From the IMG/VR virus record IMGVR_UViG_3300025098_000013, positions 62,001 to 126,000 of that record: a stretch of DNA of 64,000 bases, one strand, 5' to 3'. Shown here one piece after another: positions 1-64,000 of the stretch. Position numbers and translations under genes: made by a program. This DNA comes from a virus. The notes under the pieces were generated by a model that was not told the origin of the DNA, did not search any database, and saw nothing but the letters and a program-made list of their open reading frames with translations. How positions within the stretch are numbered: position 1 is the first letter of the stretch; each line of letters opens with the position of its first letter.

Positions 1-1
1 G

Positions 2-79
2 TCTACACAAGTTATAGATGAAATAATAAAAAGTTTTACAAATGAAAATAGCAGTAATAACACCAGTAAAACACCTTGA
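2..79 (+). CDS. possible 3' end of an upstream gene
   Basis: An open frame enters from the window edge and stops at 77-79, overlapping the next gene by 38 bases. Only about 25 residues are visible and nothing is recognisable. It may be chance, because the other frames close within the first 21 bases. Confidence 0.2.
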   Translation, partial: STQVIDEIIKSFTNENSSNNTSKTP

Positions 80-959
80 TGGGGTATATGAACTACTTCA
101 GACAAAGGGTGAGGTTTACTTGTTAGAGAATGGTACACGGCACCAAGTTAGTGAACTATTACTTAACAACCCAATTGATACTATCTTTTGTAACCCAAAT
201 CAACAAAGTTACAAAATAGATAAAGACTTGTTGTGGGGTACTGATGTTCGTATTATCAATACCGCATCCACTGGACTAAATCACATTGACTTAGACTATT
301 GTAAATCGGTGGGTATTGAAATCCAATGTCACAAAAATGACTTTGAGTTAATTAATCAACTACCATCTACTTCCGAGTTAGCATTTGGGTTACTTCTCGA
401 CTTGATGAGAAATATCACAATTTCAAACAATGTGACCAAACGAGATAAAAGCTGGGACTACCTACCATTCGTAGGTCAGCAAATGAAAGACTATAAAGTT
501 GGTATCGTTGGGTATGGTAGATTGGGTAAGATGATGGCCAAGTTTTGTAGAGCATTTGATGCTGAGGTTTACATCTACGACCCATATTCAGATGAATCTA
601 ACATTGAGACATTGGAAGAGTTGTTTGATATATGTGATGCAGTATCGCTCCACGTTCACGTTACGGATGAAACACGACATATGATTGATTATGATTTACT
701 TTCACGTGGTGTTAAGTTCTTGGTAAATACATCTCGTGGTGAGATTGTAAATGAAACTGATATCATAAAGGCACTACACGAGTGTAAGTTGTGGGGGTAT
801 GGTACTGATGTTATAGAAAATGAGTTTGGTGACCCATCTAAATCACCATTCTTTAATTTGGAAAATTCAAAATTAAATTGTATATTTACACCACATACAG
901 GAGGAATGACCATACAAGGTCAGACCAAAGCATATAAATGGAGTATAGATAAATTATGA
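42..959 (+). CDS. NAD-dependent 2-hydroxyacid dehydrogenase
   Basis: A 305-residue D-isomer-specific 2-hydroxyacid dehydrogenase, a family that interconverts 2-hydroxy and 2-oxo acids with NAD(P). The Rossmann fingerprint VGIVGYGRLGKMMA lies near residue 153. The family's catalytic residues are visible: Arg in NTSRGEIVNE, a Glu in the DVIENEFGD segment and His in FTPHTGGM near the C-terminus. Length is close to the usual 310-330. It opens a tightly overlapped glycan operon (ATGA-type overlap with the cytidylyltransferase gene), so a role in making or modifying a sugar-acid precursor is likely; the substrate cannot be told. Confidence 0.85.
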   Translation: MKIAVITPVKHLDGVYELLQTKGEVYLLENGTRHQVSELLLNNPIDTIFCNPNQQSYKIDKDLLWGTDVRIINTASTGLNHIDLDYCKSVGIEIQCHKNDFELINQLPSTSELAFGLLLDLMRNITISNNVTKRDKSWDYLPFVGQQMKDYKVGIVGYGRLGKMMAKFCRAFDAEVYIYDPYSDESNIETLEELFDICDAVSLHVHVTDETRHMIDYDLLSRGVKFLVNTSRGEIVNETDIIKALHECKLWGYGTDVIENEFGDPSKSPFFNLENSKLNCIFTPHTGGMTIQGQTKAYKWSIDKL

Positions 960-1498
960 GAGTACTAGCAATAATTCCAGCAAAGCTGGATTCTAAAAGA
1001 CTAAAACACAAGAACATTAGAGAGATTGATGGTAAACCCATGTTCCTACATTCAGTTGATTATGCAAACGCAAGTCAATACCATGTAGAGGTTATCGTAT
1101 CATCTGAGAGTGATGTTGTTGGAGAGATTTGTAATCAACACGAAGTAAGATTCCACAAAAGGACTGCTGAGTTGTGTGGTGATGTTGAGGTTGTGGATGT
1201 ATATGAATATGTAATCAGTCAGATTAAACACGAAGAGTATGACCTTGTGGTTGGATTACAACCCGATAATCCAAATAGGTCACATACTTTGGATGAGTGT
1301 ATTGACTATATGATTGAGAATAATTATGATGACTTGATTACAGTAAATCCATCTTACAAGAGAAGTGGTTCAGTTCGTATATTTAAATACGACTATCTAA
1401 AAGCAGGTAAAGTCAGTAAAAGACTTGGGTGTATCAAAGATGATGCAACCGATATACACTATGAATCTGACTTGGAAAGTGTAAAAAATAATTTATGA
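956..1498 (+). CDS. neuA: acylneuraminate cytidylyltransferase-like protein (short)
   Basis: Resembles CMP-nonulosonic acid synthetases, which activate sialic-acid-type sugars with CTP. The N-terminal nucleotide-binding signature IPAKLDSKRLKHKNI and the internal LQPDNPNRS segment (family usually LQPTSP) are present. At 180 residues it is shorter than the usual 220-230, so the C-terminal dimerisation part is reduced. It starts inside the end of the dehydrogenase gene and lies two genes before a NeuB-like synthase, which supports a nonulosonic acid pathway. Another 3-deoxy-sugar cytidylyltransferase remains possible. Confidence 0.75.
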   Translation: MRVLAIIPAKLDSKRLKHKNIREIDGKPMFLHSVDYANASQYHVEVIVSSESDVVGEICNQHEVRFHKRTAELCGDVEVVDVYEYVISQIKHEEYDLVVGLQPDNPNRSHTLDECIDYMIENNYDDLITVNPSYKRSGSVRIFKYDYLKAGKVSKRLGCIKDDATDIHYESDLESVKNNL

Positions 1499-2088
1499 AG
1501 ACAGTCAATAACAGAGCAGCTTTAAAGAACAAAGCAGATGGGGAAATCAAAAAATTAAAAGAGTTCTGGATTTCATCTGAGATTCCTCTAATTTGCGACT
1601 TAGGGAGTAATATAGGATACTATACTGAAAGCTTTATCAATCATTTCTCAGAAAGCACAATACATGCTTACGAACCCCACCCGTACAATATTGAAAAGTT
1701 TAAAACTTTCGTCAAATCAGATAAAGTTATTCTTCACGAATACGGATTATTTAATAAGGACACCGAATTGATAATAGGCTTACCAAATCATGCTAAAGAT
1801 AACAATGGGTGTTATAGTATAAAGCATACACATAACGGAATAAAGGTCAAATTAAGAAAAGCAGATAAACAAGAGATTCGACCCGATATTGTAAAAATTG
1901 ATGTAGAAGGAGCAGAACCTCAAATATTAGAGTGTGCGGAGTTTTTTAAAAATACTAAACTGATACTTATCGAGATGTTATACAAAGATGATATGAATAT
2001 AAACGAAGAAATCTCAGAAAGGTTATTAGAATTAGGGTACACATATAAATTAAATACAAGTAAAAATAATCAGTTATGGTTAAAGTAA
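1495..2088 (+). CDS. FkbM family methyltransferase
   Basis: A 197-residue SAM-dependent methyltransferase of the FkbM type, which commonly O-methylates sugars of surface polysaccharides. SAM-binding motif I reads CDLGSNIGYYT near residue 36, and the family-typical PDIVKIDVEGAEPQI lies near residue 125. It overlaps both neighbours (start inside the cytidylyltransferase gene, end inside the NeuB-like gene), so it is co-translated with the nonulosonic acid genes and probably methylates the same glycan. A second FkbM protein lies at 41974. Confidence 0.8.
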   Translation: MKTVNNRAALKNKADGEIKKLKEFWISSEIPLICDLGSNIGYYTESFINHFSESTIHAYEPHPYNIEKFKTFVKSDKVILHEYGLFNKDTELIIGLPNHAKDNNGCYSIKHTHNGIKVKLRKADKQEIRPDIVKIDVEGAEPQILECAEFFKNTKLILIEMLYKDDMNINEEISERLLELGYTYKLNTSKNNQLWLK

Positions 2089-2876
2089 TAGCAGAAATAG
2101 GTTGGAATCATTGTGGCGATATGGAACTCGCCAAAGAGATGATTCTATCGGCAAAGGAAAGTGGTGCAACTTACGCAAAGTTTCAAAGTTGGTCAGTTAG
2201 TAGACTCAAGCCAGGTGCTTGGGATGAAGATGGCCGTAGAGAGATTTATGAGAAAGCAGAACTTACAAGGGAAAGACACATTGAACTAATCAACTATTGT
2301 AATGAAGTGGGTATCACTTTTATGTCAAGTGTATTCAGTATCAAAGATGCAGAACTTCTTGTTGAATTGGGTGTTGAAGATGTGAAGATTCCAAGTTTTG
2401 AATCTCGTAATCACGAACTTATCAAGTATTGTGATGAAAACTTCAAAACAATCTTTATGTCAACTGGGACATCTACCTTTGATGAGATTAAAGAAAGTGT
2501 AAACTTAATCAAGATTGCAGACCTTTATTTATTACATTGTGTATCTACTTACCCTTGTAATCCATCAATGTCAAATATTAATCGAATGAATCGACTAAAG
2601 ACACTACATATGCCAGTTGGGTATTCAGACCATATTCAAGGTGTAGAGTCGGCAAAGGTTGCGATTGGTGAGGGTGCAATGGCTATTGAAAAGCACTTTA
2701 CTACCGACAATGACTTGCCGGGTCGTGATAACAAATTCGCAGTACTACCTCATCAAATGAAGGACTTGACTGACCATATCACGATGAGAGAGGAGATGTT
2801 TATTCAACACGGGAATGATTTCCAAGATAGTGAATTGGATTCGAGAAACAACTATACAGGAAGATTCGATGGTTAG
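2076..2876 (+). CDS. neuB: NeuB-like N-acetylneuraminate synthase
   Basis: Matches the TIM-barrel domain of sialic acid synthases, which condense PEP with a hexosamine-type aldehyde to give a nonulosonic acid. Family marks are VIAEIGWNHCGDMELAK at the N-terminus, AKFQSW, MSTGTST, LLHCVSTYP, GYSDH and IEKHFTTD. At 266 residues it ends after the barrel: the SAF (antifreeze-like) domain that normally caps the partner active site (family about 340 residues) is missing. With the NeuA-like gene it forms the core of a phage nonulosonic acid pathway. Confidence 0.82.
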   Translation: MVKVIAEIGWNHCGDMELAKEMILSAKESGATYAKFQSWSVSRLKPGAWDEDGRREIYEKAELTRERHIELINYCNEVGITFMSSVFSIKDAELLVELGVEDVKIPSFESRNHELIKYCDENFKTIFMSTGTSTFDEIKESVNLIKIADLYLLHCVSTYPCNPSMSNINRMNRLKTLHMPVGYSDHIQGVESAKVAIGEGAMAIEKHFTTDNDLPGRDNKFAVLPHQMKDLTDHITMREEMFIQHGNDFQDSELDSRNNYTGRFDG

Positions 2877-3507
2877 TGTTATAATTAGAAATCACAATGA
2901 ACACGAGTACATCGGGTTCTCAATTCAATCAGTGTTGGAGTATATACCTGATGCTGAGATATTGATAATAGATGACCACTCTACCGATGACTCATTGGGT
3001 GTTGTTAAGTTGTTTAACAATAGAGGTGACATCAAGGTGACTACTATTGATGACTACACTCCTGGTAAAGCAATAAATCTTGGTGTAAAACTCGCTAAGT
3101 ATGAAACGATTTTAGTATTGTCAGCACATTCTCAGATTACGAAGATGAATTTGGGTTATGTTCAAACCAAACTAAAGTACTACTCGGCGGTATTTGGAAA
3201 CCAAACTCCAATTTATAGAGGTAAAAAAATTACTAAGAGATACATATGGTCTCATTTCGGAACTGATGAAGAGGTGGATAATATGCATTCTACTATTGAA
3301 GATAGACCATTCTTACACAATGCATTTTGCTTTTACAATAAAAAAGATTTGGTTAAGAATCCATTTGATGAATCTATTCCAGGAAAAGAAGATAGGTATT
3401 GGGCAATTGAGATTTTAGAAGAAGGTAAAAACTATTTATATACACCAAGTATCGAAGTAAATCACTACTATACTGGTAATGGCGCGACTTGGAAAGGATT
3501 AGGATAA
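2869..3507 (+). CDS. family 2 glycosyltransferase
   Basis: A GT-A fold, family 2 glycosyltransferase of 212 residues. It begins MVSVIIRNHNEHEYIGF and carries IIDDHSTDDS, the usual nucleotide-sugar binding segment, near residue 38, with a late GKEDRYW segment typical of the acceptor side. I chose ATG 2869, which overlaps the NeuB stop and has AGGAAG six bases upstream, over an in-frame ATG at 2815. The likely role is transfer of a sugar onto a phage or host surface glycan. Confidence 0.8.
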   Translation: MVSVIIRNHNEHEYIGFSIQSVLEYIPDAEILIIDDHSTDDSLGVVKLFNNRGDIKVTTIDDYTPGKAINLGVKLAKYETILVLSAHSQITKMNLGYVQTKLKYYSAVFGNQTPIYRGKKITKRYIWSHFGTDEEVDNMHSTIEDRPFLHNAFCFYNKKDLVKNPFDESIPGKEDRYWAIEILEEGKNYLYTPSIEVNHYYTGNGATWKGLG

Positions 3508-4205
3508 TGTATAATAGAACGAACAAAGTATATGATGTGGTGGTGTGTACAACCGCAGTAGATAGGATTGATTTACATGAGATGGTATTTCCAAAGTACA
3601 TTGAGTTCCTATCGGGATTAAATGTATATTGGATGTTTACTATGAATGATATATGGAATAGTGCTGATACATCTATTCAATATCTCATATCACTGCTCAA
3701 GCAAAATAATATAGATTATAATTTCAGTTGTCACGGGTTTGGTGGAACTCAGTATGACTTTTACAAATCCGCACACTATTTGGTAAATAATGTTTCTAAT
3801 ATGAATCCTAAATATGGTGTAGTTTGGTTAGAAGATGATTGGTTACTTACAAAAGAAGATAAAAAACTAAAACCTATATTAGAATCTTTTAATTTTGGTG
3901 AGAATGACTACATTGGATTAGCAGCAAATAAGTTTATGAGTTTTAATCCTGGTGTATTTGGTATGGGGATTATAAATAAAATAATGTTGAAAAACATAAA
4001 CAATATGGAAGGTGTATATGGACCATCAATTGATGATTTTGGGAAGGGTAATCCTGAAAGAGCAAGTTTGTATGGACCAACAAGGCAACCATCCTCGCTA
4101 AAATGTCCAGGTAAACATCATCACCGACCTTACTTTAAGGATATCGGTAGGAGTTGGGTTTCTCGTAATAAATTAAAAGAAAGAACTTTTAAACAAAATT
4201 TATAA
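3507..4205 (+). CDS. putative glycosyltransferase
   Basis: A 232-residue protein starting at the ATG that overlaps the previous stop (TAATG). An upstream in-frame TTG at 3489 is less likely. It has YDVVVCTTAVDRID at the N-terminus and an acidic VWLEDDW segment near residue 107, like the DxD region of nucleotide-sugar transferases. The setting between a GT2 gene and a sugar epimerase supports glycosyl transfer; the family itself is not certain. Confidence 0.5.
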   Translation: MYNRTNKVYDVVVCTTAVDRIDLHEMVFPKYIEFLSGLNVYWMFTMNDIWNSADTSIQYLISLLKQNNIDYNFSCHGFGGTQYDFYKSAHYLVNNVSNMNPKYGVVWLEDDWLLTKEDKKLKPILESFNFGENDYIGLAANKFMSFNPGVFGMGIINKIMLKNINNMEGVYGPSIDDFGKGNPERASLYGPTRQPSSLKCPGKHHHRPYFKDIGRSWVSRNKLKERTFKQNL

Positions 4206-5071
4206 TGAAAATATTAGTTACAGGTGGTGCAGGTTTTGTAGGAACAAACCTCATCAAAAGATTATTGAAAGATGGACACAATGTAGTATCTATCGACAAT
4301 TATTATACTGGTAATGTACAAAATCATCAAAAAGGATGTAAGTATCTAAACCACGACCTCAGAAACATTACTGAGTTTATGGATGTTGATGTTGTATTTC
4401 ACTTGGCAGCGATTGCCCGTATCCAACCATCATTCAAATTACCCAAAGAATATTTTACTACCAATGCAAATGGAACTCTGAATTTGGTAGATTGGTGTGC
4501 TAATAATAACGTACCAATCATATACGCTGGTTCATCATCAAAACATAGTGGTAGATTTAAGAATCCATATACATTCTCAAAAGATGTGGGTGAAGACATC
4601 ATTTCACTTTATCAGAAACATTATGAGTTGAAATCATCAATTACACGATTTTACAATGTATATGGACCACATCATCTAAAAGATGGTGGGTATTGTACTT
4701 TAATTGGTAAATGGGAAAAGGCAATTGAAGATGGTAAGTCGCTTACTATTTTTGGTGATGGTACTAAACGTAGAGACTTTACTCATATTGACGATATCGT
4801 AGACGCATTAGTAAAGATTATGGAACAAGGGGCATATGGGTATGACTTTGAACTTGGTAGAGGTAAAAACTACTCTGTTAAAGACATAGCAGATATGTTC
4901 AACTATGATGATATTGTTTATGAAGATGATAAGCCAGGTGAAGCATTGGTAACTCTTTGTGAAGATACACTCGCTAATGAAATACTTGGTTGGATACCAA
5001 CTAAGGATATAGATAATTACATAACAAGTTATATAAATGAAAAAGAACATAATATTCATACCGGCAATTGA
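4205..5071 (+). CDS. NAD-dependent sugar epimerase/dehydratase (extended SDR)
   Basis: A 288-residue extended short-chain dehydrogenase of the UDP-glucose 4-epimerase / dTDP-glucose dehydratase superfamily. It shows TGGAGFVGTNLIKRL for NAD binding, HLAAIAR, the catalytic YTFSK (YxxxK) near residue 124, RFYNVYGPH and GDGTKRRDFTHIDD. The start overlaps the preceding stop. It would supply a nucleotide sugar to the glycosyltransferases around it. Epimerase cannot be told from dehydratase by eye. Confidence 0.88.
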   Translation: MKILVTGGAGFVGTNLIKRLLKDGHNVVSIDNYYTGNVQNHQKGCKYLNHDLRNITEFMDVDVVFHLAAIARIQPSFKLPKEYFTTNANGTLNLVDWCANNNVPIIYAGSSSKHSGRFKNPYTFSKDVGEDIISLYQKHYELKSSITRFYNVYGPHHLKDGGYCTLIGKWEKAIEDGKSLTIFGDGTKRRDFTHIDDIVDALVKIMEQGAYGYDFELGRGKNYSVKDIADMFNYDDIVYEDDKPGEALVTLCEDTLANEILGWIPTKDIDNYITSYINEKEHNIHTGN

Positions 5072-5804
5072 TGCAGGTCGTGGAAGGCACCACGCATACA
5101 ATTACAGTATTCAATCTTGGCAGAAGTGGGCTGAGAAAAATAATGCTGAAGTTGTAATTTGGGATACTGCGTTATATACTTGGGAAGAGATGACTATCCC
5201 ATGGCAACGATATCACTTATTTAAAATACTTGACCATAACGAGATAGAATTTGACCAAGTTCTAATGGTTGATTCCGATACGATAGTACATCCAGATACA
5301 CCTAATTTCTTTGAAATGAACGAACGTAAGTATACTGGTGTTCTTGATTTGGGGTGTTGGGAATGGACTGGTAGGTCACTAAGACATTACAAAGATATGT
5401 TCGATGGTTACAAGCTAGATAGAGGTATGTACTTTAATGGTGGATTTCAAATTGTAAACGAATCCCATAGAGAATTCTTTGATTACGTATTAGACTTTTA
5501 TTTTAAAAATCAAGATACTTTGGTAGAAAAGCAAAAAGCAGGATTGGGTACTGACCAAACTGTTATAAACTATCTGATACAAACTCAAGGAATTGATTTG
5601 AAGATGTTACCTGCCACATTCAATCTACATCATATGTCGAGTAAGAACCTACTTAACTTTGGCCAATCGTGGTGGGGTGATAGTATGGATAATCTATACG
5701 AACAAGCGTGGGTATATCATTTTAATGCAATTCCTAAAAATGGATTGAATAGAAACTCATCATACTTTATAAAAAGAGCATACGAGGAATTATGGGGAGA
5801 ATAG
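5037..5804 (+). CDS. glycosyltransferase with DxD motif
   Basis: A 255-residue putative nucleotide-diphospho-sugar transferase. VLMVDSDTIVHP near residue 76 is a clear DxD metal/nucleotide-sugar site, and YFNGGFQIVN near residue 138 is the second block usual in galactosyltransferase-like (GT34 or GT8-like) folds. It overlaps the epimerase gene by 35 bases and the next glycosyltransferase gene by 13, so translation is coupled through the cluster. Confidence 0.7.
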   Translation: MKKNIIFIPAIDAGRGRHHAYNYSIQSWQKWAEKNNAEVVIWDTALYTWEEMTIPWQRYHLFKILDHNEIEFDQVLMVDSDTIVHPDTPNFFEMNERKYTGVLDLGCWEWTGRSLRHYKDMFDGYKLDRGMYFNGGFQIVNESHREFFDYVLDFYFKNQDTLVEKQKAGLGTDQTVINYLIQTQGIDLKMLPATFNLHHMSSKNLLNFGQSWWGDSMDNLYEQAWVYHFNAIPKNGLNRNSSYFIKRAYEELWGE

Positions 5805-6739
5805 CATTTATATCAGAGTTACCATTTAATGGTAAGGTGAATAGAAACCACCCACATATGAGAACTGAGTTTGCTCAATTTTGTGCTCTAAACGCAGACC
5901 ATTATTGTTTCTATCAGATGGAACAATTACAATCTGAATACGACCATATCATTCTACTCATTAGTAAGACTGATAAACTCAGAGATTTTGTATACCAAAA
6001 AGAAAAGTTGGTATCAGACTTGAGGAAGTTTGGTAAGAAGATTTGGTTTATGCAAGAGGCAACCGCACAAATATATCAAACAAAAGAACTTCATCATCAG
6101 ATTTGGCATTATAATTTATTACAAGAAGTAGATGGTATCCTTACTGAAAATGTAACGGATTTTAACTACTTTAAAGGTATAACCTCTTCTGATAAAGAAA
6201 TTCACACAATTCCCACTTTGATTATTGAAGATAATTTTGTATATTTAAAAAATACTACAAAAGAAGAAAAGGTTATGATGGGTGGTAATTTCACTTCTTG
6301 GTATGGTGGGTTTGATTCTTACTTGGTATCGAGTGAGTTTAACAAACCAATATCAGTACCTAAAATGAGAACAGTTGCAAACGAAAGCCAATTGGTAGAG
6401 GTATTACCACACGTTACATTTTCAGAGTGGATGAAACTCCTATCAAGTTATAAGTACGCGGTACATCTAATGCCTAACACCACTGCAGGTACGTTTTCAT
6501 TGAATTGTTCTTTTCTTGGTATACCATGTATAGGTTATGTTGATGCTGATACACAACGATTATCTCAACCCATGCTATCGGTTGATAGATTTGATTTAGA
6601 AAGTGCACGAAGTTTAGCAAAACAACTTAGAGATGATGAGGGCTTCTATAATGAATGTTCCAAATCGGCTCTAAATAATTACAACAAACACTTCCATGAG
6701 AATGTGTTTTTAACTAAAATGAATAAAATATTATGTTAA
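5792..6739 (+). CDS. putative GT-B type glycosyltransferase
   Basis: A 315-residue protein with the layout of a GT-B glycosyltransferase. The C-terminal half has HLMPNTTAGTFSLNCSFLG followed by GIPCIGY, like the donor-binding segment of these enzymes, then a terminal helix rich in basic residues. No clear EX7E motif is seen, so assignment rests on this segment and on its place between two glycosyltransferase genes. Confidence 0.55.
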   Translation: MGRIAFISELPFNGKVNRNHPHMRTEFAQFCALNADHYCFYQMEQLQSEYDHIILLISKTDKLRDFVYQKEKLVSDLRKFGKKIWFMQEATAQIYQTKELHHQIWHYNLLQEVDGILTENVTDFNYFKGITSSDKEIHTIPTLIIEDNFVYLKNTTKEEKVMMGGNFTSWYGGFDSYLVSSEFNKPISVPKMRTVANESQLVEVLPHVTFSEWMKLLSSYKYAVHLMPNTTAGTFSLNCSFLGIPCIGYVDADTQRLSQPMLSVDRFDLESARSLAKQLRDDEGFYNECSKSALNNYNKHFHENVFLTKMNKILC

Positions 6740-7938
6740 ATAAATCAGATATATCATTTATCCAACCATCTCGTGATAATTTAAAGTACCTAAAGTGGTC
6801 ATACGATTCAATCAGAAAGAATGGTGGGCCAGAACCAACCATTTGTGTTGCAGATGACTTCAGTAACGATGGAACTTGGGAGTGGTGTCAAGAAATGATG
6901 ACCACGGACCCAAACTTCAAGGCAATACGAAACGAAGGACCAACACGATTGGGTCATACTATTCTATACGATAGATTAATCAACGAAGTAGCTACCACGC
7001 CAATTGTAGGTATATATCATGCTGATATGTATTTATGTCCTGGCGCTCTTGAATCAGTATTAGAACACATTAAACCTCTAAGTGTGGTATCACTTACTCG
7101 TATCGAACCACCATTACATCCGGATGGTCCTGAAAAGATTCTTTTGGACTTTGGTATTGAGCCGGAAGAGTTTGTTGATTTAGAAGATAAGCTATTAGAA
7201 CAATTACCATCGTTAAAACAAGGTAAAACTACTGAGGGTATATTTGCCCCATGGTTCTTATTTAAAGAAGACTTTACTTCTATTGGTGGACACGACCCGT
7301 TATTTGCACCCCAATCAAAAGAAGATACTGATATCTTTAATCGATTCCATCTGAATGGATATAAGTTTATTCAGACTTGGGATGGGTTTGTATATCATAT
7401 GACTTGTAGAGGTAGTAGATTTGCAGATGGAGCGAAGCGTAATCCAAATGGAGAGGTCTTCATGAAGAATAGGGAGACTGATGAGTGGTTGATTCAGAAT
7501 CAACGTTCAACTCGTAACTTCCTTAGAAAGTGGGGGCATTATTGTAAACATGATAAGTTAATGAAACCAGTCGTACCACATAAGTACGATATACAATTCA
7601 ATATTGAAAATGGTACTTATGCATTACTACATGCCTTAGAACCCTGGTGTAGTAGAATTGTAATAGATTTAGATAAAGATAAAATCAAAGAATATATTGA
7701 GTTAGAACAACCAAGCACTCAGTTCGATTTAAGTAAAAGAATCAATGTAGATGTAGATTCTGATATTGAAATTAGTTTTGATGGTAATAAATTTACACAA
7801 AATGCATTTAATTACATACAGCAATTATCAGAAATATTAGATTTTAACGATTTTTCTAATGGTGAGTATGAATTAGACATATTTAATATAAAGGTGAATC
7901 GTGTAAAACACTACGATTCTGAGTTAATTAATCTATGA
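6733..7938 (+). CDS. family 2 glycosyltransferase with C-terminal extension
   Basis: A 401-residue glycosyltransferase. The N-terminal GT2 domain has SFIQPSRDNLKYLKWSY, CVADDFSNDGTWEW and YHADMYL in the metal-binding position, then FAPWFLFKEDF and GGHDPLFAPQSKEDTD. The last 150 residues are an extra domain of unknown role. It closes the glycan cluster and overlaps both neighbours by a few bases. Confidence 0.75.
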   Translation: MLNKSDISFIQPSRDNLKYLKWSYDSIRKNGGPEPTICVADDFSNDGTWEWCQEMMTTDPNFKAIRNEGPTRLGHTILYDRLINEVATTPIVGIYHADMYLCPGALESVLEHIKPLSVVSLTRIEPPLHPDGPEKILLDFGIEPEEFVDLEDKLLEQLPSLKQGKTTEGIFAPWFLFKEDFTSIGGHDPLFAPQSKEDTDIFNRFHLNGYKFIQTWDGFVYHMTCRGSRFADGAKRNPNGEVFMKNRETDEWLIQNQRSTRNFLRKWGHYCKHDKLMKPVVPHKYDIQFNIENGTYALLHALEPWCSRIVIDLDKDKIKEYIELEQPSTQFDLSKRINVDVDSDIEISFDGNKFTQNAFNYIQQLSEILDFNDFSNGEYELDIFNIKVNRVKHYDSELINL

Positions 7939-8180
7939 GATACTTTATATTACTACCAGGAGACACCGAAGAATCAGTTGATTTCTCAACTAATGTCTTA
8001 GGTGAAATTTCATTCAAAAACTTTTGGGCAGACCAAGGGTTTGAGATATTAGTAAGATTGGTAGAAAAGTATCCGGACACTTTATCTGAAGTGACAATCA
8101 AAGACGAACAATCTAAATCTTATTCCGTAGAAGAATTCTTGGACAAAATTAAAAAGTTAAAGGTAATCCAAAATGGGTAA
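7935..8180 (+). CDS. hypothetical protein (81 aa)
   Basis: Begins MRYFILLPGDTEESVDFS. ATGA overlap with the preceding glycosyltransferase and ATG-in-stop overlap with the next gene show it belongs to the same transcript. Acidic, no membrane segment. Not recognised. Confidence 0.6.
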   Translation: MRYFILLPGDTEESVDFSTNVLGEISFKNFWADQGFEILVRLVEKYPDTLSEVTIKDEQSKSYSVEEFLDKIKKLKVIQNG

Positions 8181-8358
8181 AATAGACCTTAATAAATTAG
8201 AAGACTATGTAGATAGTCATGAGAGATATGAAAAATTTACAAAATCAAATAGGAAGAAAGCTAATAATGAAGAAAACTTTCTCCAATCACAAGGGAAGTC
8301 TGTTGGGGGGAGAACGACTGACACTTATATCGGTCAACGAACAAAAGCAAGAACTTAG
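8173..8358 (+). CDS. hypothetical protein (61 aa)
   Basis: Basic, Lys/Arg-rich small protein, MGKIDLNKLEDYVDSHERY at its start. It starts inside the previous stop codon, as is usual in this operon. The end overlaps a second open frame (8267-8422) by 92 bases; either or both may be translated. Confidence 0.45.
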   Translation: MGKIDLNKLEDYVDSHERYEKFTKSNRKKANNEENFLQSQGKSVGGRTTDTYIGQRTKART

Positions 8359-8422
8359 AGTATCAGACCCATTCGGAAGTGACTGGATAATTCCTTTGGA
8401 ATTTGTAGATACTTATATATAA
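8267..8422 (+). CDS. hypothetical protein (51 aa), overlapping frame
   Basis: ATG at 8267 gives MKKTFSNHKGSLLGGERL and a beta-rich remainder with DPFGSDWIIPLEFVD, a plausible small SH3-like fold. It overlaps the 8173 gene in another frame. Its composition looks more protein-like than chance, but it is short. A longer start at 8219 exists and seems less natural. Confidence 0.4.
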   Translation: MKKTFSNHKGSLLGGERLTLISVNEQKQELRVSDPFGSDWIIPLEFVDTYI

Positions 8423-8433
8423 GGATATGTAAT

Positions 8434-8589
8434 ATGAGTGGATTGAGTAGATATGAAGAAGCACTTGAACGTTTAATCAAATCGGTTGATGAGAAGTGGT
8501 CAGCTTCATATAAAAAATCCATAGATTGTAATAACCCAAAAGGCTTTAGTCAAAAAGCACATTGTGCCGGCCGCAAAAAAGGAAAATAG
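8434..8589 (+). CDS. small conserved phage protein (51 aa)
   Basis: Starts MSGLSRYEEALERLIKSV and ends with CNNPKGFSQKAHCAGRKK, a Cys/Lys-rich tail I recognise from small proteins and protein termini of marine T4-like phages. AAGGATATG lies upstream. It ends two bases before the endolysin start. Function unknown; the basic tail with two Cys could bind metal or nucleic acid. Confidence 0.6.
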   Translation: MSGLSRYEEALERLIKSVDEKWSASYKKSIDCNNPKGFSQKAHCAGRKKGK

Positions 8590-8590
8590 T

Positions 8591-9472
8591 ATGTTACTAA
8601 AAGTAGGTTCAAAAGGAAACGAAGTTAAATTATTACAAGAGTTTTTAGAAATTGGCGCAGATGGTATATTCGGTAAAGGAACTGAGAAATCAGTTAAAGA
8701 ATTCCAAAAAATCAATGGTTTGGTTGCTGATGGTATCGTTGGCGCTTCCACTTGGGATTGTATGGGTTTGGCTACTACTGATGACTCAGAAAAGACATTC
8801 GAAACGGAAAATTGTCTAATTGTTAATAGACATTACTTACCTAATGGTGAGTATAAATCAGGCCCAACTAATAAAGAGTATATATTCTTACATCATACTG
8901 CAGGGTGGCACAACCCATTCAATTGTATCGACCAATGGGGTAGAGATTCTCGTGGTGCAGTAGCAACTGAATTTGTATTAGGTGGTCCATCAGTAAAAGG
9001 TAACAATGAAGACTATGATGGTGTAATGGTACAAGCATTTCCTGAAGGTGGTTATGGGTGGCACTTAGGTAAGAATGGGTCACAGTATATGCACACACAT
9101 TCAGTAGGAATTGAAGTGTGTAACTTTGGCTGGATTAAAGATGGTAAAACATATGCCGGTACACGAGTTCATGAATCTCAGTTGGTTGAGTTAGACACCC
9201 CATTTAGAGGATTCAAAACTTGGCACAAATATTCCGATGACCAAATCGAAGCACTTAGAAAGTGGATTCTATGGATTGGTGAGAGAGATAACATTGATGT
9301 AAGAAGCGGATTAGTAGAAGAAGTAAAGAAAAAAGGTGCAGGTGGATTTGAATTCAATGAAGATGCATACTATGGTAGAGTAAAGGGTATGTGGACTCAT
9401 ACTAATACACGTAAAGATAAGTTTGATATGTTCCCACAACAAGAACTATTAGATATGTTAATCTCTTTATAG
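8591..9472 (+). CDS. endolysin: N-acetylmuramoyl-L-alanine amidase with PG-binding domain
   Basis: A 293-residue cell-wall hydrolase that cuts the amide bond between MurNAc and the stem peptide. Residues 1-60 are a peptidoglycan-binding type 1 domain (VGSKGNEVKLLQEFL, DGIFGKGTEKSVKEFQ). The rest is an Amidase_2 (T7 lysozyme-like) domain with zinc-ligand region IFLHHTAGWHNP and HTHSVGIEVCNFG. I chose ATG 8591, one base after the previous stop, over an in-frame start at 8564. No signal peptide, so it needs a holin; candidates lie at 13565-14702. Confidence 0.88.
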   Translation: MLLKVGSKGNEVKLLQEFLEIGADGIFGKGTEKSVKEFQKINGLVADGIVGASTWDCMGLATTDDSEKTFETENCLIVNRHYLPNGEYKSGPTNKEYIFLHHTAGWHNPFNCIDQWGRDSRGAVATEFVLGGPSVKGNNEDYDGVMVQAFPEGGYGWHLGKNGSQYMHTHSVGIEVCNFGWIKDGKTYAGTRVHESQLVELDTPFRGFKTWHKYSDDQIEALRKWILWIGERDNIDVRSGLVEEVKKKGAGGFEFNEDAYYGRVKGMWTHTNTRKDKFDMFPQQELLDMLISL

Positions 9473-9521
9473 TAATATTACATAGTTATAACAGTAACGT
9501 AAATCATCCACGGAATTTATT

Positions 9522-12479
9522 ATGAAAAAGTATTTAATTAATTTATTACTATTGTTATTACCAACTGTAACATTAGCACAAGGTACAAGTTGGTTTGAGT
9601 TAAAAGTAGAATTTGGTAGATACATATTCACCAGTGGAAATGTATATTCAAACGACCAGTCAATTTTAATAAAGCAAGGTAACGATACATTATACTACAA
9701 AGACTACGTTTCCTTAACTAATCCAAGTACTTACAACTACACTATTTTAAATTGTGATACTGGTGATGTTAAGATAATACTTAACTCTAATAGAACTAGA
9801 TGGTGGGATAATCAAGGTGTACCTCCGGTTGTGTGGTTACGAAACGCAACTCAAGATACATTTGTAAACATAGCCCCAATGACATTAGGGTTATTTAGTG
9901 GTGCAAACTCAGTTTACTCATACGATACAACTGTTAATCTCCTATCACAACCACCACCATACGCAGGTTGTATGGATACATTATCTTCAACTTACGACTC
10001 TAATGCTAATATTAATAATGGTCAATGTAAATATCCTGTAACTTTTGCAGTAGATATGAACTCTTATAATGACACGTTCTCTCAAGTTTATGTAAGTGGG
10101 CAGTTTAATAGTTGGAGTGGTATTGCAGATTCTTTATCTGATTCAGATGGTGATGGTATTTGGACAGGTACTATTGATATACTAAACAATCCAGGTTGGT
10201 TATGGAAGTACTCAGTTGATAACTGGGTTGACCAAGAGTTACCACCAAATATGCAAAACAATCAAAACCCATACGCTACTTGTTTCTTATTAGATGCCGC
10301 AGGGTTTACAAATAGAAATCTTATTGTAGATGGAACATCAGTAGTATTAGATACTAATTGTTGGGAAAAGTGTTTAGATTGTGCTGATATTATAGGATGT
10401 ACTGATACCACTTCTGCCGAATACAACCCATGGGCTACAATAAGTGATGGGAAGTGTATAGGGAATCCAGCAGATACACTTTCTTGTTCTTCAAGTGAAA
10501 CTTACTTAGACGTACAATTCACTCCCGATAACTATGGTAGTGAATCAAGTTGGATTCTTTATGACAATAATGGAGCAGTATATACAGCATCTCAAGGGAC
10601 CTATTCTGGCGCATCACCAGGTATAGCTATATCACATTACATTTGTGTTGATACAAATGTATTAGTAGATATTGTAATTAACGATTCTTATGGTGATGGT
10701 TTAAATGGTACTTTATTTGGTGGTCAAGTAGATGGTGATTTAAAAGTATATGATTGTTCAGGTAATCTATTATGGTCGTTATCTGATACAATTCCAAATG
10801 GTAACTTTGGGTATCAATTCACATCTCCACAATTTAATACTGGAGGGATATGTTCTTCAGGCGCGTCTGATGTTTATGGGTGTATGAATCCATTCTCAAC
10901 CACATACAATCCAAGTGCTACAATAGACACGGGTACGTGTGGGCCAGCCCGAATAGTAGGATGTACTGACACATCAGCATTCAACTATGTAGATACCGCT
11001 AACACCAGTGAGATAATGACTGGCGATTATACCTTAAAAATAAAAGATGGCGCCTCAAATGGTTGGGGTGGTACTTGGTTAGGTATCAAACAAGGTGATA
11101 ACTTGTCTCCTCAATTTAAAATGGGACCAAATGATGGTTATGAATTAACGTTTGATGTACCTTTAAACATCTATGAACCAATTGATTTGTACCTATTTAC
11201 AACGACTCAATCTCAAAACTCAATCGCTCAGATAGCATATACGTTGTATGGTCCTGAAGGTGATACTATTGTAGATGTTCCGTTTTGGGGAGCAACTACA
11301 TTACAATTCCCCATAATTCAAAGAGTTGATTCACAACCAACATTTGGTGATGTTTGTATCGAAAAAGTATTCGGATGTACCGATTCAACATCTATTAATT
11401 ACGATTCATTAGCTAATACCGATGATGGTGGGTGTATTCCTGTTATTTTAGGATGTATGAATCCATTGTCATTTAATTACAACCCTAATGCAAATACGCC
11501 TGATACTTGTATAGCTATTAAAGTAGGTTGTACGGATTCAACAATGTGGAATTACGACCCATTAGCAAATACGTCAGGTACTTGTATTCCTTATATCTAT
11601 GGTTGTACAAACCCATCCTCATTTAATTATAATGCATTAGCTAACACGGATGATGGTTCATGTGTTCCTGTAATTTATGGGTGTACGGACCCAACATCTT
11701 ATAATTACGATTCATTAGCTAACACGGATGATGGGTCGTGTATCGCTAGAGTGTATGGTTGTACTGATTCAACTTCGTTTAACTTTGACCCATTAGCTAA
11801 TACTGATAATGGAACTTGTGTTCCTTACATTTATGGGTGTATGGATGTTAACTCATTTAACTACAATCCTGATGCTAATACAAATCAAGTATCGGCTACT
11901 GATTTTTCAAACCCATGTATTCCAATTATCTATGGTTGTACTGATTCAACGTCACTTAACTACAACCCATTAGCTAATACTGATAATGGTAGTTGTATTA
12001 CCCCAATATATGGTTGTACTGACCCAAATGCTCATAATTATAACCCAAATGCTAATGTTTCTGACACTACGGCGTGTTTATATGATGCTGGGTGTATAGA
12101 TGGGCCTGGTAACCCATATTGGTTAAATGACCCATGTTACGCTTGGGTAATTGATGTAGACGAGTATTGTTGTACTAATTCGTGGGACACTGATTGTCAA
12201 TATCTGTATGATTATTGTGCTACTGTCAATGGTACTCTTAGTATTGATGATATTGACTTTAAAAATATTGTTGTGTATCCTAACCCAACAACAAATACAT
12301 TAAATATCAGAACTACCTTGGATATTACATATACTTTATACGACTTTATGGGTAAATTGATTGTTGAAAATTCTAAAGAACGAACAATTGATATGTCATC
12401 ATTAGCAAATGGTGTTTATTTCCTATCAATTGAACACCATGGTACACGATTTAATAAAAAAATTGTAAAGGAAGATTAA
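9522..12479 (+). CDS. secreted Cys-rich repeat protein with type IX secretion sorting domain
   Basis: A 985-residue exported protein. A signal peptide (about residues 1-19, ending TLAQ) is followed by a beta-rich region, a carbohydrate-binding-like domain (AVDMNSYNDTFSQVYVSGQF near residue 175), a domain with INDSYGDGLNG near residue 388, then about nine near-tandem repeats of the form YGCTDSTSxNYDPLANTDDGSC (about residues 615-880). A CCTNSWDTDC segment follows. The last 75 residues are a typical T9SS type A sorting domain: VVYPNPTTNTLNI, YTLYDFMGKL, LANGVYFLSI and a basic tail. Such proteins are normally cell-surface products of Bacteroidota. Here it sits one base before an outer-membrane-type gene, in a phage lysis region. 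Confidence 0.88.
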   Translation: MKKYLINLLLLLLPTVTLAQGTSWFELKVEFGRYIFTSGNVYSNDQSILIKQGNDTLYYKDYVSLTNPSTYNYTILNCDTGDVKIILNSNRTRWWDNQGVPPVVWLRNATQDTFVNIAPMTLGLFSGANSVYSYDTTVNLLSQPPPYAGCMDTLSSTYDSNANINNGQCKYPVTFAVDMNSYNDTFSQVYVSGQFNSWSGIADSLSDSDGDGIWTGTIDILNNPGWLWKYSVDNWVDQELPPNMQNNQNPYATCFLLDAAGFTNRNLIVDGTSVVLDTNCWEKCLDCADIIGCTDTTSAEYNPWATISDGKCIGNPADTLSCSSSETYLDVQFTPDNYGSESSWILYDNNGAVYTASQGTYSGASPGIAISHYICVDTNVLVDIVINDSYGDGLNGTLFGGQVDGDLKVYDCSGNLLWSLSDTIPNGNFGYQFTSPQFNTGGICSSGASDVYGCMNPFSTTYNPSATIDTGTCGPARIVGCTDTSAFNYVDTANTSEIMTGDYTLKIKDGASNGWGGTWLGIKQGDNLSPQFKMGPNDGYELTFDVPLNIYEPIDLYLFTTTQSQNSIAQIAYTLYGPEGDTIVDVPFWGATTLQFPIIQRVDSQPTFGDVCIEKVFGCTDSTSINYDSLANTDDGGCIPVILGCMNPLSFNYNPNANTPDTCIAIKVGCTDSTMWNYDPLANTSGTCIPYIYGCTNPSSFNYNALANTDDGSCVPVIYGCTDPTSYNYDSLANTDDGSCIARVYGCTDSTSFNFDPLANTDNGTCVPYIYGCMDVNSFNYNPDANTNQVSATDFSNPCIPIIYGCTDSTSLNYNPLANTDNGSCITPIYGCTDPNAHNYNPNANVSDTTACLYDAGCIDGPGNPYWLNDPCYAWVIDVDEYCCTNSWDTDCQYLYDYCATVNGTLSIDDIDFKNIVVYPNPTTNTLNIRTTLDITYTLYDFMGKLIVENSKERTIDMSSLANGVYFLSIEHHGTRFNKKIVKED
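11370..12090 (+). repeat. tandem coding repeats (GCTDxTSxNYDPLANTDDGSC)
   Basis: About nine imperfect 75-78 base units inside the T9SS cargo gene, each encoding one Cys-bounded unit of about 25 residues. Codon choice differs between units, so they are diverged rather than freshly duplicated. Four more isolated units lie earlier in the gene. Confidence 0.85.
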
Positions 12480-12480
12480 T

Positions 12481-13560
12481 ATGAAAAAGTTATTGTTATT
12501 ACTGATATTACCTCTTACAATGTCAGCACAAACTAAAGATGATAAATCAACACTTAGTGATTTCAAAAAGAATTTAAATAAAATTACTAAGTTTGCTACA
12601 TTCTATGGTGCATATAATGGTAATAATTCGATTTCGGATATTACCACATACTCAGTTACGGATGGGCTAAGTACGACAACAACTGTAACTCCTTACGATT
12701 ACTCAGCAGTATTTGGATTGAGAAAGATTCAGAGATTTGGATATGAACCAAATATTCAGAATAGGTTTAAGAATGGTACTGAAAACTCATTCTCAGATGC
12801 AGCAACCATAGGAAGTAAATCACGTGGATTCGAGTATTTGTTCGAATTTGATTATAGAAGACAACAAGGTAAGCAGTTCTTAAATCAAGACCACTTTGTA
12901 AGATACATTGCAGACAACTATGTATTTAAAGTAGAATACTTAGAGGATGGGTTTGCTGATATTGGTTATTTCGAGTCTTCAGAAAGACTTAGACATAAGT
13001 TCAATAGAAAGTTTTCAATTAATATAGGTGCAATGCAACGTATCTCAGAACCATATGGATTCGACCCATTTGCCGATTGTATAAGACCTGATGGTAGTAT
13101 CCCATGGATGAAAATAGCTACCGATATGGGGTACAATTGGAATACATTGGGGTTGGGTGATGTTTATACAAATCCTAATGGTGAAATAGTAGCTAATAGT
13201 ACCGCAGTATTCGAAGAAGTGGTTGTACCACAAATACTTTCAGAGTATGCTAATAACCAAAGAAATCAGTTACCTAACAAATGGGAACACTCATTGGTAT
13301 TAGGATTTGATTATTACAAATACTCTAAAAACTTTTGGTTACACTCGTGGGCAAACTTGTTACCATATCACCTTGACTTAGACGATGATTATAGTTACCA
13401 TAAATTTCACAATGGGCAATGGATAGATTATTCAGGTGGACTAATTCTTGGATACCGATTCAATAAGTCATTGGGTATATTTACTGAAGGTAGATATCAT
13501 CAATATTGGAATCGTAGTTGGTATGAATTCTCAACTGGTATAAACTTTATTATATTATAA
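12481..13560 (+). CDS. exported, probable outer-membrane beta-barrel protein
   Basis: A 359-residue protein with a signal peptide MKKLLLLLILPLTMSAQ. The mature part has many alternating polar/hydrophobic strands with aromatic girdles (FWLHSWANLLPYHLDL, SGGLILGYRF, GIFTEGRYHQYW) and ends YEFSTGINFIIL, as in barrel proteins. It begins one base after the T9SS cargo gene, so the two are co-expressed; it could anchor or export that protein. I do not recognise a family such as PorP/SprF. Confidence 0.6.
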   Translation: MKKLLLLLILPLTMSAQTKDDKSTLSDFKKNLNKITKFATFYGAYNGNNSISDITTYSVTDGLSTTTTVTPYDYSAVFGLRKIQRFGYEPNIQNRFKNGTENSFSDAATIGSKSRGFEYLFEFDYRRQQGKQFLNQDHFVRYIADNYVFKVEYLEDGFADIGYFESSERLRHKFNRKFSINIGAMQRISEPYGFDPFADCIRPDGSIPWMKIATDMGYNWNTLGLGDVYTNPNGEIVANSTAVFEEVVVPQILSEYANNQRNQLPNKWEHSLVLGFDYYKYSKNFWLHSWANLLPYHLDLDDDYSYHKFHNGQWIDYSGGLILGYRFNKSLGIFTEGRYHQYWNRSWYEFSTGINFIIL

Positions 13561-13564
13561 TATC

Positions 13565-13798
13565 ATGAAAAACTTTAAAAAAAATATTGGAACATTATTA
13601 TTGACTATCATAGTAATACTCCACATAATATTCATACATTTAAAGATATCAAGCGTAGAATCTAAGATTCCAACTGACTATGTACCAAGAATGGAATATG
13701 AATTAAAAGACCAAATGATTAGACAATCGATAAATAATATTTTTGGTGATATTAGAGAAATACAAAAAGAACTTGAAAAAATAGAAGAGGGGAAGTAA
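13565..13798 (+). CDS. small single-span membrane protein A
   Basis: A 77-residue protein with one N-terminal membrane segment (LLLTIIVILHIIFIHL) and a charged coiled-coil tail containing PRMEYELKDQMIRQS. The tail is paralogous to that of the next gene. Its position behind the endolysin and exported genes makes an inner spanin or holin-like role possible, but nothing proves it. Confidence 0.6.
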   Translation: MKNFKKNIGTLLLTIIVILHIIFIHLKISSVESKIPTDYVPRMEYELKDQMIRQSINNIFGDIREIQKELEKIEEGK

Positions 13799-13801
13799 GT
13801 T

Positions 13802-14086
13802 ATGGCTAAGAAGTTAGATGAGGGAACTCAAATTACTTTAGATTTAAAAACAATAGGAATCATCTTATTCTTTGTTGCCACTGTCGTAGGTATGTGGTTT
13901 ACATTACAATCTGACATAGAAGATGCAAAAGAATTACCAATACCACCCGATCCAGAAGTAACACGGATGGAGTTCGATATGAAAGACCAGATGATTCGTA
14001 ATACTATTCTTAATACACAAGGTGATGTTACTGAGATAAAAGAGGACATGAAGCGTATAGAAGAAAAAATAGATGAGTTGAGGTAA
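13802..14086 (+). CDS. small single-span membrane protein B
   Basis: A 94-residue paralogue of the previous gene. It has a membrane segment IGIILFFVATVVGMWF near residue 15 and a charged tail with TRMEFDMKDQMIRNT and a coiled-coil end. The pair arose by tandem duplication. The ATG follows GTAAGTT. A lysis role (inner spanin or pinholin) is an inference from position and topology. Confidence 0.6.
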   Translation: MAKKLDEGTQITLDLKTIGIILFFVATVVGMWFTLQSDIEDAKELPIPPDPEVTRMEFDMKDQMIRNTILNTQGDVTEIKEDMKRIEEKIDELR

Positions 14087-14087
14087 C

Positions 14088-14417
14088 ATGAAAAAGATAC
14101 TACTAATATTATCATTACTATTCATTACAAATATATCAAAAGCTCAGATAGTTGTAATACACTTCAATGCTGCTTGGAACGAATCTAATTCAGTTAAGTG
14201 GGTAGATGGTTTAGAAGATTGTGATATAGAACACGTTGATATCGCTAAAAAACCCAAACTACAAAAAGAATATCAAGTAGTAGTAGTACCTACTATTATA
14301 ATACTTCAGTATGATGAAGTTAAAAAAAGATACCAAGCTGACTTGAGTTTTAAACTTAGTGCTACAAAAGAAGAAATACAAGATGCAATAGATGAACTTG
14401 TACTAAGTGGGTTTTAA
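14088..14417 (+). CDS. exported thioredoxin-fold protein without CxxC
   Basis: A 109-residue protein with a signal peptide (MKKILLILSLLFITNISKAQ). The mature part has thioredoxin-like order: strand IVVIHFNAAW, then a strand with VDIAKKPKLQKEYQV and VVVPTIIIL, where the VPT fits the cis-proline. The redox CxxC is replaced: after the Trp comes NESN. It therefore cannot do classic dithiol exchange; it may be a binding or scaffold protein. It starts one base after the membrane protein B gene. Confidence 0.6.
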   Translation: MKKILLILSLLFITNISKAQIVVIHFNAAWNESNSVKWVDGLEDCDIEHVDIAKKPKLQKEYQVVVVPTIIILQYDEVKKRYQADLSFKLSATKEEIQDAIDELVLSGF

Positions 14418-14427
14418 CATCGTTACA

Positions 14428-14435
14428 TATTTATA
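14428..14435 (+). promoter_or_regulatory. TATTTATA motif, candidate late promoter
   Basis: TATTTATA 22 bases before the ATG at 14457. The same motif recurs at similar distances before several genes that lack the TTTG/TATATTAG promoter. See the finding on this motif. Confidence 0.3.
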
Positions 14436-14456
14436 ATCAATAAGGAGTTACATTAC

Positions 14457-14702
14457 ATGAAAACAATTTGGAGAAAGATTATGGCTTTTAAAGACATTTT
14501 TAAAGATGACAACGATGTAAACGAGAAAAATGTAATAGGATTTCTATCATTTGCAGTAATGGTAATATTCGCAGCTGCCGATTTAATTACTGGTTACTTA
14601 GGTAAAGATTTGGTAGTTCAAGAATTCATATACAACTCATTTGTGTTTATAACACTTGGTTGTTTTGGCATCGCAGGCTTAGAAAAGTTTGCTAAAAAAT
14701 AG
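14457..14702 (+). CDS. two-span membrane protein, holin candidate
   Basis: An 81-residue protein with two membrane segments (VIGFLSFAVMVIFAAADLI and FIYNSFVFITLGCFGIAGL) and charged ends, a size and topology usual for phage holins. AAGGAG lies 9 bases before ATG 14457; an in-frame ATG at 14481 is also preceded by GGAG. Function is inferred from topology and the nearby endolysin. Confidence 0.55.
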   Translation: MKTIWRKIMAFKDIFKDDNDVNEKNVIGFLSFAVMVIFAAADLITGYLGKDLVVQEFIYNSFVFITLGCFGIAGLEKFAKK

Positions 14703-14708
14703 TAAAAA

Positions 14709-15353
14709 GTGAAACTTAGTGATATAATAGAACTCAAGTCAATGGGGTACTCCGATGAGATTGACCCTAAACACTTGAAGGTGATGAAGGAAACTCCATC
14801 TATGTTGGCTGACTTTGAATGGAAGCAATTCGCAGGTCAACCACCACATGGTAATGATAATTCCAAAACGAAGATGGAACTCCACCAACTTGCTAAACTC
14901 CCTATGGATAACTCATTCGTAAAAGAAATGGATGATATATCTAAAGTATTCAAAGACTATTGTAATACAGTAGATATCGATTACCCAAAAGGATTAGTGG
15001 ATATATTGATTGACGATTCTCGTATTTTCATAACTAAACTTAAATACTTATATAATAGACCACGACCCAAACAATTGGCAAAACACCCAATGGTGAATGT
15101 CCCAATGAAGGATACTGAGTTGGACTCTATGAATACTCCCTCATATCCAAGCGGACACTCAACTCAAGGTGTGTTAATTGGTTTGGTTTTGAGTGATATG
15201 TATCCGGACCATCAACACAATTTAATGGACTTAGCAAAAGACATATCATACTCACGAAATGTGGGAAGAGCACACTACCCATCAGACTCAAAGTTTGGTG
15301 AAAAGCTTGGTAACGAAATGTTTAAGTATTTAAAAAAAGTGAAACTAATATAA
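14709..15353 (+). CDS. PAP2-superfamily phosphatase
   Basis: A 214-residue acid phosphatase-like protein with the three PAP2 signatures in order: KYLYNRPRPKQ, PSYPSGHSTQG and SRNVGRAHYPSD. This family removes phosphate from phospholipids or other phosphoesters using a His nucleophile. No signal peptide or membrane spans, so it is the soluble type, which also occurs in T4-like marine phages. GTG start six bases after the previous stop. Confidence 0.85.
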   Translation: MKLSDIIELKSMGYSDEIDPKHLKVMKETPSMLADFEWKQFAGQPPHGNDNSKTKMELHQLAKLPMDNSFVKEMDDISKVFKDYCNTVDIDYPKGLVDILIDDSRIFITKLKYLYNRPRPKQLAKHPMVNVPMKDTELDSMNTPSYPSGHSTQGVLIGLVLSDMYPDHQHNLMDLAKDISYSRNVGRAHYPSDSKFGEKLGNEMFKYLKKVKLI

Positions 15354-16441
15354 TGTCACTATACAAACAACATATGGGTGTTCGAATTGCCGAAGGTATT
15401 GACCTTGATATGATGAAGCTCATCAACAAGGCTATGAAGCAAATGCCCGGCTCTCCAAAGCAAAAGAAGACTATTGCACAACTAAATAAGTTGAGAAAAT
15501 CTGCCGGACTTGAACCACTCAAAGAAGATATCAAAATACCAATTAAAGTGGGTGATACTGTTTTAGGTGGTAAATTCAAGAACAAGAGAATTGTAGTAAA
15601 GTCAATCGGTAAGAATGAAAAAGGTGATATCACAATCAATGGTAGACCACTCCTAAAGTATCGTATTATAGATAAGGTAGAAGAATCCGTACTAGCTGAT
15701 AAGATTGAGTGTGACAATTGTGGTTCGACTTGGATGAAGAAAGATGGTGGTGATGACTTATACATTTGTCATAAGTGTGGTCACGACAATCAGAAATACG
15801 ACAAAGCAGATAAGAGTTATAAACGACTCAATGTAGGTGAATCATCTATCAACGAGTTTGGTGGTACTTTGTTTCATTTAGTTGGATTTGATTCAAACAA
15901 CAAACCAGTTCAAAAGATAATCAAAAGGGTATCCGACTCCTTTATGAAGGATGTTGCCAAGTATGGTTCTGAAAAACTATTCAAAAGTGGTAAGAATGTC
16001 GAGTATGTAAAGATATACTACGACAAGAACCATTTGGTAACTGTAAAAGATGGTGGTAGAAAAATAGTCAAAGAAAAGAGTTGGGGTAAGTTACCAATCA
16101 ACGAAATCCCAATGGGAGACCTTCAGAAGATTGACCAATTCGCAGATAAGAAACTCAATCCAGTAGATGTAGTTCTAACTGACAAACATTTCTTTGATAG
16201 ATTGAACGACCCCCGTAATGGTAAAGAGATATCACAAGCAGAACTCATAGGGTTCTTTAAACGATTGAGTAAGAAGAAGAAAGAGTTTGTTGAGTTTTTA
16301 AATCAGTATAACTCATTGGTGGCTGTGGATGATAGAACAAATCTTAACATTCCATTTATGAAGCAGGCAAACAAGGCAATCGCAAAAACAGTGATGCGTA
16401 AAAAAGATTTCAAATCTTCCGACAAAAAGTTGGATATTTAA
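15353..16441 (+). CDS. hypothetical protein with zinc ribbon
   Basis: A 362-residue protein. Residues about 120-145 form a four-Cys zinc ribbon, CDNCGSTWMKKDGGDDLY then CHKCGHDN, a module I recognise from structural or internal proteins of marine T4-like phages. The C-terminal part (DKHFFDRLNDPRNG) is reminiscent of a small nuclease-toxin-like fold but is not assigned. It overlaps the PAP2 stop. Confidence 0.6.
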   Translation: MSLYKQHMGVRIAEGIDLDMMKLINKAMKQMPGSPKQKKTIAQLNKLRKSAGLEPLKEDIKIPIKVGDTVLGGKFKNKRIVVKSIGKNEKGDITINGRPLLKYRIIDKVEESVLADKIECDNCGSTWMKKDGGDDLYICHKCGHDNQKYDKADKSYKRLNVGESSINEFGGTLFHLVGFDSNNKPVQKIIKRVSDSFMKDVAKYGSEKLFKSGKNVEYVKIYYDKNHLVTVKDGGRKIVKEKSWGKLPINEIPMGDLQKIDQFADKKLNPVDVVLTDKHFFDRLNDPRNGKEISQAELIGFFKRLSKKKKEFVEFLNQYNSLVAVDDRTNLNIPFMKQANKAIAKTVMRKKDFKSSDKKLDI

Positions 16442-16460
16442 TAAATTATTCGTATATTAG
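16430..16460 (+). promoter_or_regulatory. Bacteroidota-type promoter
   Basis: GTTGG at 16429-16433 (-33 box inside the previous gene), a 20-base spacer, then TATATTAG at 16453-16460, immediately before ATG 16463. No TTAACA pair upstream. Confidence 0.6.
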
Positions 16461-16462
16461 TA

Positions 16463-17227
16463 ATGAAATTAAAACAACTCATATTAGAAGGAATGTACGA
16501 TAAACTCACGGGTGAAATCAATAAAGACGTATTCAAAACTATCAAGAATGCTATTAAGGGTAGTGGTACTCAAGAGAAGCCAAAGAAGTTTAAAGGGTAT
16601 GATGTTCGTAAAGACCCAATGCCAATGGTAGGTACAATGCAAAACCTATTTCAAGGTGAAAATAGAACATTATATGTTGGTGACTACACTGATAAAGTTA
16701 GTGGTGTTAGTGTTGAGGTTGAACTCAAGCTCGCAGTAACTGAGGATGGTGTAGAGCCAGGTAAGTTCTTTATAGATGGTTCAGCTGAAGCTGATGAGGA
16801 TTTCCCATCGTTGGAAGTAAATATTGGTATTCATTCCGATGATGTTAATGGTAGTGTATTTTCAAAGATACAGCCAGTACTCAGAGATTTAGTAAGACAT
16901 GAGATAGAACACCTAACACATGGCAAGGGTTCCGGCGCAGAGAAGTCTGGTAAGAGGATGAGAGGTGATACTGCGATGAGACGAAAGATTCGGTCTAATC
17001 CTAAATTGTATTACAAATACTTCTTACTACCAAAAGAGGTAGATGCAAACATCCACGGATTGTACTCTAAAGCAAAGACAATGAAACAACCCTACCAAAA
17101 AGTGGTTGATGATTACTTAGACTCGTTGGTTGATGATGATGTAATCACAATTGAGAAGAGAAAAGAAATTTATAAGAAGTGGAAGAAACGAATCCCAAAG
17201 ATTGGTGGACTCCCTAAATTGAAGTAA
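16463..17227 (+). CDS. HExxH metalloprotease-like protein
   Basis: A 254-residue protein. LVRHEIEHLTHGKG near residue 147 is a zinc-metallopeptidase HExxH motif with a further His three residues on. The N-terminus MKLKQLILEGMYDKL is typical of phage proteins of this type. The remaining zinc ligand is not identified by eye. Target unknown; maturation of virion proteins or attack on host proteins are both possible. Confidence 0.55.
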   Translation: MKLKQLILEGMYDKLTGEINKDVFKTIKNAIKGSGTQEKPKKFKGYDVRKDPMPMVGTMQNLFQGENRTLYVGDYTDKVSGVSVEVELKLAVTEDGVEPGKFFIDGSAEADEDFPSLEVNIGIHSDDVNGSVFSKIQPVLRDLVRHEIEHLTHGKGSGAEKSGKRMRGDTAMRRKIRSNPKLYYKYFLLPKEVDANIHGLYSKAKTMKQPYQKVVDDYLDSLVDDDVITIEKRKEIYKKWKKRIPKIGGLPKLK

Positions 17228-17228
17228 T

Positions 17229-17798
17229 ATGGCTAAAGTATTAAGAGTTTTTGACTTTGATGACACACTTGCAACAACAGTGTCGTACATCTATGTAAAA
17301 CACAAAGATGGGACTAAGACCACACTATCGCCAGAGGAATATGCAAAGTATACCGAAAAATCTGGTGACGAGTATGACTTTAGTGACTTCAATCGTATGT
17401 TGAACAAACCACAAGTTATTAAGAAGAACTTCAAACTACTCCAGCGTATGTTAAAGAACCCTTCTAAGAAGGTAACAATCTTAACTGCACGTAAGTTAGG
17501 TTTCCCTATACGAAAGTTCTTTAAAGACGAGTATGGGATGGATGTATATCCAGTAGCACTCGCATCTAACAATCCAAAGGACAAAGCAGATTGGATTGAA
17601 AAACATATCAAAAAAGGATATACTGACATCGCATTTATGGATGACTCCATTAAGAATGTAAGAGCAGTGGGTAATCTACAAAAGAAATATCCAAATGTCA
17701 GAGTTAAGTCAGTACTCGCAGTAGAACATCTCAGTTCTAATGAAAAGACTGAATTAATAGAAAATTACCTATCTAACACATTCTTAGATATCATATAG
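17229..17798 (+). CDS. HAD-superfamily phosphatase
   Basis: A 189-residue HAD hydrolase. Motif I is RVFDFDDTLATT, motif II lies in KKVTILTARKLG, and motif IV is IAFMDDSIKNV. No cap domain is evident. In T4-like phages this fold occurs as 5'-nucleotidase or polynucleotide phosphatase; the substrate here is unknown. It begins one base after the metalloprotease-like gene. Confidence 0.8.
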   Translation: MAKVLRVFDFDDTLATTVSYIYVKHKDGTKTTLSPEEYAKYTEKSGDEYDFSDFNRMLNKPQVIKKNFKLLQRMLKNPSKKVTILTARKLGFPIRKFFKDEYGMDVYPVALASNNPKDKADWIEKHIKKGYTDIAFMDDSIKNVRAVGNLQKKYPNVRVKSVLAVEHLSSNEKTELIENYLSNTFLDII

Positions 17799-17800
17799 AC

Positions 17801-17808
17801 TATTTATA
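17801..17808 (+). promoter_or_regulatory. TATTTATA motif, candidate late promoter
   Basis: ACTATTTATA 36 bases before the ATG at 17844, in a 45-base gap without the TTTG/TATATTAG promoter. Confidence 0.3.
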
Positions 17809-17843
17809 ACCATAAGTTACTTAATTCAATTAGGACTACGTAA

Positions 17844-18221
17844 ATGGCTAATACGCAAAAAGATATACTTAAAGAAATTCTTGTAGAAATTGCTGAAATG
17901 AAGGGTAAGTTACCAAATGGTGAACTTAAACGTATGGAAGTGAGTATTAACGAGATGAAAGAAGATTATTCAGACTTAAAGACTGATGTATCTGATATAA
18001 AATTTACACTCTTAAATCCTGAAGATGGTGTAATAGTACGTGTCAATAAAAACACGGTATATAGATATGACCGCGAAGACAAACAAGAGTACTATGATGG
18101 CGTACTAACCGAATTTGAAAAAATGAAAGATTGGAAGGATGGTGTTACCAAAGCTCTATGGATTTTATTTGGTTCAATGATAGGTGTACTCGGATACATT
18201 ATAAAATCCAACTTTATGTGA
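17844..18221 (+). CDS. coiled-coil membrane protein (125 aa)
   Basis: An N-terminal coiled coil (about residues 5-55) is followed by a charged middle and one C-terminal membrane segment (ALWILFGSMIGVLGYIIKS). Tail-anchored topology. Not recognised. Confidence 0.55.
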   Translation: MANTQKDILKEILVEIAEMKGKLPNGELKRMEVSINEMKEDYSDLKTDVSDIKFTLLNPEDGVIVRVNKNTVYRYDREDKQEYYDGVLTEFEKMKDWKDGVTKALWILFGSMIGVLGYIIKSNFM

Positions 18222-18241
18222 TTTACTAACTTTCTTAAAAC

Positions 18242-18249
18242 TATTTATG
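18242..18249 (+). promoter_or_regulatory. TATTTATG motif, candidate late promoter
   Basis: ACTATTTATG six bases before ATG 18255, a variant of the TATTTATA element. Confidence 0.25.
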
Positions 18250-18254
18250 ATTAT

Positions 18255-18461
18255 ATGATTAACTACGAACAATCGGCAATAGACGAAGTATATGATATTA
18301 TACTATACAATCCGGACGTTCATAGTGAAATGAAGTTAAACATAGTAGATAACCTACTTGAGTATTACACTAATATCGAAGAATATGAAAAGTGTAAAAA
18401 CTTACAAGAGTTACGGTTAGTTATGGAGAGAGAAAATGAATCTAATAATAAAAAGACTTAG
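18255..18461 (+). CDS. hypothetical protein (68 aa)
   Basis: Small acidic helical protein (MINYEQSAIDEVYDIILYN). It overlaps the next gene by 26 bases. Not recognised. Confidence 0.5.
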   Translation: MINYEQSAIDEVYDIILYNPDVHSEMKLNIVDNLLEYYTNIEEYEKCKNLQELRLVMERENESNNKKT

Positions 18462-18624
18462 TAGTGAAGTACAAAGTTTAGATGGCAATACATTGATGTA
18501 TGTTCAGACTGAAGGTGGTACTAACATAAGAGCCGAAGTTTGTACCGAACAAGAGGTTTCAAACTATATTTACATACTAAAATCAGACTACGATATAAAA
18601 CAAGTTATATATTTTGACCTTTAA
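18436..18624 (+). CDS. hypothetical protein (62 aa)
   Basis: Small protein starting MNLIIKRLSSEVQSLDG. It overlaps the upstream gene, and its stop overlaps the next ATG (TAATG). Not recognised. Confidence 0.5.
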   Translation: MNLIIKRLSSEVQSLDGNTLMYVQTEGGTNIRAEVCTEQEVSNYIYILKSDYDIKQVIYFDL

Positions 18625-18863
18625 TGGATTCCCGACTATATTTATTAAATGATGATATCCACTCGTTTGAAGACGTAGTGTTTGTTTTAAAACGTTACTT
18701 AGGTTATTCAGACTTACATGGAGCATCTATTGCTGAATTAGTACATAGAACTGGTAAGTGTGAAATAAAGATAGGTGAGTTCTCTACATTAGAACTTGTC
18801 AAAGAAGCTTTAGTAAAAGAAGGTTATAACGTAAGATTGGAAAATGATTATGAAGGATACTAA
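18624..18863 (+). CDS. hypothetical protein (79 aa)
   Basis: MDSRLYLLNDDIHSFEDVV with a following helix-strand pattern, reminiscent of ClpS-like adaptors (LxNDDxHxFxxV), in which the NDD/H cluster binds ClpA and N-degrons. The VHRTGKCEI segment fits that fold (ClpS has AHxxGKxxV). I consider a ClpS-like adaptor likely; a ClpP-like protease is encoded at 57666. Confidence 0.6.
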   Translation: MDSRLYLLNDDIHSFEDVVFVLKRYLGYSDLHGASIAELVHRTGKCEIKIGEFSTLELVKEALVKEGYNVRLENDYEGY

Positions 18864-19050
18864 ATCCCAAGGATTGGGTGATACAATTGCAAAAATAACA
18901 TCTGCTACTAAATTAGACAAGTTAGCAGAATCAATTGCTGATGCAGTTGGTGTGGATGATTGTGGGTGTAAATCGAGACAATCCAAGCTAAATAGAATGT
19001 TTCCATACAAAACTGGTAGAGACCCTAAAAACTTTCCAACAAAGGACTAA
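18850..19050 (+). CDS. small Cys-containing phage protein (66 aa)
   Basis: MKDTKSQGLGDTIAKITSAT, then VDDCGCKSRQSKLNRMFPY. The GLGDTI start and the CGCxxR..LN.xFPY end are a pattern I recognise from small proteins of Bacteroidota phages. Start at 18850 preferred to ATG 18844. Function unknown. Confidence 0.55.
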   Translation: MKDTKSQGLGDTIAKITSATKLDKLAESIADAVGVDDCGCKSRQSKLNRMFPYKTGRDPKNFPTKD

Positions 19051-19051
19051 T

Positions 19052-19981
19052 ATGAATTTGATTAATAAGTTGATAAAGGAAGTAATCACCGAGGAACAAC
19101 TCGATGAGAAACTCATTACATATAACAATAGAAAACCATATGGTCAAGTAGTATTCTTGGCAGGTGGTGCTGGAAGTGGTAAGGGATTTGCCAGTTCCAA
19201 CTTCTTAGACTCAGCTGGATTTAAAGTTCGTGATGTCGATGAAATGAAAAAACAACTCCAAGTCTTAAATAGAATGGGTAAACTCACAGTTTCAGATATC
19301 CTAAAAAAGTATGGTAAAAAGATAAAACCAAAGGATATGGAGATTGTTAACAAGGTATTTAACACCGAATTGCCAAGGGGTGGTAAACAAACTCTTCGTA
19401 ATCTTAATCTAAAAGATCCAGACCACGTGGCAACACTACATTATTTGGTAAAGGCCATGGGTATTAAAGATAAGTCTTTAGAGAATATGTTGGCTGCTAC
19501 AAACAATCCAGAGACACTTCCTAACATTATGTTTGATATCACGGCAAAAGATTTAAGTGATATTACTGATGTACTTCCTTTATTGAAAAAAGCAGGTTAT
19601 GATTCTAAGAACATTCACTTGACTTGGGTTCTTACAAATTATGTAACAGCAATGGAAAACAATAAAAATAGAGAACGTATGGTACCTGAAGATATTCTTC
19701 TAAAAACACATGAAGGTGCTTCAAATACAGTTTGGTCATTAGTTACACGAGCACTACCAAAAGGAATGAATGGTAGAGTTGACGTTATCCTAAACAACCC
19801 ACAACATACTGTATTCTATACGGATGGGGATGGTAAGACCATTAAAGGTGGTGTTAAGGGTTTCCTTTCACTTCCAGTCAAAAAAGCAGGTGGTTCAATC
19901 TTACCAGAAAAAGTTTGGAAAAGCAAACTATTTGATTGGATAAAAGATAACGCTCCTGAAGTCATTTCTAAAAATATGTAA
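19052..19981 (+). CDS. P-loop kinase-like protein (zeta-toxin-like)
   Basis: A 309-residue protein with a Walker A motif FLAGGAGSGKGFASSNF near residue 35 and a downstream DVDEMKKQL segment. The layout resembles zeta-toxin/phosphotransferase family P-loop kinases, including a later THEGASNTVW segment. It may phosphorylate a nucleotide, sugar or protein; the substrate cannot be read from sequence. The N-terminus MNLINKLIKEVITEEQL is typical of phage proteins in this region. Confidence 0.6.
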   Translation: MNLINKLIKEVITEEQLDEKLITYNNRKPYGQVVFLAGGAGSGKGFASSNFLDSAGFKVRDVDEMKKQLQVLNRMGKLTVSDILKKYGKKIKPKDMEIVNKVFNTELPRGGKQTLRNLNLKDPDHVATLHYLVKAMGIKDKSLENMLAATNNPETLPNIMFDITAKDLSDITDVLPLLKKAGYDSKNIHLTWVLTNYVTAMENNKNRERMVPEDILLKTHEGASNTVWSLVTRALPKGMNGRVDVILNNPQHTVFYTDGDGKTIKGGVKGFLSLPVKKAGGSILPEKVWKSKLFDWIKDNAPEVISKNM

Positions 19982-19999
19982 TAAAACTAAAAATAAGTT

Positions 20000-20584
20000 A
20001 TGAGAGTAAATTCATTAATCGTAGATGATTTTTATACGAATGTAGATGATGTAAGAGCCTTTGCGTTATCTCAAGAATTTGGTATCACCGGTAATTATCC
20101 GGGCAACAGAACAAAGTCATTTGCTAACGATACTATCAAGGAATACATAAATTCACTAATACGACCCACGGCAGGTGAAATTACATATTGGGCAACCGAT
20201 GAATATAATGGCGCGTATCAATATACCACTCAAAGAGACCGCTCTTGGGTTCATGCTGACCAAACAACAACGTGGGCTGCATTAGTATATCTTACACCAA
20301 ATGCACCATTAAGTGGTGGAACTGGATTGTTTAGACACAAAGAGACTGGATTGGAAATGTCACCTAAGTTATCAGATGGTACAATTGACGATGAACTACT
20401 TAATGTAGTCTACAAGGATTCCCAAGATATGACAAAGTGGGAAATGACAGATAGAATTGCTAATAAATATAATAGATTAGTGTTATATAGAGGTGATTTG
20501 TTTCATATATCATTAGACTACTTTGGTACTAACAAAGAAGATGGTAGATTATTTCAGACATTCTTTTTCAATACTGAATATTAG
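20000..20584 (+). CDS. 2-oxoglutarate/Fe(II) oxygenase-like protein (DUF6445-like)
   Basis: A 194-residue protein starting MRVNSLIVDDFYTNVDDVR. The double-stranded beta-helix iron ligands appear as HAD (SWVHADQTT) near residue 82 and a distal His in DLFHISLDYFG, followed by GRLFQTFFF, where the Arg would bind 2-oxoglutarate. Family members hydroxylate proteins or small molecules. Its stop overlaps the sulfotransferase GTG start, so the two probably act together. Confidence 0.6.
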   Translation: MRVNSLIVDDFYTNVDDVRAFALSQEFGITGNYPGNRTKSFANDTIKEYINSLIRPTAGEITYWATDEYNGAYQYTTQRDRSWVHADQTTTWAALVYLTPNAPLSGGTGLFRHKETGLEMSPKLSDGTIDDELLNVVYKDSQDMTKWEMTDRIANKYNRLVLYRGDLFHISLDYFGTNKEDGRLFQTFFFNTEY

Positions 20585-21231
20585 TGAACTACTCACATAA
20601 ACATAAGTTTGTATGGGTTGCGCCATTTAAGGTAGCAAGTAGGGCAACTGCAGATTTCTTTAGAGAACACTCAGACCTAAATCCTCACCTACCAAATAAA
20701 GATAATCCTGGTATGATATTCACCCATACTCAAGGATGGCCTGAAGAATGTCCGAGTGATTACTCATACATTGTGAATGTCAGACATCCATATTATAGGT
20801 GGATTTCGTATTGGAAGCATGACCTAAACGACACTACCGAATTAAAACCCAATACACCAGACCCATTAACAGCACTCAAGAGTGTTACTGATGAGAGGTG
20901 TATGGCTTGGTCCGAGTGGAGAATTATATCAGATTACCCAATTGACTATATCCTTCACGCGGAATCAGTAGAAGACGACCTTCGTAAACTTCCATTCGTG
21001 GATGATGATATGGAGATTAAGTTCACTCGTAGTAATCGAAGACCCACACAAATACCATTGGGTACAACTTGGGATGAGGAAGAACTCAGAGAGTTGGTAT
21101 ATGATAGATTCAGGCAAGACTATGATAATTTAGGATATGGTAAGTGGGATAACTACGACCACATTTGGGATTGTAGTCCAAAGACTGGCGCAAACATCAG
21201 GTCAGTCAAAACTTTCCCAACAAAAATTTAA
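20584..21231 (+). CDS. sulfotransferase-family protein
   Basis: A 215-residue protein with the two PAPS-binding elements of sulfotransferases: a 5'-phosphosulfate loop in WVAPFKVASRATADFF near the N-terminus, and a 3'-phosphate motif in YIVNVRHPYYRWISYW near residue 62. It would transfer sulfate from PAPS to a sugar or other hydroxyl. GTG start within the previous stop. An APS kinase is encoded at 45930, so the phage may also supply the donor. Confidence 0.65.
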   Translation: MNYSHKHKFVWVAPFKVASRATADFFREHSDLNPHLPNKDNPGMIFTHTQGWPEECPSDYSYIVNVRHPYYRWISYWKHDLNDTTELKPNTPDPLTALKSVTDERCMAWSEWRIISDYPIDYILHAESVEDDLRKLPFVDDDMEIKFTRSNRRPTQIPLGTTWDEEELRELVYDRFRQDYDNLGYGKWDNYDHIWDCSPKTGANIRSVKTFPTKI

Positions 21232-21283
21232 CAATTTCTTAACATTAAAAGCTTGTGTAACTACTACTTTTTCACTATATTTA
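21228..21283 (+). promoter_or_regulatory. composite promoter P1 (paired TTAACA + TTG/TATATTTA)
   Basis: TTAACA at 21228 and 21239, seven bases, CTTG at 21252-21255, 20-base spacer, TATATTTA at 21276-21283. It drives the gene at 21312. Confidence 0.8.
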
Positions 21284-21311
21284 CTATGTAATAATGAGAG
21301 AGATAAAGCTT

Positions 21312-21542
21312 ATGACAATTAAAGAATTTTACTTAGACAACTACCCAAGTGATGAGTTGGGTAATGAGATTAACGAGAACTCAACCTTCGTTGGGTTACT
21401 TTGGATGTTACAAACCAAACGTTCTGTCTACGACTTTCTTGGAATCTCCGATACTATTGTCAGAGAACGAGTGTTTCAAGAGTTGGCAAAACAGCTTCGA
21501 TTAAGTTACACCACCATCTACGAGATGTGGTTGAAAGCTTAA
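21312..21542 (+). CDS. hypothetical protein (76 aa)
   Basis: MTIKEFYLDNYPSDELGNEI, helical. Start 21312 is set by the leader typical of this promoter family and the CTTATG context; an ATG at 21294 lies in the transcribed leader. The C-terminal LRLSYTTIYEMW could be a helix-turn-helix, but this is weak. Confidence 0.6.
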   Translation: MTIKEFYLDNYPSDELGNEINENSTFVGLLWMLQTKRSVYDFLGISDTIVRERVFQELAKQLRLSYTTIYEMWLKA

Positions 21543-21594
21543 CAATTTCTTAACATTAAACATTTGGTGATATCAAAAATTATCACTATATTAG
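21539..21594 (+). promoter_or_regulatory. composite promoter P2
   Basis: TTAACA at 21539 and 21550, seven bases, TTTG at 21563-21566, 20-base spacer, TATATTAG at 21587-21594. It drives 21623. Confidence 0.85.
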
Positions 21595-21622
21595 TACTGT
21601 AATAATAAGAGATATAAAAGTT

Positions 21623-22168
21623 ATGAAGAAAGAAAATCCAAACATCCAAGTTGACTTCCAAGGAGTCCGTTACAACGTTCGTAAGACTGCTCTAAGAACT
21701 TACACCTATGGTGAGAACGAAGGTAGTAGGTATTTGAATATTGGGCCAACTGAGGGTGGTCAGATGACTAAACAATACGTTAAGACCATCAACAAGAACT
21801 ACCTTTGTAAGGTCAAAGCAGAACACTTTAGTATGGGTAACTCACTAAATGTTTATGTGACTATGAAAGATGGGTCACCAATTCCACAAGAAGACTTTAA
21901 TAAAATCAAAGACTTTGTTGAGATGTTCAAGTATGGTAGTTTCAATGGTATGATTGATATGTACGAAACTCGAAACGCAAGTTACGAAACCGACAACGGA
22001 AACCACATTGAGGGTGGATGTAAATACACCCACGTTAGTAACACACCACGATTCGGAACAGTTGAGTGGATTGTCAATGAGGTAACGAATCTTGGTAGAA
22101 CTCTTGAGGATACTACACAATACGTTTCTAACAAAAAGATTGTTGAAAGAGCAGTGGCTCAACTTTAA
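21623..22168 (+). CDS. hypothetical protein (181 aa)
   Basis: Soluble alpha/beta protein (MKKENPNIQVDFQGVRYNV), single-gene unit between two composite promoters. No motif recognised. Confidence 0.65.
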   Translation: MKKENPNIQVDFQGVRYNVRKTALRTYTYGENEGSRYLNIGPTEGGQMTKQYVKTINKNYLCKVKAEHFSMGNSLNVYVTMKDGSPIPQEDFNKIKDFVEMFKYGSFNGMIDMYETRNASYETDNGNHIEGGCKYTHVSNTPRFGTVEWIVNEVTNLGRTLEDTTQYVSNKKIVERAVAQL

Positions 22169-22220
22169 CAATTTCTTAACATTAAAAGTTTGGTGGTTGA
22201 CTAAATAATCACTATATTAG
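22165..22220 (+). promoter_or_regulatory. composite promoter P3
   Basis: TTAACA at 22165 and 22176, seven bases, TTTG at 22189-22192, 20-base spacer, TATATTAG at 22213-22220. It drives 22240 and the genes after it. Confidence 0.85.
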
Positions 22221-22239
22221 TACTGTAATAATGAGAGAT

Positions 22240-22422
22240 ATGATAAATAAAATTGATTTTAAGTTTTTAGTTGCTTCTTTAATGTTTTTAAGTTTGGGTG
22301 TATTAACACTTAATGGTAACATTCAAAACTACGTTCACTTCCAAGACCCCTTAAACGAAATGGGATTTGCATTCTTAGGGTTTTTCGGTGGTGTTTTATT
22401 CGCATTAGGTATTAAAAAATAA
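22240..22422 (+). CDS. small two-span membrane protein (60 aa)
   Basis: Two hydrophobic segments (FKFLVASLMFLSLGVLTL and MGFAFLGFFGGVLFALGI). Start 22240 is the second ATG of ATGAGAGATATG, as in sister promoter leaders. Function unknown. Confidence 0.6.
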   Translation: MINKIDFKFLVASLMFLSLGVLTLNGNIQNYVHFQDPLNEMGFAFLGFFGGVLFALGIKK

Positions 22423-22425
22423 AAT

Positions 22426-22734
22426 ATGGATTGTAAAATAATAATTGGTTGTCAGTATTACGAAAACTATAACGTAGGTCCGGAAGGATTCGGTGAAGTT
22501 CCACATTGGAAACCCAAAGGTGGGCATGATTTCCAAATCAAAGTGGATTCAGATTTGTTGTTGTATTCTAATAAGTTAGAACAACATTTAACAAAGTTGG
22601 TTGAGGCTCAATCAACTATTGCTGAAAAGTTTGAGTATCGTGAACACAAACTTGAATGGAGTGAACCATCGGTTTTGAGTACGGAATCTTTGTATGAACT
22701 AATTCGAACAGAAGATGAAGAAGTGGCAGTATAG
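22426..22734 (+). CDS. conserved phage hypothetical protein (102 aa)
   Basis: Starts MDCKIIIGCQYYENYNVGP and contains HWKPKGGHDF, a pattern I recall from small conserved proteins of T4-like marine phages. The C-terminus is acidic. It overlaps the next gene by 20 bases. Confidence 0.55.
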   Translation: MDCKIIIGCQYYENYNVGPEGFGEVPHWKPKGGHDFQIKVDSDLLLYSNKLEQHLTKLVEAQSTIAEKFEYREHKLEWSEPSVLSTESLYELIRTEDEEVAV

Positions 22735-22906
22735 AGAAATGGGGTCTCGCGATAAGAAGACCAAGAAGCTAAAATACTACAATGTATCAGTTGAGAACTG
22801 GAAGATTGTAGATTGTGAGTGTCCGGCACGTGAGTTCCGTAGATACACCCCTTGTAAACATATGAAACGACTATCAGAAAAGATGTCAAACTTAACAATA
22901 AATTAA
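22715..22906 (+). CDS. SWIM-type zinc finger protein (63 aa)
   Basis: CECPAREFRRYTPCKHMKR matches the SWIM finger pattern CxC...CxH, a zinc module that binds DNA or protein. The whole protein is little more than the finger. It overlaps the preceding stop region. Confidence 0.6.
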   Translation: MKKWQYREMGSRDKKTKKLKYYNVSVENWKIVDCECPAREFRRYTPCKHMKRLSEKMSNLTIN

Positions 22907-22946
22907 CATAAAAACTTGTGTATGTCGAATATATTTCGTATATTAC
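22892..22946 (+). promoter_or_regulatory. composite promoter P4
   Basis: TTAACA at 22892 and 22903, six bases, CTTG at 22915-22918, 20-base spacer, TATATTAC at 22939-22946. It drives the HAD gene at 22978. Confidence 0.8.
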
Positions 22947-22977
22947 ACCTGTAATAAGAGAGAGAGAGATAATAAAC

Positions 22978-23331
22978 ATGAAACAAAAAACTATTTTCAG
23001 CGATATTGATGGGACTTTAGTTCACCAAGTACAATTCGAAAATATTGACCCGTTCACTTCCAAAGCACTACCTGGCGCTGTTGAGATTCTAACTAAGATG
23101 TTCAAAGAAGGTCACCACATTGTGTTGACTACTGCACGTCCAGAAGAACTAAGAGACACTACCATCCAAGAGATGGACTTGTTAGGAATTCCATTTCACC
23201 AATTGGTAATGGGTATTGGTCGTAGTGAACGTATTTTAATCAACAATACAAGTACTAAGAACCCCAACGAGAAACGTGCTACGGCTATCGAGGTTCAGAA
23301 AAACAATGGTATTGAAGGTTACGGACTATAA
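22978..23331 (+). CDS. HAD-superfamily hydrolase (117 aa)
   Basis: MKQKTIFSDIDGTLVHQ gives motif I (DxDGT). VLTTARPEE carries motif II, and a Lys in NPNEKRATAIEV fits motif III. It is short, without a cap domain, like phage phosphatases acting on small phosphoesters or nucleotides. Start 22978 follows the promoter leader; an upstream in-frame ATG lies inside the promoter. Confidence 0.75.
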   Translation: MKQKTIFSDIDGTLVHQVQFENIDPFTSKALPGAVEILTKMFKEGHHIVLTTARPEELRDTTIQEMDLLGIPFHQLVMGIGRSERILINNTSTKNPNEKRATAIEVQKNNGIEGYGL

Positions 23332-23352
23332 AACTTAAAAACAAATAAATAT

Positions 23353-23529
23353 ATGAAAAAGTTAGCCAAATGGGCACCAGCCCTAATCGCATTAATCGCA
23401 TTACTCTATTCAGTAGCGTTAGGTTCGATGGGTCGTACTGAAGAAGCACAATACTCTTCACATTGGCCAAGTACCTTAATCCTATTCTATCTACTAATAG
23501 ACAAAATTAAGAACACGGAAATACAATAG
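23353..23529 (+). CDS. small two-span membrane protein (58 aa)
   Basis: MKKLAKWAPALIALIALLY and a second hydrophobic segment STLILFYLLIDKI. ATG after AATAAATAT. Function unknown. Confidence 0.5.
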   Translation: MKKLAKWAPALIALIALLYSVALGSMGRTEEAQYSSHWPSTLILFYLLIDKIKNTEIQ

Positions 23530-23531
23530 TT

Positions 23532-23720
23532 ATGAGCTTTTCAATGTATTTTGTAGGTTTTGTAATTTTTGTATTGTATATGTACTTTACTATTTGGAAC
23601 ATTAATAATGGTTCTAAAAAGCAAGAAGAAGATTACTACCAAAGACATAATCAACCTAACCCATCTGATTATGATGGCATGGGCAATTATAGTAGGTTCC
23701 CTAAAGATGAAATGGACTAA
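23532..23720 (+). CDS. small membrane protein (62 aa)
   Basis: N-terminal membrane segment (MYFVGFVIFVLYMYFTIW) and a polar tail. AGTTATG start context, two bases after the previous stop. Confidence 0.5.
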   Translation: MSFSMYFVGFVIFVLYMYFTIWNINNGSKKQEEDYYQRHNQPNPSDYDGMGNYSRFPKDEMD

Positions 23721-23723
23721 ACT

Positions 23724-23825
23724 ATGGATTGGTTATTACTATTACTTATCGGAATACTTGGTGGTTCTACTACTTATGGTATGATACGTGTATTATCGTA
23801 TCTTCACGATAAGGAGAATGGATGA
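23724..23825 (+). CDS. very small membrane protein (33 aa)
   Basis: MDWLLLLLLIGILGGSTTY-type single span with a charged tail. It ends with an ATGA overlap to the next gene. Short, so moderate confidence. Confidence 0.4.
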   Translation: MDWLLLLLIGILGGSTTYGMIRVLSYLHDKENG

Positions 23826-24058
23826 CTAAAGAAGATTTAATAGAGCTTGGATTTGATAGATTTGATGAGTATGATTCGGATGTTGGGGACTGGTATTACT
23901 ATGAATCAACATGGAATGGTATTGAATTAATTACAAATCCATCAGATGAGTGGAATTCTAAAGGAATGTATGTCGAGATAATTGATACAGATGTAAGATT
24001 CCGGTCACTAAACGATTTATGGGCACTAAAGGAGATACTTAGTAATAATATGAAGTAA
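23822..24058 (+). CDS. hypothetical protein (78 aa)
   Basis: Acidic, aromatic-rich (DVGDWYYYESTWNGIEL). AAGGAG lies before its ATG. Not recognised. Confidence 0.55.
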   Translation: MTKEDLIELGFDRFDEYDSDVGDWYYYESTWNGIELITNPSDEWNSKGMYVEIIDTDVRFRSLNDLWALKEILSNNMK

Positions 24059-24393
24059 TGAGAGATAACTTAAAAACAATAGTTGTACATATACCAAAGC
24101 GGTGTAGAAAGCCAAAAATGGATATATTCGATGACCACATTGATAAAGTTAACAATGCACGTTCAACTAAATACTTACCAGATGATACCAATATTATTGC
24201 AATGGGTATGGGTGGTCAAGGTTTAATTGATATGTATAATGAGAAACACTTTGGTATTAAACGTAAGGTAGTATCTAAAAAGGTGGTGAGTTTAAAGAAT
24301 AAAAATACCACTAAGAAAAAAGTTAATAAATCTGAATTGAAGAAAGCTATATCTAACCAAAAGTCATTTGTTAATGGTGAAAAGTTTTGGTAA
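24058..24393 (+). CDS. hypothetical protein (111 aa)
   Basis: Lys-rich C-terminal third (VVSLKNKNTTKKKVNKSEL) suggests nucleic-acid contact. ATG overlaps the previous stop (TAATG). Not recognised. Confidence 0.5.
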   Translation: MRDNLKTIVVHIPKRCRKPKMDIFDDHIDKVNNARSTKYLPDDTNIIAMGMGGQGLIDMYNEKHFGIKRKVVSKKVVSLKNKNTTKKKVNKSELKKAISNQKSFVNGEKFW

Positions 24394-24417
24394 TCTCAGA
24401 TTTATTTTGTATATTAG
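24386..24417 (+). promoter_or_regulatory. Bacteroidota-type promoter of groES
   Basis: TTTG at 24386-24389 at the end of the preceding gene, 20-base spacer, TATATTAG at 24410-24417. It drives GroES. No paired TTAACA. Confidence 0.75.
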
Positions 24418-24440
24418 TAAATAATAAAGGAAAACAAGTT

Positions 24441-24725
24441 ATGAAGTATCAACCTTTGAATGACTATGTGTTAGTCAAAACTATCAAAGAAGAAGAGAAA
24501 ACTAAAGGTGGACTCTACAAACCATCAGACTCTAAAGAGCAAATGCATGGTGAAGTAATATCAGTTGGAAATGGTATCTACACATCCAATGGTACATTGA
24601 TACCTATGGTTTTAAATGTAGGTGATAGAGTAATTGTACCAAATACTGGTATCCAAATGAAGTTGGATGGTGAGAAGTACAATATGTATCGTGAACAAGA
24701 AATTCTAATGGTAATCAATGAGTAA
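24441..24725 (+). CDS. groS: GroES co-chaperonin
   Basis: A 94-residue GroES, close to bacterial length and unlike the longer T4 gp31. It shows MKYQPLNDYVLVKTI, the mobile-loop segment KTKGGLYKPSDSKEQ that contacts GroEL, GEVISVGNG and VGDRVIVPN. Start 24441 follows AAGGAAAACAAGTT; a longer frame from 24387 runs through the promoter. A GroEL gene lies 1.4 kb downstream, so the phage has a complete folding chamber. Confidence 0.9.
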   Translation: MKYQPLNDYVLVKTIKEEEKTKGGLYKPSDSKEQMHGEVISVGNGIYTSNGTLIPMVLNVGDRVIVPNTGIQMKLDGEKYNMYREQEILMVINE

Positions 24726-24897
24726 GATTAAACGTTGGATTGATGACGAAATGTCAAAGGGTATTGACCTATTACATCCAGACAATCAAGGATTTGATGA
24801 TGATTATCAAGAAGAAGGTTTTGGGGAATGGTGTCACTACTCAGGAATGCCATCACCAAACGCATACGATAATACTGAAGGTTTAGATGAGGGATGA
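24718..24897 (+). CDS. hypothetical protein (59 aa)
   Basis: Acidic protein MSKIKRWIDDEMSKGIDLL; overlaps the GroES stop and, by ATGA, the next gene. Not recognised. Confidence 0.45.
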   Translation: MSKIKRWIDDEMSKGIDLLHPDNQGFDDDYQEEGFGEWCHYSGMPSPNAYDNTEGLDEG

Positions 24898-25238
24898 GAA
24901 ATCTATTAATAGGAACACTTCTATTTATAATAGGACAATCGTTAATATGGTTTCAAACCAACGGACAATTCGTATGGCCGTGGTTTAAAAAAAACCCACT
25001 GATAGTGTCCATCGTGGCTGGTACGGGTATAAGTTACATATTTATTATGGCTACTCGTATGATAGCTGAGTATTATGATGGTACATTGTGGCCTGGTAGG
25101 TTTATTGCTTTTGGTAGTGGTATATTTGGATTCACATTTCTAACTTGGTATTTTATGAATGAGGGTATTACTCTAAAAACACTTATATCATTAATTCTGG
25201 CAATTACAATAGTATCAATACAAATCTTATGGAAATAG
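24894..25238 (+). CDS. multi-span membrane protein (114 aa)
   Basis: Four hydrophobic segments (residues about 2-20, 35-58, 68-87, 92-112). The type resembles small membrane proteins of other T4-like marine phages. Function unknown. Confidence 0.6.
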   Translation: MRNLLIGTLLFIIGQSLIWFQTNGQFVWPWFKKNPLIVSIVAGTGISYIFIMATRMIAEYYDGTLWPGRFIAFGSGIFGFTFLTWYFMNEGITLKTLISLILAITIVSIQILWK

Positions 25239-25447
25239 TAAAAAGTGAACTCGCTAGACACACGCTGATTCTAAATGAAGTTACTGAAATCGTATACTCA
25301 AATCCAATTCATATAAAAGGTATAACTGCCTATAACGAGAAACGTAAGTTACTAACTCTTACAGATAGAGTTCAACAAAATCGCCAATTACTAAGAAGAA
25401 GAGACCTTCAATTTTTACAAAGGTTGATTAATAAGTATTCTCAATGA
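25229..25447 (+). CDS. hypothetical protein (72 aa)
   Basis: Basic, helical (KLLTLTDRVQQNRQLLRRRD). It overlaps the membrane protein gene by 10 bases. Not recognised. Confidence 0.5.
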   Translation: MEIVKSELARHTLILNEVTEIVYSNPIHIKGITAYNEKRKLLTLTDRVQQNRQLLRRRDLQFLQRLINKYSQ

Positions 25448-25470
25448 TACTTATATAAAAATGGAAACAA

Positions 25471-26079
25471 ATGAGTAGTTACAAAAAAGGAACAAAACTT
25501 CCAAATGGTTATGTTTTAGGTAAAGGAAGAACTCCACTTAACCTTACTGAAGCTCAAATCCGTTATGCGATGAAGAACTCCAAATCTAACTCATCTGCTG
25601 CAAGATTCCTTAATGTATCATTTACTACTTATCAGAAATATTCCAAATTATACAAAGACGATGATACTGGTAAAACTTTATATGAACTACATAAGAACCA
25701 AAAAGGTGAAGGTGTAAAGAAACCATATAATGTTTCAAAAGGTAGATATGCGCTTCAAGACATTTTGGATGGTAAATATCCTGATTATGGTGTACATTTC
25801 TTAAAGAAGAGATTAATCAATAACGCAGATAATATGCCAGAGTTCCCACATGAATGTCATAATTGTGGGTATAGTGAAAGTAGAATTACGGATGGAAACG
25901 TTCCATTAGTATTAGACCACATGGATGATGATTGGACAAATCATAAACTTGAAAATATAAGATTTTTATGTTACAATTGTTATCACAACCTCCGAGGTAA
26001 TATCAGAGGCAGACAGCCTGAGTGGAGAGCTGAACAAATTAGAAAAGCAAGAAAAAAACAAAAAAAGAAGGACAAATAA
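25471..26079 (+). CDS. HNH-type endonuclease-like protein
   Basis: A 202-residue protein with a helix-turn-helix-like N-terminal region (SSAARFLNVSFTTYQKY) and a treble-clef HNH fold: CHNCGYSES, VLDHMDDDWTNHKLEN and IRFLCYNCYHNLRG. The DH...N residues and four Cys are intact. It could be a homing or packaging-associated nuclease. It directly precedes groEL (three bases), and groEL looks uninterrupted. Confidence 0.75.
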   Translation: MSSYKKGTKLPNGYVLGKGRTPLNLTEAQIRYAMKNSKSNSSAARFLNVSFTTYQKYSKLYKDDDTGKTLYELHKNQKGEGVKKPYNVSKGRYALQDILDGKYPDYGVHFLKKRLINNADNMPEFPHECHNCGYSESRITDGNVPLVLDHMDDDWTNHKLENIRFLCYNCYHNLRGNIRGRQPEWRAEQIRKARKKQKKKDK

Positions 26080-26082
26080 GTT

Positions 26083-27666
26083 ATGGGTAAAGAAGTATTT
26101 TACGGAAAGACATCGAGAGAGAAACTCTTAGAAGGTGTAGATGCATTAGCAGATGCAGTTGTAGTTACATTAGGACCACGTGGTCGTAACGTGATTATTG
26201 AAACTGATACAACACCACATATTACAAAGGATGGGGTTACAGTAGCTAAGTCTATTGAATTTACAGACCCAACCAAAAACTTGGGTGCTAAGGTAATCAA
26301 AGAAGCATCTCAACAAACTGCTGACAACGCAGGTGATGGGACAACTACCTCAACTGTACTTGCACGTGATATCTTTAAAAAAGGTATGGATGCAATTGAA
26401 AAGGGAGCTAACCCAATTGAATTGAAACGTGGGATGGATACTGCAGTAAAAGGTATTGTTAATAATCTTGTTGAAACCATTTCAACTAAAGTAGAAACTA
26501 ACGACCAAATCAAACAGGTAGCAACAATCTCAGCAAATGGTGATTCGGTGATTGGTTCTATGATTGCTGATGCAATGGACCAAGTTGGTCGTGATGGGGT
26601 AATTACTGTTGAAGAGGGTAATTCAAGTGATGATGAACTGACTATTGTAGAGGGGTTGGAATTCGAACAAGGATACCTATCACATTATTTCATTAACAAT
26701 CAGACCAAATTGACTTCTGAATTAGAAGACCCTATGATTCTTATGTATGATGGTCGTATTTCAGAAATGGATGACATCGTTGGTATCCTTGAGGGTGTAT
26801 CAAGTAAGAATCAGGCAATTGTAGTAATTGCTCAAGAAGTAGATGGGCAAGCGCTAGCTACAATGGTAGTTAATTCGGCACGTCAAACCTTAAAATGTGT
26901 TGCTATCAAAGCACCTGGCTTCGGTAACGAACGTAGTGAGATGTTGAGAGATATGTCTGCTCTAACCGGCGCTACTTTGTTTGGTGGTGTTGGTAAAGAG
27001 TTGGAAGATATCACAATGGATGACTTAGGGTCAGCTGACAAAGTAGTGGTTAGTAAATCTAAATCAGTAATCATTGGTGGTGCTGGTGAATCGGATGATA
27101 TCAAACTCCGTATTGACCAAATCAAGAATGAAATCGAAGAATCGAGTTCAGACTATGAGAAAGAAAAACTACACAAACGATTATCTAAGTTAAGTGGTGG
27201 TGTTGCAGTTCTCAGAGTAGGTGCTGAATCTGAAATCGAGATGAAGGAAAAGAAAGATAGAATTGATGATGCTCTACTTGCTACAAAAGCTGCAGTCGAG
27301 GAAGGTATTGTGCCAGGTGGTGGTTCTGCTCTAATCCACGCAAGTGATAGAATACATATGGGTGTTGATAGATTATCAGCTGACCAAGAAACCGGATTCA
27401 ATATTGTATGTTCTGCCTGTTACTCACCTTTTAATTCTATTTTAGAAAATGCAGGTTTAACTTATACACCAGAAGGTGAAACTCAAACTACTTATGGTTA
27501 TAATGTAGTGACTGAACAATGGTGTGATATGTTAGAAGTGGGTGTAATTGACCCAACCAAAGTAACACGAACGGCACTTGAAAAAGCTGTCTCAGTTGCA
27601 TCTACATTACTAACCACGGAATGTATGATTGTCAATGAGGTAGAGGATAGTGAATCGGAAGCTTAA
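26083..27666 (+). CDS. groL: GroEL chaperonin
   Basis: A 527-residue group I chaperonin subunit; ATP-driven protein folding in a ring capped by GroES. Equatorial motifs are VTLGPRGRNVIIE, DNAGDGTTTSTVLARD and EEGIVPGGGSALIH; the apical and intermediate domains are complete. It lacks the GGM-rich tail of bacterial GroEL and ends NEVEDSESEA. A 20-residue insertion-like stretch around YTPEGETQTTYGYN is present, as in other GroELs. Start follows AAATAAGTT. It probably folds phage capsid or tail proteins. Confidence 0.95.
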   Translation: MGKEVFYGKTSREKLLEGVDALADAVVVTLGPRGRNVIIETDTTPHITKDGVTVAKSIEFTDPTKNLGAKVIKEASQQTADNAGDGTTTSTVLARDIFKKGMDAIEKGANPIELKRGMDTAVKGIVNNLVETISTKVETNDQIKQVATISANGDSVIGSMIADAMDQVGRDGVITVEEGNSSDDELTIVEGLEFEQGYLSHYFINNQTKLTSELEDPMILMYDGRISEMDDIVGILEGVSSKNQAIVVIAQEVDGQALATMVVNSARQTLKCVAIKAPGFGNERSEMLRDMSALTGATLFGGVGKELEDITMDDLGSADKVVVSKSKSVIIGGAGESDDIKLRIDQIKNEIEESSSDYEKEKLHKRLSKLSGGVAVLRVGAESEIEMKEKKDRIDDALLATKAAVEEGIVPGGGSALIHASDRIHMGVDRLSADQETGFNIVCSACYSPFNSILENAGLTYTPEGETQTTYGYNVVTEQWCDMLEVGVIDPTKVTRTALEKAVSVASTLLTTECMIVNEVEDSESEA

Positions 27667-28366
27667 AAAATATAACTTAAAGTATGAGTATTTAAAACTT
27701 GAAGAAGAGGATACCATTGAGTCTTTCGATGAGTATGTATCAGATTTTGAATTTTATTTCGAAAAATACTACAAAAAACCTAAAAAAGGTACACCTACTG
27801 CTAAAGAACGACATATTTGGGTAAATGAAGAAACTGGAGAGGTTCGACACGAAGCCCCAAGTATGTCGTTCGAAGATATGGCAGAGGATAATAAACGAGT
27901 AGAACGAGAGAAATCTGAAAAAAAGAAGAAACGACTCGCTGAGATTAAAAATAGACCTGATAGGATTAAGAAGTTATATAAAAAAGTAGCAATAGCTACA
28001 CATCCTGATAAGGGTGGTACTGAATCCGAGTTTCAAAGAGTGTCCAACGCATTTAATGAGTTAGATTTAGCTACTTTACTTAATTTTGCTGGTAAATATG
28101 ATGTAGAATATGATTTTGATGATGATGACGAAGATATTCTTTTGAAGAATCTAAAAAAGCTAGAAGAAAGTATATCACATAAAAAATCAACATTAGCATG
28201 GTATTGGGGTACGGGCACACGTGATGATAGGTTGGACGTATTACGTACCATAAAAAAGCAAACTGGTTGGGATGTTGAAGAATCGGATTTACCACCAGAC
28301 CTTAAACCAAAAAAAGATGAACAAATCTTATTAGAAGATAAGAAAAGTTTGGATAATAAAAAATAA
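27650..28366 (+). CDS. J-domain protein (DnaJ-like co-chaperone)
   Basis: A 238-residue protein. LYKKVAIATHPDKGGTESE near residue 105 is the helix II plus HPD loop of a J domain, followed by FQRVSNAFNEL, so it should stimulate a host DnaK. No Gly/Phe or zinc-finger region. The N-terminal 100 residues are charged, with an HIWVNEETGEVRHE segment. GTG start overlaps the groEL end by 17 bases, tying it to the chaperonin. Confidence 0.75.
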   Translation: MNRKLKKYNLKYEYLKLEEEDTIESFDEYVSDFEFYFEKYYKKPKKGTPTAKERHIWVNEETGEVRHEAPSMSFEDMAEDNKRVEREKSEKKKKRLAEIKNRPDRIKKLYKKVAIATHPDKGGTESEFQRVSNAFNELDLATLLNFAGKYDVEYDFDDDDEDILLKNLKKLEESISHKKSTLAWYWGTGTRDDRLDVLRTIKKQTGWDVEESDLPPDLKPKKDEQILLEDKKSLDNKK

Positions 28367-28379
28367 TGTTGTATATTAG
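28348..28379 (+). promoter_or_regulatory. Bacteroidota-type promoter
   Basis: TTTG at 28348-28351 in the J-protein gene end, 20-base spacer, TATATTAG at 28372-28379. It drives the small genes from 28383. Confidence 0.7.
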
Positions 28380-28382
28380 ACT

Positions 28383-28463
28383 ATGAATACCAATCAAATA
28401 TTCCTCTATTGGGATGAAGACATCACAACGGAGCAAACAAGTTCAACTAAAAACGAAGAATAA
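28383..28463 (+). CDS. possible leader peptide (26 aa)
   Basis: ATG four bases after the -7 box opens a 26-codon frame (MNTNQIFLYWDEDITTEQ...) ending directly before ATG 28464. It would need a leaderless start and is doubtful. Confidence 0.25.
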   Translation: MNTNQIFLYWDEDITTEQTSSTKNEE

Positions 28464-28661
28464 ATGGCAAAATTAAGAAAATTGGTCACCTATACTGATT
28501 ATAGATGGGAAGAGACTGAGGAATTAACTCCTGAACAAGTAGAAAAATGGAAGTCAGAAGACGAAGACCTACAAGATGAAGTTCTTGATGAGGTAGAGTT
28601 TGAATTATCTCATGACAAGGCCTTGGAAGATTCAGAATGGCCTGAACTAATAGAAGACTAA
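28464..28661 (+). CDS. hypothetical acidic protein (65 aa)
   Basis: Very acidic (DEDLQDEVLDEVEFELSHD), possibly DNA-mimic-like in charge, but no family is recognised. It ends one base before the next ATG. Confidence 0.5.
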   Translation: MAKLRKLVTYTDYRWEETEELTPEQVEKWKSEDEDLQDEVLDEVEFELSHDKALEDSEWPELIED

Positions 28662-28662
28662 G

Positions 28663-29226
28663 ATGGCAAATCACGTTCAAACTTGGATTCAAGTTCATAA
28701 AGGAAATGACCAAGTATTTAAAAAACTCAAAGAAATGTTCACTCTACCAGAAGGTAAGTGGAATTATAGTGAAGAGATAAACTTTCACGACTTACTATGG
28801 CCTGGCCATGAGGATGAAGATTACGATAGGGGTATATTCACCGAAAGAATGGGTGCTAAATGGTGTTACATTGAAGATGTGAGTTGTTTAGAAGATGACG
28901 AGTTTGAAATGTCTACAACTTCAGCTTGGAATTGGTCATCAGGAGCATTTGAACGTTTATTTGATATTCTTAAAGAAATTGATGAAGACGTTGTACTTAC
29001 TGCTACCTATGAAGACGAAGGATATAACTTTGTTGGTGGTGCTGCAATATCTAAATTAGAAGGTCTATACGATTACCAAGACACTACACTTGAATATCCC
29101 GAAACCGATGAGGATGATGAACTTGATAAGTTTTACGACCAAGTGTCGGAGGCAATGGTATCATGTCGTGACGAAGCACTTGCAGATGCAACTTACATAT
29201 ATACTGAAGAAAACGAAGATGAATAA
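28663..29226 (+). CDS. YubB/api92-like ferredoxin-fold protein
   Basis: A 187-residue acidic protein. MANHVQTWIQVHKGNDQVF and WNWSSGAFERLFDIL fit the DUF1281/YubB-like family found in plasmids and phages. Function of that family is not established. It overlaps the start of the exported nuclease gene. Confidence 0.5.
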   Translation: MANHVQTWIQVHKGNDQVFKKLKEMFTLPEGKWNYSEEINFHDLLWPGHEDEDYDRGIFTERMGAKWCYIEDVSCLEDDEFEMSTTSAWNWSSGAFERLFDILKEIDEDVVLTATYEDEGYNFVGGAAISKLEGLYDYQDTTLEYPETDEDDELDKFYDQVSEAMVSCRDEALADATYIYTEENEDE

Positions 29227-29833
29227 AAAATGGAATCCTATGAAAACATCATTGACACGATTATCGTTACTATTATTACTATTGCTTGGTTCGGTTACCT
29301 CACATGGGCAGACTGGAAAAACAATAAAAAGTGACATATATACAGTAGTATATTCTGAAGATTATCAACAACCACTTAAATTGACGTATGTAGTACAATG
29401 TCCATCAGGTGGTGTTAGTAGAGGTGGGTTAGATTTCTATACCAACGATTCGGTAAATACTTCAGATGCCGATGACTATCGTAATAATGAGTGGGATAGA
29501 GGTCATTTAGCACCCGCAGCCGCATTCAATTGTGATAGAGAAACATTAAAGAAAACATTCTCATATCTAAATTGTGCATTACAACATGAAGGACTCAATC
29601 GTGGTCCATGGAAAGAGTTGGAACGTTTCGAACGTAACCTTGCTAAATTCTTTGAAGTAATGGTTAGTATTGAGGTAGACTTTGGAGAGACTCCATATAG
29701 AGTACCAGCCGGCGCTGCTATACCTATTGGGTTTACAAAAACCATATCATTTGATAACAAAATATATCAATTTTACTTTCCTAATACGGATGTAGCAGGG
29801 CAGGATTGGTTTAATTTTATTGTGGCGAAATGA
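29219..29833 (+). CDS. exported DNA/RNA non-specific endonuclease
   Basis: A 204-residue His-Me finger nuclease (NUC/EndoG family) that cuts DNA and RNA with a metal ion. The active-site motif DRGHLAPAAAF near residue 97 and the Asn in FSYLNCALQ are intact. A signal peptide (SLLLLLLLGSVTSHG) precedes it. Start 29219 overlaps the previous gene; ATG 29240 is an alternative with a shorter n-region. Export would place it in the periplasm or outside, where it could destroy incoming or released DNA. Confidence 0.8.
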   Translation: MNKKWNPMKTSLTRLSLLLLLLLGSVTSHGQTGKTIKSDIYTVVYSEDYQQPLKLTYVVQCPSGGVSRGGLDFYTNDSVNTSDADDYRNNEWDRGHLAPAAAFNCDRETLKKTFSYLNCALQHEGLNRGPWKELERFERNLAKFFEVMVSIEVDFGETPYRVPAGAAIPIGFTKTISFDNKIYQFYFPNTDVAGQDWFNFIVAK

Positions 29834-29864
29834 GAATAATAACTTTGGGATATAAATTATAGAG

Positions 29865-30152
29865 ATGGGTAGTTTAAAATCAAAATACAAACGAGATAAG
29901 TCGGAGCTAATAGAAACGTTATTAGATAATGGGCGAACTACTGCTGTATTGGAGATAAATGTTCTTACGACATCTAAAATCAAAGAACATTTAATCTACG
30001 AATGTATTTACTTACATAATAGTAAATTAAAGACTACTCAGATTATTGCTAAGGATATTACCGATGCAATGAGTAGATTAGACCCTTTTATAAAATCAGG
30101 CGCATCGAGCTCAGTAATTAATTATGTTTTGAATAACGAGAACATAATATGA
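29865..30152 (+). CDS. hypothetical protein (95 aa)
   Basis: Basic N-terminus MGSLKSKYKRDKSELIETL, mostly helical. ATGA overlap with the next gene. Not recognised. Confidence 0.5.
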   Translation: MGSLKSKYKRDKSELIETLLDNGRTTAVLEINVLTTSKIKEHLIYECIYLHNSKLKTTQIIAKDITDAMSRLDPFIKSGASSSVINYVLNNENII

Positions 30153-30340
30153 AAGATAAGATAGTATTTCTTTTATCAGTAGGTGTAATCCTTTTACTTG
30201 GAATGTTAATAATAGGGGATTTTATTATCTCTCTAAAAGAAAACAGGCCAGTAGATGAATCAATTATACATTTGATACAAGTATCAATCACAGGTGTAAT
30301 AGGAATATTAGGAACTTACTTTGGAATGAAAAACAAATAA
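30149..30340 (+). CDS. small two-span membrane protein (63 aa)
   Basis: Two hydrophobic segments (IVFLLSVGVILLLGMLIIGD and VSITGVIGILGTYFGM) joined by a charged turn; a second holin-like topology in the window. Function unknown. Confidence 0.5.
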   Translation: MKDKIVFLLSVGVILLLGMLIIGDFIISLKENRPVDESIIHLIQVSITGVIGILGTYFGMKNK

Positions 30341-30343
30341 ATT

Positions 30344-30580
30344 ATGGCAAATCCAATAGGTTGTATTGAAGCAATTAATAATGTAAGAACATCTGTTCAA
30401 GGGAATGACCCAAGGGGATGGATGAAAGCATGTGCAATAGAAACTTTACTAAAAGGTAAAAGTGGTAAACATTTTAAAAATTGTTTGATTCATAAAATGG
30501 AATCTACTGCTCAGCACATCGAAGACCCCGTGGGGTATGCAGACGAGTTATATAATGAAATTAAGGGTAAGTGTAGTTAA
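30344..30580 (+). CDS. hypothetical protein (78 aa)
   Basis: Soluble, four Cys and several His (CIEAINNVRTSV, HFKNCLIHKMES). AATTATG start context. Not recognised. Confidence 0.5.
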   Translation: MANPIGCIEAINNVRTSVQGNDPRGWMKACAIETLLKGKSGKHFKNCLIHKMESTAQHIEDPVGYADELYNEIKGKCS

Positions 30581-30583
30581 AAC

Positions 30584-31156
30584 ATGAAAAACTTAATAGT
30601 AATAGCACATCCTGATAAGAAATCATTTTGTTATAATGGTATCTACAAAACTATTTTACAAACATTGGATGTAGATGGTGAAGAAATTAGAGTAGCAGAT
30701 TTATACGCTGATAACTTCGAGAGACCACGAACTGATATAATTAATCGTTATAAAGAAGATGTTACGTGGTCTGATAGAATCTATTTTGTATCGCCAGTAT
30801 GGTGGTTTAGATTGACTCCGAGGTTGGAAGTATTCTTTGATGAAGTATTTTCTCCAGGATTCGCATACAAGTTTGTACCTATCATTGGTAAGTACGCATA
30901 CCCTAAACCATTCTTAAAAGATAAGATAGTTAGAACTTACATCACCCACGGAGCACCAGCACTTCCAGTACTTACACTTTACTTGAACTCAGTTAAACTT
31001 CGGTTAGTTATGGGTGTATACACATTTGTATTTGGATGGTCACCATCAAGGTGGTTAAAAACAAAACAATTTTGGTCAGTACCATTCGTTTCAGATAAAA
31101 AACGTAAGTCCTACTTACAACGTGTTATTAAAGATATTCGGAAGGATTTAAAATAA
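30584..31156 (+). CDS. flavodoxin-fold NAD(P)H quinone reductase-like protein
   Basis: A 190-residue Flavodoxin_2 family protein (NQO1/MdaB/KefF type), which reduces quinones or similar compounds with NAD(P)H and FMN/FAD. It starts MKNLIVIAHPDKKSFCYN, has DLYADNFERP and the flavin-contact segment YFVSPVWWFRLTPRLEVFFD, then ITHGAP. An auxiliary metabolic gene; a role in redox balance during infection is an inference. Confidence 0.75.
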   Translation: MKNLIVIAHPDKKSFCYNGIYKTILQTLDVDGEEIRVADLYADNFERPRTDIINRYKEDVTWSDRIYFVSPVWWFRLTPRLEVFFDEVFSPGFAYKFVPIIGKYAYPKPFLKDKIVRTYITHGAPALPVLTLYLNSVKLRLVMGVYTFVFGWSPSRWLKTKQFWSVPFVSDKKRKSYLQRVIKDIRKDLK

Positions 31157-31390
31157 TTGGAATCAGAAGATATTGATAGAATAATTGAAATGGCTTGGGA
31201 AGATAGAACTCCCTTTGAAGCCATAGAATTTCAGTTTGGTATCAAAGAGAATGAGGTTCGTAAGATAATGAGAACTCATATGAAAGAGTCATCATTTAAG
31301 ATGTGGAGAAAGAGGGTCAAAGGTCGTAAAACCAAACACGAGAAGACCACAACATCAATTAGATTTAAAAGCAGTAACCAAAAGTTATGA
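31157..31390 (+). CDS. TIGR03643-type (DUF2805) small protein
   Basis: A 77-residue protein with DIDRIIEMAWEDRTPFEAI, GIKENEVRKIMR and SFKMWRKRVKGRKTKH, the pattern of the TIGR03643 family common in Bacteroidota, whose fold suggests a helix-turn-helix. TTG start directly after the reductase stop. Confidence 0.65.
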   Translation: MESEDIDRIIEMAWEDRTPFEAIEFQFGIKENEVRKIMRTHMKESSFKMWRKRVKGRKTKHEKTTTSIRFKSSNQKL

Positions 31391-32301
31391 AAAACATAAT
31401 AGTTTTAATTACATTAGTAGTAAGTATAAATGCTAACGCATCTCACTTTATGGGGGGTATCATCCAAGTTGCTCAAAAGAGTCAAGACTCCGTTTCCATT
31501 GGGATGTATATTGTAGGTGACCAATTCCCAATACTTCCACAATATGTAACTTTAGAAATATGGGAGATGGATTCCCAAGGGTCGTATGACTTGGGTGGGT
31601 ATATTACACTTACTAAATTCAACAATGGTACACATCAAGGATTTAACACCGCAAACTACGGAAGTGATTATATTAATTTAGATTCGAACAAATATAGATT
31701 TATATATACCAATTGCTGTTGGTCAGTCTTAAATAACTCAACTAACTCTACTAATTCAGAGTTTGTCATATCAACGGACTATTGGCACGTTCCAAACAAT
31801 ACCACACCATATATGGAAAATCCAATGTGGATTAATGTTCAGAGTAATAGTGTGAATGTTATGAAGCCGGTGTGGGGAATCTTTAATTGTTATTTTGGAC
31901 ATGATGACAATGATTCAGTCAACTTATATATGACCGAACTCTATTCATCCTATTCAAATGGAGTATTCGTACCTCAAACACAGACATCAACTAATATATC
32001 AGCTAATAATGATTCAATTACATTTGTAGGTACAACTTTAGGAAGAGTGGGTTATGGATTTCAGATTGATAAATATCGTAGTGGATACCTACTCACCAGC
32101 CAACGAATTCAATGGACATTTGTAGTGACACAAACCACACTTGATATTGAAGAAAATATCGGATATCGAGATATGGAATATAAAGTCTACGATTGGAGTG
32201 GTCGCTATATGGGAAGTGATATAAAAACACTAAATGGTGGATTATACGTAGTTAGATATAGTAATGGTAAAATGGAGAAGATAAATGTATTACTTCGATA
32301 G
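31387..32301 (+). CDS. exported protein with T9SS-like C-terminus
   Basis: A 304-residue secreted protein. The signal peptide ends NANA, followed by SHFMGGIIQVAQKS, the start usual in Bacteroidota gliding/PKD-type surface proteins (ASHxxGG). The C-terminal 50 residues, MEYKVYDWSGRYMGSD then LNGGLYVVRYSNGKMEKI, follow the T9SS type A sorting-domain pattern, though the leading YPNP motif is not visible. The AGTTATG start overlaps the previous gene by ATGA. A second cell-surface product of the phage. Confidence 0.65.
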   Translation: MKNIIVLITLVVSINANASHFMGGIIQVAQKSQDSVSIGMYIVGDQFPILPQYVTLEIWEMDSQGSYDLGGYITLTKFNNGTHQGFNTANYGSDYINLDSNKYRFIYTNCCWSVLNNSTNSTNSEFVISTDYWHVPNNTTPYMENPMWINVQSNSVNVMKPVWGIFNCYFGHDDNDSVNLYMTELYSSYSNGVFVPQTQTSTNISANNDSITFVGTTLGRVGYGFQIDKYRSGYLLTSQRIQWTFVVTQTTLDIEENIGYRDMEYKVYDWSGRYMGSDIKTLNGGLYVVRYSNGKMEKINVLLR

Positions 32302-32467
32302 TGAACAAACAAATGCCCGTTCTATGATGGGAAAGTATTTTATGGCATCTCTATTATGGAATACCGAGCCAGAGAAAATGATGTCTATATTAAAAGTAAT
32401 GGGTAGTACATATACCGAATATGGATTACCAATTGACTACGATTCATTGGGGATAGAGAGATGTTAA
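32285..32467 (+). CDS. hypothetical protein (60 aa)
   Basis: Overlaps both neighbours. MYYFDSEQTNARSMMGKYF, helical, no motif. It may couple translation to the Nudix gene. Confidence 0.45.
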   Translation: MYYFDSEQTNARSMMGKYFMASLLWNTEPEKMMSILKVMGSTYTEYGLPIDYDSLGIERC

Positions 32468-32862
32468 AAGTAGTAGCTGGATTTTTATTTGATTATGATA
32501 CATTCCTTATAGGACAACGTAAGTCAGATAACAACTCATATCCAGACTATTGGGAATTGCCAGGTGGGAAGGTTGATGATTCTGATTTAAATACGGACGA
32601 GTCAATCAAACGAGAGTGGAGAGAAGAATTAGATATAGAGGTCTTTATATGGCACGAACTACCTACTCAGATAATCAACGATATAGAGGTTATTCCTTAT
32701 ATGTTGAAGTATGAAAGTGGGAAGCCAACACTAAATGAACACAAATCAGTAAAATTCGTGAAATTTAATGAAATAAAACACTATAAATTGACTCCAATAA
32801 GTAAAGAAATACTACATATAATAAAGAGGTCATACAACATATTTTTAAAACCACAGGAGTAA
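32461..32862 (+). CDS. Nudix hydrolase
   Basis: A 133-residue Nudix protein hydrolysing a nucleoside diphosphate linked to another moiety. The Nudix box reads GGKVDDSDLNTDESIK then REWREELDIEV, with the loop slightly longer than in the GX5EX7REUXEEXGU consensus. Starts MLKVVAGFLFDYDTFLIGQR, like MutT/ADP-ribose types. Substrate unknown. Confidence 0.8.
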   Translation: MLKVVAGFLFDYDTFLIGQRKSDNNSYPDYWELPGGKVDDSDLNTDESIKREWREELDIEVFIWHELPTQIINDIEVIPYMLKYESGKPTLNEHKSVKFVKFNEIKHYKLTPISKEILHIIKRSYNIFLKPQE

Positions 32863-32869
32863 CACCATT

Positions 32870-33073
32870 ATGAAACCCATCTACGAACTTATCTCTCAGT
32901 TCACAAAGAAGACATTCGGTAACAAGAACAACACCCCAATCAATCACATCGCAGAATTCCAAGAAGATATACCAACGGTTTGGTCACGTCAATTAGAGTA
33001 TTCGGAGAAGCCACATATATCATTCGATATTACACAAGAAGATATATATAACGACATCCAAAGTAACCAATGA
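32870..33073 (+). CDS. hypothetical protein (67 aa)
   Basis: MKPIYELISQFTKKTFGNK, soluble, ATGA overlap with the next gene. Not recognised. Confidence 0.45.
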   Translation: MKPIYELISQFTKKTFGNKNNTPINHIAEFQEDIPTVWSRQLEYSEKPHISFDITQEDIYNDIQSNQ

Positions 33074-33246
33074 AAAGCCAGACCGACCCACATCGAGATG
33101 GACACGAACGATTTCGTGTGACTAAGAAAAATTTGGAAGATAAACTTCCAAATCCCTCTATATTAAATGAATTACAGGACTTCAACACAACCCTTGGCGA
33201 TGGGTTAGATGACTTGGACGAATGGTATCCAGATAACGTATTATAA
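33070..33246 (+). CDS. hypothetical protein (58 aa)
   Basis: MKSQTDPHRDGHERFRVTK with an acidic C-terminal half. ATGA overlap upstream. Not recognised. Confidence 0.45.
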   Translation: MKSQTDPHRDGHERFRVTKKNLEDKLPNPSILNELQDFNTTLGDGLDDLDEWYPDNVL

Positions 33247-33257
33247 TAAGGTAAATT

Positions 33258-33326
33258 ATGTTTGCGATAATAGTATTAGGTTTGTTGATAATATACACAT
33301 ATAAAATAACACATGATAATGAATGA
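33258..33326 (+). CDS. possible micro-protein with one membrane span (22 aa)
   Basis: MFAIIVLGLLIIYTYKITH is a clear membrane segment with AAATTATG start context. It ends overlapping the next start. Very short. Confidence 0.3.
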   Translation: MFAIIVLGLLIIYTYKITHDNE

Positions 33327-33607
33327 TGAGTAAAGAAATGCCAAGAGAAAGAACAAAGGTATGGGTAAACGTCATACACACGAATAAGACAATCCAATTC
33401 TTTTTGAATAATAGTCCTCTACGTGGGGATGGTTCGTTTATGTCATTGGAGTATTTTAGCGTATATAAGGAATTGCAAGATTTGAGTGGATATAGATACT
33501 TAAATTCAAAGTATGACCTTCTTGACAAGATTCCCCCATCTCCAAGTTTTGATGACTTACCATCAAGTCCAACGGAAGAGTATCATGATGATGACTTCGA
33601 GTATTAA
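33323..33607 (+). CDS. hypothetical protein (94 aa)
   Basis: MMSKEMPRERTKVWVNVIH with an acidic Pro-rich C-terminus (SPTEEYHDDDFEY). ATG pair at 33323/33326. Not recognised. Confidence 0.5.
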   Translation: MMSKEMPRERTKVWVNVIHTNKTIQFFLNNSPLRGDGSFMSLEYFSVYKELQDLSGYRYLNSKYDLLDKIPPSPSFDDLPSSPTEEYHDDDFEY

Positions 33608-33818
33608 AAAAAGTGATATAAAACTAAATCAGCTAAATCTTATGGATATACAAATAGATGAACGTAATAATAGAATCAGAGTTATTAAAGATAACCATGT
33701 ATATAGTATAGACAAAGAACATCCTCATTATGATGTTATAGTAGATAACCTTTTAAATATAGGGAACTCTATAACCACATATAAGGATAAGGTTAAAAGA
33801 TTCTCTCCACATGGTTAA
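33585..33818 (+). CDS. hypothetical protein (77 aa)
   Basis: One of three consecutive ATGs (33585-33593) is the likely start, overlapping the previous gene. Core ERNNRIRVIKDNHVYSID. Not recognised. Confidence 0.45.
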   Translation: MMMTSSIKKSDIKLNQLNLMDIQIDERNNRIRVIKDNHVYSIDKEHPHYDVIVDNLLNIGNSITTYKDKVKRFSPHG

Positions 33819-34035
33819 CAAGAAGAATATAATAGACTTACATGGAGTAAGGCATGGAGACGTAGAAGAAGTCTTAGAGAATAACCTATTAGGGTATCAT
33901 GATACGGAAGGCTGGGAGATAATAACAGGCAATTCAACCTATATGATAGAGATAGTAGAGGAGTTTCTAAGGTTAAACCTATTTAAGTTCTATCGAACCT
34001 CTGATAACTATGGTAGAATTATATTAGCTCACTAA
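33811..34035 (+). CDS. stand-alone Smr domain protein
   Basis: A 74-residue Smr (small MutS-related) domain: IIDLHGVRHGDVEEVL, then WEIITGNSTYMIEIVEEFL. DLHG and TGNS are the family signatures. Smr domains nick DNA or cut mRNA at stalled ribosomes. Last gene before the 0.8 kb non-coding region. Confidence 0.75.
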   Translation: MVNKKNIIDLHGVRHGDVEEVLENNLLGYHDTEGWEIITGNSTYMIEIVEEFLRLNLFKFYRTSDNYGRIILAH

Positions 34036-34043
34036 GCTAATCG

Positions 34044-34061
34044 TAGGGTTATCGTACCCTA
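34044..34061 (+). other. hairpin
   Basis: TAGGGT, six-base loop, ACCCTA, just after the Smr gene stop. No T-run follows. Confidence 0.4.
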
Positions 34062-34116
34062 TCAGAGGACATCAGAGCTGGGAAGTGCTAGTGTAATTTC
34101 CACCAAATATTCAGAG

Positions 34117-34137
34117 ACCCCTTTATAGGGGTTTTTT
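34117..34137 (+). terminator. intrinsic terminator
   Basis: ACCCC, loop TTTATA, GGGGT, then TTTTT. It ends the long operon that finishes with the Smr gene. Confidence 0.75.
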
Positions 34138-34449
34138 ATGCCTATAAGGGTAATGATTACTCTTGTGGTCCGTACAAGGGTAAAATAACTACACATTTAC
34201 CCCCACTTTCCCCCACTTTACCACATTTTCTATCAGTCACTTAACAAAATGTGTAGTTTTTAAACAATGTGTTAGATTTATAACAAAATGTAAGGATAGT
34301 AACACATACCCCTCTCAGCCCTCAATCATTCATTTTTACCACAATTAACACAAACACACTTTCAGAAAAGGATACTATTACTTAACTACCACAAATTAGA
34401 CTGGTATTATGTGTCTTTCGCGCGAGCAAGCAAAATTTCTGACAGGAAA

Positions 34450-34477
34450 GTTATTAACAGCCCTTTGTGGATAACTT
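34450..34477 (+). repeat. composite repeat copy 1: GTTATTAACA-N6-TGTGGATAACTT
   Basis: GTTATTAACA at 34450-34459, six bases, TGTGGATAACTT at 34466-34477. TGTGGATAA is the complement of the DnaA box TTATCCACA. The identical arrangement occurs again at 34611. Confidence 0.7.
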
Positions 34478-34532
34478 TTTAGGGGTAAAATGTGGGTAGT
34501 CCGAGCCACCAAGCCTGAATATTGACCATATA

Positions 34533-34546
34533 TTAACATTTGTTAA
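34533..34546 (+). repeat. TTAACATTTGTTAA palindrome, copy 1
   Basis: A near-perfect palindrome of two TTAACA half-sites. Its exact reverse complement lies at 34709-34722. Confidence 0.6.
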
Positions 34547-34610
34547 TAGACTTACAATGGTTAGCCGCGACTTACAAATGAAACAAAGTGTTACAATTGT
34601 AACTATTAAA

Positions 34611-34638
34611 GTTATTAACAATGGGATGTGGATAACTT
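34611..34638 (+). repeat. composite repeat copy 2: GTTATTAACA-N6-TGTGGATAACTT
   Basis: Same two blocks with the same six-base gap, 161 bases after copy 1; the gap sequence differs, so the blocks are the conserved part. Confidence 0.7.
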
Positions 34639-34708
34639 AATGGCTAAATATTTGGCAATGTGGGTTATTTTTCGTATCTTAGTGGGGGGGTATATATAAA
34701 AAAAATAG

Positions 34709-34722
34709 TTAACAAATGTTAA
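34709..34722 (-). repeat. TTAACATTTGTTAA palindrome, copy 2 (inverted)
   Basis: Reads TTAACAAATGTTAA on the + strand. The TTAACA half-site is the same hexamer found in pairs upstream of eleven promoters. Confidence 0.6.
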
Positions 34723-34791
34723 TTCCTCTCAACCCTAGTGTTTACAGGGGTTAACGAATGATTTAGAATCGTTCTATATAAGGTGAATGGC

Positions 34792-34822
34792 TTGGATATT
34801 AAAGAATATTGTTGTATCTTAG
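34792..34822 (+). promoter_or_regulatory. Bacteroidota-type promoter
   Basis: TTG at 34792-34794, 20-base spacer, TATCTTAG at 34815-34822, four bases before ATG 34827. Confidence 0.7.
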
Positions 34823-34826
34823 TAGT

Positions 34827-35009
34827 ATGTTAAAAGATATAAAGGTTAAATACAATTCAAGATTAAAGAGTGTTTCATTTACTAAGGAGTCATCTATCAC
34901 TGATGAGGAGTTAGAGACGTGTATGGGGTATCTTTATTGGAGGTTTCGTAAAGAAGCTAATGATAGTGAGTTCTCTGATGATGGTAAAAAGCTAATATTA
35001 AAGATGTAA
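34827..35009 (+). CDS. hypothetical protein (60 aa)
   Basis: MLKDIKVKYNSRLKSVSFT, then an acidic helical part. Start 34827 is used because the upstream in-frame ATG (34809) lies in the promoter. Its own ATG is only four bases after the -7 box, implying a very short or absent leader. Confidence 0.5.
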   Translation: MLKDIKVKYNSRLKSVSFTKESSITDEELETCMGYLYWRFRKEANDSEFSDDGKKLILKM

Positions 35010-35020
35010 TTGTTAATAAC

Positions 35021-35076
35021 TTAACGATTTCTTAACATATACAATTTGGCAATCCCAAACTTTATCACTATATTAG
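35021..35076 (+). promoter_or_regulatory. composite promoter P5
   Basis: TTAACG at 35021 and TTAACA at 35032, seven bases, TTTG at 35045-35048, 20-base spacer, TATATTAG at 35069-35076. It drives 35110. Confidence 0.8.
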
Positions 35077-35109
35077 TAGTGTAAGAGTGAGAGAGTTAAA
35101 AGATATAAG

Positions 35110-35271
35110 ATGATATTACGAGGATTAATGATGTGTCAGATAGTTGATGGGAGTGGAATCCCAGTTAATAATGTAATCTATGAGGATTACGAAAAGGCTA
35201 AAGAGCATTGTAATAACTTGATGGAGAACTACACCGAGTACTACGGAGTAAGAATACTAACCATTAAGTAA
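35110..35271 (+). CDS. hypothetical protein (53 aa)
   Basis: MILRGLMMCQIVDGSGIPV; a second ATG ATG pair lies seven codons in. First gene after composite promoter P5. Not recognised. Confidence 0.45.
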   Translation: MILRGLMMCQIVDGSGIPVNNVIYEDYEKAKEHCNNLMENYTEYYGVRILTIK

Positions 35272-35276
35272 GGTAT

Positions 35277-35372
35277 ATGGATGTACAAGAGCAAGTTTAT
35301 TGGTGTGACCTATGTGAGTGTTACTCAACCATATCAGAAGATAACCCGTGGGGTACTTGTTTGTGTTCGTGA
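35277..35372 (+). CDS. possible Cys-rich micro-protein (31 aa)
   Basis: MDVQEQVYWCDLCECYSTI followed by CLC: a CxxC...CxC arrangement that could bind zinc. Five bases after the previous stop. Very short. Confidence 0.35.
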   Translation: MDVQEQVYWCDLCECYSTISEDNPWGTCLCS

Positions 35373-35414
35373 AATAAAAGTGAAGTAAAATAATAATAGC
35401 TAAATATATAGTAT

Positions 35415-35618
35415 ATGAGAAGAGAGTATAGTAATGGGTATATACCCAAGATAGAGTATTGGAATGGTAAACTACAATATGCCATTAGTCAAAACAATTG
35501 GGTAGAGGTAGAGTATTGTATGAAGAAGATGAACCACTTCGTTTCTCGTCAGTATGTAATAGAGAACCAACAACCCTTCACCCCAGGCGTGAATGGCGCT
35601 CCCACCTTTCAGTTATAA
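35415..35618 (+). CDS. hypothetical protein (67 aa), paralogue of 36485
   Basis: MRREYSNGYIPKIEYWNGK. The block GYIPKIEYW...MKKMNHFVSRQYV recurs in the gene at 36485 (GYIPKIKYW...LSKMNYFQNRHYE). Both genes share the sequence before the ATG and a 38-base repeat after the stop, so a whole module was duplicated. Confidence 0.55.
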   Translation: MRREYSNGYIPKIEYWNGKLQYAISQNNWVEVEYCMKKMNHFVSRQYVIENQQPFTPGVNGAPTFQL

Positions 35619-35645
35619 AGAGAAGAGACCTCTAATTAAGTTAAT

Positions 35646-35683
35646 CTAAGCCGTTCCACCCCCGTAAACCATTATAGGTGATG
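35646..35683 (+). repeat. 38-base direct repeat, copy 1
   Basis: Begins CTAAGCCGTTCCACCCCCGT and ends TATAGGTGATG; identical to 36657-36694. Located 27 bases after the stop of the 35415 gene. Confidence 0.85.
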
Positions 35684-35739
35684 TATGGAGATGTACCAAG
35701 TAAGGTGGACTGGTTAAAACAAATACACGAGAGAAAGCT

Positions 35740-35892
35740 ATGAACAAGATGAATCAATTCCTACGCATTGCAAATGCGAGACTCAAAAAGACATACCCTA
35801 ACAAGATGCAGAGAAAGTCTTGGGCTGCTAATATGTATGCGAGATGGATAGAGCGCAAAACCTTTAATGATACAAGTAAGGGTATAAACTGA
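35740..35892 (+). CDS. hypothetical basic protein (50 aa)
   Basis: MNKMNQFLRIANARLKKTY, then PNKMQRKSWAANMYARWIE. Strongly basic and helical, so a nucleic-acid binding role is possible. Its 3' end lies in a tandem repeat. Confidence 0.45.
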   Translation: MNKMNQFLRIANARLKKTYPNKMQRKSWAANMYARWIERKTFNDTSKGIN

Positions 35893-35925
35893 CCTTTAAT
35901 GATACATTGTAAGGCTATAGCTTGA
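35860..35925 (+). repeat. imperfect tandem repeat (2 x about 33 bases)
   Basis: Two units starting ACCTTTAATGATACA and ending near TATA..TG; the first covers the end of the 35740 gene, the second the gap after it. Confidence 0.65.
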
Positions 35926-35946
35926 CACTTTTAAAACAAACGAGAA

Positions 35947-36216
35947 ATGAAAACACCAATGCAAAAACTAATTGAAGTGCTGAAAGTCCATAGAGATACG
36001 GCATTTGAAAAGGAGAAACAATACGAAGACCTTGTATTGACTGAATACTATGAAGGCAGAGCAAAGGCATTTGAAGATGCTATAAGTTTTGCGGAACTAC
36101 ACCTTGAGAAAGAGAAAGATGTGATGTGCGACTTTGCAGATGACTATCAAAGGAACTGCTTCCAAAAATCAGCAGATGACTACTTTGAGGAAACCTTTAA
36201 AAAAAAAGAGAAATGA
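35947..36216 (+). CDS. hypothetical protein (89 aa), tandem paralogue A
   Basis: MKTPMQKLIEVLKVHRDTA; coiled-coil-like, with the late segment LEKEKDVM and a FEETFKKKEK end. The family pattern (MxTPMQxLIE ... LxKEKxxM ... YxxTF) is one I recognise from Bacteroidota phages. Paralogue of the next gene. Confidence 0.6.
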   Translation: MKTPMQKLIEVLKVHRDTAFEKEKQYEDLVLTEYYEGRAKAFEDAISFAELHLEKEKDVMCDFADDYQRNCFQKSADDYFEETFKKKEK

Positions 36217-36458
36217 AAACACCAATGCAAGAGTTGATTGAGCAACTTGAAAAAGAACACAAGAGATTTTTAGAGGAAGATGATGTGCCTAATTGGTTCT
36301 ACAAAAACGGAATAAAACAAGCAATCAAATACGCTGAATCAATGCTTGATAAAGAGAAAGAGGTGATGGAGTCTGCTTGGCAAGATGGTATGTATGAATG
36401 TGACGGAGACGGAACATTTGAAGATTTCTACAAAACCTTTAACACCAAAGAGAAATAA
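36213..36458 (+). CDS. hypothetical protein (81 aa), tandem paralogue B
   Basis: MKTPMQELIEQLEKEHKRF and LDKEKEVM, DFYKTFNTKEK. ATGA overlap with paralogue A. Confidence 0.6.
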   Translation: MKTPMQELIEQLEKEHKRFLEEDDVPNWFYKNGIKQAIKYAESMLDKEKEVMESAWQDGMYECDGDGTFEDFYKTFNTKEK

Positions 36459-36484
36459 AATAATAATTGCTAAATAAGTAGTAT

Positions 36485-36652
36485 ATGAAGTATACACAAG
36501 GGTATATCCCAAAAATTAAGTACTGGTACGGAGTACTAAAGACAGCCGAAGGAGCAACGGCTATGAATCATGCTCTGAGTAAGATGAACTACTTCCAAAA
36601 TAGACACTATGAAGTGTATGGGGAGTGGATATCAGTAGATGACCTTATCTAA
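36485..36652 (+). CDS. hypothetical protein (55 aa), paralogue of 35415
   Basis: MKYTQGYIPKIKYWYGVLK. Preceded by the same AATAATTGCTAAATA..TAGTATATGA leader as 35415 and followed by the second 38-base repeat. Confidence 0.55.
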   Translation: MKYTQGYIPKIKYWYGVLKTAEGATAMNHALSKMNYFQNRHYEVYGEWISVDDLI

Positions 36653-36656
36653 GGAA

Positions 36657-36694
36657 CTAAGCCGTTCCACCCCCGTAAACCATTATAGGTGATG
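36657..36694 (+). repeat. 38-base direct repeat, copy 2
   Basis: Identical to 35646-35683. Here CCACCCCC at 36667-36674 can also pair with GGGGGTGG at 36710-36717 in a downstream G-rich run (36709-36720). Confidence 0.85.
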
Positions 36695-36733
36695 AAAGAG
36701 ACTCGTGTGGGGGGTGGGGGCATTTTAACGTAA

Positions 36734-36761
36734 CCCTCTAGCAATCAAGCTGTTAGAAGGG
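36734..36761 (+). other. RNA hairpin in a 300-base gene-free stretch
   Basis: CCCTCTAGCA pairs with TGTTAGAAGGG (one bulge, one G-U), loop ATCAAGC. The stretch 36653-36971 otherwise holds the repeat, the G-run and the promoter at 36917; no gene is seen. Confidence 0.4.
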
Positions 36762-36916
36762 GCTGGGGTCGGTTTTCCTATCGAGCCTGGTTTTTTTGGA
36801 TGGAAAAGAAGTCCCCTCCACGCTTGGATACACCAAAGTGAGATGATATTAAAATACCTAATGTTAATATATGGGTAATACTTGTTAATAACCTGTCAAT
36901 ACTTTCAGAGATATTG

Positions 36917-36948
36917 TTTGGTTATACAAGTATATTGTTGTATATTAG
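36917..36948 (+). promoter_or_regulatory. Bacteroidota-type promoter
   Basis: TTTG at 36917-36920, 20-base spacer, TATATTAG at 36941-36948, then the usual GAGTAATAAGAGATAAGAGTT leader before ATG 36972. Confidence 0.75.
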
Positions 36949-36971
36949 TAGAGTAATAAGAGATAAGAGTT

Positions 36972-37265
36972 ATGACGTATTTAATTGACCCACAAGATTT
37001 AGTCCTTAGAGCATGGACACGTATTAAAGGTTTCAATGACATGGTTATTGGTAACGACATTGAATCACACACACTATTAGAACTAGCAACTGAGGTTTCT
37101 GAAGAGTGGACTAACGATTGGGATGAAGACCAAGGGTTTGGTTCTTCTGATGGGACGTATATGTTAAAGGAGTTTATTGATTCCGTGATAGGGCTGGTTC
37201 ATTGGAAGAATCATAAGAAAGAGTATTCTACTAAGTTCAACCCGATGTTAGAGGTTGTTAAATAA
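36972..37265 (+). CDS. hypothetical protein (97 aa)
   Basis: MTYLIDPQDLVLRAWTRIK, acidic. AGAGTTATG start after a clear promoter. Not recognised. Confidence 0.6.
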   Translation: MTYLIDPQDLVLRAWTRIKGFNDMVIGNDIESHTLLELATEVSEEWTNDWDEDQGFGSSDGTYMLKEFIDSVIGLVHWKNHKKEYSTKFNPMLEVVK

Positions 37266-37274
37266 TTTTGGATT

Positions 37275-37433
37275 ATGAAGTATTGGAAGTATTATAAGGT
37301 GCCTGTGTTTTTTTCGTGGTTGTTCAGAGTTAGAATGGAACGATTGGGTTGGAAGGTTACCAAGGTCTCAGGCGTTATACTATTAACCTATCGTGTGTCT
37401 ACATATGATAGAGAGTTATATATGGGGTTATGA
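37275..37433 (+). CDS. hypothetical protein (52 aa)
   Basis: MKYWKYYKVPVFFSWLFRV, basic and aromatic-rich, possibly membrane-associated. Nine bases after the previous stop. Confidence 0.4.
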   Translation: MKYWKYYKVPVFFSWLFRVRMERLGWKVTKVSGVILLTYRVSTYDRELYMGL

Positions 37434-37492
37434 TAAGAAATAACGATAATCTTTACATAGTAAAGGAGATGTGATAAGAAAATGGAAAGTTT

Positions 37493-37729
37493 ATGACTGA
37501 TAAACAATGGTCAGCTTTAATAAGGATGACAAGGGGTGGGATACATTCAGTAGAAGCTTCCCTTGGAAAGATAACCTTGATTAAAAAGGATGATGGGTTT
37601 GACTTAGAGTATCCTTCCCATAGTGTATCTTTGTATAGGGATGTTGATATACCTTCTACTGATGGTTATTATCTTCATTATATGTATAATGATTTATTTA
37701 ATAAAGTATTTGACCACTCTTGTATATAG
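37493..37729 (+). CDS. hypothetical protein (78 aa), paralogue of 37852
   Basis: MTDKQWSALIRMTRGGIHS. The WSALIRM block is shared with the gene at 37852, which indicates duplication. Beta-rich remainder. Not recognised. Confidence 0.5.
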   Translation: MTDKQWSALIRMTRGGIHSVEASLGKITLIKKDDGFDLEYPSHSVSLYRDVDIPSTDGYYLHYMYNDLFNKVFDHSCI

Positions 37730-37780
37730 TAGTATTTAGCTGATTTAATTTTATATCACTTTATTTAACACCAAAGACAG

Positions 37781-37855
37781 ATGAAAGAGTTAATAATAAT
37801 TACTTTGATTGTAAGTATGATGTTTATGTACCTCACTAATAAAGAAAAGAAATGA
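37781..37855 (+). CDS. possible membrane micro-protein (24 aa)
   Basis: MKELIIITLIVSMMFMYLT, a single hydrophobic segment with a charged end; ATGA overlap with the next gene supports translation. Confidence 0.35.
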   Translation: MKELIIITLIVSMMFMYLTNKEKK

Positions 37856-38115
37856 CCTCACAAGAATGGAGTGCGTTAATTAGGATGGCAACATCCACAT
37901 CCACAAATAGTTATAGTGGCCATTACAAGGGGATTCCTATTGAGGTAACGGCCAACACTATGTTGACACGAGTACGGCTAAATACTAACCACGACAATAT
38001 TGTCCAACCTATGAGCTTTACGAAAGATGGACCATTATTACCTTTGTATAGAAAGGTGTTTAAGGAATTGTATAGAGTATGGTATGATGTTAAGGTAGAT
38101 AATTTACCATTTTAA
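37852..38115 (+). CDS. hypothetical protein (87 aa), paralogue of 37493
   Basis: MTSQEWSALIRMATSTSTN, then a beta-rich part ending with a helix (LYRKVFKELYRVWYD). Not recognised. Confidence 0.5.
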   Translation: MTSQEWSALIRMATSTSTNSYSGHYKGIPIEVTANTMLTRVRLNTNHDNIVQPMSFTKDGPLLPLYRKVFKELYRVWYDVKVDNLPF

Positions 38116-38119
38116 AGTT

Positions 38120-38194
38120 ATGAAAAGAATTAAAAAGTTATTAGTTGAGTATTGGAACCTATTGTTAGATGGGTATAGAGCAAATAAGCGATAG
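38120..38194 (+). CDS. possible micro-protein (24 aa)
   Basis: MKRIKKLLVEYWNLLLDGY, a basic amphipathic helix; AAAGTTATG context, four bases after the previous stop. Doubtful because of its size. Confidence 0.3.
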   Translation: MKRIKKLLVEYWNLLLDGYRANKR

Positions 38195-38231
38195 GGCAAT
38201 AAATGAAAATTTATTTTAAACACACGTTGTT

Positions 38232-38453
38232 ATGATTTTTAGGAGTGGGAAATACCAAGGTTACTCGGTAGACGAAGTTAGACGAATTGCCCCATGGTAT
38301 ATAAGGTGGGTTCAAGAGAATCGTCCTGAGATGTTACGTGAACGGACTCCTCGTAAAAAGACTACCACCAAAGTTATTGAAGACGAACACCACGACCATC
38401 CCGGCCGAGTTATCCAACCACTAATACCGGCATCGTGGGACGAGGCATTCTAA
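38232..38453 (+). CDS. GKYxG-motif protein (DUF3820-like)
   Basis: FRSGKYQGYSVDEVRRIAPWY then IRWVQENRPEML matches the GKYxG ... P.YIxW module seen in DUF3820 and at the ends of some exonuclease X-like proteins. The C-terminal half is charged and His-rich. Role unknown, possibly DNA-related. Confidence 0.55.
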   Translation: MIFRSGKYQGYSVDEVRRIAPWYIRWVQENRPEMLRERTPRKKTTTKVIEDEHHDHPGRVIQPLIPASWDEAF

Positions 38454-38461
38454 TATACGTT

Positions 38462-38578
38462 ATGGATAACATCCTTCGTGGGTTAACTATAATAATGGAA
38501 CTTACGTTATTTGGTTATAGTAGTATTCATCTAATATCCAATCTGAGAAAGTATATAAAACGTAAACGAAATAACTGA
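38462..38578 (+). CDS. small protein with hydrophobic segment (38 aa)
   Basis: MDNILRGLTIIMELTLFGY with a very basic C-terminus (RKYIKRKRNN). Short. Confidence 0.35.
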   Translation: MDNILRGLTIIMELTLFGYSSIHLISNLRKYIKRKRNN

Positions 38579-38622
38579 ACAAAGTTTTGGTTAGAAACTG
38601 AGGGTATCTTTAAATCACATTA

Positions 38623-38630
38623 TATTTATA
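38623..38630 (+). promoter_or_regulatory. TATTTATA motif, candidate late promoter
   Basis: TATATTTATATAT directly before the GTG start at 38634. The very short distance makes it a weak case. Confidence 0.2.
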
Positions 38631-38633
38631 TAT

Positions 38634-39161
38634 GTGAAACGATTACTATACATAACTCTACTTGTGTTGTGTATTCCCTTCTCTATGAAATCTCAAAGTT
38701 ATGTCAATCCAATCAAATCAATCGAACACGGGGTTTACACCGACCATAACTTCACATACCCATACACACAAGTGGGTATGGCACTACGTAGTGGGTTATA
38801 CTTTGAGTTAGGTATGTTAGACCTACCTACTGAAATTGATATTGGTTTTAATCAAACTATCCAACAACGAGCTGGTAGACTGGCTTGGATGATAAACAAT
38901 ATGGAAGAGCCAGTTGGATATAAAGGAAAACCTCGATATAAAGAATTTTACTATTCAGTTGGGTACGTTGGTCAATTCAAACGTTATAGAGGTGTTATAC
39001 AATATGGATATTCAAACGAAGACTCTATGATTAAGATGTCAAATTATTATAGAGCAATAGATTCATCTCCTGGCCATCTCGATATTGGAGTACACTTACA
39101 ATATGGAATGAGACGTAGGTTTTTATTTATTGGGTACTCTTGGGGAATTCACCTCAACTAA
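38634..39161 (+). CDS. exported protein, possible small outer-membrane barrel
   Basis: A 175-residue protein with a signal peptide (LLYITLLVLCIPFSMKSQ) and alternating strands (GMALRSGLYFELGML, YYSVGYVGQFKRYRGVIQYGY, FLFIGYSWGIHL). It ends in the manner of beta-barrels. GTG start. Family not recognised. Confidence 0.5.
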   Translation: MKRLLYITLLVLCIPFSMKSQSYVNPIKSIEHGVYTDHNFTYPYTQVGMALRSGLYFELGMLDLPTEIDIGFNQTIQQRAGRLAWMINNMEEPVGYKGKPRYKEFYYSVGYVGQFKRYRGVIQYGYSNEDSMIKMSNYYRAIDSSPGHLDIGVHLQYGMRRRFLFIGYSWGIHLN

Positions 39162-39165
39162 ACAT

Positions 39166-39221
39166 TTAACAATTTCTTAACATACATCGTTTGGTAAATC
39201 CGACATTTATCCTTATATTTA
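39166..39221 (+). promoter_or_regulatory. composite promoter P6
   Basis: TTAACA at 39166 and 39177, seven bases, TTTG at 39190-39193, 20-base spacer, TATATTTA at 39214-39221. It drives 39241. Confidence 0.85.
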
Positions 39222-39240
39222 CTATGTAATAATGAGAGAG

Positions 39241-39537
39241 ATGATGAAAGATAGTTTTAAGTCAGTTACCGAAATGGCAAAGAGTGACATTTCAAAATAT
39301 ATAGGTGAGTTGAAGAAAGATGAATCTACTGAGTTTAAGAACAACAAACATCTTCATAGGATTGGTCGTAAGTTTTCAAGTGGGAAATACAACTCACCAC
39401 AATACGGACCAAACGATTGTTTTTTAGTTGGCGATACAATTTATCACGAGTCATATATCTACTCGACTGAAATGTTGTTCTCAAAAGAAACAAAGTGGTT
39501 AAACAAACAATTAGGAATTCACTCGGTAAATAAATAA
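39241..39537 (+). CDS. hypothetical protein (98 aa)
   Basis: MMKDSFKSVTEMAKSDISK. Start 39241 or 39244 is set by the leader pattern ATGAGAGAGATG; 39232 is part of the leader. Contains NSPQYGPNDCFLVGD. Not recognised. Confidence 0.55.
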   Translation: MMKDSFKSVTEMAKSDISKYIGELKKDESTEFKNNKHLHRIGRKFSSGKYNSPQYGPNDCFLVGDTIYHESYIYSTEMLFSKETKWLNKQLGIHSVNK

Positions 39538-39540
39538 GTT

Positions 39541-39885
39541 ATGTCAGTATTTAAAAACACCAAACCAGTAAACTCGATTGAAGAGTTTGAGAATCAGTTA
39601 GTTAATCAATTGACTGCCCATTATAAGGGTTGGTTTAAAAGTTATAATCCCACTTCGACTCCCGAAGTCAAAATCAACAAGGGGTCTAAGTTCTACAAGA
39701 TTATCGTAGGAACTTCGGTATGGGGGTTCATCGCAAGAATCCCATTCGTTCACAAGGGTATCCAACTGAAGAAGGGTGACTTGATGAAACCTGCCGGTTG
39801 GTCGGCTGCTGCTAAACATTCTCGTGGTAATGTAATTGAAGGAACTGCAATGTACGGACCATATGGACCTATGTACCTAAAATAA
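39541..39885 (+). CDS. hypothetical protein (114 aa)
   Basis: MSVFKNTKPVNSIEEFENQ, then a beta-rich part with VGTSVWGFIARIPF and GDLMKPAGWSAAAKHSRGN. TAAGTTATG start. Similar layouts occur in other T4-like marine phages; function unknown. Confidence 0.55.
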   Translation: MSVFKNTKPVNSIEEFENQLVNQLTAHYKGWFKSYNPTSTPEVKINKGSKFYKIIVGTSVWGFIARIPFVHKGIQLKKGDLMKPAGWSAAAKHSRGNVIEGTAMYGPYGPMYLK

Positions 39886-39891
39886 AAAGTT

Positions 39892-40071
39892 ATGAACAAA
39901 TTAAAAAAGAAATTGTTAACAAAGTGGTTTATGGAATGGGTAAAGACTGAGACTGATGTCGAGACTCTACAAGCTACTACTATGTTTATTAGAAATCGTA
40001 AAGTAGAATTGGTAGGTGAGGAGAAACCACCGATTGGATTCCGTAGAAATAATTTGGAAATGTCAAAATAA
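39892..40071 (+). CDS. hypothetical protein (59 aa)
   Basis: MNKLKKKLLTKWFMEWVKT, basic at the N-terminus. Its 3' end contains the promoter of thyA. Confidence 0.45.
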   Translation: MNKLKKKLLTKWFMEWVKTETDVETLQATTMFIRNRKVELVGEEKPPIGFRRNNLEMSK

Positions 40072-40084
40072 TTTTGTATATTGT
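40053..40084 (+). promoter_or_regulatory. Bacteroidota-type promoter of thyA
   Basis: TTTG at 40053-40056, 20-base spacer, TATATTGT at 40077-40084. It drives thymidylate synthase. Confidence 0.7.
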
Positions 40085-40115
40085 AACAAGCTTTAACACT
40101 AAATACAATAACTAA

Positions 40116-40997
40116 ATGAGTATAGACACTACTTATAAAAACCTTTTGGTTGATATCATGTATGATGGTATCGAACGTGATGATAGAACTGGTACTGGTA
40201 CTATATCTATATTTGGTGAACAAATTAGATATTGTATGTGTAATGGATTTCCATTACTTACCACAAAGAAGATGGCTATCAAAACTATGATGACCGAATT
40301 GAAGTGGTTCTTAAAAGGAGATACCAACATCAAGTACCTTGTTGACAACGGATGTAACATTTGGAATGGTGATGCTTATAAGAATTATAGAAATAAGTTT
40401 GAACCAACCCCATATCAATTTACTCCAGATACAATGGAAGAATTCATCAACAAAATCAAAACTGATGCTGAATTTGCAAATGAGAATGGTGAGTTAGGTC
40501 CTATCTATGGAAAGCAATGGAGAGATTGGAATGGTAAAGACCAAATCCAAAATCTAATCAACGACCTTAAAACAAATCCTAATAGCAGACGACTAATGGT
40601 ATCTGCTTGGAACGTAGGTGAGTTGGATGATGTGGTTCTACCACCTTGTCATTATGGATTCCAATGTTATGTATCAGAAGGTAAACTATCACTAATGTGG
40701 AATCAGAGAAGTGTGGATACATTCCTTGGTCTACCATTCAACATTGCATCATATGGTACATTACTCCTACTACTATGTGAGGAGACTGGATACAAGCCAG
40801 GTGATTTGATTGGTAATCTTGGGGATGTACATTTATATAAAAATCATATAGATGCCGCTAAGACTTTAATTCAAAGAGATGATATGAGTATACCAAAGTT
40901 AAAGTTGAGTAATGTAGATATTCTAAATGGTGAGTTCGATTATGAAGTTATCGGATATGAATCACATCCACCTATTAAAGCTCCATTAAGTAATTAA
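40116..40997 (+). CDS. thyA: thymidylate synthase
   Basis: A 293-residue ThyA, methylating dUMP to dTMP with methylene-tetrahydrofolate. Visible are DRTGTGTISIFGEQIRY (phosphate-binding Arg), ELKWFLKGDTNIKYL, GPIYGKQWRDW, the nucleophile Cys in LPPCHYGFQCYV, WNQRSVDTFLGLPFNIASY and GDVHLYKNHIDAA. Length lies between the E. coli (264) and larger forms. It supports dTTP supply for replication of this AT-rich genome. Confidence 0.95.
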   Translation: MSIDTTYKNLLVDIMYDGIERDDRTGTGTISIFGEQIRYCMCNGFPLLTTKKMAIKTMMTELKWFLKGDTNIKYLVDNGCNIWNGDAYKNYRNKFEPTPYQFTPDTMEEFINKIKTDAEFANENGELGPIYGKQWRDWNGKDQIQNLINDLKTNPNSRRLMVSAWNVGELDDVVLPPCHYGFQCYVSEGKLSLMWNQRSVDTFLGLPFNIASYGTLLLLLCEETGYKPGDLIGNLGDVHLYKNHIDAAKTLIQRDDMSIPKLKLSNVDILNGEFDYEVIGYESHPPIKAPLSN

Positions 40998-41008
40998 GTA
41001 AAATAGAT

Positions 41009-41167
41009 ATGACACACGAACAAGAAATTGAAGAAATCTTAATCGAGGCCCACGCTCATGGTATGAGGGATGAGGTAATGGAATGGGCTAAAAAGGAAAT
41101 GGAAGCGAATCATAAATTAAGTAGAGTTGATGCATACCATCAAGGATACTTAGAATTTTGTAAATAA
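41009..41167 (+). CDS. hypothetical protein (52 aa)
   Basis: MTHEQEIEEILIEAHAHGM, helical, of a type common in T4-like phages (xAxxHGMRDEV...AKKEM). Eleven bases after thyA. Confidence 0.5.
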   Translation: MTHEQEIEEILIEAHAHGMRDEVMEWAKKEMEANHKLSRVDAYHQGYLEFCK

Positions 41168-41168
41168 G

Positions 41169-41264
41169 ATGTTAGAATACGCAATATTTATCCCGATGAT
41201 TACAATTGGTTTGATAGGAGGATATCAAATGTATTTAGATTATAAAGATAGTTGTAATAACTAA
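41169..41264 (+). CDS. small membrane protein (31 aa)
   Basis: MLEYAIFIPMITIGLIGGY, one membrane segment with a polar tail, one base after the previous stop. Confidence 0.4.
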   Translation: MLEYAIFIPMITIGLIGGYQMYLDYKDSCNN

Positions 41265-41274
41265 AGAAACGCAA

Positions 41275-41478
41275 ATGGAAGAATTTGGTTATAGAAAGTC
41301 TCTATTGGATAGAGATAACATTGACTTGTTTATAGTAGATGATGAAAATCAAGAAATTATAGCCGAAGTGTTGTTGGAAGAAAACGGATGGGTTGATACA
41401 CCAACGAACTCAGCTGAATTACCTAAACTACAACCTTGGCAAGAAGAGATACTGAATAAAGAAATAACTCATGACTAG
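41275..41478 (+). CDS. hypothetical acidic protein (67 aa)
   Basis: MEEFGYRKSLLDRDNIDLF, acidic. Overlaps the next gene by eight bases. Not recognised. Confidence 0.5.
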   Translation: MEEFGYRKSLLDRDNIDLFIVDDENQEIIAEVLLEENGWVDTPTNSAELPKLQPWQEEILNKEITHD

Positions 41479-41785
41479 CGAAAAGAAATACTATGCTGTT
41501 GTTAAAGTTCGTAAAGCTGAACTTATAAGACCAACCGAGTCACAACTTATGTCGTATTATATGGACTATGGATATAATAATGTAGATGAGGTAGTAGATG
41601 ATTATGGTAGTCTTGAGGAAGTGTTACGTGAATGGTACAATAATACGAATTACTTAAATGAGTTCACTGAACACCAACAACAATCTAACATATTTGGAAT
41701 TGATTGGGATTCCGAATGGGAGCAGGTTGATATAATTGAAAAAGAGAATTGGGAGTCTATATACAATAGTACATATGTTTCTTAG
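41471..41785 (+). CDS. hypothetical protein (104 aa)
   Basis: MTSEKKYYAVVKVRKAELI, acidic and Asn/Tyr-rich. Not recognised. Confidence 0.5.
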   Translation: MTSEKKYYAVVKVRKAELIRPTESQLMSYYMDYGYNNVDEVVDDYGSLEEVLREWYNNTNYLNEFTEHQQQSNIFGIDWDSEWEQVDIIEKENWESIYNSTYVS

Positions 41786-41981
41786 TTTATTAAAATGGTA
41801 TGTCATAGTTGGTGTTATCAATTTAGCTATAATTGATTTCTTTACCAACAAAGTATCTGAGATACGAGGTACGGCTGGTTTGAGCAATCTTGAACGAGTG
41901 GTTATACTTTGTGGTTGGCCGGTTTTCTCTACCATATTCTGGTATAATTTTATAAAATCATTTACGAAAAAAGATGACTAA
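41775..41981 (+). CDS. two-span membrane protein (68 aa)
   Basis: MFLSLLKWYVIVGVINLAI and a second segment VVILCGWPVFSTIFWYNFI. Start 41775 overlaps the previous gene end. Function unknown. Confidence 0.5.
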   Translation: MFLSLLKWYVIVGVINLAIIDFFTNKVSEIRGTAGLSNLERVVILCGWPVFSTIFWYNFIKSFTKKDD

Positions 41982-42513
41982 GACTTTTTTAGAAATAGGT
42001 TCATGTGATTTTGATACACTATCATATATGTCGTTCCATGGTTGGCATGGTGTGGTCATGGAACCTATACCAAAATACTTTAACAATATAAAGTTCGAAG
42101 AAAACATACACTATGTAAATGCAGCAATATACCCAACTGATGGGTTGGCTACTATGTATATGGCTAGCGATGAGGTTATAGAAAAAGATTCAGACTTCAA
42201 AGGTATGAGTACCTTACTCGAAAACTCTAATGTAAATCTTACTATACCGATTGAGGTTAGAACCATGTGCTTTGATACGTTGTTTAAATTAACCAATATT
42301 GATGAAATTGATTATCTAAAAATAGATACTGAGGGTTATGATGGTGAAGTACTACGTATGTTCCCATGGCACCGATGTAAACCTAAATACATAAAGTTTG
42401 AATCCGAACATCTTGTTTTAAATGGATGGGAAGCTGATATAATGGAGTTATTAAAAGTCAATGGGTATCACGTGGAGATTGATGAACGTAATTGGTACGC
42501 TATAAAACTTTAA
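41974..42513 (+). CDS. FkbM family methyltransferase (second)
   Basis: A 179-residue SAM methyltransferase: motif I KTFLEIGSCDFDTLSY, VVMEPIPKYF, and the FkbM block YLKIDTEGYDGEVLRMF. Only about a general family likeness to the one at 1495. ATGA-type overlap with the membrane protein upstream. Substrate probably a sugar, by family. Confidence 0.75.
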   Translation: MTKTFLEIGSCDFDTLSYMSFHGWHGVVMEPIPKYFNNIKFEENIHYVNAAIYPTDGLATMYMASDEVIEKDSDFKGMSTLLENSNVNLTIPIEVRTMCFDTLFKLTNIDEIDYLKIDTEGYDGEVLRMFPWHRCKPKYIKFESEHLVLNGWEADIMELLKVNGYHVEIDERNWYAIKL

Positions 42514-42564
42514 CAATTTAGTAACAATCTAATTTTGCAGTTTAAAATATTATTCGTATATTGG
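42510..42564 (+). promoter_or_regulatory. composite promoter P7
   Basis: TTAACA at 42510 and GTAACA at 42521, seven bases, TTTTG ending at 42537, 19-base spacer, TATATTGG at 42557-42564. The most diverged member of the class. Confidence 0.65.
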
Positions 42565-42586
42565 TAGAGATAAACATTGAAGAAAT

Positions 42587-42916
42587 ATGAAATATAATAA
42601 AATCACAAATGAAAAATCAGCACTTGAATTAGTTGGTAACACTTCTCTAAAGGACCGATTGATTGGTTGGAACTACAAACAACTCGTTGCCACCTTTGGT
42701 GACCCAACATTCTCAAACGAAAGTGGTGATGGTAAGATTCAAAAAGAATGGGTATTCCAACGTACCTCAGATGGTGAAATATTTACTATCTACGATTGGA
42801 AGACGTATGATACCGAATACACTACTACTATGAACTCTGATTGGAACGTTGGTGGTAAAACATATGCTGGTGATTTTGTCATTGATTTAATAACTGAACT
42901 TAAAAAGAAAAACTAA
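42587..42916 (+). CDS. hypothetical protein (109 aa)
   Basis: MKYNKITNEKSALELVGNT, alpha/beta with EWVFQRTSDGEIFTIYDW. Not recognised. Confidence 0.55.
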   Translation: MKYNKITNEKSALELVGNTSLKDRLIGWNYKQLVATFGDPTFSNESGDGKIQKEWVFQRTSDGEIFTIYDWKTYDTEYTTTMNSDWNVGGKTYAGDFVIDLITELKKKN

Positions 42917-42917
42917 T

Positions 42918-43079
42918 ATGAGTAAGTATTCATTTTATTCAATTGACGATTCGACTAAAGAATCGATTTATACGTGTGACGCATCCTCATTAGAAGAAGC
43001 ACGAAGTGTATTTGCCAAAGGTAAGTTATTAGAATTAGAGGTTTTTGATAAATTGTACTCAGTTAAAAAGTGTGGATAG
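42918..43079 (+). CDS. hypothetical protein (53 aa)
   Basis: MSKYSFYSIDDSTKESIYT, one base after the previous stop; ends one base before the glycosyltransferase ATG. Not recognised. Confidence 0.45.
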   Translation: MSKYSFYSIDDSTKESIYTCDASSLEEARSVFAKGKLLELEVFDKLYSVKKCG

Positions 43080-43080
43080 T

Positions 43081-43836
43081 ATGACGATAGATAAAGTCTA
43101 TATAATTACAATTGACCAATCCGCTGATAATTATAATAGTATCTTAAAAAGATTGAACGCGTTATCCTTACCTAATCACACAACGTACCATATAATTGAT
43201 GGTGTAAATGGTCGTGAAGAATTATCTACCGATGAACTTAGAGATAGTCATGGTGTGAGTTTCTATAAAGATTGGGTTGCCAATTCCGAATCAAATGGTA
43301 ATTCATTTTACAATAGAAATGTTACTGTTGGTGAGGCTGGTGGTATGTGTTCTCATATAAGAGTATGGGAAGATGCATATAAGAACGGACATGAAACTAT
43401 ACTGATATTAGAAGATGACTTCGAGCCCATTACGGAGTTTCCATGGGAATCATTTGATGAACTCCAAGACTATGATTGGGATTTAGCTTTCTTATCAAGA
43501 ACGTTAGTACCTAATATGGATGGGGTTAGTGATAGTAATGTGGGGTTGGCTAATTGGGTAAGTCCTGGTTATTCATATAACACACATTCATATGTAATTA
43601 CACGTGAAGGACTACGTAAGATTATAGAATATAATTTAGATACATTAAAAAATAATATAATAGTATCAGATGAATTCTTACCATCTACATACACCTATCA
43701 CCCAAGACAAGATATGCGTACTATGTTTAAACGTAATATGAACGCTATCGCACACAAGGTGAGTTTAGTTGGTCAAACTCGATTTGAATCAGCCGGCAAC
43801 TCATTAACCGAACCAATTGAAGGTATAGATTATTAA
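43081..43836 (+). CDS. GT25-like LPS glycosyltransferase
   Basis: A 251-residue protein of the glycosyltransferase 25 type, which adds sugars to lipooligosaccharide. DKVYIITIDQSADNYNSIL at the start, VTVGEAGGMCSHIRVWEDA, the acidic ILILEDDFEP, and a Tyr-rich segment SPGYSYNTHSYVIT are family marks. Start 43081 follows the previous stop; a longer frame starts at 43045. Possibly alters host LPS to block other phages. Confidence 0.75.
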   Translation: MTIDKVYIITIDQSADNYNSILKRLNALSLPNHTTYHIIDGVNGREELSTDELRDSHGVSFYKDWVANSESNGNSFYNRNVTVGEAGGMCSHIRVWEDAYKNGHETILILEDDFEPITEFPWESFDELQDYDWDLAFLSRTLVPNMDGVSDSNVGLANWVSPGYSYNTHSYVITREGLRKIIEYNLDTLKNNIIVSDEFLPSTYTYHPRQDMRTMFKRNMNAIAHKVSLVGQTRFESAGNSLTEPIEGIDY

Positions 43837-43839
43837 ATT

Positions 43840-44157
43840 ATGAATGAACAAGAACTACACAAACTATTAGAGATTCAATACCTAAAAGGTCGTATTGATG
43901 AACTACATAAAGCAATACCAACTGTAACTGATTTGAGTCGTAGTCGTAAGTTAGACCAACGATTGGATAAGTACTACAACAAGTTAAAGTCAATTGATGA
44001 GATGGCATATCACTTGTATCAAGTAGAGCATACTAATCAACAAATTTCAAAAAAGAAATCTAAAGATTTTATGAAAGAACTTTTGGAAAAAGTGATACCA
44101 CATATTAGTAATAGTGGGTTGGTGCATGAAATAGAAAATCAAATATCTAAATATTAA
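43840..44157 (+). CDS. hypothetical coiled-coil protein (105 aa)
   Basis: MNEQELHKLLEIQYLKGRI, mostly charged helix. AAATTATG start. Not recognised. Confidence 0.5.
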   Translation: MNEQELHKLLEIQYLKGRIDELHKAIPTVTDLSRSRKLDQRLDKYYNKLKSIDEMAYHLYQVEHTNQQISKKKSKDFMKELLEKVIPHISNSGLVHEIENQISKY

Positions 44158-44160
44158 GTT

Positions 44161-44535
44161 ATGTCTGAAAAGATTTATGTCCGTAAAGTAGAGACTTGGA
44201 CAATCTCATCGGCAAGTGAACCTATTGAGGTTAACGTAGAAGCGCTTCGTAAATGTGAACCCCCATACGAAGGAGACTCTGACCAAGAGTTAGTTAACTA
44301 TCTTCAAAACAACGTATTCATGGAGTATGAGTTCTACGAAAACGAAACCAACATCGAGGCGTATGGTGAAGATGCTGTTTTTGACTTGGTTATGGAAGAG
44401 GCATATGTAGACAATGAGTTCTTTGATTCACGTAATAAGGGTGAAGAGTCGAGTCTTCAGATAGGTATTCCCGATGAGGAGTGGTCAAAGTATGGTGGTT
44501 TCCAACCATTAGCAAACGGAGAATACGAATATTAA
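44161..44535 (+). CDS. hypothetical acidic protein (124 aa)
   Basis: MSEKIYVRKVETWTISSAS, strongly acidic (EFYENETNIEAYGEDAVFD). Ends eight bases before tRNA-Arg. Not recognised. Confidence 0.5.
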   Translation: MSEKIYVRKVETWTISSASEPIEVNVEALRKCEPPYEGDSDQELVNYLQNNVFMEYEFYENETNIEAYGEDAVFDLVMEEAYVDNEFFDSRNKGEESSLQIGIPDEEWSKYGGFQPLANGEYEY

Positions 44536-44543
44536 ATAGGGTA

Positions 44544-44617
44544 GGACTCGTAGCTCAGCTGGATAGAGCATCTGCCTTCTAAGCAGACGGTCATAGGTTC
44601 GAATCCTATCGGGTTCA
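44544..44617 (+). tRNA. tRNA-Arg (TCT)
   Basis: Cloverleaf with acceptor GGACTCG/CGGGTTC (two G-U pairs), D arm TAGCTCAGCTGGATAGAGCA, anticodon loop CTTCTAA, T arm GGTTCGAATCC. CCA not encoded. Reads AGA, a codon used heavily by this AT-rich phage. Confidence 0.95.
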
Positions 44618-44620
44618 CAT

Positions 44621-44704
44621 AGAGTGGGTAAAAAGTTTAGTACACCTCTGCAGGGGTAAATGTAAGTTACTATTAATAGGACTACGTATCCTAACGACTA
44701 CTCT
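44621..44704 (+). other. structured spacer with 7-bp closing stem
   Basis: AGAGTGG at 44621-44627 pairs with CTACTCT at 44698-44704 (one G-U). Inside are a hairpin around CTCTGC/AGGGG and TAGGA-CTACGTA-TCCTA. It lies exactly between tRNA-Arg and tRNA-Glu, has no canonical T arm, and may be a decayed tRNA or a structured RNA. Confidence 0.35.
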
Positions 44705-44709
44705 TATTT

Positions 44710-44781
44710 GCTCGGTTCGTCTATCGGTTAGGACCTATGGTTTTCATCCATAAAAGAGGGGTTCGATTCCCCTACCGAGTA
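44710..44781 (+). tRNA. tRNA-Glu (TTC)
   Basis: Acceptor GCTCGGT/ACCGAGT (first pair G-U), D arm GTCTATCGGTTAGGAC, anticodon loop TTTTCAT, T arm GGGGTTCGATTCCCC. No CCA encoded. Confidence 0.92.
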
Positions 44782-44785
44782 CAAT

Positions 44786-44856
44786 TGTCCGATGGTGTAA
44801 TGGCAACACTTCTGTTTTTGGTACAGACATTCAAGGTTCGAGTCCTTGTCGGATAA
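44786..44856 (+). tRNA. tRNA-Gln (TTG)
   Basis: Acceptor TGTCCGA/TCGGATA starting with U1-A72, as usual for tRNA-Gln; anticodon loop TTTTGGT within TCTGT/ACAGA; T arm AAGGTTCGAGTCCTT. Four bases after tRNA-Glu. Confidence 0.92.
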
Positions 44857-44881
44857 CTAAGTTTACTAAAGTTGAGTAGAC

Positions 44882-44889
44882 TATTTATT
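44882..44889 (+). promoter_or_regulatory. TATTTATT motif, candidate late promoter
   Basis: CTATTTATT 20 bases before ATG 44910. Confidence 0.25.
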
Positions 44890-44909
44890 TAAAATTAAAT
44901 TACAAAGTC

Positions 44910-45167
44910 ATGAGTAAAATTTCAAGAAGATTATTCCAAGCATTGGAATCAAAATATACGGCAGAGATTATGGATGCAAGAGCACGTATCTCTATCTACT
45001 TTGAAAATCCGGTAGCTATCGGAGAACACCCACAACATACTGAAGAGATTGATTTGTTAGTATCACAGTTGACTGATGCTACTGATAAACTATCTACACT
45101 ACGTGATAACTTTGGCCAAGAGTATGGTGAGTTTGATGATAACGACAAACAAGTATTAAAGGGATAA
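44910..45167 (+). CDS. conserved T4-like phage hypothetical protein (85 aa)
   Basis: MSKISRRLFQALESKYTAEI, IYFENPVAIGEHPQHTEEID and a helical C-terminus. The IGEHPQH segment is one I recognise from a small conserved protein of T4-like cyanophages and relatives. It sits inside the tRNA array. Function unknown. Confidence 0.65.
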   Translation: MSKISRRLFQALESKYTAEIMDARARISIYFENPVAIGEHPQHTEEIDLLVSQLTDATDKLSTLRDNFGQEYGEFDDNDKQVLKG

Positions 45168-45176
45168 TATCCGCTA

Positions 45177-45261
45177 GGAAGATTGGCAGAGTGGTCGATT
45201 GCACTGGTCTTGAAAACCAGCGTACAGCAATGTACCATAGGTTCGAATCCTATATCTTCCG
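45177..45261 (+). tRNA. tRNA-Ser (TGA)
   Basis: Class II tRNA: acceptor GGAAGAT/ATCTTCC, anticodon loop CTTGAAA in CTGGT/ACCAG, long variable arm GTACAGCAATGTAC, T arm ATAGGTTCGAATCCTAT, discriminator G. Confidence 0.95.
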
Positions 45262-45290
45262 CAATTCGCAGTCAAGTATTTTATATTTTA

Positions 45291-45322
45291 TTTGTTTTAT
45301 TCAAAAAATTGTTGTATATTGT
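45291..45322 (+). promoter_or_regulatory. Bacteroidota-type promoter of tRNA-like RNAs
   Basis: TTTG at 45291-45294, 20-base spacer, TATATTGT at 45315-45322. The first tRNA-like RNA begins 12 bases later, so this promoter is dedicated to the downstream RNA cluster. Confidence 0.75.
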
Positions 45323-45334
45323 ATAAACAATAAC

Positions 45335-45406
45335 GCGGGAGAAGACTTAAAAGAAAGTCGTCTATCATCCAGATAGAAGGTGTTGGGGCAGTACCAACCT
45401 CCCGCT
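45335..45406 (+). ncRNA. tRNA-shaped RNA 1, glycine-type, non-canonical loops
   Basis: Exact tRNA architecture over 72 bases: acceptor GCGGGAG/CTCCCGC, AA, D-like stem GACTT/AAGTC with loop AAAAGA, one base, anticodon-like stem TCTAT/ATAGA with loop CATCCAG (TCC in anticodon position), variable AGGT, T-like stem GTTGG/CCAAC with loop GGCAGTA, discriminator T. Invariant tRNA bases are missing: no U8, no GG in the D loop, A instead of U33, no TTC in the T loop. Glycine identity elements (G1-C72, C2-G71, C35, C36, U73) are all present. Confidence 0.75.
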
Positions 45407-45409
45407 CAA

Positions 45410-45469
45410 AGAGAATGGTTAAAGATTGGGATAAGGCCGCTCAATTTAAGCTACCGGTTATCATTCTCT
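45410..45469 (+). other. structured spacer with 8-bp closing stem
   Basis: AGAGAATG at 45410-45417 pairs perfectly with CATTCTCT at 45462-45469; inside, ATTGGG pairs with CTCAAT around a nine-base loop. It occupies the gap between the two tRNA-shaped RNAs and may be a processing element or a third structured RNA. Confidence 0.45.
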
Positions 45470-45474
45470 ATAAT

Positions 45475-45546
45475 GCGGAAGAGGAGTTAAGAGAAACTCG
45501 TTGAACATCCAGTTCAAAGATGGTGGGGCGGAGCCACCCTTCCGCT
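45475..45546 (+). ncRNA. tRNA-shaped RNA 2, glycine-type, non-canonical loops
   Basis: Same 72-base architecture as RNA 1: acceptor GCGGAAG/CTTCCGC, AG, D-like stem GAGTT/AACTC with loop AAGAGA, anticodon-like stem TTGAA/TTCAA with the identical loop CATCCAG, variable AGAT, T-like stem GGTGG/CCACC with loop GGCGGAG, discriminator T. All four stems differ from RNA 1 with compensating changes while loops stay nearly the same, which is strong evidence for the fold. Confidence 0.75.
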
Positions 45547-45552
45547 CAATAA

Positions 45553-45625
45553 GCGAAAGTAGCTCAGCTGGTAGAGCATCACCTTGCCAAGGTGGGGGTC
45601 GCGAGTTCGAATCTCGTCTTTCGCT
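45553..45625 (+). tRNA. tRNA-Gly (GCC)
   Basis: Canonical: acceptor GCGAAAG/CTTTCGC, D arm TAGCTCAGCTGGTAGAGCA, anticodon loop TTGCCAA, T arm CGAGTTCGAATCTCG, discriminator T. It lies six bases after the second tRNA-shaped RNA and is probably cotranscribed with both. Confidence 0.95.
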
Positions 45626-45637
45626 CTAAGATTCTTA

Positions 45638-45922
45638 ATGAACAAGAAAGAACACATATCTAAACTTTGGAATAAGAAAGACGTATCTGATATAATTCTG
45701 ATGATGTATACTCTTATAGAAAATACTGATTGGGATGTAACTGAGAAGAAGAAGTCATACGCTGTATTGAAGGGTATAATTGCATACACTGATAGGGGTG
45801 ATGACTTGTTATCACATCATAGAGATTACTTACACAAAGAATGGAGTGATGCTTGGGAAGACCAAATAGATAACTCAGCAAGAGAAGAAATAAAAGAGTG
45901 GTTATTAGGACCAGCACTTTAA
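45638..45922 (+). CDS. hypothetical protein (94 aa)
   Basis: MNKKEHISKLWNKKDVSDI, helical, acidic C-terminus. Start 45638 follows tRNA-Gly; a longer frame runs back through the tRNA. Not recognised. Confidence 0.55.
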   Translation: MNKKEHISKLWNKKDVSDIILMMYTLIENTDWDVTEKKKSYAVLKGIIAYTDRGDDLLSHHRDYLHKEWSDAWEDQIDNSAREEIKEWLLGPAL

Positions 45923-45929
45923 TAAGAAT

Positions 45930-46364
45930 ATGATACATTGGTTTTATGGACAGCCAGGAAGTGGTAAGACCACACTGGCTAAAGCTATGATAAGTAACTC
46001 ACCTCAATTGGAGTTTAAGAAACACATACATATTGATGGTGATGAAATGAGAACTATCTTTAATAATAAAGATTACTCAAAAGAAGGTAGGTTGAATAAC
46101 TTACGTAATGTTAATAATATAGCAAGATTCTTAGAATACAAAGGGTACGATGTATTCGTATCAGTTGTTGCTCCTTACAATGATATACGTGATGAGCTAA
46201 GGGATTTAGATATTAATTACTATTACGTACATACAACTGAAACGAGGGGTCGTGAAGATTACTTTGCGTCTGATTTTGAATTCAACGACTCTGATATTAA
46301 AATTAACACAACAAACAAATCAGTTACTGAATCATTAAATGAAGTATTCACTATTCATAGGTAG
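45930..46364 (+). CDS. cysC: adenylylsulfate kinase-like protein
   Basis: A 144-residue P-loop kinase: MIHWFYGQPGSGKTTLAKA (Walker A), HIDGDEMRTIF, the APS-kinase block DYSKEGRLNNLRNVNNIAR and VFVSVVAPYNDIRDE. APS kinase phosphorylates adenylylsulfate to PAPS, the donor for sulfotransferases such as the one at 20584. It is shorter than CysC (about 200), so a related nucleotide or polynucleotide kinase is possible. It overlaps the nucleotidyltransferase gene by 26 bases. Confidence 0.7.
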   Translation: MIHWFYGQPGSGKTTLAKAMISNSPQLEFKKHIHIDGDEMRTIFNNKDYSKEGRLNNLRNVNNIARFLEYKGYDVFVSVVAPYNDIRDELRDLDINYYYVHTTETRGREDYFASDFEFNDSDIKINTTNKSVTESLNEVFTIHR

Positions 46365-46689
46365 GTGGCAACCATGGCACGAAGGTCATCAATGGTTAAT
46401 TGACCAAGAGTTAAATAAAGGTAATAACGTTTGTCTTGCTATACGAGATGTGGAGGTTGATGAGAATAACCCATGGACCGCTAAACGTATACAAATGAGA
46501 TTGGGTCACATTCACTACGACTTGATAACTCAAGGTAGAATTAAAACTGTTATTATTCCTGACATACAATCGGTTAACTATGGTAGAGGTGTGGGTTATG
46601 ACATAAATGAACACGTGCCACCACAAGAGGTATCCGACATATCAGCTACTAAGATTCGAGAACAAATGAAAAAAGATGGTAAGTTATAA
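46339..46689 (+). CDS. cytidylyltransferase-like nucleotidyltransferase
   Basis: A 116-residue HxGH-superfamily protein: LFIGRWQPWHEGHQWLID, NPWTAKRIQMRL, and ISATKIREQMKKDG in the ISxTxIR position. The family transfers an AMP or CMP group to small phosphates (NMN adenylyltransferase, glycerol-3-phosphate cytidylyltransferase). Coupled to an APS-kinase-like gene, it may supply an activated substrate, but ATP sulfurylase activity is only a guess. Confidence 0.7.
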   Translation: MKYSLFIGRWQPWHEGHQWLIDQELNKGNNVCLAIRDVEVDENNPWTAKRIQMRLGHIHYDLITQGRIKTVIIPDIQSVNYGRGVGYDINEHVPPQEVSDISATKIREQMKKDGKL

Positions 46690-47075
46690 TGGAATTAATA
46701 TCAACACATCCAGTTAAGAAATCTGATTTAGGATTTCATGCTAATCTATTTGGTGGTAAGTTACTTGCTTGGTTAGATGCAGCTGGGGCTGCGTTTGCAT
46801 CTCAAGTATGTGACACTCCACGAGTCGTTACTATTAAGATAGACGAGTGTTTATTTAAACGACCAGCACGTGAGGGTCAGTTAATTAAGATATATGGTAG
46901 TGTTGCTGAGATAGGGACCACTTCGGTTACATTGTATATGGAAGCAAGAGCACATAACGTATACTCAGGTAATCAATCAGTTATACTATCTACAAACATA
47001 AAATTCGTAAGGGTAGATGAAAATGGTGATTCAATACCTATATCGGATAGAGTTCGTGATAAATTTAAAAAATAG
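46689..47075 (+). CDS. acyl-CoA thioesterase (hotdog fold)
   Basis: A 128-residue hotdog protein of the YciA/BFIT-like acyl-CoA thioesterase type, hydrolysing acyl-CoA to free acid and CoA. HANLFGGKLLAWLDAAGAAF carries the usual Asn/Gly catalytic helix start, followed by VTIKIDECLFKRPAREGQL and ILSTNIKFVRVD. Start overlaps the preceding stop. An auxiliary metabolic gene, rare in phages; a role in host lipid change is an inference. Confidence 0.8.
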   Translation: MELISTHPVKKSDLGFHANLFGGKLLAWLDAAGAAFASQVCDTPRVVTIKIDECLFKRPAREGQLIKIYGSVAEIGTTSVTLYMEARAHNVYSGNQSVILSTNIKFVRVDENGDSIPISDRVRDKFKK

Positions 47076-47102
47076 ATGTTGATAACTTTGTGGATAACTT
47101 AG

Positions 47103-47110
47103 TATTTATA
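47103..47110 (+). promoter_or_regulatory. TATTTATA motif, candidate late promoter
   Basis: AGTATTTATAC just before ATG 47112, preceded by TTGATAACTTTGTGGATAACTT with another DnaA-box-like word at 47089-47097. Confidence 0.25.
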
Positions 47111-47111
47111 C

Positions 47112-47246
47112 ATGATGAAAAAAACAAAAGACACATTACAAAAAAAAGAGTTTACCATTCAAGAGATATGGCAGGCTATGCGTGGTAATGTACATAAAAG
47201 TAAAAAACAATATACGCGTAAGGCTAAACATAAGAAAAACTTATAG
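47112..47246 (+). CDS. small basic phage protein (44 aa)
   Basis: MMKKTKDTLQKKEFTIQEI ending HKSKKQYTRKAKHKKNL. The Lys-rich KKxYxRKxKHKK tail is a pattern common in small T4-like phage proteins. Probably nucleic-acid binding. Confidence 0.5.
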   Translation: MMKKTKDTLQKKEFTIQEIWQAMRGNVHKSKKQYTRKAKHKKNL

Positions 47247-47259
47247 TTTGCGTTACATC

Positions 47260-47289
47260 GTTAGTGATTTCTAAGTCACTAACTTTCTT
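47260..47289 (+). terminator. probable intrinsic terminator
   Basis: GTTAGTGA at 47260-47267 pairs perfectly with TCACTAAC at 47276-47283, followed by TTTCTTATTT. A second hairpin (TTTAGA/TCTAAA) follows at 47290-47308. Confidence 0.55.
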
Positions 47290-47330
47290 ATTTAGATTCG
47301 TTCTAAATTTAAGATTAATTCAAATACTTC

Positions 47331-47361
47331 TTGGCATTTCGGATTTTTATTCGTATCTTTA
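47331..47361 (+). promoter_or_regulatory. Bacteroidota-type promoter
   Basis: CTTGG with TTG at 47331-47333, 20-base spacer, TATCTTTA at 47354-47361. It drives 47397. Confidence 0.65.
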
Positions 47362-47396
47362 CATAGTAAAGAGAGATAATTAATAAAGAATAAAAA

Positions 47397-47582
47397 ATGA
47401 AAAAATCAATCAACGTAAGTCAAGAGAATTCAAAAATGTTAGGTGGTAAGTTATATATCACCGGTTTGAAAATGTCAAGATTGGGAGCCAAACTCTCAGA
47501 GTCTATCGTCAAGGGTAATACAATCAATCACCCTACAATGGGTCTAATGTATGAATACAATGGTCCTTACTCTCGCAAGTAA
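47397..47582 (+). CDS. hypothetical protein (61 aa)
   Basis: MKKSINVSQENSKMLGGKL, basic, beta-rich. Single-gene unit between two promoters. Not recognised. Confidence 0.55.
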   Translation: MKKSINVSQENSKMLGGKLYITGLKMSRLGAKLSESIVKGNTINHPTMGLMYEYNGPYSRK

Positions 47583-47599
47583 AATAGTTTCAGAAAACT

Positions 47600-47655
47600 T
47601 TAACAATTTCTTAACATTAGGAACTTGTTTATATCGAATATATTCACTACTTTAG
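47600..47655 (+). promoter_or_regulatory. composite promoter P8
   Basis: TTAACA at 47600 and 47611, seven bases, CTTG at 47624-47627, 20-base spacer, TACTTTAG at 47648-47655. It drives the CobT-like gene. Confidence 0.85.
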
Positions 47656-47678
47656 TATAGTAATAAGAAATGAGAAGT

Positions 47679-49784
47679 ATGTCAAAAAATAATCTATCCT
47701 ATTCATCGTTCTGGCTTGATGAGTCAATCTTCGATGATACTGAGATTTCTTCAGTAGAAAAGAAGTCAAATGACTTAATGAAGTTAATGTCTTACAAACG
47801 TAGTATCGCTAACTTCGTTTCCATCGTAACTGGCAAGTCAATTCCTGTGACCTTTGATGGTCGTGGAGACCAATCCTATACTGATGGTACTGAGGTTGTT
47901 ATATCGGCTAAGTTAGATGATAAAGAGTTCGACCCTGTTGTTGGTCTGGCTCTCCACGAGGGTTCTCACATCGCACTGACTGACTTTACAACACTTACGG
48001 AAATGAATCGTGGTTACCTACCTACTACTATTGATAAAGAGTGGATGGCTAATCGTTACCAATGTGAGACTGATGAACTTAGTCACATAGTTAGTAACAA
48101 TCTAAAATCACTTCTTAACTACGTTGAAGATAGACGTATTGATAATCACGTTTACACTACGGCGCCTGGCTATCGTGGTTACTACGAGTCTATGTACGAT
48201 AAGTACTTTCACTCTAAGGTAATTGACAAAGGTCTTGAGTCTTCTGAGTATCGTACTGAGGATTGGGATTCTTATATGTTCCGTATCATCAACTTGACTA
48301 ACGAGAATCGTGACCTCGATGCTCTTAAAGGTCTTCGTGAGATTTGGAATGTACTTAATCTACGTAACATATCACGACTAAAATCATCGTGGGAAGCTAT
48401 GGATGTGGCTGGTGAGATTCTTATGATTGTTGAAAAACAACTTGAGGTTGCCGGTAGTGATACTGGCTCATCGTCTAATGGTGATGGTGAACCACAAGGT
48501 GGTGATAGTGAAAATGGTGAGTCACCTATGAGTGGTGACACTGAGAATAACCCCACTTCTGATGATGGTATGAGTTCTAATGGAAATGGTGAAACATCAC
48601 CAAGTGACTCCGATGATGGTTCAGATTCAGATGATGAGTCTACACAAGGTGGGTCTCCAAGTGGTGAAGGTAATCCTAATGGGGCTGGTGGTCAATATGA
48701 ACCACTCTCAGACCGCCAAAAGAAAATGTTGGATAACGCTATTGAAAAACAAAAAGAGTTTCAAGAAGGTGATGTTAAGAAGAAGAAGATTTCCAAGTCT
48801 GACAAGAATAAGATTGACCAATTAGATAAGGCTGATATCAAGTCTGAGGTTACTGGTAAGGGATTCGCCAAAAGTAATTGGTCGGTTGGTTCCAATGGAG
48901 TTCAAACCTACATTATTAACAATTTAACCCGTGGGTTAATTGATTCGGATATGGTGGGTATGTTGACTAATTCGGAATACAGAACCAGTGGTAGTGATAA
49001 GTATATCAAGAAGGGTATTCAGTTGGGTACTATTCTTGGTAAGAAACTCAAGACTCGTAATGAGGAACGTGTCCTCACTACCCCACGAATGAAGAGTGGT
49101 AAGTTGAGTAGTCGTATGATTCATGAGATTGGGTTTGGTAACTTCGATATCTTTGAACAAACTTTAATAAGTAACGCTACACCGATTGTATTACATATTT
49201 CAATTGACGCGAGTTCATCAATGAATGGGTCAAAATGGAATAGTACACAAACCGCTGCTGTGGCTATTGCTAAGGCGGCTTCGATGACTGACAACATTGA
49301 TGTTGTTATTTCGTACCGAGGTATCTACTACTCACCAGGCAATTGGAGTAAGTGTCAACCACTAATGTTGATTGCATATGATAGTCGTAAAGATAAGTTC
49401 TCAAAGATTCAACAATTATTTAAACACATTCAATCCGATGGTACTACTCCTGAGGGATTGTGTTATGAGGCTGTGATGAATGAGATTACTAAAACCAAAT
49501 CAGGTGTGGACACATACCTAATAAACTTCTCAGATGGTTTTCCTGGTTTTGATAACCAAGAGATTTCTTATGGGGGTCAAGCCGCCAGAAAACATACGGC
49601 AGAGCAAGTGTCTAAAATGAGAAAGGCTGGAGTTAAGGTGTTGTCATATTTCATATCCGAATGGGAGGGGCATGGTACTGATGGGTTTAAACAAATGTAT
49701 GGAAACGATGCTGAATTTATTGACACCAATAATATGACCCAACTGGCTAAGACCTTAAATAAGAAGTTTGAAGTTGTTATTTAA
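47679..49784 (+). CDS. CobT-like protein: HExxH peptidase-like region plus VWA domain
   Basis: A 701-residue protein. An N-terminal zinc-peptidase-like motif LALHEGSHIALTDF lies near residue 87. A long low-complexity acidic linker rich in Gly, Ser and Asp spans about residues 260-345. The C-terminal von Willebrand A domain has the MIDAS motif HISIDASSSMNGSKWN near residue 510 and a following TTPEGLCYEAV. This is the arrangement of CobT/VWA partners of MoxR-type AAA+ ATPases, and such an ATPase is encoded two genes on under a matching promoter. Start 47679 follows the promoter leader. Confidence 0.75.
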   Translation: MSKNNLSYSSFWLDESIFDDTEISSVEKKSNDLMKLMSYKRSIANFVSIVTGKSIPVTFDGRGDQSYTDGTEVVISAKLDDKEFDPVVGLALHEGSHIALTDFTTLTEMNRGYLPTTIDKEWMANRYQCETDELSHIVSNNLKSLLNYVEDRRIDNHVYTTAPGYRGYYESMYDKYFHSKVIDKGLESSEYRTEDWDSYMFRIINLTNENRDLDALKGLREIWNVLNLRNISRLKSSWEAMDVAGEILMIVEKQLEVAGSDTGSSSNGDGEPQGGDSENGESPMSGDTENNPTSDDGMSSNGNGETSPSDSDDGSDSDDESTQGGSPSGEGNPNGAGGQYEPLSDRQKKMLDNAIEKQKEFQEGDVKKKKISKSDKNKIDQLDKADIKSEVTGKGFAKSNWSVGSNGVQTYIINNLTRGLIDSDMVGMLTNSEYRTSGSDKYIKKGIQLGTILGKKLKTRNEERVLTTPRMKSGKLSSRMIHEIGFGNFDIFEQTLISNATPIVLHISIDASSSMNGSKWNSTQTAAVAIAKAASMTDNIDVVISYRGIYYSPGNWSKCQPLMLIAYDSRKDKFSKIQQLFKHIQSDGTTPEGLCYEAVMNEITKTKSGVDTYLINFSDGFPGFDNQEISYGGQAARKHTAEQVSKMRKAGVKVLSYFISEWEGHGTDGFKQMYGNDAEFIDTNNMTQLAKTLNKKFEVVI

Positions 49785-49795
49785 TGTTGATAACT

Positions 49796-49851
49796 TTAAC
49801 ATAAACTTAACATTAAAAGTTTGGATTTATAAAATAAATGTCGTACTTTAG
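49796..49851 (+). promoter_or_regulatory. composite promoter P9
   Basis: TTAACA at 49796 and 49807, seven bases, TTTG at 49820-49823, 20-base spacer, TACTTTAG at 49844-49851. It drives 49871. Confidence 0.85.
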
Positions 49852-49870
49852 TACTGTAAGATTGAGAGAT

Positions 49871-50089
49871 ATGAGAAAGACAATTGAAGTAAAAAAAGTT
49901 TTAGATTACGTTAACAACCAACTCCAACGTACTGATGAGTATTGCGATGATAAGTTCAAAGCAGGTATGTGTACAATGATTGAACGAATGTTGTATGATA
50001 CCAATCAGTATAATGGGTACACCCCATTGAATGATGTTAATGTAGGTGAGGTTGGTTATTACAATCGGTTTTATCATATGAAAAGTTAA
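49871..50089 (+). CDS. hypothetical protein (72 aa)
   Basis: MRKTIEVKKVLDYVNNQLQ, contains TPLNDVNVGEVGYYNRF. Start 49871 follows the leader GATTGAGAGAT; 49838 lies in the promoter. Sits between CobT-like and CobS-like genes. Confidence 0.5.
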   Translation: MRKTIEVKKVLDYVNNQLQRTDEYCDDKFKAGMCTMIERMLYDTNQYNGYTPLNDVNVGEVGYYNRFYHMKS

Positions 50090-50141
50090 CATAAACTTAA
50101 CATTAAAAGTTTGGAGTTGTGAACCTAAATCACTATATTTA
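50086..50141 (+). promoter_or_regulatory. composite promoter P10
   Basis: TTAACA at 50086 and 50097, seven bases, TTTG at 50110-50113, 20-base spacer, TATATTTA at 50134-50141. It drives the CobS-like gene. Confidence 0.85.
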
Positions 50142-50169
50142 CAGAGTAATAATTGAGAAATATAAAAAT

Positions 50170-51435
50170 ATGAAGTCACAAAAATCAGTTTTCGGTAAGA
50201 TTGTAGAAGTAGACAATCAACTAATGTTTCAAGACTCCAATGGAGTTAACTTCCTTATTGAGGAATTAAACGAGAAGGGTTCTTCTCTTTACAAACGTGC
50301 CAGAGCGGCCGCCAACAATCCTGCTAAGTGGGGATGGAAGGTTCGTGTCGTTGGTCGATTGTCCGATGGTGAGTTAGGACACACACGTGTTCCATCATCA
50401 AAGGTTGAAGATAACCTTGAGCCTGTTGGTAACTTCAACAATCCAAATGGTGGGTTGTTATCATTGGAGTATAAACCAAAATCACAATCAACACCAATTT
50501 CAGTTGAGATGTCAGATGATGTCCTCAAGTTTATTCACGAGGAGTCTGAAGGTCTTAAACCTCAGATGTTGTTTATGAATCCTTTGAAGTGGAAACTTCT
50601 TATTCGTAACATTATCCGTGGTAAGAATATTATGATGACTGGTCCAGCCGGTTGTGGTAAGACTATGGCTGCTAAGGCTGCTGCCAATTCAATTGAAGGT
50701 TACAACACCTTTGTAATTAACTTGGGAGCTACCCAAGACCCACGAACCACATTGATTGGGAACACTCAGTTTGAAACCAAGAAAGGTACGGTGTTTAACC
50801 CATCACCATTTGTCAAGGCGATATCCACTCCAAATACCGTGGTTGTTCTTGATGAGTTGACTCGGGCCCATCCTGAGGCTCACAACATTCTAATGACCGT
50901 ACTTGACCAAGGTCAACGTTACTTACGTCTCGATGAGGCTGCTGACGCTCCTGTTGTTAAGGTCGCCGATGGTGTTTCGTTCATCGCCTCTGCTAACATT
51001 GGTAATGAGTACACCGCTACACGTTCTCTTGACCGGGCAATTCTTGACCGATTCATTCCAATTGAAATGGATACTTTGACTCGTGATGAGGAAACTCAAC
51101 TACTTCAAATGATGTACCCATCGGTTGATATTGAGATTCTAAATAATGTTGCTGAGGTGACTTCCATGACTCGTAACGAGTTGATGTCTGAGTCTCCAAA
51201 GTTATCTAACGCACTATCTACACGGACCGCAGTTGAGATTGGGTCTCTACTCTACGATGGGTTCTCACTAAGTGAGGCTGCAGAGTTGGCTGTTTATCCA
51301 ATGTTCGACCAAAGTGGTGGGGCTGAATCTGAAAGAGTTTATATGAAACAATATGTTCAGAAGTTCTTAGGTGAGATTCCTCAAGATGATAACTTGTTCA
51401 ATGTTGAAACCGAAGATATTTCTAATCCGTTTTAA
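50170..51435 (+). CDS. CobS/MoxR-like AAA+ ATPase
   Basis: A 421-residue AAA+ ATPase. Walker A IMMTGPAGCGKTMAAKA lies near residue 157, then ATQDPRTTLIGNTQF, Walker B VVVLDELTRAHPE and sensor FIASANIGNEYTATRSLDRA with the arginine finger in AILDRF. The order matches CobS/MoxR. The N-terminal 120 residues are an extra domain. In cobalt chelatase, CobS and CobT load metal; MoxR-VWA pairs in general remodel or mature proteins. Here, without cobalamin genes, a remodelling function is more likely. Confidence 0.85.
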   Translation: MKSQKSVFGKIVEVDNQLMFQDSNGVNFLIEELNEKGSSLYKRARAAANNPAKWGWKVRVVGRLSDGELGHTRVPSSKVEDNLEPVGNFNNPNGGLLSLEYKPKSQSTPISVEMSDDVLKFIHEESEGLKPQMLFMNPLKWKLLIRNIIRGKNIMMTGPAGCGKTMAAKAAANSIEGYNTFVINLGATQDPRTTLIGNTQFETKKGTVFNPSPFVKAISTPNTVVVLDELTRAHPEAHNILMTVLDQGQRYLRLDEAADAPVVKVADGVSFIASANIGNEYTATRSLDRAILDRFIPIEMDTLTRDEETQLLQMMYPSVDIEILNNVAEVTSMTRNELMSESPKLSNALSTRTAVEIGSLLYDGFSLSEAAELAVYPMFDQSGGAESERVYMKQYVQKFLGEIPQDDNLFNVETEDISNPF

Positions 51436-51437
51436 TC

Positions 51438-51851
51438 ATGGGATATAATCCGTTCAGATGGTATACTAAAGGAAAGAAAAAGCGTTTACCCATTAACGCT
51501 CACTTGTTTGACAAGATTAAGAATGGGGACTTCAATTATTCTCACTATTACACGGAAGCGGAGAGTGCTCGTAAAGAGTACTCTTCCATCTTCCAAAAGA
51601 CAATGGATGAGACCGGCGACTACGCTATGGCTAGAACGGCTGCTAAGATGAAAAACGTAAAGGCCTTGAAACTTGACGAAGAAGCGTTTAAGGATGAACA
51701 AAAGTTATTACGTGATTTGAAGATTGAATTAAGAGAGAAGTTTGGATTTTGTTTGTGGGATGAGATGATGAGTAAAAAAGCAATGGACCTTGAGGAGTTG
51801 TATAATTACTATTGTCACGAACAAATGAGACGAAATGGTTTGGATGTTTAA
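51438..51851 (+). CDS. hypothetical protein (137 aa)
   Basis: MGYNPFRWYTKGKKKRLPI, basic, helical. Two bases after the CobS-like gene, thus in its operon. Not recognised. Confidence 0.55.
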   Translation: MGYNPFRWYTKGKKKRLPINAHLFDKIKNGDFNYSHYYTEAESARKEYSSIFQKTMDETGDYAMARTAAKMKNVKALKLDEEAFKDEQKLLRDLKIELREKFGFCLWDEMMSKKAMDLEELYNYYCHEQMRRNGLDV

Positions 51852-51870
51852 TATTTTTTTTGTATATTTG
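51839..51870 (+). promoter_or_regulatory. Bacteroidota-type promoter, perfect -7 box
   Basis: TTTG at 51839-51842, 20-base spacer, TATATTTG at 51863-51870, an exact TAnnTTTG. It drives 51876, with almost no leader. Confidence 0.75.
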
Positions 51871-51875
51871 TATAT

Positions 51876-52202
51876 ATGATTTACGACCCTAATAATGAAT
51901 TAACCGAAGAAGAGATAACTCAATTGAGTGAAGATGCATTCTTCGAGTATTTAGATACCAAAGCAGAGTATCTTAAAACAAAGACACGACCATTGGGTCA
52001 GTATCATACTAAGATGTATGCAGCATTAAGTAAAGGTGATAAGTTGACAACTAAGGAGTTGAAGAGAGCAAAAGAAATTGGTCAGTTAGGTGACAATGAA
52101 GTTAACGAAAAGATTGCTGAGGCCGCTTCTAAATTGGGTGGCGACCCTAAGTATAACAACGTTGATAACGTAAAGACTAATAGGTCAGAGTGGTTTGATT
52201 AG
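51876..52202 (+). CDS. hypothetical protein (108 aa)
   Basis: MIYDPNNELTEEEITQLSE, acidic N-terminus and charged helical remainder. Not recognised. Confidence 0.55.
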   Translation: MIYDPNNELTEEEITQLSEDAFFEYLDTKAEYLKTKTRPLGQYHTKMYAALSKGDKLTTKELKRAKEIGQLGDNEVNEKIAEAASKLGGDPKYNNVDNVKTNRSEWFD

Positions 52203-52203
52203 T

Positions 52204-52377
52204 ATGGGATTTAATAAAAAAACATTACCAAGTAAGGAAAAACTTCAGAGTATGGTTTATGACTATGGAACTGAAGAGGTTGTACTTAGATATAAAAACG
52301 CAGATATGTTAATGGGTAATTCCGATGCTATGGCGTATTTACAAACTATAATAAGAGAGTATGAATTGGGAAGATAA
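52204..52377 (+). CDS. hypothetical protein (57 aa)
   Basis: MGFNKKTLPSKEKLQSMVY, one base after the previous stop, overlapping the next gene by 17 bases. Not recognised. Confidence 0.45.
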   Translation: MGFNKKTLPSKEKLQSMVYDYGTEEVVLRYKNADMLMGNSDAMAYLQTIIREYELGR

Positions 52378-52990
52378 AGACGAGTTCGAAGATATGTTTT
52401 CCGAAGTTAGAAAGCAACTATATAAAGATGATTTTTTTCATTTAATGAATATTGAACACATTGAGAAGTTCCTTGAGTATTTAAGAGATGACTTGTCCAA
52501 TTCCAATGACGATGACTTATTGTCCGATGTTCTTATGAAAACTTTTAGGACATATGAAATGTGGGAGACTGATAACGCATTATCTGAATTATCAGACAAG
52601 GGGTTGGTACGGATGGTATTACGTGCGGATGGTAAGTTGGCTTACGAAGCAACTGACGATGGTGTAGAACTCAATGACTATATTCAATCTATGGCAAGTC
52701 ATATGGATTATAGAGAAGATAATCAAACAGACTATATTATGGATTTAAAATATTCACCTGAAATATTTAGAGTAACTGGTGCTGATGATGCATTAAAATT
52801 TGTTGACCATGGAGATAACTTTGAGTTCATTGTTATCCCCGCTGGAAGACAACACGATGGTGAAGAGTTCGTTGAATTCTATCATACAATTTTCACTCAT
52901 TATAATGATCCTGGCCCTAATGGTCAGTATGAGTTAGTAGACGAGGTTCAGCTCTACGATATGTTAAACAATAATTATAATCAATATTAA
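52361..52990 (+). CDS. hypothetical acidic protein (209 aa)
   Basis: MNWEDKDEFEDMFSEVRKQ. The middle (ALSELSDKGLVRMVLRADGKLAYEATDDG) has a winged-helix-like pattern; the rest is acidic. It could be a regulator or adaptor, but no family is recognised. Confidence 0.5.
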   Translation: MNWEDKDEFEDMFSEVRKQLYKDDFFHLMNIEHIEKFLEYLRDDLSNSNDDDLLSDVLMKTFRTYEMWETDNALSELSDKGLVRMVLRADGKLAYEATDDGVELNDYIQSMASHMDYREDNQTDYIMDLKYSPEIFRVTGADDALKFVDHGDNFEFIVIPAGRQHDGEEFVEFYHTIFTHYNDPGPNGQYELVDEVQLYDMLNNNYNQY

Positions 52991-53003
52991 ATAAAAGTAA
53001 ATT

Positions 53004-53204
53004 ATGAGTTATTACATTGCAAAAGTAAAGGTTCATCATGAAGATGACAAAGGAAGAGTTAAAAAAGTAACTGAACAATATTTAGTTCAAGCCATATCTG
53101 TAACGGATGCTGAAACTAAGGTTGTTGCTGAATTCGAAGGAAGTAATTTAGAGTTCGAGGTAACTGCTGTCGTTGACACTAAAATTATCAGTGTTATACA
53201 ATGA
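53004..53204 (+). CDS. DUF4494-like protein (66 aa)
   Basis: MSYYIAKVKVHHEDDKGRV, KKVTEQYLVQAISVTDAETK. This pattern (YxxKV...KKVTExYLVxAxSxTxAE) is the DUF4494 family known mainly from Bacteroidota and their phages. Function unknown. AAATTATG start. Confidence 0.65.
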   Translation: MSYYIAKVKVHHEDDKGRVKKVTEQYLVQAISVTDAETKVVAEFEGSNLEFEVTAVVDTKIISVIQ

Positions 53205-53413
53205 TATACTCAGTAGGTGATAATGTAGTAGTAAACGTGAACGGCACTAACCGAGTTGGTGCCGTCACGATTGCTAAAAAGCTTAAAAAGGGGTGGGTCT
53301 ATTCAGTACATTTGGAAAATGGAAAGACGCTTGAATCATGTTCGGTTAACAAAGAGTTGACAACGTATCACATAAGTCGTACACTTACAAAGATATTTAA
53401 TAATGGTAATTGA
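53201..53413 (+). CDS. small beta-barrel-like protein (70 aa)
   Basis: MIYSVGDNVVVNVNGTNRV and GWVYSVHLENGKTLE suggest an SH3-like fold. ATGA overlap with the DUF4494-like gene. Confidence 0.45.
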   Translation: MIYSVGDNVVVNVNGTNRVGAVTIAKKLKKGWVYSVHLENGKTLESCSVNKELTTYHISRTLTKIFNNGN

Positions 53414-53699
53414 TGTTAAGAAATTTAAATCTTTAAAACGTAAGGTCTTAAAGAAGTACCCATCCGCTAAAACTGAAATGACCACTGATGGTCGTTTTAC
53501 AATATCAAATGGAAATGGTGGTTCTATTGGTTTAGAGTTTATGATACCACCACAAGACAGTGTTAGTATGGCGTGGTTTTGGGCAGCAGAGTGTGTTAGG
53601 TATAAGCAAAATATTAATAGAACACACCCCATACGAAGTGCTATGAGTTTTAACGAGAAAAAGTTTAATAGAGTTTCTCGTAGAAATCGCAGAAAGTGA
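53403..53699 (+). CDS. hypothetical basic protein (98 aa)
   Basis: MVIDVKKFKSLKRKVLKKY, basic at both ends (NRVSRRNRRK). Not recognised. Confidence 0.5.
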   Translation: MVIDVKKFKSLKRKVLKKYPSAKTEMTTDGRFTISNGNGGSIGLEFMIPPQDSVSMAWFWAAECVRYKQNINRTHPIRSAMSFNEKKFNRVSRRNRRK

Positions 53700-53720
53700 T
53701 TTTATTAAAGTTGTGAAAAC

Positions 53721-53728
53721 TATTTATA
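53721..53728 (+). promoter_or_regulatory. TATTTATA motif, candidate late promoter
   Basis: ACTATTTATAG 22 bases before ATG 53751, in a gap with no TTTG/TATATTAG promoter. Confidence 0.3.
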
Positions 53729-53750
53729 GTAAATAAACAATTTCTATATA

Positions 53751-54050
53751 ATGAAAAAGCACAACAATAAACAACGTGGGTTTGTAAACCAATCTTATGG
53801 AGTTACAGAAAGTGAGGTCGTTCGACAGGCCAAAGCTTATGGTAAAAATTATAGTTCAATAGACTTCGCTTTTAATCCTGATTTAACAAAGGAAGATTTT
53901 CCTATAAAAAATCGTATGGAGCTTGGGTCGTTAATAGTGGGTAACCATGAAATTGAATTAACAAAGTCGGAAGCAACGAAGATTATTCAAACATTGGAAA
54001 CTGCTATATCTTCGACTCAACAACGATATCGGTTAGGTATTTTAAACTAA
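53751..54050 (+). CDS. hypothetical protein (99 aa)
   Basis: MKKHNNKQRGFVNQSYGVT; C-terminal helix KSEATKIIQTLETAISST. Not recognised. Confidence 0.5.
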   Translation: MKKHNNKQRGFVNQSYGVTESEVVRQAKAYGKNYSSIDFAFNPDLTKEDFPIKNRMELGSLIVGNHEIELTKSEATKIIQTLETAISSTQQRYRLGILN

Positions 54051-54059
54051 AATTTAAAA

Positions 54060-54428
54060 GTGGGTGATGATGTAATTTCAAGGATACTAACTTCAACGTT
54101 GGATACCACTGACCATGGAGATGTTTCTGAATTAGCATTATTTTTAGATGATGGGGTCTCTACAATCTTAACGGAACGTAAAGACCCTTACTTCACCATA
54201 GCTAAGCAAAAGATAAAACAACTCATTACCTTTGCGGACGAATCCCCCTCAGTAGATTACACTAACAAAATGATTAAGAGTCTACTTAGATTGGAGTCTT
54301 ACATAGCGGACCAAACAATGGATTTGGTATTTGTTGAAATTTGTTTAGAGTGTGCTAGGGATAAAAATATAATAACACGAGAGGCTTTAATTTTATTAAA
54401 TGAGATACATAACTCAATTAATAGATAG
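54060..54428 (+). CDS. hypothetical helical protein (122 aa)
   Basis: GTG start. All-helical (SRILTSTLDTTDHGDVSEL ...). Not recognised. Confidence 0.45.
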   Translation: MGDDVISRILTSTLDTTDHGDVSELALFLDDGVSTILTERKDPYFTIAKQKIKQLITFADESPSVDYTNKMIKSLLRLESYIADQTMDLVFVEICLECARDKNIITREALILLNEIHNSINR

Positions 54429-54460
54429 TTATAGTAAACGGAAGGGATATTGGTGTTATT

Positions 54461-54820
54461 ATGGAAAATTATTTTGGAGAATGGCATTGGGATGAATCTG
54501 AATATAACTTCTTTATGTCACTTGGGGTTGTAGCCAAATTAGAATACGTATACGATTACTTTAATATATCGGATGACGTTCTTTTTGAGTTTGAGGTTGA
54601 CGATGAATTTGACATTGACGATGAACATACATCAGCTACGTCTATTGATGTAGTTATTACTGATACACATTTTCTTTTAACGTGTAATGACTATGATATA
54701 GCTATGAAAACAATAAGCACGTTTCAAATGGATGGTTATATATTGACGTTTGATAAGAAAAAAGGTGACACTTATTTCTATAAATGTATAGGAATGTCAC
54801 AACCACTATCGGTAAACTGA
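54461..54820 (+). CDS. hypothetical acidic protein (119 aa)
   Basis: MENYFGEWHWDESEYNFFM with an Asp-rich middle (EVDDEFDIDDEHTSA). Not recognised. Confidence 0.5.
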   Translation: MENYFGEWHWDESEYNFFMSLGVVAKLEYVYDYFNISDDVLFEFEVDDEFDIDDEHTSATSIDVVITDTHFLLTCNDYDIAMKTISTFQMDGYILTFDKKKGDTYFYKCIGMSQPLSVN

Positions 54821-54900
54821 CATCGTGTCATGAAATAATCAATTGGTCTACATATTGTTCTATTGTTAATGTATTAATAAATTAATAAAAGGAATATAAT

Positions 54901-55245
54901 ATGACGTTTAATAGACTAAACACAATGGTCTCCGACTTTATGTTGGGGGAGTGGGGGAATGAAGCAGGCCTTAATTCAAATACTGCTTTTTTAAAAGATG
55001 ATGTACTAACTATGGAATTCGCAGTGCCTGGATTGTCCAATGAAGACATCGATGTTATTGTTGCTGACCGAATGATTGAAATCAAAGCTGAAAAGGAACA
55101 TCGTAAATTGGAAAAGAGATACAAGATACATGATGCGTTTGATATAAATAAAACATCTGCTGTTGCTAAGGATGGGTTACTTATTGTATCAATACCTAAG
55201 TATGAGGACCGTAAGGCTAAATCGATAAAAGTAAAAGTTAAATAG
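54901..55245 (+). CDS. Hsp20 / alpha-crystallin small heat-shock protein
   Basis: A 114-residue small heat-shock protein that holds unfolding proteins in soluble form. The alpha-crystallin domain shows MEFAVPGLSNEDIDVIV, MIEIKAEKEHRKLEKRY and the signature AVAKDGLLIVSIPK (AxxxxGLLxVxxPK). The C-terminal tail SIKVKVK contains the IxV motif for oligomers. Similar genes occur in T4-like cyanophages. Confidence 0.88.
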   Translation: MTFNRLNTMVSDFMLGEWGNEAGLNSNTAFLKDDVLTMEFAVPGLSNEDIDVIVADRMIEIKAEKEHRKLEKRYKIHDAFDINKTSAVAKDGLLIVSIPKYEDRKAKSIKVKVK

Positions 55246-55442
55246 TGTATAGATTCTTCAGGTCGCAAAAAGTTACGTTTAATGATAAGTTGTTCATCGT
55301 GGTTAAAAAAATTAAAATTGACCGAAATCCGATAATTGATGTATGGAAGGAACACCTTAACGCTGATACTGTTTTAAAAAGAGATGGATACTATTGGTTT
55401 TGTGAGGAAATTCCTTCAATTGACTTTGAAGAATTAACATAA
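55245..55442 (+). CDS. hypothetical protein (65 aa)
   Basis: GTG start within the Hsp20 stop. Basic N-terminus, acidic C-terminus. Not recognised. Its end contains the first TTAACA of promoter P11. Confidence 0.45.
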   Translation: MYRFFRSQKVTFNDKLFIVVKKIKIDRNPIIDVWKEHLNADTVLKRDGYYWFCEEIPSIDFEELT

Positions 55443-55489
55443 ATTTAACATAGGGGGCTTGTATAGTCCCCTTTTTTTTTGTACATTTA
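55434..55489 (+). promoter_or_regulatory. composite promoter P11
   Basis: TTAACA at 55434 and 55445, seven bases, CTTG at 55458-55461, 20-base spacer, TACATTTA at 55482-55489. It drives the UV endonuclease gene. Its -33 box lies inside a terminator hairpin. Confidence 0.8.
55452..55480 (+). terminator. intrinsic terminator overlapping promoter P11
   Basis: AGGGGGCT at 55452-55459 pairs with AGTCCCCT at 55465-55472 (one G-U), loop TGTAT, followed by T9 (through 55480). It ends the Hsp20 operon. Confidence 0.8.
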
Positions 55490-55508
55490 CATAGTAAATA
55501 AGAAACAT

Positions 55509-56438
55509 ATGACAAACCTCGGATATTGCTGTATCAACATGACCCTTCGTAAGGACAAGATTACTACCAATCGTAGTATGATTAAAAAAACATTCCTTAA
55601 AGAAGGTATCAGTAGGTCATCAGACCTTGCATTACAAAATGCTAAAGACCTTGTAGAGATTATCAAATGGAACGAACGTAATGGTTTCAAACTATTCCGT
55701 ATGTCGTCTGACTTAGTTCCATGGGCTAGTGAGTTCAAGTTATCAGATATGCCAGACTATACTAAGTTTAGTAATGTACTCAAGGGTGCAGGTACTTTAG
55801 CTAAGTCGTATGGTCAACGTATCACTTCACATCCTGGCCCATTCAATGTATTGGTGTCACCTAATGATAGAGTTGTAGATAACACGATTAGAGACCTTTC
55901 AATACACGGAGAACACTTTGACCTTATGGGGTTAGAGAGAAGTCATCAGAACCCTATTAACATCCATTGTAATGGTGTCTATGGTGATAAGATGTCTGCT
56001 ATGAATCGTTTCATCACAAACTTCAAGAGATTGCCTGAGTCAGTCCAATCACGATTGGTTGTTGAGAACGATGACAAAGCAAGTATGTACTCAGTCAAAG
56101 ACCTTATGTACCTACACGAACATATTGGTATTCCGATTACGTTTGACTATCACCACCACAAATTCAATACCGGTGGGTTGTCTGAACAAGAAGCACTTGA
56201 GTTGGCTATGTCAACGTGGGGTGACTACAAACCCTTAGTCCATTACTCTGAATCACGTCTATTGGAACAAGAAGGTGTAAAAGCACAAGCACATTCTGAT
56301 TTTATCTATTCTGAAATCAATACATATGGTCATTCTTTAGACATTGAGGTCGAGGCTAAGATGAAGGAGTTGACTGTGTTAGATTATCTTTCCAATTTTG
56401 GTACACATCCAAAAGGGCATAGTATGGGGAAAGCTTGA
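55509..56438 (+). CDS. uvsE: UV damage endonuclease (UvdE family)
   Basis: A 309-residue TIM-barrel nuclease that nicks DNA 5' of UV photoproducts. LGYCCINMTLRKDKITTNR at the start, FRMSSDLVPWASEF, GQRITSHPGPFNVL, HLVVEN-like RLVVENDDKASM, FDYHHHKFN and VHYSESR are the family's metal-binding and substrate blocks, all intact. Start 55509 follows GAAACAT in the promoter leader. Suits a phage of sunlit water. Confidence 0.92.
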   Translation: MTNLGYCCINMTLRKDKITTNRSMIKKTFLKEGISRSSDLALQNAKDLVEIIKWNERNGFKLFRMSSDLVPWASEFKLSDMPDYTKFSNVLKGAGTLAKSYGQRITSHPGPFNVLVSPNDRVVDNTIRDLSIHGEHFDLMGLERSHQNPINIHCNGVYGDKMSAMNRFITNFKRLPESVQSRLVVENDDKASMYSVKDLMYLHEHIGIPITFDYHHHKFNTGGLSEQEALELAMSTWGDYKPLVHYSESRLLEQEGVKAQAHSDFIYSEINTYGHSLDIEVEAKMKELTVLDYLSNFGTHPKGHSMGKA

Positions 56439-56575
56439 TTTAATTAATTTATTAATTATTTTCCTGATATTTATACCTATCAGGTGGTTAACTTGGCTTG
56501 AGCTGCTTAGCGAAAACGTAGTTTAATAATAAGTACAACTCCTGAAGTTAGTAAAACCAATTTGTGGAAAAATAA
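56439..56575. other. 137-base non-coding gap with hairpin
   Basis: CCTGATA at 56463-56469 pairs with TATCAGG at 56478-56484; the loop includes part of a TATTTATA word (56468-56475). No T-run follows, so it is not a clear terminator. No gene seen. Confidence 0.4.
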
Positions 56576-57607
56576 ATGAAAAAACTTTTTAATAGGAAGA
56601 ATATGTTCATACTTCTAATGACTATCAGTACATTAGGGTTAGCTATTTCAGCTGCATATTATTCAGTATTTGGATTGAGTTCACTGTTTGCTGGTGCTAG
56701 AACTGAGGTAATAATAATGGCGGGTTCATTAGAGTTTTCTAAACTTATAATAGCATCATACTTACATAACAATTGGAAGACTGCTGGTTGGATGAAGTGG
56801 TATCTTACCTTAGCAGTTGGTGTATTAATGGTAATCACCTCAGCAGGTATCTATGGATTCTTAACATCAGCATATCAAAAGACTGCTGACCAATTAGGTG
56901 TATTGGATAAGCAAGTTCAAGTAATTGATTTAAAGAAGGGAAGATTCCAAGAACAATTGGATTACTTTAATATAGAAAAGAATCAGTTATCGGAATCAAT
57001 TACGGAACTACGTAATGGGCTATCTAATAATGTAGTACAATATCGTGATAAAGAAACTGGTCAGATTATAACAACAACGTCATCATCTCAACGTAGAGCT
57101 TTGGAACGTCAATTAGCATCAGCAGTTGAATCACGTGATGGTATATCTATAAAAATTGAGGTATTGACCGATTCAATTACATCACTTGATTTAAAAGTAT
57201 TGGATTTGGAATCTAATAATGAAGTAGCTGCCGAAGTCGGACCATTGAGATATATGTCCGCAATAACCGGCCGACCTATGAATGTGATTGTGAATTGGTT
57301 TACATTACTTATAGTATTTGTATTTGACCCACTTGCTATTTCAATGGTAATAGCATTAAACAAGTTAACATCTAAACCTACTGATGTAAAACTACCAATC
57401 TCTGAAGAGGAAGAGTCAGACGAAGTTATCGATGATGTTATTGTGCCAGAACTTACCAAAGTACCAGTTGTACCAAAGACTGAACCAATTGAAAAGGAAG
57501 ATGTAACATTTATCCCAACGGATGATGATGCTAGAAAATTATATGGTGAGAATCGTAAATCCAATTCAAAGACTAAACATATATACAAAAACGCATCTAC
57601 TAAATAA
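56576..57607 (+). CDS. membrane protein with central coiled coil
   Basis: A 343-residue protein with three N-terminal spans (residues about 9-33, 42-62, 78-98), a coiled-coil domain (about 105-215), and one further span (VNWFTLLIVFVFDPLAISM, about 237-258), then an acidic Pro-rich tail. Such proteins occur in other T4-like marine phages. Role unknown; it could act on the host membrane. Confidence 0.6.
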   Translation: MKKLFNRKNMFILLMTISTLGLAISAAYYSVFGLSSLFAGARTEVIIMAGSLEFSKLIIASYLHNNWKTAGWMKWYLTLAVGVLMVITSAGIYGFLTSAYQKTADQLGVLDKQVQVIDLKKGRFQEQLDYFNIEKNQLSESITELRNGLSNNVVQYRDKETGQIITTTSSSQRRALERQLASAVESRDGISIKIEVLTDSITSLDLKVLDLESNNEVAAEVGPLRYMSAITGRPMNVIVNWFTLLIVFVFDPLAISMVIALNKLTSKPTDVKLPISEEEESDEVIDDVIVPELTKVPVVPKTEPIEKEDVTFIPTDDDARKLYGENRKSNSKTKHIYKNASTK

Positions 57608-57608
57608 A

Positions 57609-57640
57609 TTTGTGTATGTCAATATTTTTTTGTATATTGT
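57609..57640 (+). promoter_or_regulatory. Bacteroidota-type promoter
   Basis: TTTG at 57609-57612, 20-base spacer, TATATTGT at 57633-57640. It drives the ClpP-like gene. A TATAAATA word (the T4 late-promoter form) lies just downstream near 57643. Confidence 0.7.
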
Positions 57641-57665
57641 ATATAAATAAACAAGTTATAAACTA

Positions 57666-58295
57666 ATGGATGAACTATACAACACAACACCAACCTCTGC
57701 TGGAGTTAATTTAAGTTATCATGATACGGATAACTCTAAAGATGGCCATAAAAGTTTTTATCGTGAATTCGATTATGGTATAGACACCACGGACAATGTT
57801 ATCTTAATACAAGATGAAATATCAAGTGGGTTAACATTTGACATTGTATCTAAGGTCAGATTACTTCTGAAGATAAATGGTGATATCAATACTATTAATA
57901 TATTACTCAACTCTCCTGGTGGGGATGTAATCGAAACTTTAGCTTTGATAGATTACATGAAGTCTCAAGAAGCTCAAGGTATTAAGTTTAATATCATCGT
58001 AAGAGGGTCAGCTATGTCAGCAGCAGCACTTCTACTTACTTGTGGTACTGGTCTACGGGCTGCATCTAAACACTCTAAGATTATGGTACATCAATTATCA
58101 ACAGTCGCAGTAGGTAAGTTGAGTGATGTTAAATCAAACGCACGATTCTCTGAAGAGTTAGAGAATGATTGTAATCAACTTATGGCTGAAAATTCTAAAA
58201 TGGACAAAGAGTATTGGGAAGGTATATCTTCTTCAGACTACTTTATGTCAGCAGAAAAAGCACTTGAGTGTGGTATCATCGATAAAATAATTTAA
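57666..58295 (+). CDS. ClpP-like serine protease
   Basis: A 209-residue ClpP/crotonase-fold protease. The triad is visible: Ser in VRGSAMSAAALLLTCGT near residue 116, His in KIMVHQLSTVA, Asp in NSKMDKEYW. NILLNSPGGDVIETLALID is the substrate-binding strand. In many phages this fold is the prohead protease, but no capsid genes are visible here; alternatively it works with host Clp ATPases or with the ClpS-like protein at 18624. Confidence 0.85.
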   Translation: MDELYNTTPTSAGVNLSYHDTDNSKDGHKSFYREFDYGIDTTDNVILIQDEISSGLTFDIVSKVRLLLKINGDINTINILLNSPGGDVIETLALIDYMKSQEAQGIKFNIIVRGSAMSAAALLLTCGTGLRAASKHSKIMVHQLSTVAVGKLSDVKSNARFSEELENDCNQLMAENSKMDKEYWEGISSSDYFMSAEKALECGIIDKII

Positions 58296-58301
58296 AATAA
58301 T

Positions 58302-59081
58302 ATGTTAGACTTTTTCACAGCAGAAGAACTCGTAGAGAACTACGAGAAGTTCCGTAAACTAATTAACAAAACATTTGAAGGTGACCGATTAGAGGCACTT
58401 AATAAAATGTACGACCACTTCGAAGAACGTATGATTTATACACCAGCATCTTCGGTAGAACATTACCACAATGCATTTCCAGGTGGATACATCGACCACG
58501 TTCTTAGGGTAACACGTAATGCTTTAAAAGTATACGACCTTTATTCTGAGTTAGGTGGTGTTGGTGATTATAGTAGAGAAAGTCTAATATTCACAGCACT
58601 ACACCACGACCTTGGTAAGTTGGGTACGCCTGAGTTGGATTACTATGTTAAGAATGATTCCGAATGGCACATAAAGAATCAAGGTAAGATTTACAAAACA
58701 AATTCAGACATCCATTGGATGAATCTAAACGATAGAACATTCTATCTACTAAACTACTTTGGTATTCAATGTACCCAAGAAGAATGGATTGGTATTAAAC
58801 TTACTGATGGGTTGTATGACGAGAATAACAAAGAGTATTTTATCAAGTACAATAAAGATGACGCATTAAAAACATCGATGCCATACGTAATGCATACCGC
58901 TGACTTATTCGCTGCAAGATACGAGAATGAGAGATGGATGAAAGAAATGAATCCAATAAAGTCTACACGGAAGTCAACTATTGGTAGACCTAAGAAGGGG
59001 AATTTAGGTGACGCTTTTACTAATAGTAATACTGATACTAAAAGTGTATTCGACGCGTTTAAAGGAATTATAGAGGAGTAA
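58302..59081 (+). CDS. HD-domain phosphohydrolase
   Basis: A 259-residue HD protein: HYHNAFPGGYIDHVLRVTR, then FTALHHDLGKLGTPELDYY and a late VMHTADLFAARYENE that completes the metal site. HD enzymes hydrolyse nucleotides or cyclic dinucleotides. Substrate unknown; nucleotide metabolism is likely in a phage. Confidence 0.8.
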   Translation: MLDFFTAEELVENYEKFRKLINKTFEGDRLEALNKMYDHFEERMIYTPASSVEHYHNAFPGGYIDHVLRVTRNALKVYDLYSELGGVGDYSRESLIFTALHHDLGKLGTPELDYYVKNDSEWHIKNQGKIYKTNSDIHWMNLNDRTFYLLNYFGIQCTQEEWIGIKLTDGLYDENNKEYFIKYNKDDALKTSMPYVMHTADLFAARYENERWMKEMNPIKSTRKSTIGRPKKGNLGDAFTNSNTDTKSVFDAFKGIIEE

Positions 59082-59082
59082 T

Positions 59083-59364
59083 ATGATTATAACAATTATT
59101 ATATTATCAATAACAACAATCGTATTTTTATTTAGTACGATAAACCTTCTTCGTAAGAACGAAGCATACGAAGATGTTGTGGAAGAGCAGGAGATAGTAA
59201 TATCAGACACCGCAAATAGAATTGATGATTCTATGGCTAAGATGAAAGAGATTGATAAGTTAGGTTCTTTTGAAGCAGATGATGAGACTGGATTTATCTT
59301 TAAGAATTTGTATGAAGTAATTGAGCAATTAGAAAAGTACTATGGGTCGAAAGAGGAAGAATAA
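59083..59364 (+). CDS. membrane-anchored coiled-coil protein (93 aa)
   Basis: One N-terminal span (IITIIILSITTIVFLFSTI) and an acidic coiled coil. One base after the HD gene; overlaps the sigma factor gene by 23 bases. Role unknown. Confidence 0.55.
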   Translation: MIITIIILSITTIVFLFSTINLLRKNEAYEDVVEEQEIVISDTANRIDDSMAKMKEIDKLGSFEADDETGFIFKNLYEVIEQLEKYYGSKEEE

Positions 59365-60058
59365 AAGATATTTTAATAAAATAAATGAGATTGCAATCAA
59401 CGCATATAACAATTGTGATGACCAGCGACTAAAGAATAAAATATACAATCGGTTTATTCATTACCCATTTGATAAACTTGCAGAGAATGTAATACATACT
59501 TACAAGACTTATTATTTTGAAGTTCCATACGAAGATGTTAAAGCAAATGTAGTAGCATTCTTAAATGAGAAGATTCATAAGTTCAATGGAGACAATGGTA
59601 GAGCGTTCTCATACTTTACTGTAATAGCACGTAACTATTTGTTCAATGAAAACAATGCTAATTATGCTCGTATGAAAATGAGAGATGGTGTTGAAGTCAT
59701 AGACTCGTCACGTGATATTGTAAATGAGGTATTCGATAAACGACAAATGGAAGCTCTAAAAGATTTCATGGATTACTATGTAATGTACATGGATAGTAAT
59801 ATTCTTACAATATTCAATAAAGAACGGGACCAAAAGATAGCAGATTCGCTTACTGAATTATTTAGAACACGTGATAACCTATATTCTTACAATAAAAAGG
59901 CTCTCTATATACTTATTAGGGAGAGAACTGGAGTTCAGACTCAATACATCACACGTGTGGTAGGTAAGATGAAGGTTATATACAAAGAACTATATATCGA
60001 TTTTATGAAAGGTGATATATTACCAGTAACACATCGAGTGGAGGAATTTAATGGATAA
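59342..60058 (+). CDS. 55: late transcription sigma factor (T4 gp55-like)
   Basis: A 238-residue protein. KFNGDNGRAFSYFTVIARN then YLFNENNANYAR matches the region-2-like core of T4-type gp55 sigma factors (xFxxxKAFSYFxxIxxN). The C-terminal part ends with a helix-turn-helix-like IRERTGVQTQYITRVVGKM. It would direct host RNA polymerase to late promoters, and it lies directly before the baseplate genes it should activate. Confidence 0.72.
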   Translation: MGRKRKNKRYFNKINEIAINAYNNCDDQRLKNKIYNRFIHYPFDKLAENVIHTYKTYYFEVPYEDVKANVVAFLNEKIHKFNGDNGRAFSYFTVIARNYLFNENNANYARMKMRDGVEVIDSSRDIVNEVFDKRQMEALKDFMDYYVMYMDSNILTIFNKERDQKIADSLTELFRTRDNLYSYNKKALYILIRERTGVQTQYITRVVGKMKVIYKELYIDFMKGDILPVTHRVEEFNG

Positions 60059-60413
60059 GGATACTGAATTATTTAAAGGTAAGTCTTTCTCGGATATTAT
60101 GTCAGACATATATTCCAATCAAAAAAAGAAAGACCGCCAAATCAAACTACTGATTGCTCAACTCGAACCAATGGTTAAGAGTTTGGGTGATGCATCAGTA
60201 GTTGTACCTTTGATAAAAGAATACTTAGATATATCAGTTCGTAATGACGATGCTTTAATTAAATTAGCAGCAATCGTCCAACGTATGATGAAGGACAACA
60301 ATTCGGGCTCAGATGGTGGTATGTTATTATCACCAGAGGAGAAGAGACAATTGATGGATGCTATTGATGAGGTTGAGAAAGACCTACCTAAAGACGATGG
60401 GGGTGATGAATGA
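60051..60413 (+). CDS. hypothetical protein in baseplate operon (120 aa)
   Basis: MDKDTELFKGKSFSDIMSD; helical, acidic C-terminus. ATGA-like overlaps on both sides tie it to the sigma factor and the gp5-like gene. Similar small proteins stand next to gp55/gp5 in other T4-like marine phages; function unknown. Confidence 0.6.
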   Translation: MDKDTELFKGKSFSDIMSDIYSNQKKKDRQIKLLIAQLEPMVKSLGDASVVVPLIKEYLDISVRNDDALIKLAAIVQRMMKDNNSGSDGGMLLSPEEKRQLMDAIDEVEKDLPKDDGGDE

Positions 60414-61408
60414 AATATGCACAAGTATTAGAAGTATATTTAGATGATGATAACCCCAACGGACCCTACTCAATACAAGCTTCTCTAAAAGAATCAAATA
60501 CAAGTAAACGTATTTTAGCTAAGCCATTAAGTATACTTAGTAAAACTATTCCTGTTGTTGGTGAGTATGTATGTATACAAAAAGCACCTTCTGATTTCAT
60601 ATCTGCTACGGGTGGTGGTGCTACTGTATTTTATTACTCACATCCGGTTTCATTACAAGGTAATGTAAATAATAATATATTAGAAAACGCAACCAGACTT
60701 GAAGGAAGTACGATTGGTGGTGATTATAATATTACCTCAGCCGGAGTTCCGAACACATCAGGCCCTTCTAAATCCGACCCTAAGAATAAAGAGTTCAAAA
60801 TAGTATCAAACCTATCACAATTACAACCATACTCAGGTGATATTATACATGAGGGTAGGTTTGGCCAATCAATTCGATTTGGGTATACTCCACAAAATTC
60901 AGATTCTAAGATTAAACCATCTTGGACCTCAACTACACCCGAATCACCAATCACTATTATTCGTAATGGCGCTGGTAACTCAAATGGGTATAATAAATTT
61001 GTTATAGAAGATATCAATGATGACGACTCATCTATATACTTAGCTTCTAAACAAAAGGTTGGAATTAAGTCGTCAAATAACTTTACGTTAGGAGTTACAC
61101 CCACATCTCTATATACTAAACCACAAATAGTATTAAACTCGGACCGACTCGTTCTAAATTCAAAAAAAGACTCAGTTCTAATCAGTGGTGCTAAATCGGT
61201 AAATGTATCAACGTCCAATTGGAAAGCTGATATGGATGTCATATTCAGTCAGTTGGAATCAATCACCGATGCACTATTACAGTTAGCACCCCAACTAACT
61301 GCGGCTGCCAATACTGGTGGGCCAGTCCCATCACTAACGGCCGGTGGTCCTCAATTGTTATCTACGATTACTCAAGTAAAAACTCAGTTAACATTAATGA
61401 AACAATAA
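60410..61408 (+). CDS. 5: baseplate hub/spike protein (gp5-like)
   Basis: A 332-residue structural protein. The N-terminal half has an OB-like pattern (VPVVGEYVCIQKAPSDF-type), then RFGQSIRFGYTPQ, ITIIRNGAG and DINDDDSSIYLASKQ, a block I recognise from baseplate hub gp5-like proteins of marine T4-like phages. Repeated short strands (KSVNVSTSNWKADMD) suggest the start of a beta-helical spike; no lysozyme domain is present. C-terminal part is Gly/Ala-rich. Confidence 0.65.
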   Translation: MKYAQVLEVYLDDDNPNGPYSIQASLKESNTSKRILAKPLSILSKTIPVVGEYVCIQKAPSDFISATGGGATVFYYSHPVSLQGNVNNNILENATRLEGSTIGGDYNITSAGVPNTSGPSKSDPKNKEFKIVSNLSQLQPYSGDIIHEGRFGQSIRFGYTPQNSDSKIKPSWTSTTPESPITIIRNGAGNSNGYNKFVIEDINDDDSSIYLASKQKVGIKSSNNFTLGVTPTSLYTKPQIVLNSDRLVLNSKKDSVLISGAKSVNVSTSNWKADMDVIFSQLESITDALLQLAPQLTAAANTGGPVPSLTAGGPQLLSTITQVKTQLTLMKQ

Positions 61409-61421
61409 TTATATATAAACA

Positions 61422-61429
61422 TATTTATT
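61422..61429 (+). promoter_or_regulatory. TATTTATT motif, candidate late promoter
   Basis: CATATTTATTATC just before ATG 61433, within the structural operon. Confidence 0.25.
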
Positions 61430-61432
61430 ATC

Positions 61433-61915
61433 ATGGATACAAAGAAACTAATTAAGGCAATTCAACTCATCATTAAAGAAGAGGTAAAGAAGGAAGTCTC
61501 TAAACGTGAGAAGTCTTTACGAGCTTCTATTATAAAAGAGATAAAGCAATCACAACCAAACGTTGTTGATAAAGACCCGCTTGATGTAGACCACGTATTT
61601 GAATCTAATACTAAAATAAATAAATCATTTACCGGCAACGCAACGTTAAATGATATGTTAAACGAAACCGCTGATAGTGGTGAGTGGAGAAGTATTAATT
61701 CAAATGGAGTTGGTGGTGGTATGTTTGATGCATCACAAGCACAGGCGTTCGCTGGTGGTATGGGTCAACAACCACAAGTGTTACAAAACGCAGATGGTAG
61801 AACAATACCAACTAATCAGCTACAACAAACTGACGCAGGTAAAGCGGTAGTTGACGCACTAACACGTGACTACTCAGGTTTAATGAAACATATAAATAAT
61901 AAGAAGGGTAGCTAA
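61433..61915 (+). CDS. hypothetical baseplate-region protein (160 aa)
   Basis: Basic coiled-coil N-terminus (MDTKKLIKAIQLIIKEEVKK), then a Gly/Gln-rich part (GMGQQPQVLQNADGR). Its stop overlaps the gp25 ATG. Probably structural or an assembly factor, by position. Confidence 0.55.
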   Translation: MDTKKLIKAIQLIIKEEVKKEVSKREKSLRASIIKEIKQSQPNVVDKDPLDVDHVFESNTKINKSFTGNATLNDMLNETADSGEWRSINSNGVGGGMFDASQAQAFAGGMGQQPQVLQNADGRTIPTNQLQQTDAGKAVVDALTRDYSGLMKHINNKKGS

Positions 61916-62349
61916 TGGCATCCCGTAATGAATTTAGTATCAATCCTTTAGACTTAAAAAGGAATAAGGCAGTTGGAGTTTTGTTACCATTGGGTGGTAG
62001 TCCATTATTTAAACTATCATATACAACTGAAGAGCAGGCTATATCTAATCTTAAAAACTTGATTTTAACAAGAAAGGGTGAACGTCATCTTCAACCAACA
62101 TTTGGTTCCGATGTATACTCATTGTTATTTGAACAAATGACAGAAGACTTAGCAGATGATTTGGAAAGTTCACTACGAGATGATATTAAATTCTGGCTTC
62201 CATATATTATTATAGATAGTATACGAGTAATTACCAACGAAGATAATAATAGAGTAAACATAAATTTAGTAGTTAAGGTAACTGACCGTGGGGCAAACAC
62301 AAAAATAACAATTCTTGTTTCAGAGCAAGGTAATATATCTATTGTTTAA
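61915..62349 (+). CDS. 25: baseplate wedge protein gp25
   Basis: A 144-residue GPW/gp25 family protein. It contains AISNLKNLILTRKGERHLQ, FGSDVYSLLFEQM and a C-terminal strand pair VNINLVVKVTDRG. In T4 gp25 is part of the wedge next to the tail tube and sheath and starts sheath assembly; the EAxxNL-like and RKGER positions here (QAISNL, RKGER) match. It is followed by gp6, the same order as in many contractile systems. Confidence 0.9.
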   Translation: MASRNEFSINPLDLKRNKAVGVLLPLGGSPLFKLSYTTEEQAISNLKNLILTRKGERHLQPTFGSDVYSLLFEQMTEDLADDLESSLRDDIKFWLPYIIIDSIRVITNEDNNRVNINLVVKVTDRGANTKITILVSEQGNISIV

Positions 62350-62358
62350 GGATAAGAC

Positions 62359-64000
62359 ATGGCTGATAAAATAAAAAAAGATGTAAATTTAATAGGTAGA
62401 GACTTCGGTGATATCCGTAAGAATCTAATTGACTTTACTAAAACATATTTCCCAAATACCTATAATGATTTTAATGAATCATCTCCTGGTATGATGTTTA
62501 TGGAAATGGCGGCATATGTGGGTGATGTACTTTCATATTATACCGATGTTCAATTAAGAGAATCTGTTTTAGAAGAAGCTCAAGAAAAGTCTAATGTATT
62601 TACAATAGCACAATCATTTGGGTATAAGCCAAAGTTAAATGTACCAGCAACAACCGATATGACTGTGTATCAGATATTACCTGCGATGGGTAGTGGTGAT
62701 AATGTTAAGCCAAACTTTGACTACGCATTAACCTTAAAAGAAGGTATGGTCATTGGTTCAACTGAAAGTCCCAACGTTGAATTTACTACTATAAATAAAG
62801 TAAGATTTGCACAATCATCTTCATTCGACCCCACTGACGTTTCGGTTTATCAAATTGACGAAACAACAAACGAACCTATCTATTATTTATTAAAAAAATA
62901 TGTTAAAGCAGTTAGTGGTAAAAGTGAAACATCTACATTTAACTTTGGTTCTCCAAAACCTTACGATAAAATAAAAATAGAAGCGGATGGTTTGATTGAT
63001 GTAATAAGCATCATGGATGATGATGGTGATGAGTGGACTAAGGTTGAGTATCTAGCACAAGACACTGTGTTTGAAGAATTACCAAACACTACCGATTACT
63101 CATTAGCCATGGCTGCTTACGCAAATGAGACACCATCATTACTTAAACTAAAAAGAGTACCCAAACGTTACATTACACGTATAACTGACGATGGTACACT
63201 CGACATTCAATTTGGAGCAGGGGTATCATCAAATTCAGACGAAGAGATACTTCCAAATCCGGATAACGTTGGCTCCGCACTATATCCCGCAAGTGGTGAC
63301 CTTGACCAAGGGGTTGACCCATCAAACTTTATGTACGCTAAAACATATGGTGTAGCTCCAGCTAATACCGAATTAACTGTTACATACCGAATAGGTAATG
63401 GTGTTTCTGATAACGTTCCATCTTCTGATTTAACAACGATTGTAGAACGTGTAATTGAAACTGATGGTAGTAGGTTGGTTGGTGATGTTTTTAATGTAGT
63501 TAAAAACTCAATAGCAGTAACGAACGAAGTAGCAGCAACTGGCGCCCAATTTGAAGAAGAGATTGAGCAGGTACGTAACAACGCTCTTGCATATTTTAGA
63601 GCACAAAATAGAGCCGTAACCAGAGAAGACTACTTACTTAGAGCGTACGCATTACCACCACAATTTGGTTCGGTAGCAAAAGCATATGCTGCACCTGACT
63701 TCCAAATCAATACTTTATTGGATGATGGTCCGGACCCAATTCCAAATCCATTAGCAATTAACTTCTATACATTAGGATATGATTCTAAGAAAAAGCTTAC
63801 TCAGTTAAACAATGCTACAAAGCAAAACTTACAAAACTATTTGTCTTACTATCGTATATTAACTGATGCTGTAAATATTAAAAATGCATACATCGTAAAT
63901 ATTGGTATCAACTTCGAAATAATAGTATTACCAAATTACAATTCAAATGAGGTTCTCTTAAAATGTATCAACACATTAAAAGAATTATTCAAAATCGAAC
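62359..64000 (+). CDS. 6: baseplate wedge protein gp6 (partial, runs off the window)
   Basis: At least 547 codons open to the window end. It starts MADKIKKDVNLIGRDFGDI and has FPNTYNDFNESSPGMMFME, AAYVGDVLSYYTDVQLRES and QFGAGVSSNSDEEI, then FRAQNRAVTREDYLLRAYA, which are hallmarks of the baseplate J/gp6 family. Gp6 forms the iris-like ring that changes shape on contraction. Start ATG 62359 follows AAGGATAAGAC. Confidence 0.92.
   Translation, partial: MADKIKKDVNLIGRDFGDIRKNLIDFTKTYFPNTYNDFNESSPGMMFMEMAAYVGDVLSYYTDVQLRESVLEEAQEKSNVFTIAQSFGYKPKLNVPATTDMTVYQILPAMGSGDNVKPNFDYALTLKEGMVIGSTESPNVEFTTINKVRFAQSSSFDPTDVSVYQIDETTNEPIYYLLKKYVKAVSGKSETSTFNFGSPKPYDKIKIEADGLIDVISIMDDDGDEWTKVEYLAQDTVFEELPNTTDYSLAMAAYANETPSLLKLKRVPKRYITRITDDGTLDIQFGAGVSSNSDEEILPNPDNVGSALYPASGDLDQGVDPSNFMYAKTYGVAPANTELTVTYRIGNGVSDNVPSSDLTTIVERVIETDGSRLVGDVFNVVKNSIAVTNEVAATGAQFEEEIEQVRNNALAYFRAQNRAVTREDYLLRAYALPPQFGSVAKAYAAPDFQINTLLDDGPDPIPNPLAINFYTLGYDSKKKLTQLNNATKQNLQNYLSYYRILTDAVNIKNAYIVNIGINFEIIVLPNYNSNEVLLKCINTLKELFKIE

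Follow-up and report, generated by a model that had tools for sequence, protein, structure and literature searches.

A conserved, origin-like intergenic region with paired DnaA-box-like sites in a clade of T4-like phages

A viral contig of 178,076 bp has its longest intergenic gap in the window, the whole 64,000-bp stretch of DNA that we analyzed (positions 62001-126000 of the contig). The gap spans 34036-34826 (791 bp) and is bounded by an ORF end at 34035 and an ORF start at 34827, as placed by simple ORF calls and not by curated annotation. The gene-free stretch of the original prediction is real, and so are the duplicated AAGTTATTAACA-N6-TGTGGATAACTT with equal gap length (6 bp) and different gap sequence, the two oppositely oriented TTAACAnnTGTTAA palindromes, and the inverted C-rich/G-rich tracts (ACTACACATTTACCCCCAC near 34187-34205 versus GGGGTAAAATGTGGGTAGT near 34481-34500), which pair imperfectly. 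To these we add an upstream terminator, two phage-type promoters and the palindrome GTTACAATTGTAAC. The features of the locus, in window coordinates, are:

33811-34035, + strand: Smr-like gene of 74 aa with an IDLHG...TGNS motif, upstream border of the gap (homologues and motif)
34119-34141, + strand: putative intrinsic terminator of the upstream operon, stem CCCTTTATAGGGG then TTTTTTATGC
34200-34229, no strand: C-rich tract CCCCCACTTTCCCCCACTTTACCACATTTT (sequence)
34343-34359, no strand: conserved element AATTAACACAAACACAC, 105 bp upstream of the core (alignment)
34430-34441, no strand: core flank GCAAAATTTCTG, at constant distance from the core palindrome (alignment)
34448-34477, no strand: core composite 1, AAGTTATTAACA-GCCCTT-TGTGGATAACTT, two inverted DnaA-box-like half-sites (alignment)
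34533-34546, no strand: palindrome TTAACATTTGTTAA, containing TTAACAnnTGTTAA
34590-34603, no strand: third perfect palindrome, GTTACAATTGTAAC (sequence)
34609-34638, no strand: composite 2, AAGTTATTAACA-ATGGGA-TGTGGATAACTT, just upstream of promoter 1 (sequence)
34651-34683, + strand: putative promoter 1, TTTGG-N19-TATCTTAGT (match to the phage's own promoter consensus)
34684-34705, + strand: candidate R-loop/unwinding element, G-run GGGGGGG then TATATATAAAAAAAA (conservation and instability)
34709-34722, no strand: palindrome TTAACAAATGTTAA, mirror (reverse complement) of TTAACATTTGTTAA at 34533-34546 (sequence)
34792-34823, + strand: putative promoter 2, TTGG...TATCTTAGT, adjoining the downstream gene (promoter consensus match)
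34827-35009, + strand: small early-region gene of 60 aa, downstream border of the gap (homologues)

We take the 74-aa gene to be Smr-like from its motif; it had no Pfam match at E 0.01. Homologues lie directly before the gap in the related lineages G001 (66% amino acid identity), G003 (68%), G007 (50%) and G008, and the gap is found 3' of this same gene in five lineages. The 60-aa gene has homologues directly after the gap in G003 (38%) and G007 (34%), its position being taken by other small genes in G001 and G009. The gap is placed with a terminated operon on one side and an early gene cluster on the other. A terminator-like GC stem with a T-run is present at the aligned place in G001, G002 and G003, and tracts like CCCCCACTTTCCCCCACTTTACCACATTTT occur in G001 (C-rich) and G003 (inverted, G-rich). 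A terminator-bounded stretch of about 500 bp in the gap is conserved and contains neither genes nor forward phage-type promoters.

The contig codes for the T4-type portal gp20, the capsid protein gp23 and a T4 terminase, together with a replication set of PolB, a DnaB-type helicase, a RecA/UvsX protein, a 5'-3' exonuclease, RNR and a clamp loader. The same genome has T4-family replication proteins (PolB, DnaB-type helicase, RecA/UvsX and clamp loader) and, judging from these and the structural genes, the source virus is a T4-like myovirus. The best match of its PolB was Microcystis phage Mel-JY01 (about 48-50%), and no near relative at the DNA level was found in the phage record collection (50,697 records). 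The contig is probably circular or permuted because both ends have a common 471-bp direct repeat, located inside a collagen-like repeat gene. The closure of the genome falls in this GC-rich gene, 62 kb to the left and 52 kb to the right of the window, and the assembled length of its repeats may be wrong. Other phage genes code for a GroEL-type chaperonin, a Mom-family DNA modification protein and a Nol-like carbamoyltransferase (window 26083-27666; L004 16054-16815; L005 9183-11018).

Each composite in the gap is also an imperfect palindrome with the half-site AAGTTATnnACA. The genome has only two exact TTAACAnnTGTTAA sites, both in the gap, and a single exact copy of GTTACAATTGTAAC; one copy of GTTACAATTGTAAC is also present in G001, adjoining the G001 core. 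Four boxes in the gap are within two mismatches of TTATCCACA (two exact and two TTATTAACA), a cluster such as DnaA-dependent origins of the oriC type have. Evenly spaced direct repeats of the iteron type were not found in the gap, where the paired composites lie 161 bp apart with no tandem array. We simulated 3,000 sequences of equal length with the first-order composition of the gap itself, and none had two TTATCCACA, two TTAACAnnTGTTAA or four AAGTTATnnACA; the gap has all three. The sole other paired site in the genome consists of intergenic tandem boxes, TGTTGATAACTT-TGTGGATAACTT, at window 47077-47100, which may mark a second origin or overlap a promoter. Single box sites are located at window 35011 and 49785.

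A scan with the composite pattern recovered six relatives, three near (contigs of 172-178 kb) and three distant, and a PolB-profile search gave 80 contigs. Seven lineages, with PolB 79-100% identical, keep DnaA-box-like 12-mers (TGTKRATAACTT) in the gap; they form one clade and are not independent proof of function. The gap was the longest intergenic one in all six genomes or segments measured (window, G001, G003, G007, G009 and G010). G001 (L116, 167 kb) has 159 genes in common with the window at a median identity of 65.5%, and G003 (L124, 61 kb) has 53 at 65% identity. A 33-bp core block, AAGTTATTAACAGCCCTTTGTGGATAACTTTTT (composite 1 with TTT), is 100% identical in the window, G001, G002 and G003, the identity holding in three lineages despite protein identity averaging about 65%. 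The upstream element AATTAACACAAACACAC is also identical in the window and these three, with exactly 105-bp spacing to the core; a related AATAAACACAAACACTT is present in G007, and AATTAACACAAACACAC was not found in G008, G009 or G010. The motif GCAAAATTTyTG precedes the core at a constant distance in the window, G001 and G003, and the core flank GCAAAATTTCTG aligned at equal spacing in these three, G009 and G010.

In G009 and G010 the core is AAAGTTATTAACA-N6-TGTTGATAACTTTTTT, with the same geometry and a different spacer, and in G007 and G008 the boxes are tandem copies at the syntenic place. The seven lineages together have 27 AAGTTAT-type boxes with the consensus TGT(T/G)(G/A)ATAACTTT. A box 150-165 bp 3' of the core, near promoter 1, recurs in the window, G003, G007 and G010, the counterparts of composite 2 being single boxes in the last three. 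The core-to-promoter interval has lineage-specific palindromes (TTAACAnnTGTTAA, TTACAATTGTAA or CTTAAAGTAnnnCTTTAAG); the palindrome TTAACATTTGTTAA is kept in L129-L131. None of the gap motifs was found in the more distant Mel-JY01 record (PolB about 50%) or in G013, which may be incomplete. The longest gap of G013 was rejected as the same region and resembles a broken or frameshifted gene. We also rejected L178 (an Smr relative), L354 and L355 as the same region, the pattern matches in G033 and G030, whose context differs, and thyA as a locus marker, which was too unspecific. A DNA search of the 50,697 phage records with the gap region gave no match, and the 53-bp core alone gave weak short matches only.

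We called the promoters and the unwinding element from sequence matches. The phage promoter consensus, TTTGG-N19-TATATTAGT, has 15 candidates genome-wide (for example at window 21587, 22213, 35069, 47648 and 49844), about half of which have an upstream element TTTAACAATTTCTTAACATTA. Bacteroidota-type promoters have a form like this consensus; the host phylum is therefore probably Bacteroidota. Promoter 1 would correspond to the phage-specific promoter of a T4-type R-loop origin, and the same kind of promoter is present at this place in G001, G009 and G010; promoters aligned with promoter 2 were found in G001 and G003. The A+T-rich candidate unwinding element lies just 3' of promoter 1, at 34691-34705. 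The 30-mer from 34691 falls within the least stable 0.2% of the genome; in G009 and G010, the 30-mer downstream of the promoter is unsurpassed in instability across the fetched 16-kb segment. In five lineages (window, G001, G003, G009 and G010) TATATAAAAAAA follows the promoter and is preceded by a G-containing stretch; it is missing in G007 and G008.

A strand-composition change had been proposed for the gap. Locally this holds, the GC skew being negative at about 34100-34470 and positive to either side; genome-wide, the skew keeps its sign across the gap. The predicted skew minimum, as at an oriC, is absent from the gap and from the entire contig, along which the skew is positive, and skew at four-fold sites shows no switch at the locus. 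The one-sided positive skew is expected because nearly all genes of the contig are on one strand. For a one-strand genome with multi-origin or recombination-dependent replication, which T4 has, skew neither supports nor refutes an origin. In T4 itself, the skew shifts are located well away from oriA and oriC (PMC3016281).

The predicted feature exists, is conserved and resembles an origin. An origin is the best-supported reading because the noncoding layout is conserved in position and sequence despite widely diverged proteins, and on this comparative basis we consider it fairly likely that the gap is a replication origin of this T4-like phage clade. It is probably an origin, or a combined origin and early-promoter hub, that is primed by an R-loop. 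We propose that a protein, either the DnaA of the host or a phage factor that recognizes a similar site, would bind the core and the promoter-proximal box, causing DNA opening and/or activation of promoter 1. The first bases transcribed from promoter 1 would be G-rich, and the next 15 bp or so are the AT-rich, easily melted TATATAAAAAAAA. The G-rich transcript may stay annealed across the AT-rich segment as an R-loop and provide the phage replisome with a primer for rightward leading-strand synthesis, as at T4 oriF/oriG. The early genes would also be driven from the same region, and the upstream boxes could recruit an activator or initiator.

T4 oriF (ori-uvsY) and oriG (ori-34) are like the gap in having a T4-family replisome and a phage promoter followed by an A+T-rich unwinding element (PMC3016281). 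The promoter-plus-unwinding layout therefore matches, whereas the DnaA-box-like sites of the gap are extra, none being described for oriF/oriG. The two T4 origins are about 100 bp in length with little sequence common between them, whereas the gap has about 500 bp of extra conserved upstream sites. T4 oriE resembles the gap in its repeated 12-nt sites, iterons that occur at a syntenic place in related phages (PMC3016281). The oriE iterons are evenly spaced direct repeats, in contrast to the inverted pairs or single boxes of the gap, which are 150-165 bp apart and DnaA-box-like. Counting against an origin are the missing skew switch, the lack of the motifs in Mel-JY01 and the perhaps incomplete G013, and a core geometry that is not universal, G007 and G008 having tandem boxes and no TATATAAAAAAA.

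Because the promoters are conserved too, part of the conservation could be due to transcription control alone. A regulator from the phage or the host might bind the 12-mers and palindromes and switch the two promoters of the small early genes, with no origin in the gap. The two promoters of the phage's own consensus, the position of composite 2 or the matching box (G003, G007 and G010) a few tens of bp upstream of promoter 1, the TTAACA repeats before other phage promoters and the small, variable, early type of the downstream genes are all consistent with this. However, the most conserved element is about 200 bp from the nearest promoter -33 box, and the core-promoter distance is variable, yet the distance from the core to the further-upstream element is constant. 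Other promoters of the genome need just about 60 bp, and no lineage measured has a longer gap elsewhere in its genome or segment. We regard control of early genes alone as somewhat unlikely. An unrecognized small gene or structured RNA as the cause of the conservation is highly improbable. A 55-aa minus-strand ORF does overlap the core, but the identity spans all codon positions and continues past the ORF stop; the leader after promoter 1 can fold (z -1.2), but no better than shuffles, and no Rfam match was found in the gap.

A further reading, which overlaps the origin reading, is a mimic of the bacterial oriC, where host DnaA would bind the boxes, melt the AT-rich element and load the helicase for a start in the host manner. 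Like a bacterial oriC (a DnaA box cluster with a DUE), the gap is intergenic and has exact or near TTATCCACA adjoining an AT-rich unstable element. Apart from T. maritima, no analyzed origin has boxes more than two mismatches from TTATCCACA (PMC4285127), and the two exact and two 2-mismatch boxes of the gap agree with that rule. TTATCAACA is a reported or predicted box variant in mollicute and Cyanothece origins (PMC3322544, PMC4674748), and an oriC-like cluster in one Bacteroidia chromosome has eight TTATCCACA, three of them AAGTTATCCACA. In other viral contigs, similar composites lay among extra exact boxes in 15 of 34 cases, which include the window's own close relatives, compared with 9% of random positions. 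On the other side, the gap has few boxes and the phage has its own T4-type helicase, polymerase and clamp loader. No DnaA domain was found in the phage, the search having covered the DnaA C-terminal domain in three phage records. The clade boxes are mostly TTATCAACA or TTATTAACA, non-canonical in most relatives; 20 of the 27 have T for G at the fourth base of TGTGGATAA (TGTNRATAA), unlike the Bacteroidia cluster. The DnaA-box identity in the original prediction holds for the two exact TTATCCACA in the gap and fails in G007 and G010, whose gaps have no exact box. Binding of host DnaA at the boxes is plausible from their form, its use by the phage is possible at most, and an oriC mimic as such appears unlikely.

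We rejected a copy of the host oriC, the composites occurring in 18 bacterial contigs with two Bacteroidota cases (L139, L149) that are not oriC. Boxes beside dnaA were not enriched at about 30 Bacteroidia loci. A genome-wide search for box pairs in 60 Bacteroidia gave two matches, one being the oriC-like cluster beside nadA, and nadA linkage of a box cluster was seen at 2 of 30 loci; TGTTAATAACTTGTTRA occurred in 2 of the 60 genomes and was not origin-like. In a Bacteroidia genome, L319 1260-1590 has about a dozen TTATnCACA boxes upstream of nadA, probably the chromosomal oriC, and L327 has a smaller cluster upstream of nadA. The arrangement GTTATTAACA-N3/4/6-TGTGGATAAC is present in many unrelated viral contigs (L090-L128), nearly always intergenic and often among further exact DnaA boxes. 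Several Clostridia genomes (L132, L136, L138, L140, L146 and L147) have a conserved noncoding GTTATTAACA-N6-TGTGGATAAC with TATACACAGTTTATAMACA before it.

To our knowledge, hardly any origin has been defined for T4-like phages of hosts other than enterobacteria. Comparative methods do not readily reveal T4 origins, given how little sequence these share with each other; here, a single short block of conserved sequence points to the likely origin across a whole uncultured clade and gives exact bases for mutation. The review of T4 replication initiation nowhere mentions DnaA (PMC3016281), and the remark that DnaA use would be unusual for T4-like phages was fair. We tentatively put forward, as a somewhat doubtful possibility, a hybrid origin in Bacteroidota T4-like phages, where host DnaA or a mimic phage protein would bind the paired boxes and trigger a T4-type origin with R-loop and unwinding element. 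If true, a phage class regarded as DnaA-independent would be tied to the replication control of its host. The conserved region offers a way to test for sensing or use of the host initiator DnaA by a T4-type phage.

Follow-up and report, generated by a model that had tools for sequence, protein, structure and literature searches.

A phage-borne family of glycine tRNA-like RNAs with a re-coded elbow and its possible link to Mom-type DNA modification

RESULTS AND DISCUSSION

Two tRNA-shaped units in the tRNA array of a T4-like phage

The DNA analyzed here belongs to a 178,076-base IMG/VR virus record (G000) of a T4-like phage, which carries T4-like core genes, GroEL, and ribosomal protein bS21. 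The window, that is, the whole 64,000-nucleotide stretch that we analyzed, covers bases 62001 to 126000 of this record. It contains a tRNA array on the plus strand that begins with tRNA-Arg(TCT) (positions 44544 to 44618), tRNA-Glu(TTC) (44710 to 44782), tRNA-Gln(TTG) (44786 to 44857), and tRNA-Ser(TGA) (45177 to 45262), continues with two 72-nucleotide units, and ends with tRNA-Gly(GCC) (45553 to 45626). A canonical tRNA-Gly(UCC) is absent from the array in the window.

A first-pass annotation made from the sequence had described the two units as tRNA-shaped RNAs that differ by compensating changes in all four stems and are followed by a normal tRNA-Gly, and this description was confirmed. 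Copy 1 (45335 to 45406, plus strand; GCGGGAG...CTCCCGCT) and copy 2 (45475 to 45546, plus strand; GCGGAAG...CTTCCGCT) fold as cloverleafs with 7/5/5/5-bp stems at -29.2 and -28.3 kcal/mol, respectively. Shuffled sequences were as stable in 0 of 200 cases for copy 1 (z = -4.17) and in 1 of 200 for copy 2 (z = -3.18), and the copies match a covariance model of the family described below at 97.4 and 94.5 bits. Both have the anticodon loop CATCCAG; the T loop is GGCAGTA in copy 1, which encodes C74 without the rest of a CCA end, and GGCGGAG in copy 2. The tRNA-Gly(GCC) located 3' of copy 2 is their ordinary decoding counterpart, with G18G19, the T loop TTCGAAT, and a G51-C63 pair. Neither copy was called by ARAGORN or by Rfam at its gathering threshold, with which all five ordinary tRNAs were detected, and when the stretch was scanned permissively with Rfam, a single match at chance level was obtained.

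A dedicated promoter had been proposed 12 bases upstream of copy 1. A sigma-70 scan of this upstream region did not find a promoter, but about a dozen homologous loci have a Bacteroidota-like box of the TATATTTG type 5' of their first copy, at a similar distance. In the window, the corresponding promoter-like -7 box, TATATTG, lies at 45315 to 45321 on the plus strand, 13 bases 5' of copy 1. The promoter type, and only that, suggests a Bacteroidota host for the source phage.

An undescribed phage RNA family with covarying stems

Homologues were sought with a degenerate pattern derived from the two copies, whose 52 matches included approximately 27 contigs with genuine homologues; a second pattern that left the anticodon loop free brought the total to about 38 IMG/VR phage records. 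Most of these contigs carry exactly two copies, usually within a tRNA array. A strict-motif scan of approximately 85,000 genomes of bacterial and archaeal species gave three chance matches and zero homologues, and a BLAST comparison of the window stretch to cultured phages returned only A+T-rich noise.

The family alignment comprises 36 distinct sequences, in which 99.9% of stem cells are paired, compared to only about 50% in slid controls. All four stems covary: double-sided changes occur in 12 of the 22 stem pairs, and 134 cells are compensated, versus 43.7 in shuffles. Positions that are invariant in the 36 homologues include G1-C72, C2-G71, G3-C70, C35, C36, A37, U73, and the encoded C74. 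Based on these comparisons, we conclude with high confidence that the two units belong to an undescribed phage RNA family. It might be argued that they are functionless, decayed or chance tRNA remnants, as ordinary tRNA detection misses both copies. Covariation rules out tRNA decay, including the recent duplication of a decayed tRNA, and the near-complete pairing and double-sided changes of 36 distinct sequences, together with loops that are invariant over many contigs, leave such remnants with essentially no chance of being the explanation. We also considered, and rejected, the idea that the CATCCAG loop pairs with the 3' end of 16S rRNA, since the loop varies at positions 33 and 34.

Tertiary pairs replaced as matched pairs

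The first-pass annotation had also stated that the units lack the invariant tRNA bases, which is correct in part. G18, U54, U55, A58, U8, and U33 are indeed missing from both copies, but G19 and C56 are present, and most of the missing bases are replaced as matched pairs. Specifically, G18-U55 is replaced by A18-G55, U54-A58 by G54-G58, and U8-A14 by A8-U14, while G19-C56 is kept; G54 might alternatively pair with U60 instead of contacting G58. The elbow contacts of canonical tRNA are G18-Psi55 and G19-C56 (PMC4810234). The phage RNA thus has cloverleaf geometry in common with the Rfam tRNA family RF00005 (7/4-5/5/5-bp stems) but falls below its gathering score, has other bases at consensus positions 8, 18, 33, 54, 55, and 58, and lacks the U33, U8, G18-U55, and U54-A58 of a canonical elongator tRNA.

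A looser pattern revealed a continuum of glycine RNAs that runs from T4-type tRNA-Gly(UCC), found in canonical form in L084 and L173, to the window's family, referred to here as class iii, with intermediates linking the two. T4-type tRNA-Gly(UCC) resembles the phage RNA in its GCG...CGCU acceptor, its UCC anticodon, and its location in tRNA arrays but differs from it in having G18G19, a TTCRANY T loop, U8, U33, and CCA and in decoding. Class ii, which is pelagiphage-type and occurs in many contigs, has U8, U33, and CCA together with the D loop AAAAGTA and the T loop GGCAGTA. Because of this continuum, the units are better described as rebuilt than as decayed tRNAs.

Tertiary pairs were counted in at least 106 distinct units among the looser-pattern matches listed, a set in which class frequencies are biased because the pattern fixed part of the T arm. 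Among these 106 units, positions 18-55 are A-G in 80 and G-U in 25; positions 54-58 are G-G in 70, U-A in 27, A-U in 4, and others in 5; positions 8-14 are A-U in 55 and U-A in 50; and positions 32-38 are C-G in 53, U-A in 45, A-U in 5, and G-C in 2, with G19-C56 near-constant. In a reduced set of 32 representatives at 80% identity, the mutual information of each of the four variable pairs was reached by 0 of 5,000 permutations. The changes are separable and occur independently of each other in different lineages: A18-G55 is combined with U54-A58 and U8-A14 in L118 and L165, G54-G58 with G18-U55 in L086 and L130, and A8-U14 with an ordinary elbow in L112 and L094. We are therefore highly confident that re-coding as compensated pairs, not loss, accounts for the state of the elbow and the 8-14 pair. 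In nature, then, the elbow (18-55 and 54-58) and the 8-14 pair can be re-coded as matched pairs, and the family in which this is seen is widespread among phages.

The A18-G55 double change is also present in tRNA-Gly(GCC) of pelagiphage-type contigs (L118:3913, a reverse-strand coordinate; L165:11368; L085:6062; and L174:2390), and the elbow swap is thus not confined to UCC isoacceptors.

Glycine identity and decoding

The experimentally established determinants of glycine identity in bacteria are G1-C72, C2-G71, C35, C36, and U73 (PMC9976931). All had been noted in the two copies, and we found that they are invariant in all 36 family members, in which the anticodon is either UCC or ACC, both of which specify glycine. 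Pair 51-63, to which EF-Tu is sensitive, is U-A in 36 of 36 members, compared to G51-C63 in the neighboring tRNA-Gly(GCC), and A18 replaces G18 in all 36, while G19 is retained, as is a G-C pair at 49-65. The combination of invariant glycine identity, lost decoding features, and covarying homologues makes the earlier suggestion of RNAs that are charged with glycine and used outside decoding the best reading of the comparative data, and we consider it likely that class iii does not decode. As far as we know, these would be the first phage-borne glycine tRNAs that are apparently built to avoid decoding.

Working GGN-decoding tRNAs with unusual elbows, which would fill the missing tRNA-Gly(UCC) slot of the array, are an alternative that draws on several observations: marine arrays are rich in UNN-type tRNAs and lack a canonical Gly(UCC), the related pelagiphage class retains U33, U8, and an encoded CCA, and relatives with canonical elbows exist. 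We nevertheless regard decoding as unlikely for the window's family, in which position 33 can be A, U, G, or C, positions 32-38 form a Watson-Crick pair, U54, U55, and U8 are lost, and the anticodon switches between UCC and ACC. Moreover, the odd RNA occurs together with a canonical tRNA-Gly(UCC) in L130, L074, L409, L410, and G092, which makes it an extra in those phages and not simply a decoding isoacceptor.

An 8-nucleotide apparent anticodon loop (CATTCCAG) is present in glycine-type units at L069:5445-5517, L410 at approximately 1501, and G092:68791, some of which have canonical T loops; these units are possibly intermediates or frameshift-type tRNAs. In addition, D-arm-reduced glycine tRNA-like RNAs (GCGAGTAG...) were observed in L103, L105, L091, L138, and L256, in tandem in L105.

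Mom proteins in family-positive phages

A comparison of five family-positive phage genomes identified 51 gene clusters common to all, one of which is a Mom cluster with two tandem paralogues per genome. The mom genes of the window's phage lie outside the window, at G000:36054-36815 and 36799-37593, and a link to Mom was invisible to the first-pass annotation. The two proteins exceed the cut-off of the Pfam Mom family (E values of 4e-43 and 1e-48) and match PHROG 1384, a Mom-like DNA modification protein. The predicted structure of Mom (pLDDT of 87.7) has as its best match the Mom protein of phage Mu (8bv8; Foldseek E value of 1.7e-13), followed by CoA-dependent GNATs. Similarity to Mu Mom, an adenine methylcarbamoylase, was likewise found by phmmer (E value of 6e-9) and by profile (PF25680; E value of 1.7e-25), and the proposed partner of the RNA clearly belongs to the same family. 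In our reading of the alignment, the invariant S107 would correspond to the residue mutated in 8bv8 (S124A).

All 12 near-complete records (at least 125 kb) that were found through the RNA and carry an A8-U14 unit encode Mom, with one to three copies each (G000, G001, G005, G008, G012, G013, G014, G019, G036, G042, G047, and G048). For example, G008 (213 kb) contains only three canonical tRNAs, one glycine RNA, and two Mom genes. Among controls of at least 100 kb without an A8-U14 unit, a small set that is not phylogenetically matched, Mom was found in 2 of 14 (Melnitz and G102), and the 12 others were not over the cut-off. The Fisher P value of the association is 9e-6 when records are counted and 3e-4 when lineages, roughly seven, are counted instead; both values overstate independence because the family-positive phages are relatives of one another. 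The closest TerL relatives, sought as a phylogenetic control, were nearly all short fragments and did not include a complete close relative without the RNA. A search from the Mom side identified further glycine-type RNAs in G086, G087, G088, G092, and G096, with the loop CGTCCAG or CATTCCAG and without U33 at its usual place.

The RNA gene lies directly beside mom on the same strand in four RNA subclasses. In L114 the RNA precedes mom, and in L119 the two are separated by 173 nucleotides in the same order. In L143 and L247 to L252, mom comes first and the RNA follows about 23 to 82 nucleotides further on, with promoter-like sequence before the RNA in several. The fourth arrangement involves the D-arm-reduced form in L103 and L256, with 58 nucleotides between mom and the RNA that follows it in L103. 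Adjacency is limited to some clades, as only 7 of the 160 best Mom loci have the RNA within 3 kb.

The co-occurrence also has exceptions on both sides. Mom was not found in the fragments G018 (112 kb) and G040 (107 kb), and it was undetectable in the cultured pelagiphages HTVC008M and Mosig, which were retrieved with a pelagiphage-type query and have the U33-containing class ii RNA. Conversely, a full scan of G081, G082, G089, and G090 found Mom and no odd glycine RNA. To our knowledge, phage Mu has one Mom and neither a tRNA gene nor a dedicated RNA, whereas the phages described here have one to three Mom proteins and one or two glycine RNAs. The RNA therefore cannot be a general requirement of Mom enzymes, and with phages that have Mom but lack it and others that have it but lack Mom, it can be at most a specialized supply.

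In Melnitz (a Methylophilales phage, MZ577097), a tRNA-Trp-like unit with an A8-U14 swap is located approximately 0.9 kb upstream of mom, within an annotated hypothetical coding sequence (approximately 68570 to 68640; L240:497-567).

A possible glycine donor for Mom

Mom places a glycine-derived carbamoylmethyl (glycinamide) group on adenine. The donor has been predicted in a review to be an acyl-CoA such as glycyl-CoA (PMC7824862). The presence of glycine RNAs in Mom-carrying phages, sometimes next door to mom, suggests that the RNAs may instead supply glycine for disguising phage DNA. Host GlyRS would glycylate the two phage RNAs, which the U51-A63 pair, altered T loop, and lack of a fixed U33 would keep out of translation through weak recognition by EF-Tu and the ribosome. 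The glycyl ester on the RNA could then act as the donor for phage Mom-family GNAT enzymes, and the modification of adenines in phage DNA would protect it from restriction. Chemically, it would be coherent for a tRNA specific for glycine to lie next to a GNAT whose reaction adds a glycine-derived group, and we consider a glycyl-RNA donor for Mom the best-supported explanation, with about an even chance of being correct. The CoA-dependent GNATs that follow Mu Mom among the structural matches, and the acyl-CoA donor suggested in the review, count against it. Other Mom phages would need host Gly-tRNA or another donor.

FemXAB enzymes have a GNAT-type fold. The closest analogue of the phage RNAs is the non-proteinogenic tRNA-Gly of Staphylococcus aureus, which has altered positions 18-19, has EF-Tu pairs that are weak at 49-65 and 51-63, and is diverted from the ribosome to FemXAB (PMC4052509). 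In S. aureus, the GG at 18-19 is changed to UU or CU, whereas the phage RNA has A18-G55 and keeps G19-C56; the 54-58 and 8-14 swaps, the variable position 33, the 32-38 pair, and carriage by a phage are seen in the phage RNA only. The targets also differ, namely, the cell wall for the S. aureus tRNA-Gly and, as proposed here, DNA for the phage RNA. More tentatively, and with somewhat less than an even chance, the phages may have an aminoacyl-tRNA-dependent DNA modification in which dedicated, ribosome-evading glycine RNAs with a re-coded elbow serve a Mom that moves the glycyl group onto adenine, that is, a FemX-like aminoacyl-tRNA transferase with DNA as its substrate, with Mu using host Gly-tRNA. 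If the link to Mom is true, it would represent the first case of tRNA-dependent DNA modification to be known, make such a dependence directly testable, and provide a donor of glycine for a modification that has been known since phage Mu. Such glycine RNAs would also be markers of hypermodified phage genomes.

Two other roles have to be weighed against a supply of glycine to Mom. Arrays of tRNA genes are known to serve phages against nucleases, and the RNAs could be counter-defense decoys, tRNA-Gly mimics that absorb or mis-aim the effectors with which the host or rival phages target tRNAs, with the re-coded elbow hiding them from elbow-reading proteins. Candidate effectors are anticodon nucleases or TacT-type GNAT toxins, which acetylate Gly-tRNA and read U73 and G71 (PMC9976931). 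Conservation of the glycine-specific surface with an altered elbow and loop would fit such a function, as would RNA genes that adjoin mom, which could form a single counter-restriction island. However, decoys do not predict the link to Mom, although co-occurrence and adjacency are strong, and would have no obvious need for two distinct copies or for keeping U73, C35, and C36 together across diverse backgrounds; we view them as a minor possibility. Very improbable is a role in which the RNAs inhibit GlyRS, or act as a sink, and thereby throttle protein synthesis in the host. In its favor, every GlyRS determinant is kept and the EF-Tu-sensitive T-stem pair looks weak, but this role leaves the position beside mom and the occurrence in large Mom-bearing phages unexplained, and an inhibitor would be expected irrespective of Mom.

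Additional RNA features of phage tRNA arrays

Between copies 1 and 2, positions 45410 to 45469 (plus strand) form a second structured element with a 10-bp outer stem, an inner hairpin with the loop ATAARRCCG, a conserved ACCGG, and possibly a CCG/CGG pseudoknot. This window copy has no Rfam match. The same element has covarying homologues in other phages, usually directly 5' of the second tRNA-like unit, with an outer stem of 7 to 11 bp that shows compensatory changes and a conserved CCGG (L006, L036, L044, L052, L061, L066, L069, L097, L156, L408, and L409). It appears to be another undescribed structured RNA of tRNA arrays.

Phage bS21 was considered as a partner of the glycine RNA, as it is encoded by 9 of 10 family-positive IMG/VR records over 100 kb (G000:160434-160691 in the source phage). 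It was rejected as not specific, since it is also present in Melnitz, which has no such RNA according to the model.

In G084, a Mom-bearing 189-kb phage, ARAGORN detected a tRNA with the anticodon CTA (called Pyl) at 9952 to 10026 on the minus strand, which may point to UAG recoding. Lastly, both cultured pelagiphages contain a previously unrecognized re-coded tRNA-Gly: that of Mosig (EXVC030M, MT647606) at 7779 to 7852 is annotated as a hypothetical coding sequence, and that of HTVC008M (KC465899) at 91140 to 91213 lies directly upstream of the phage bS21 gene.
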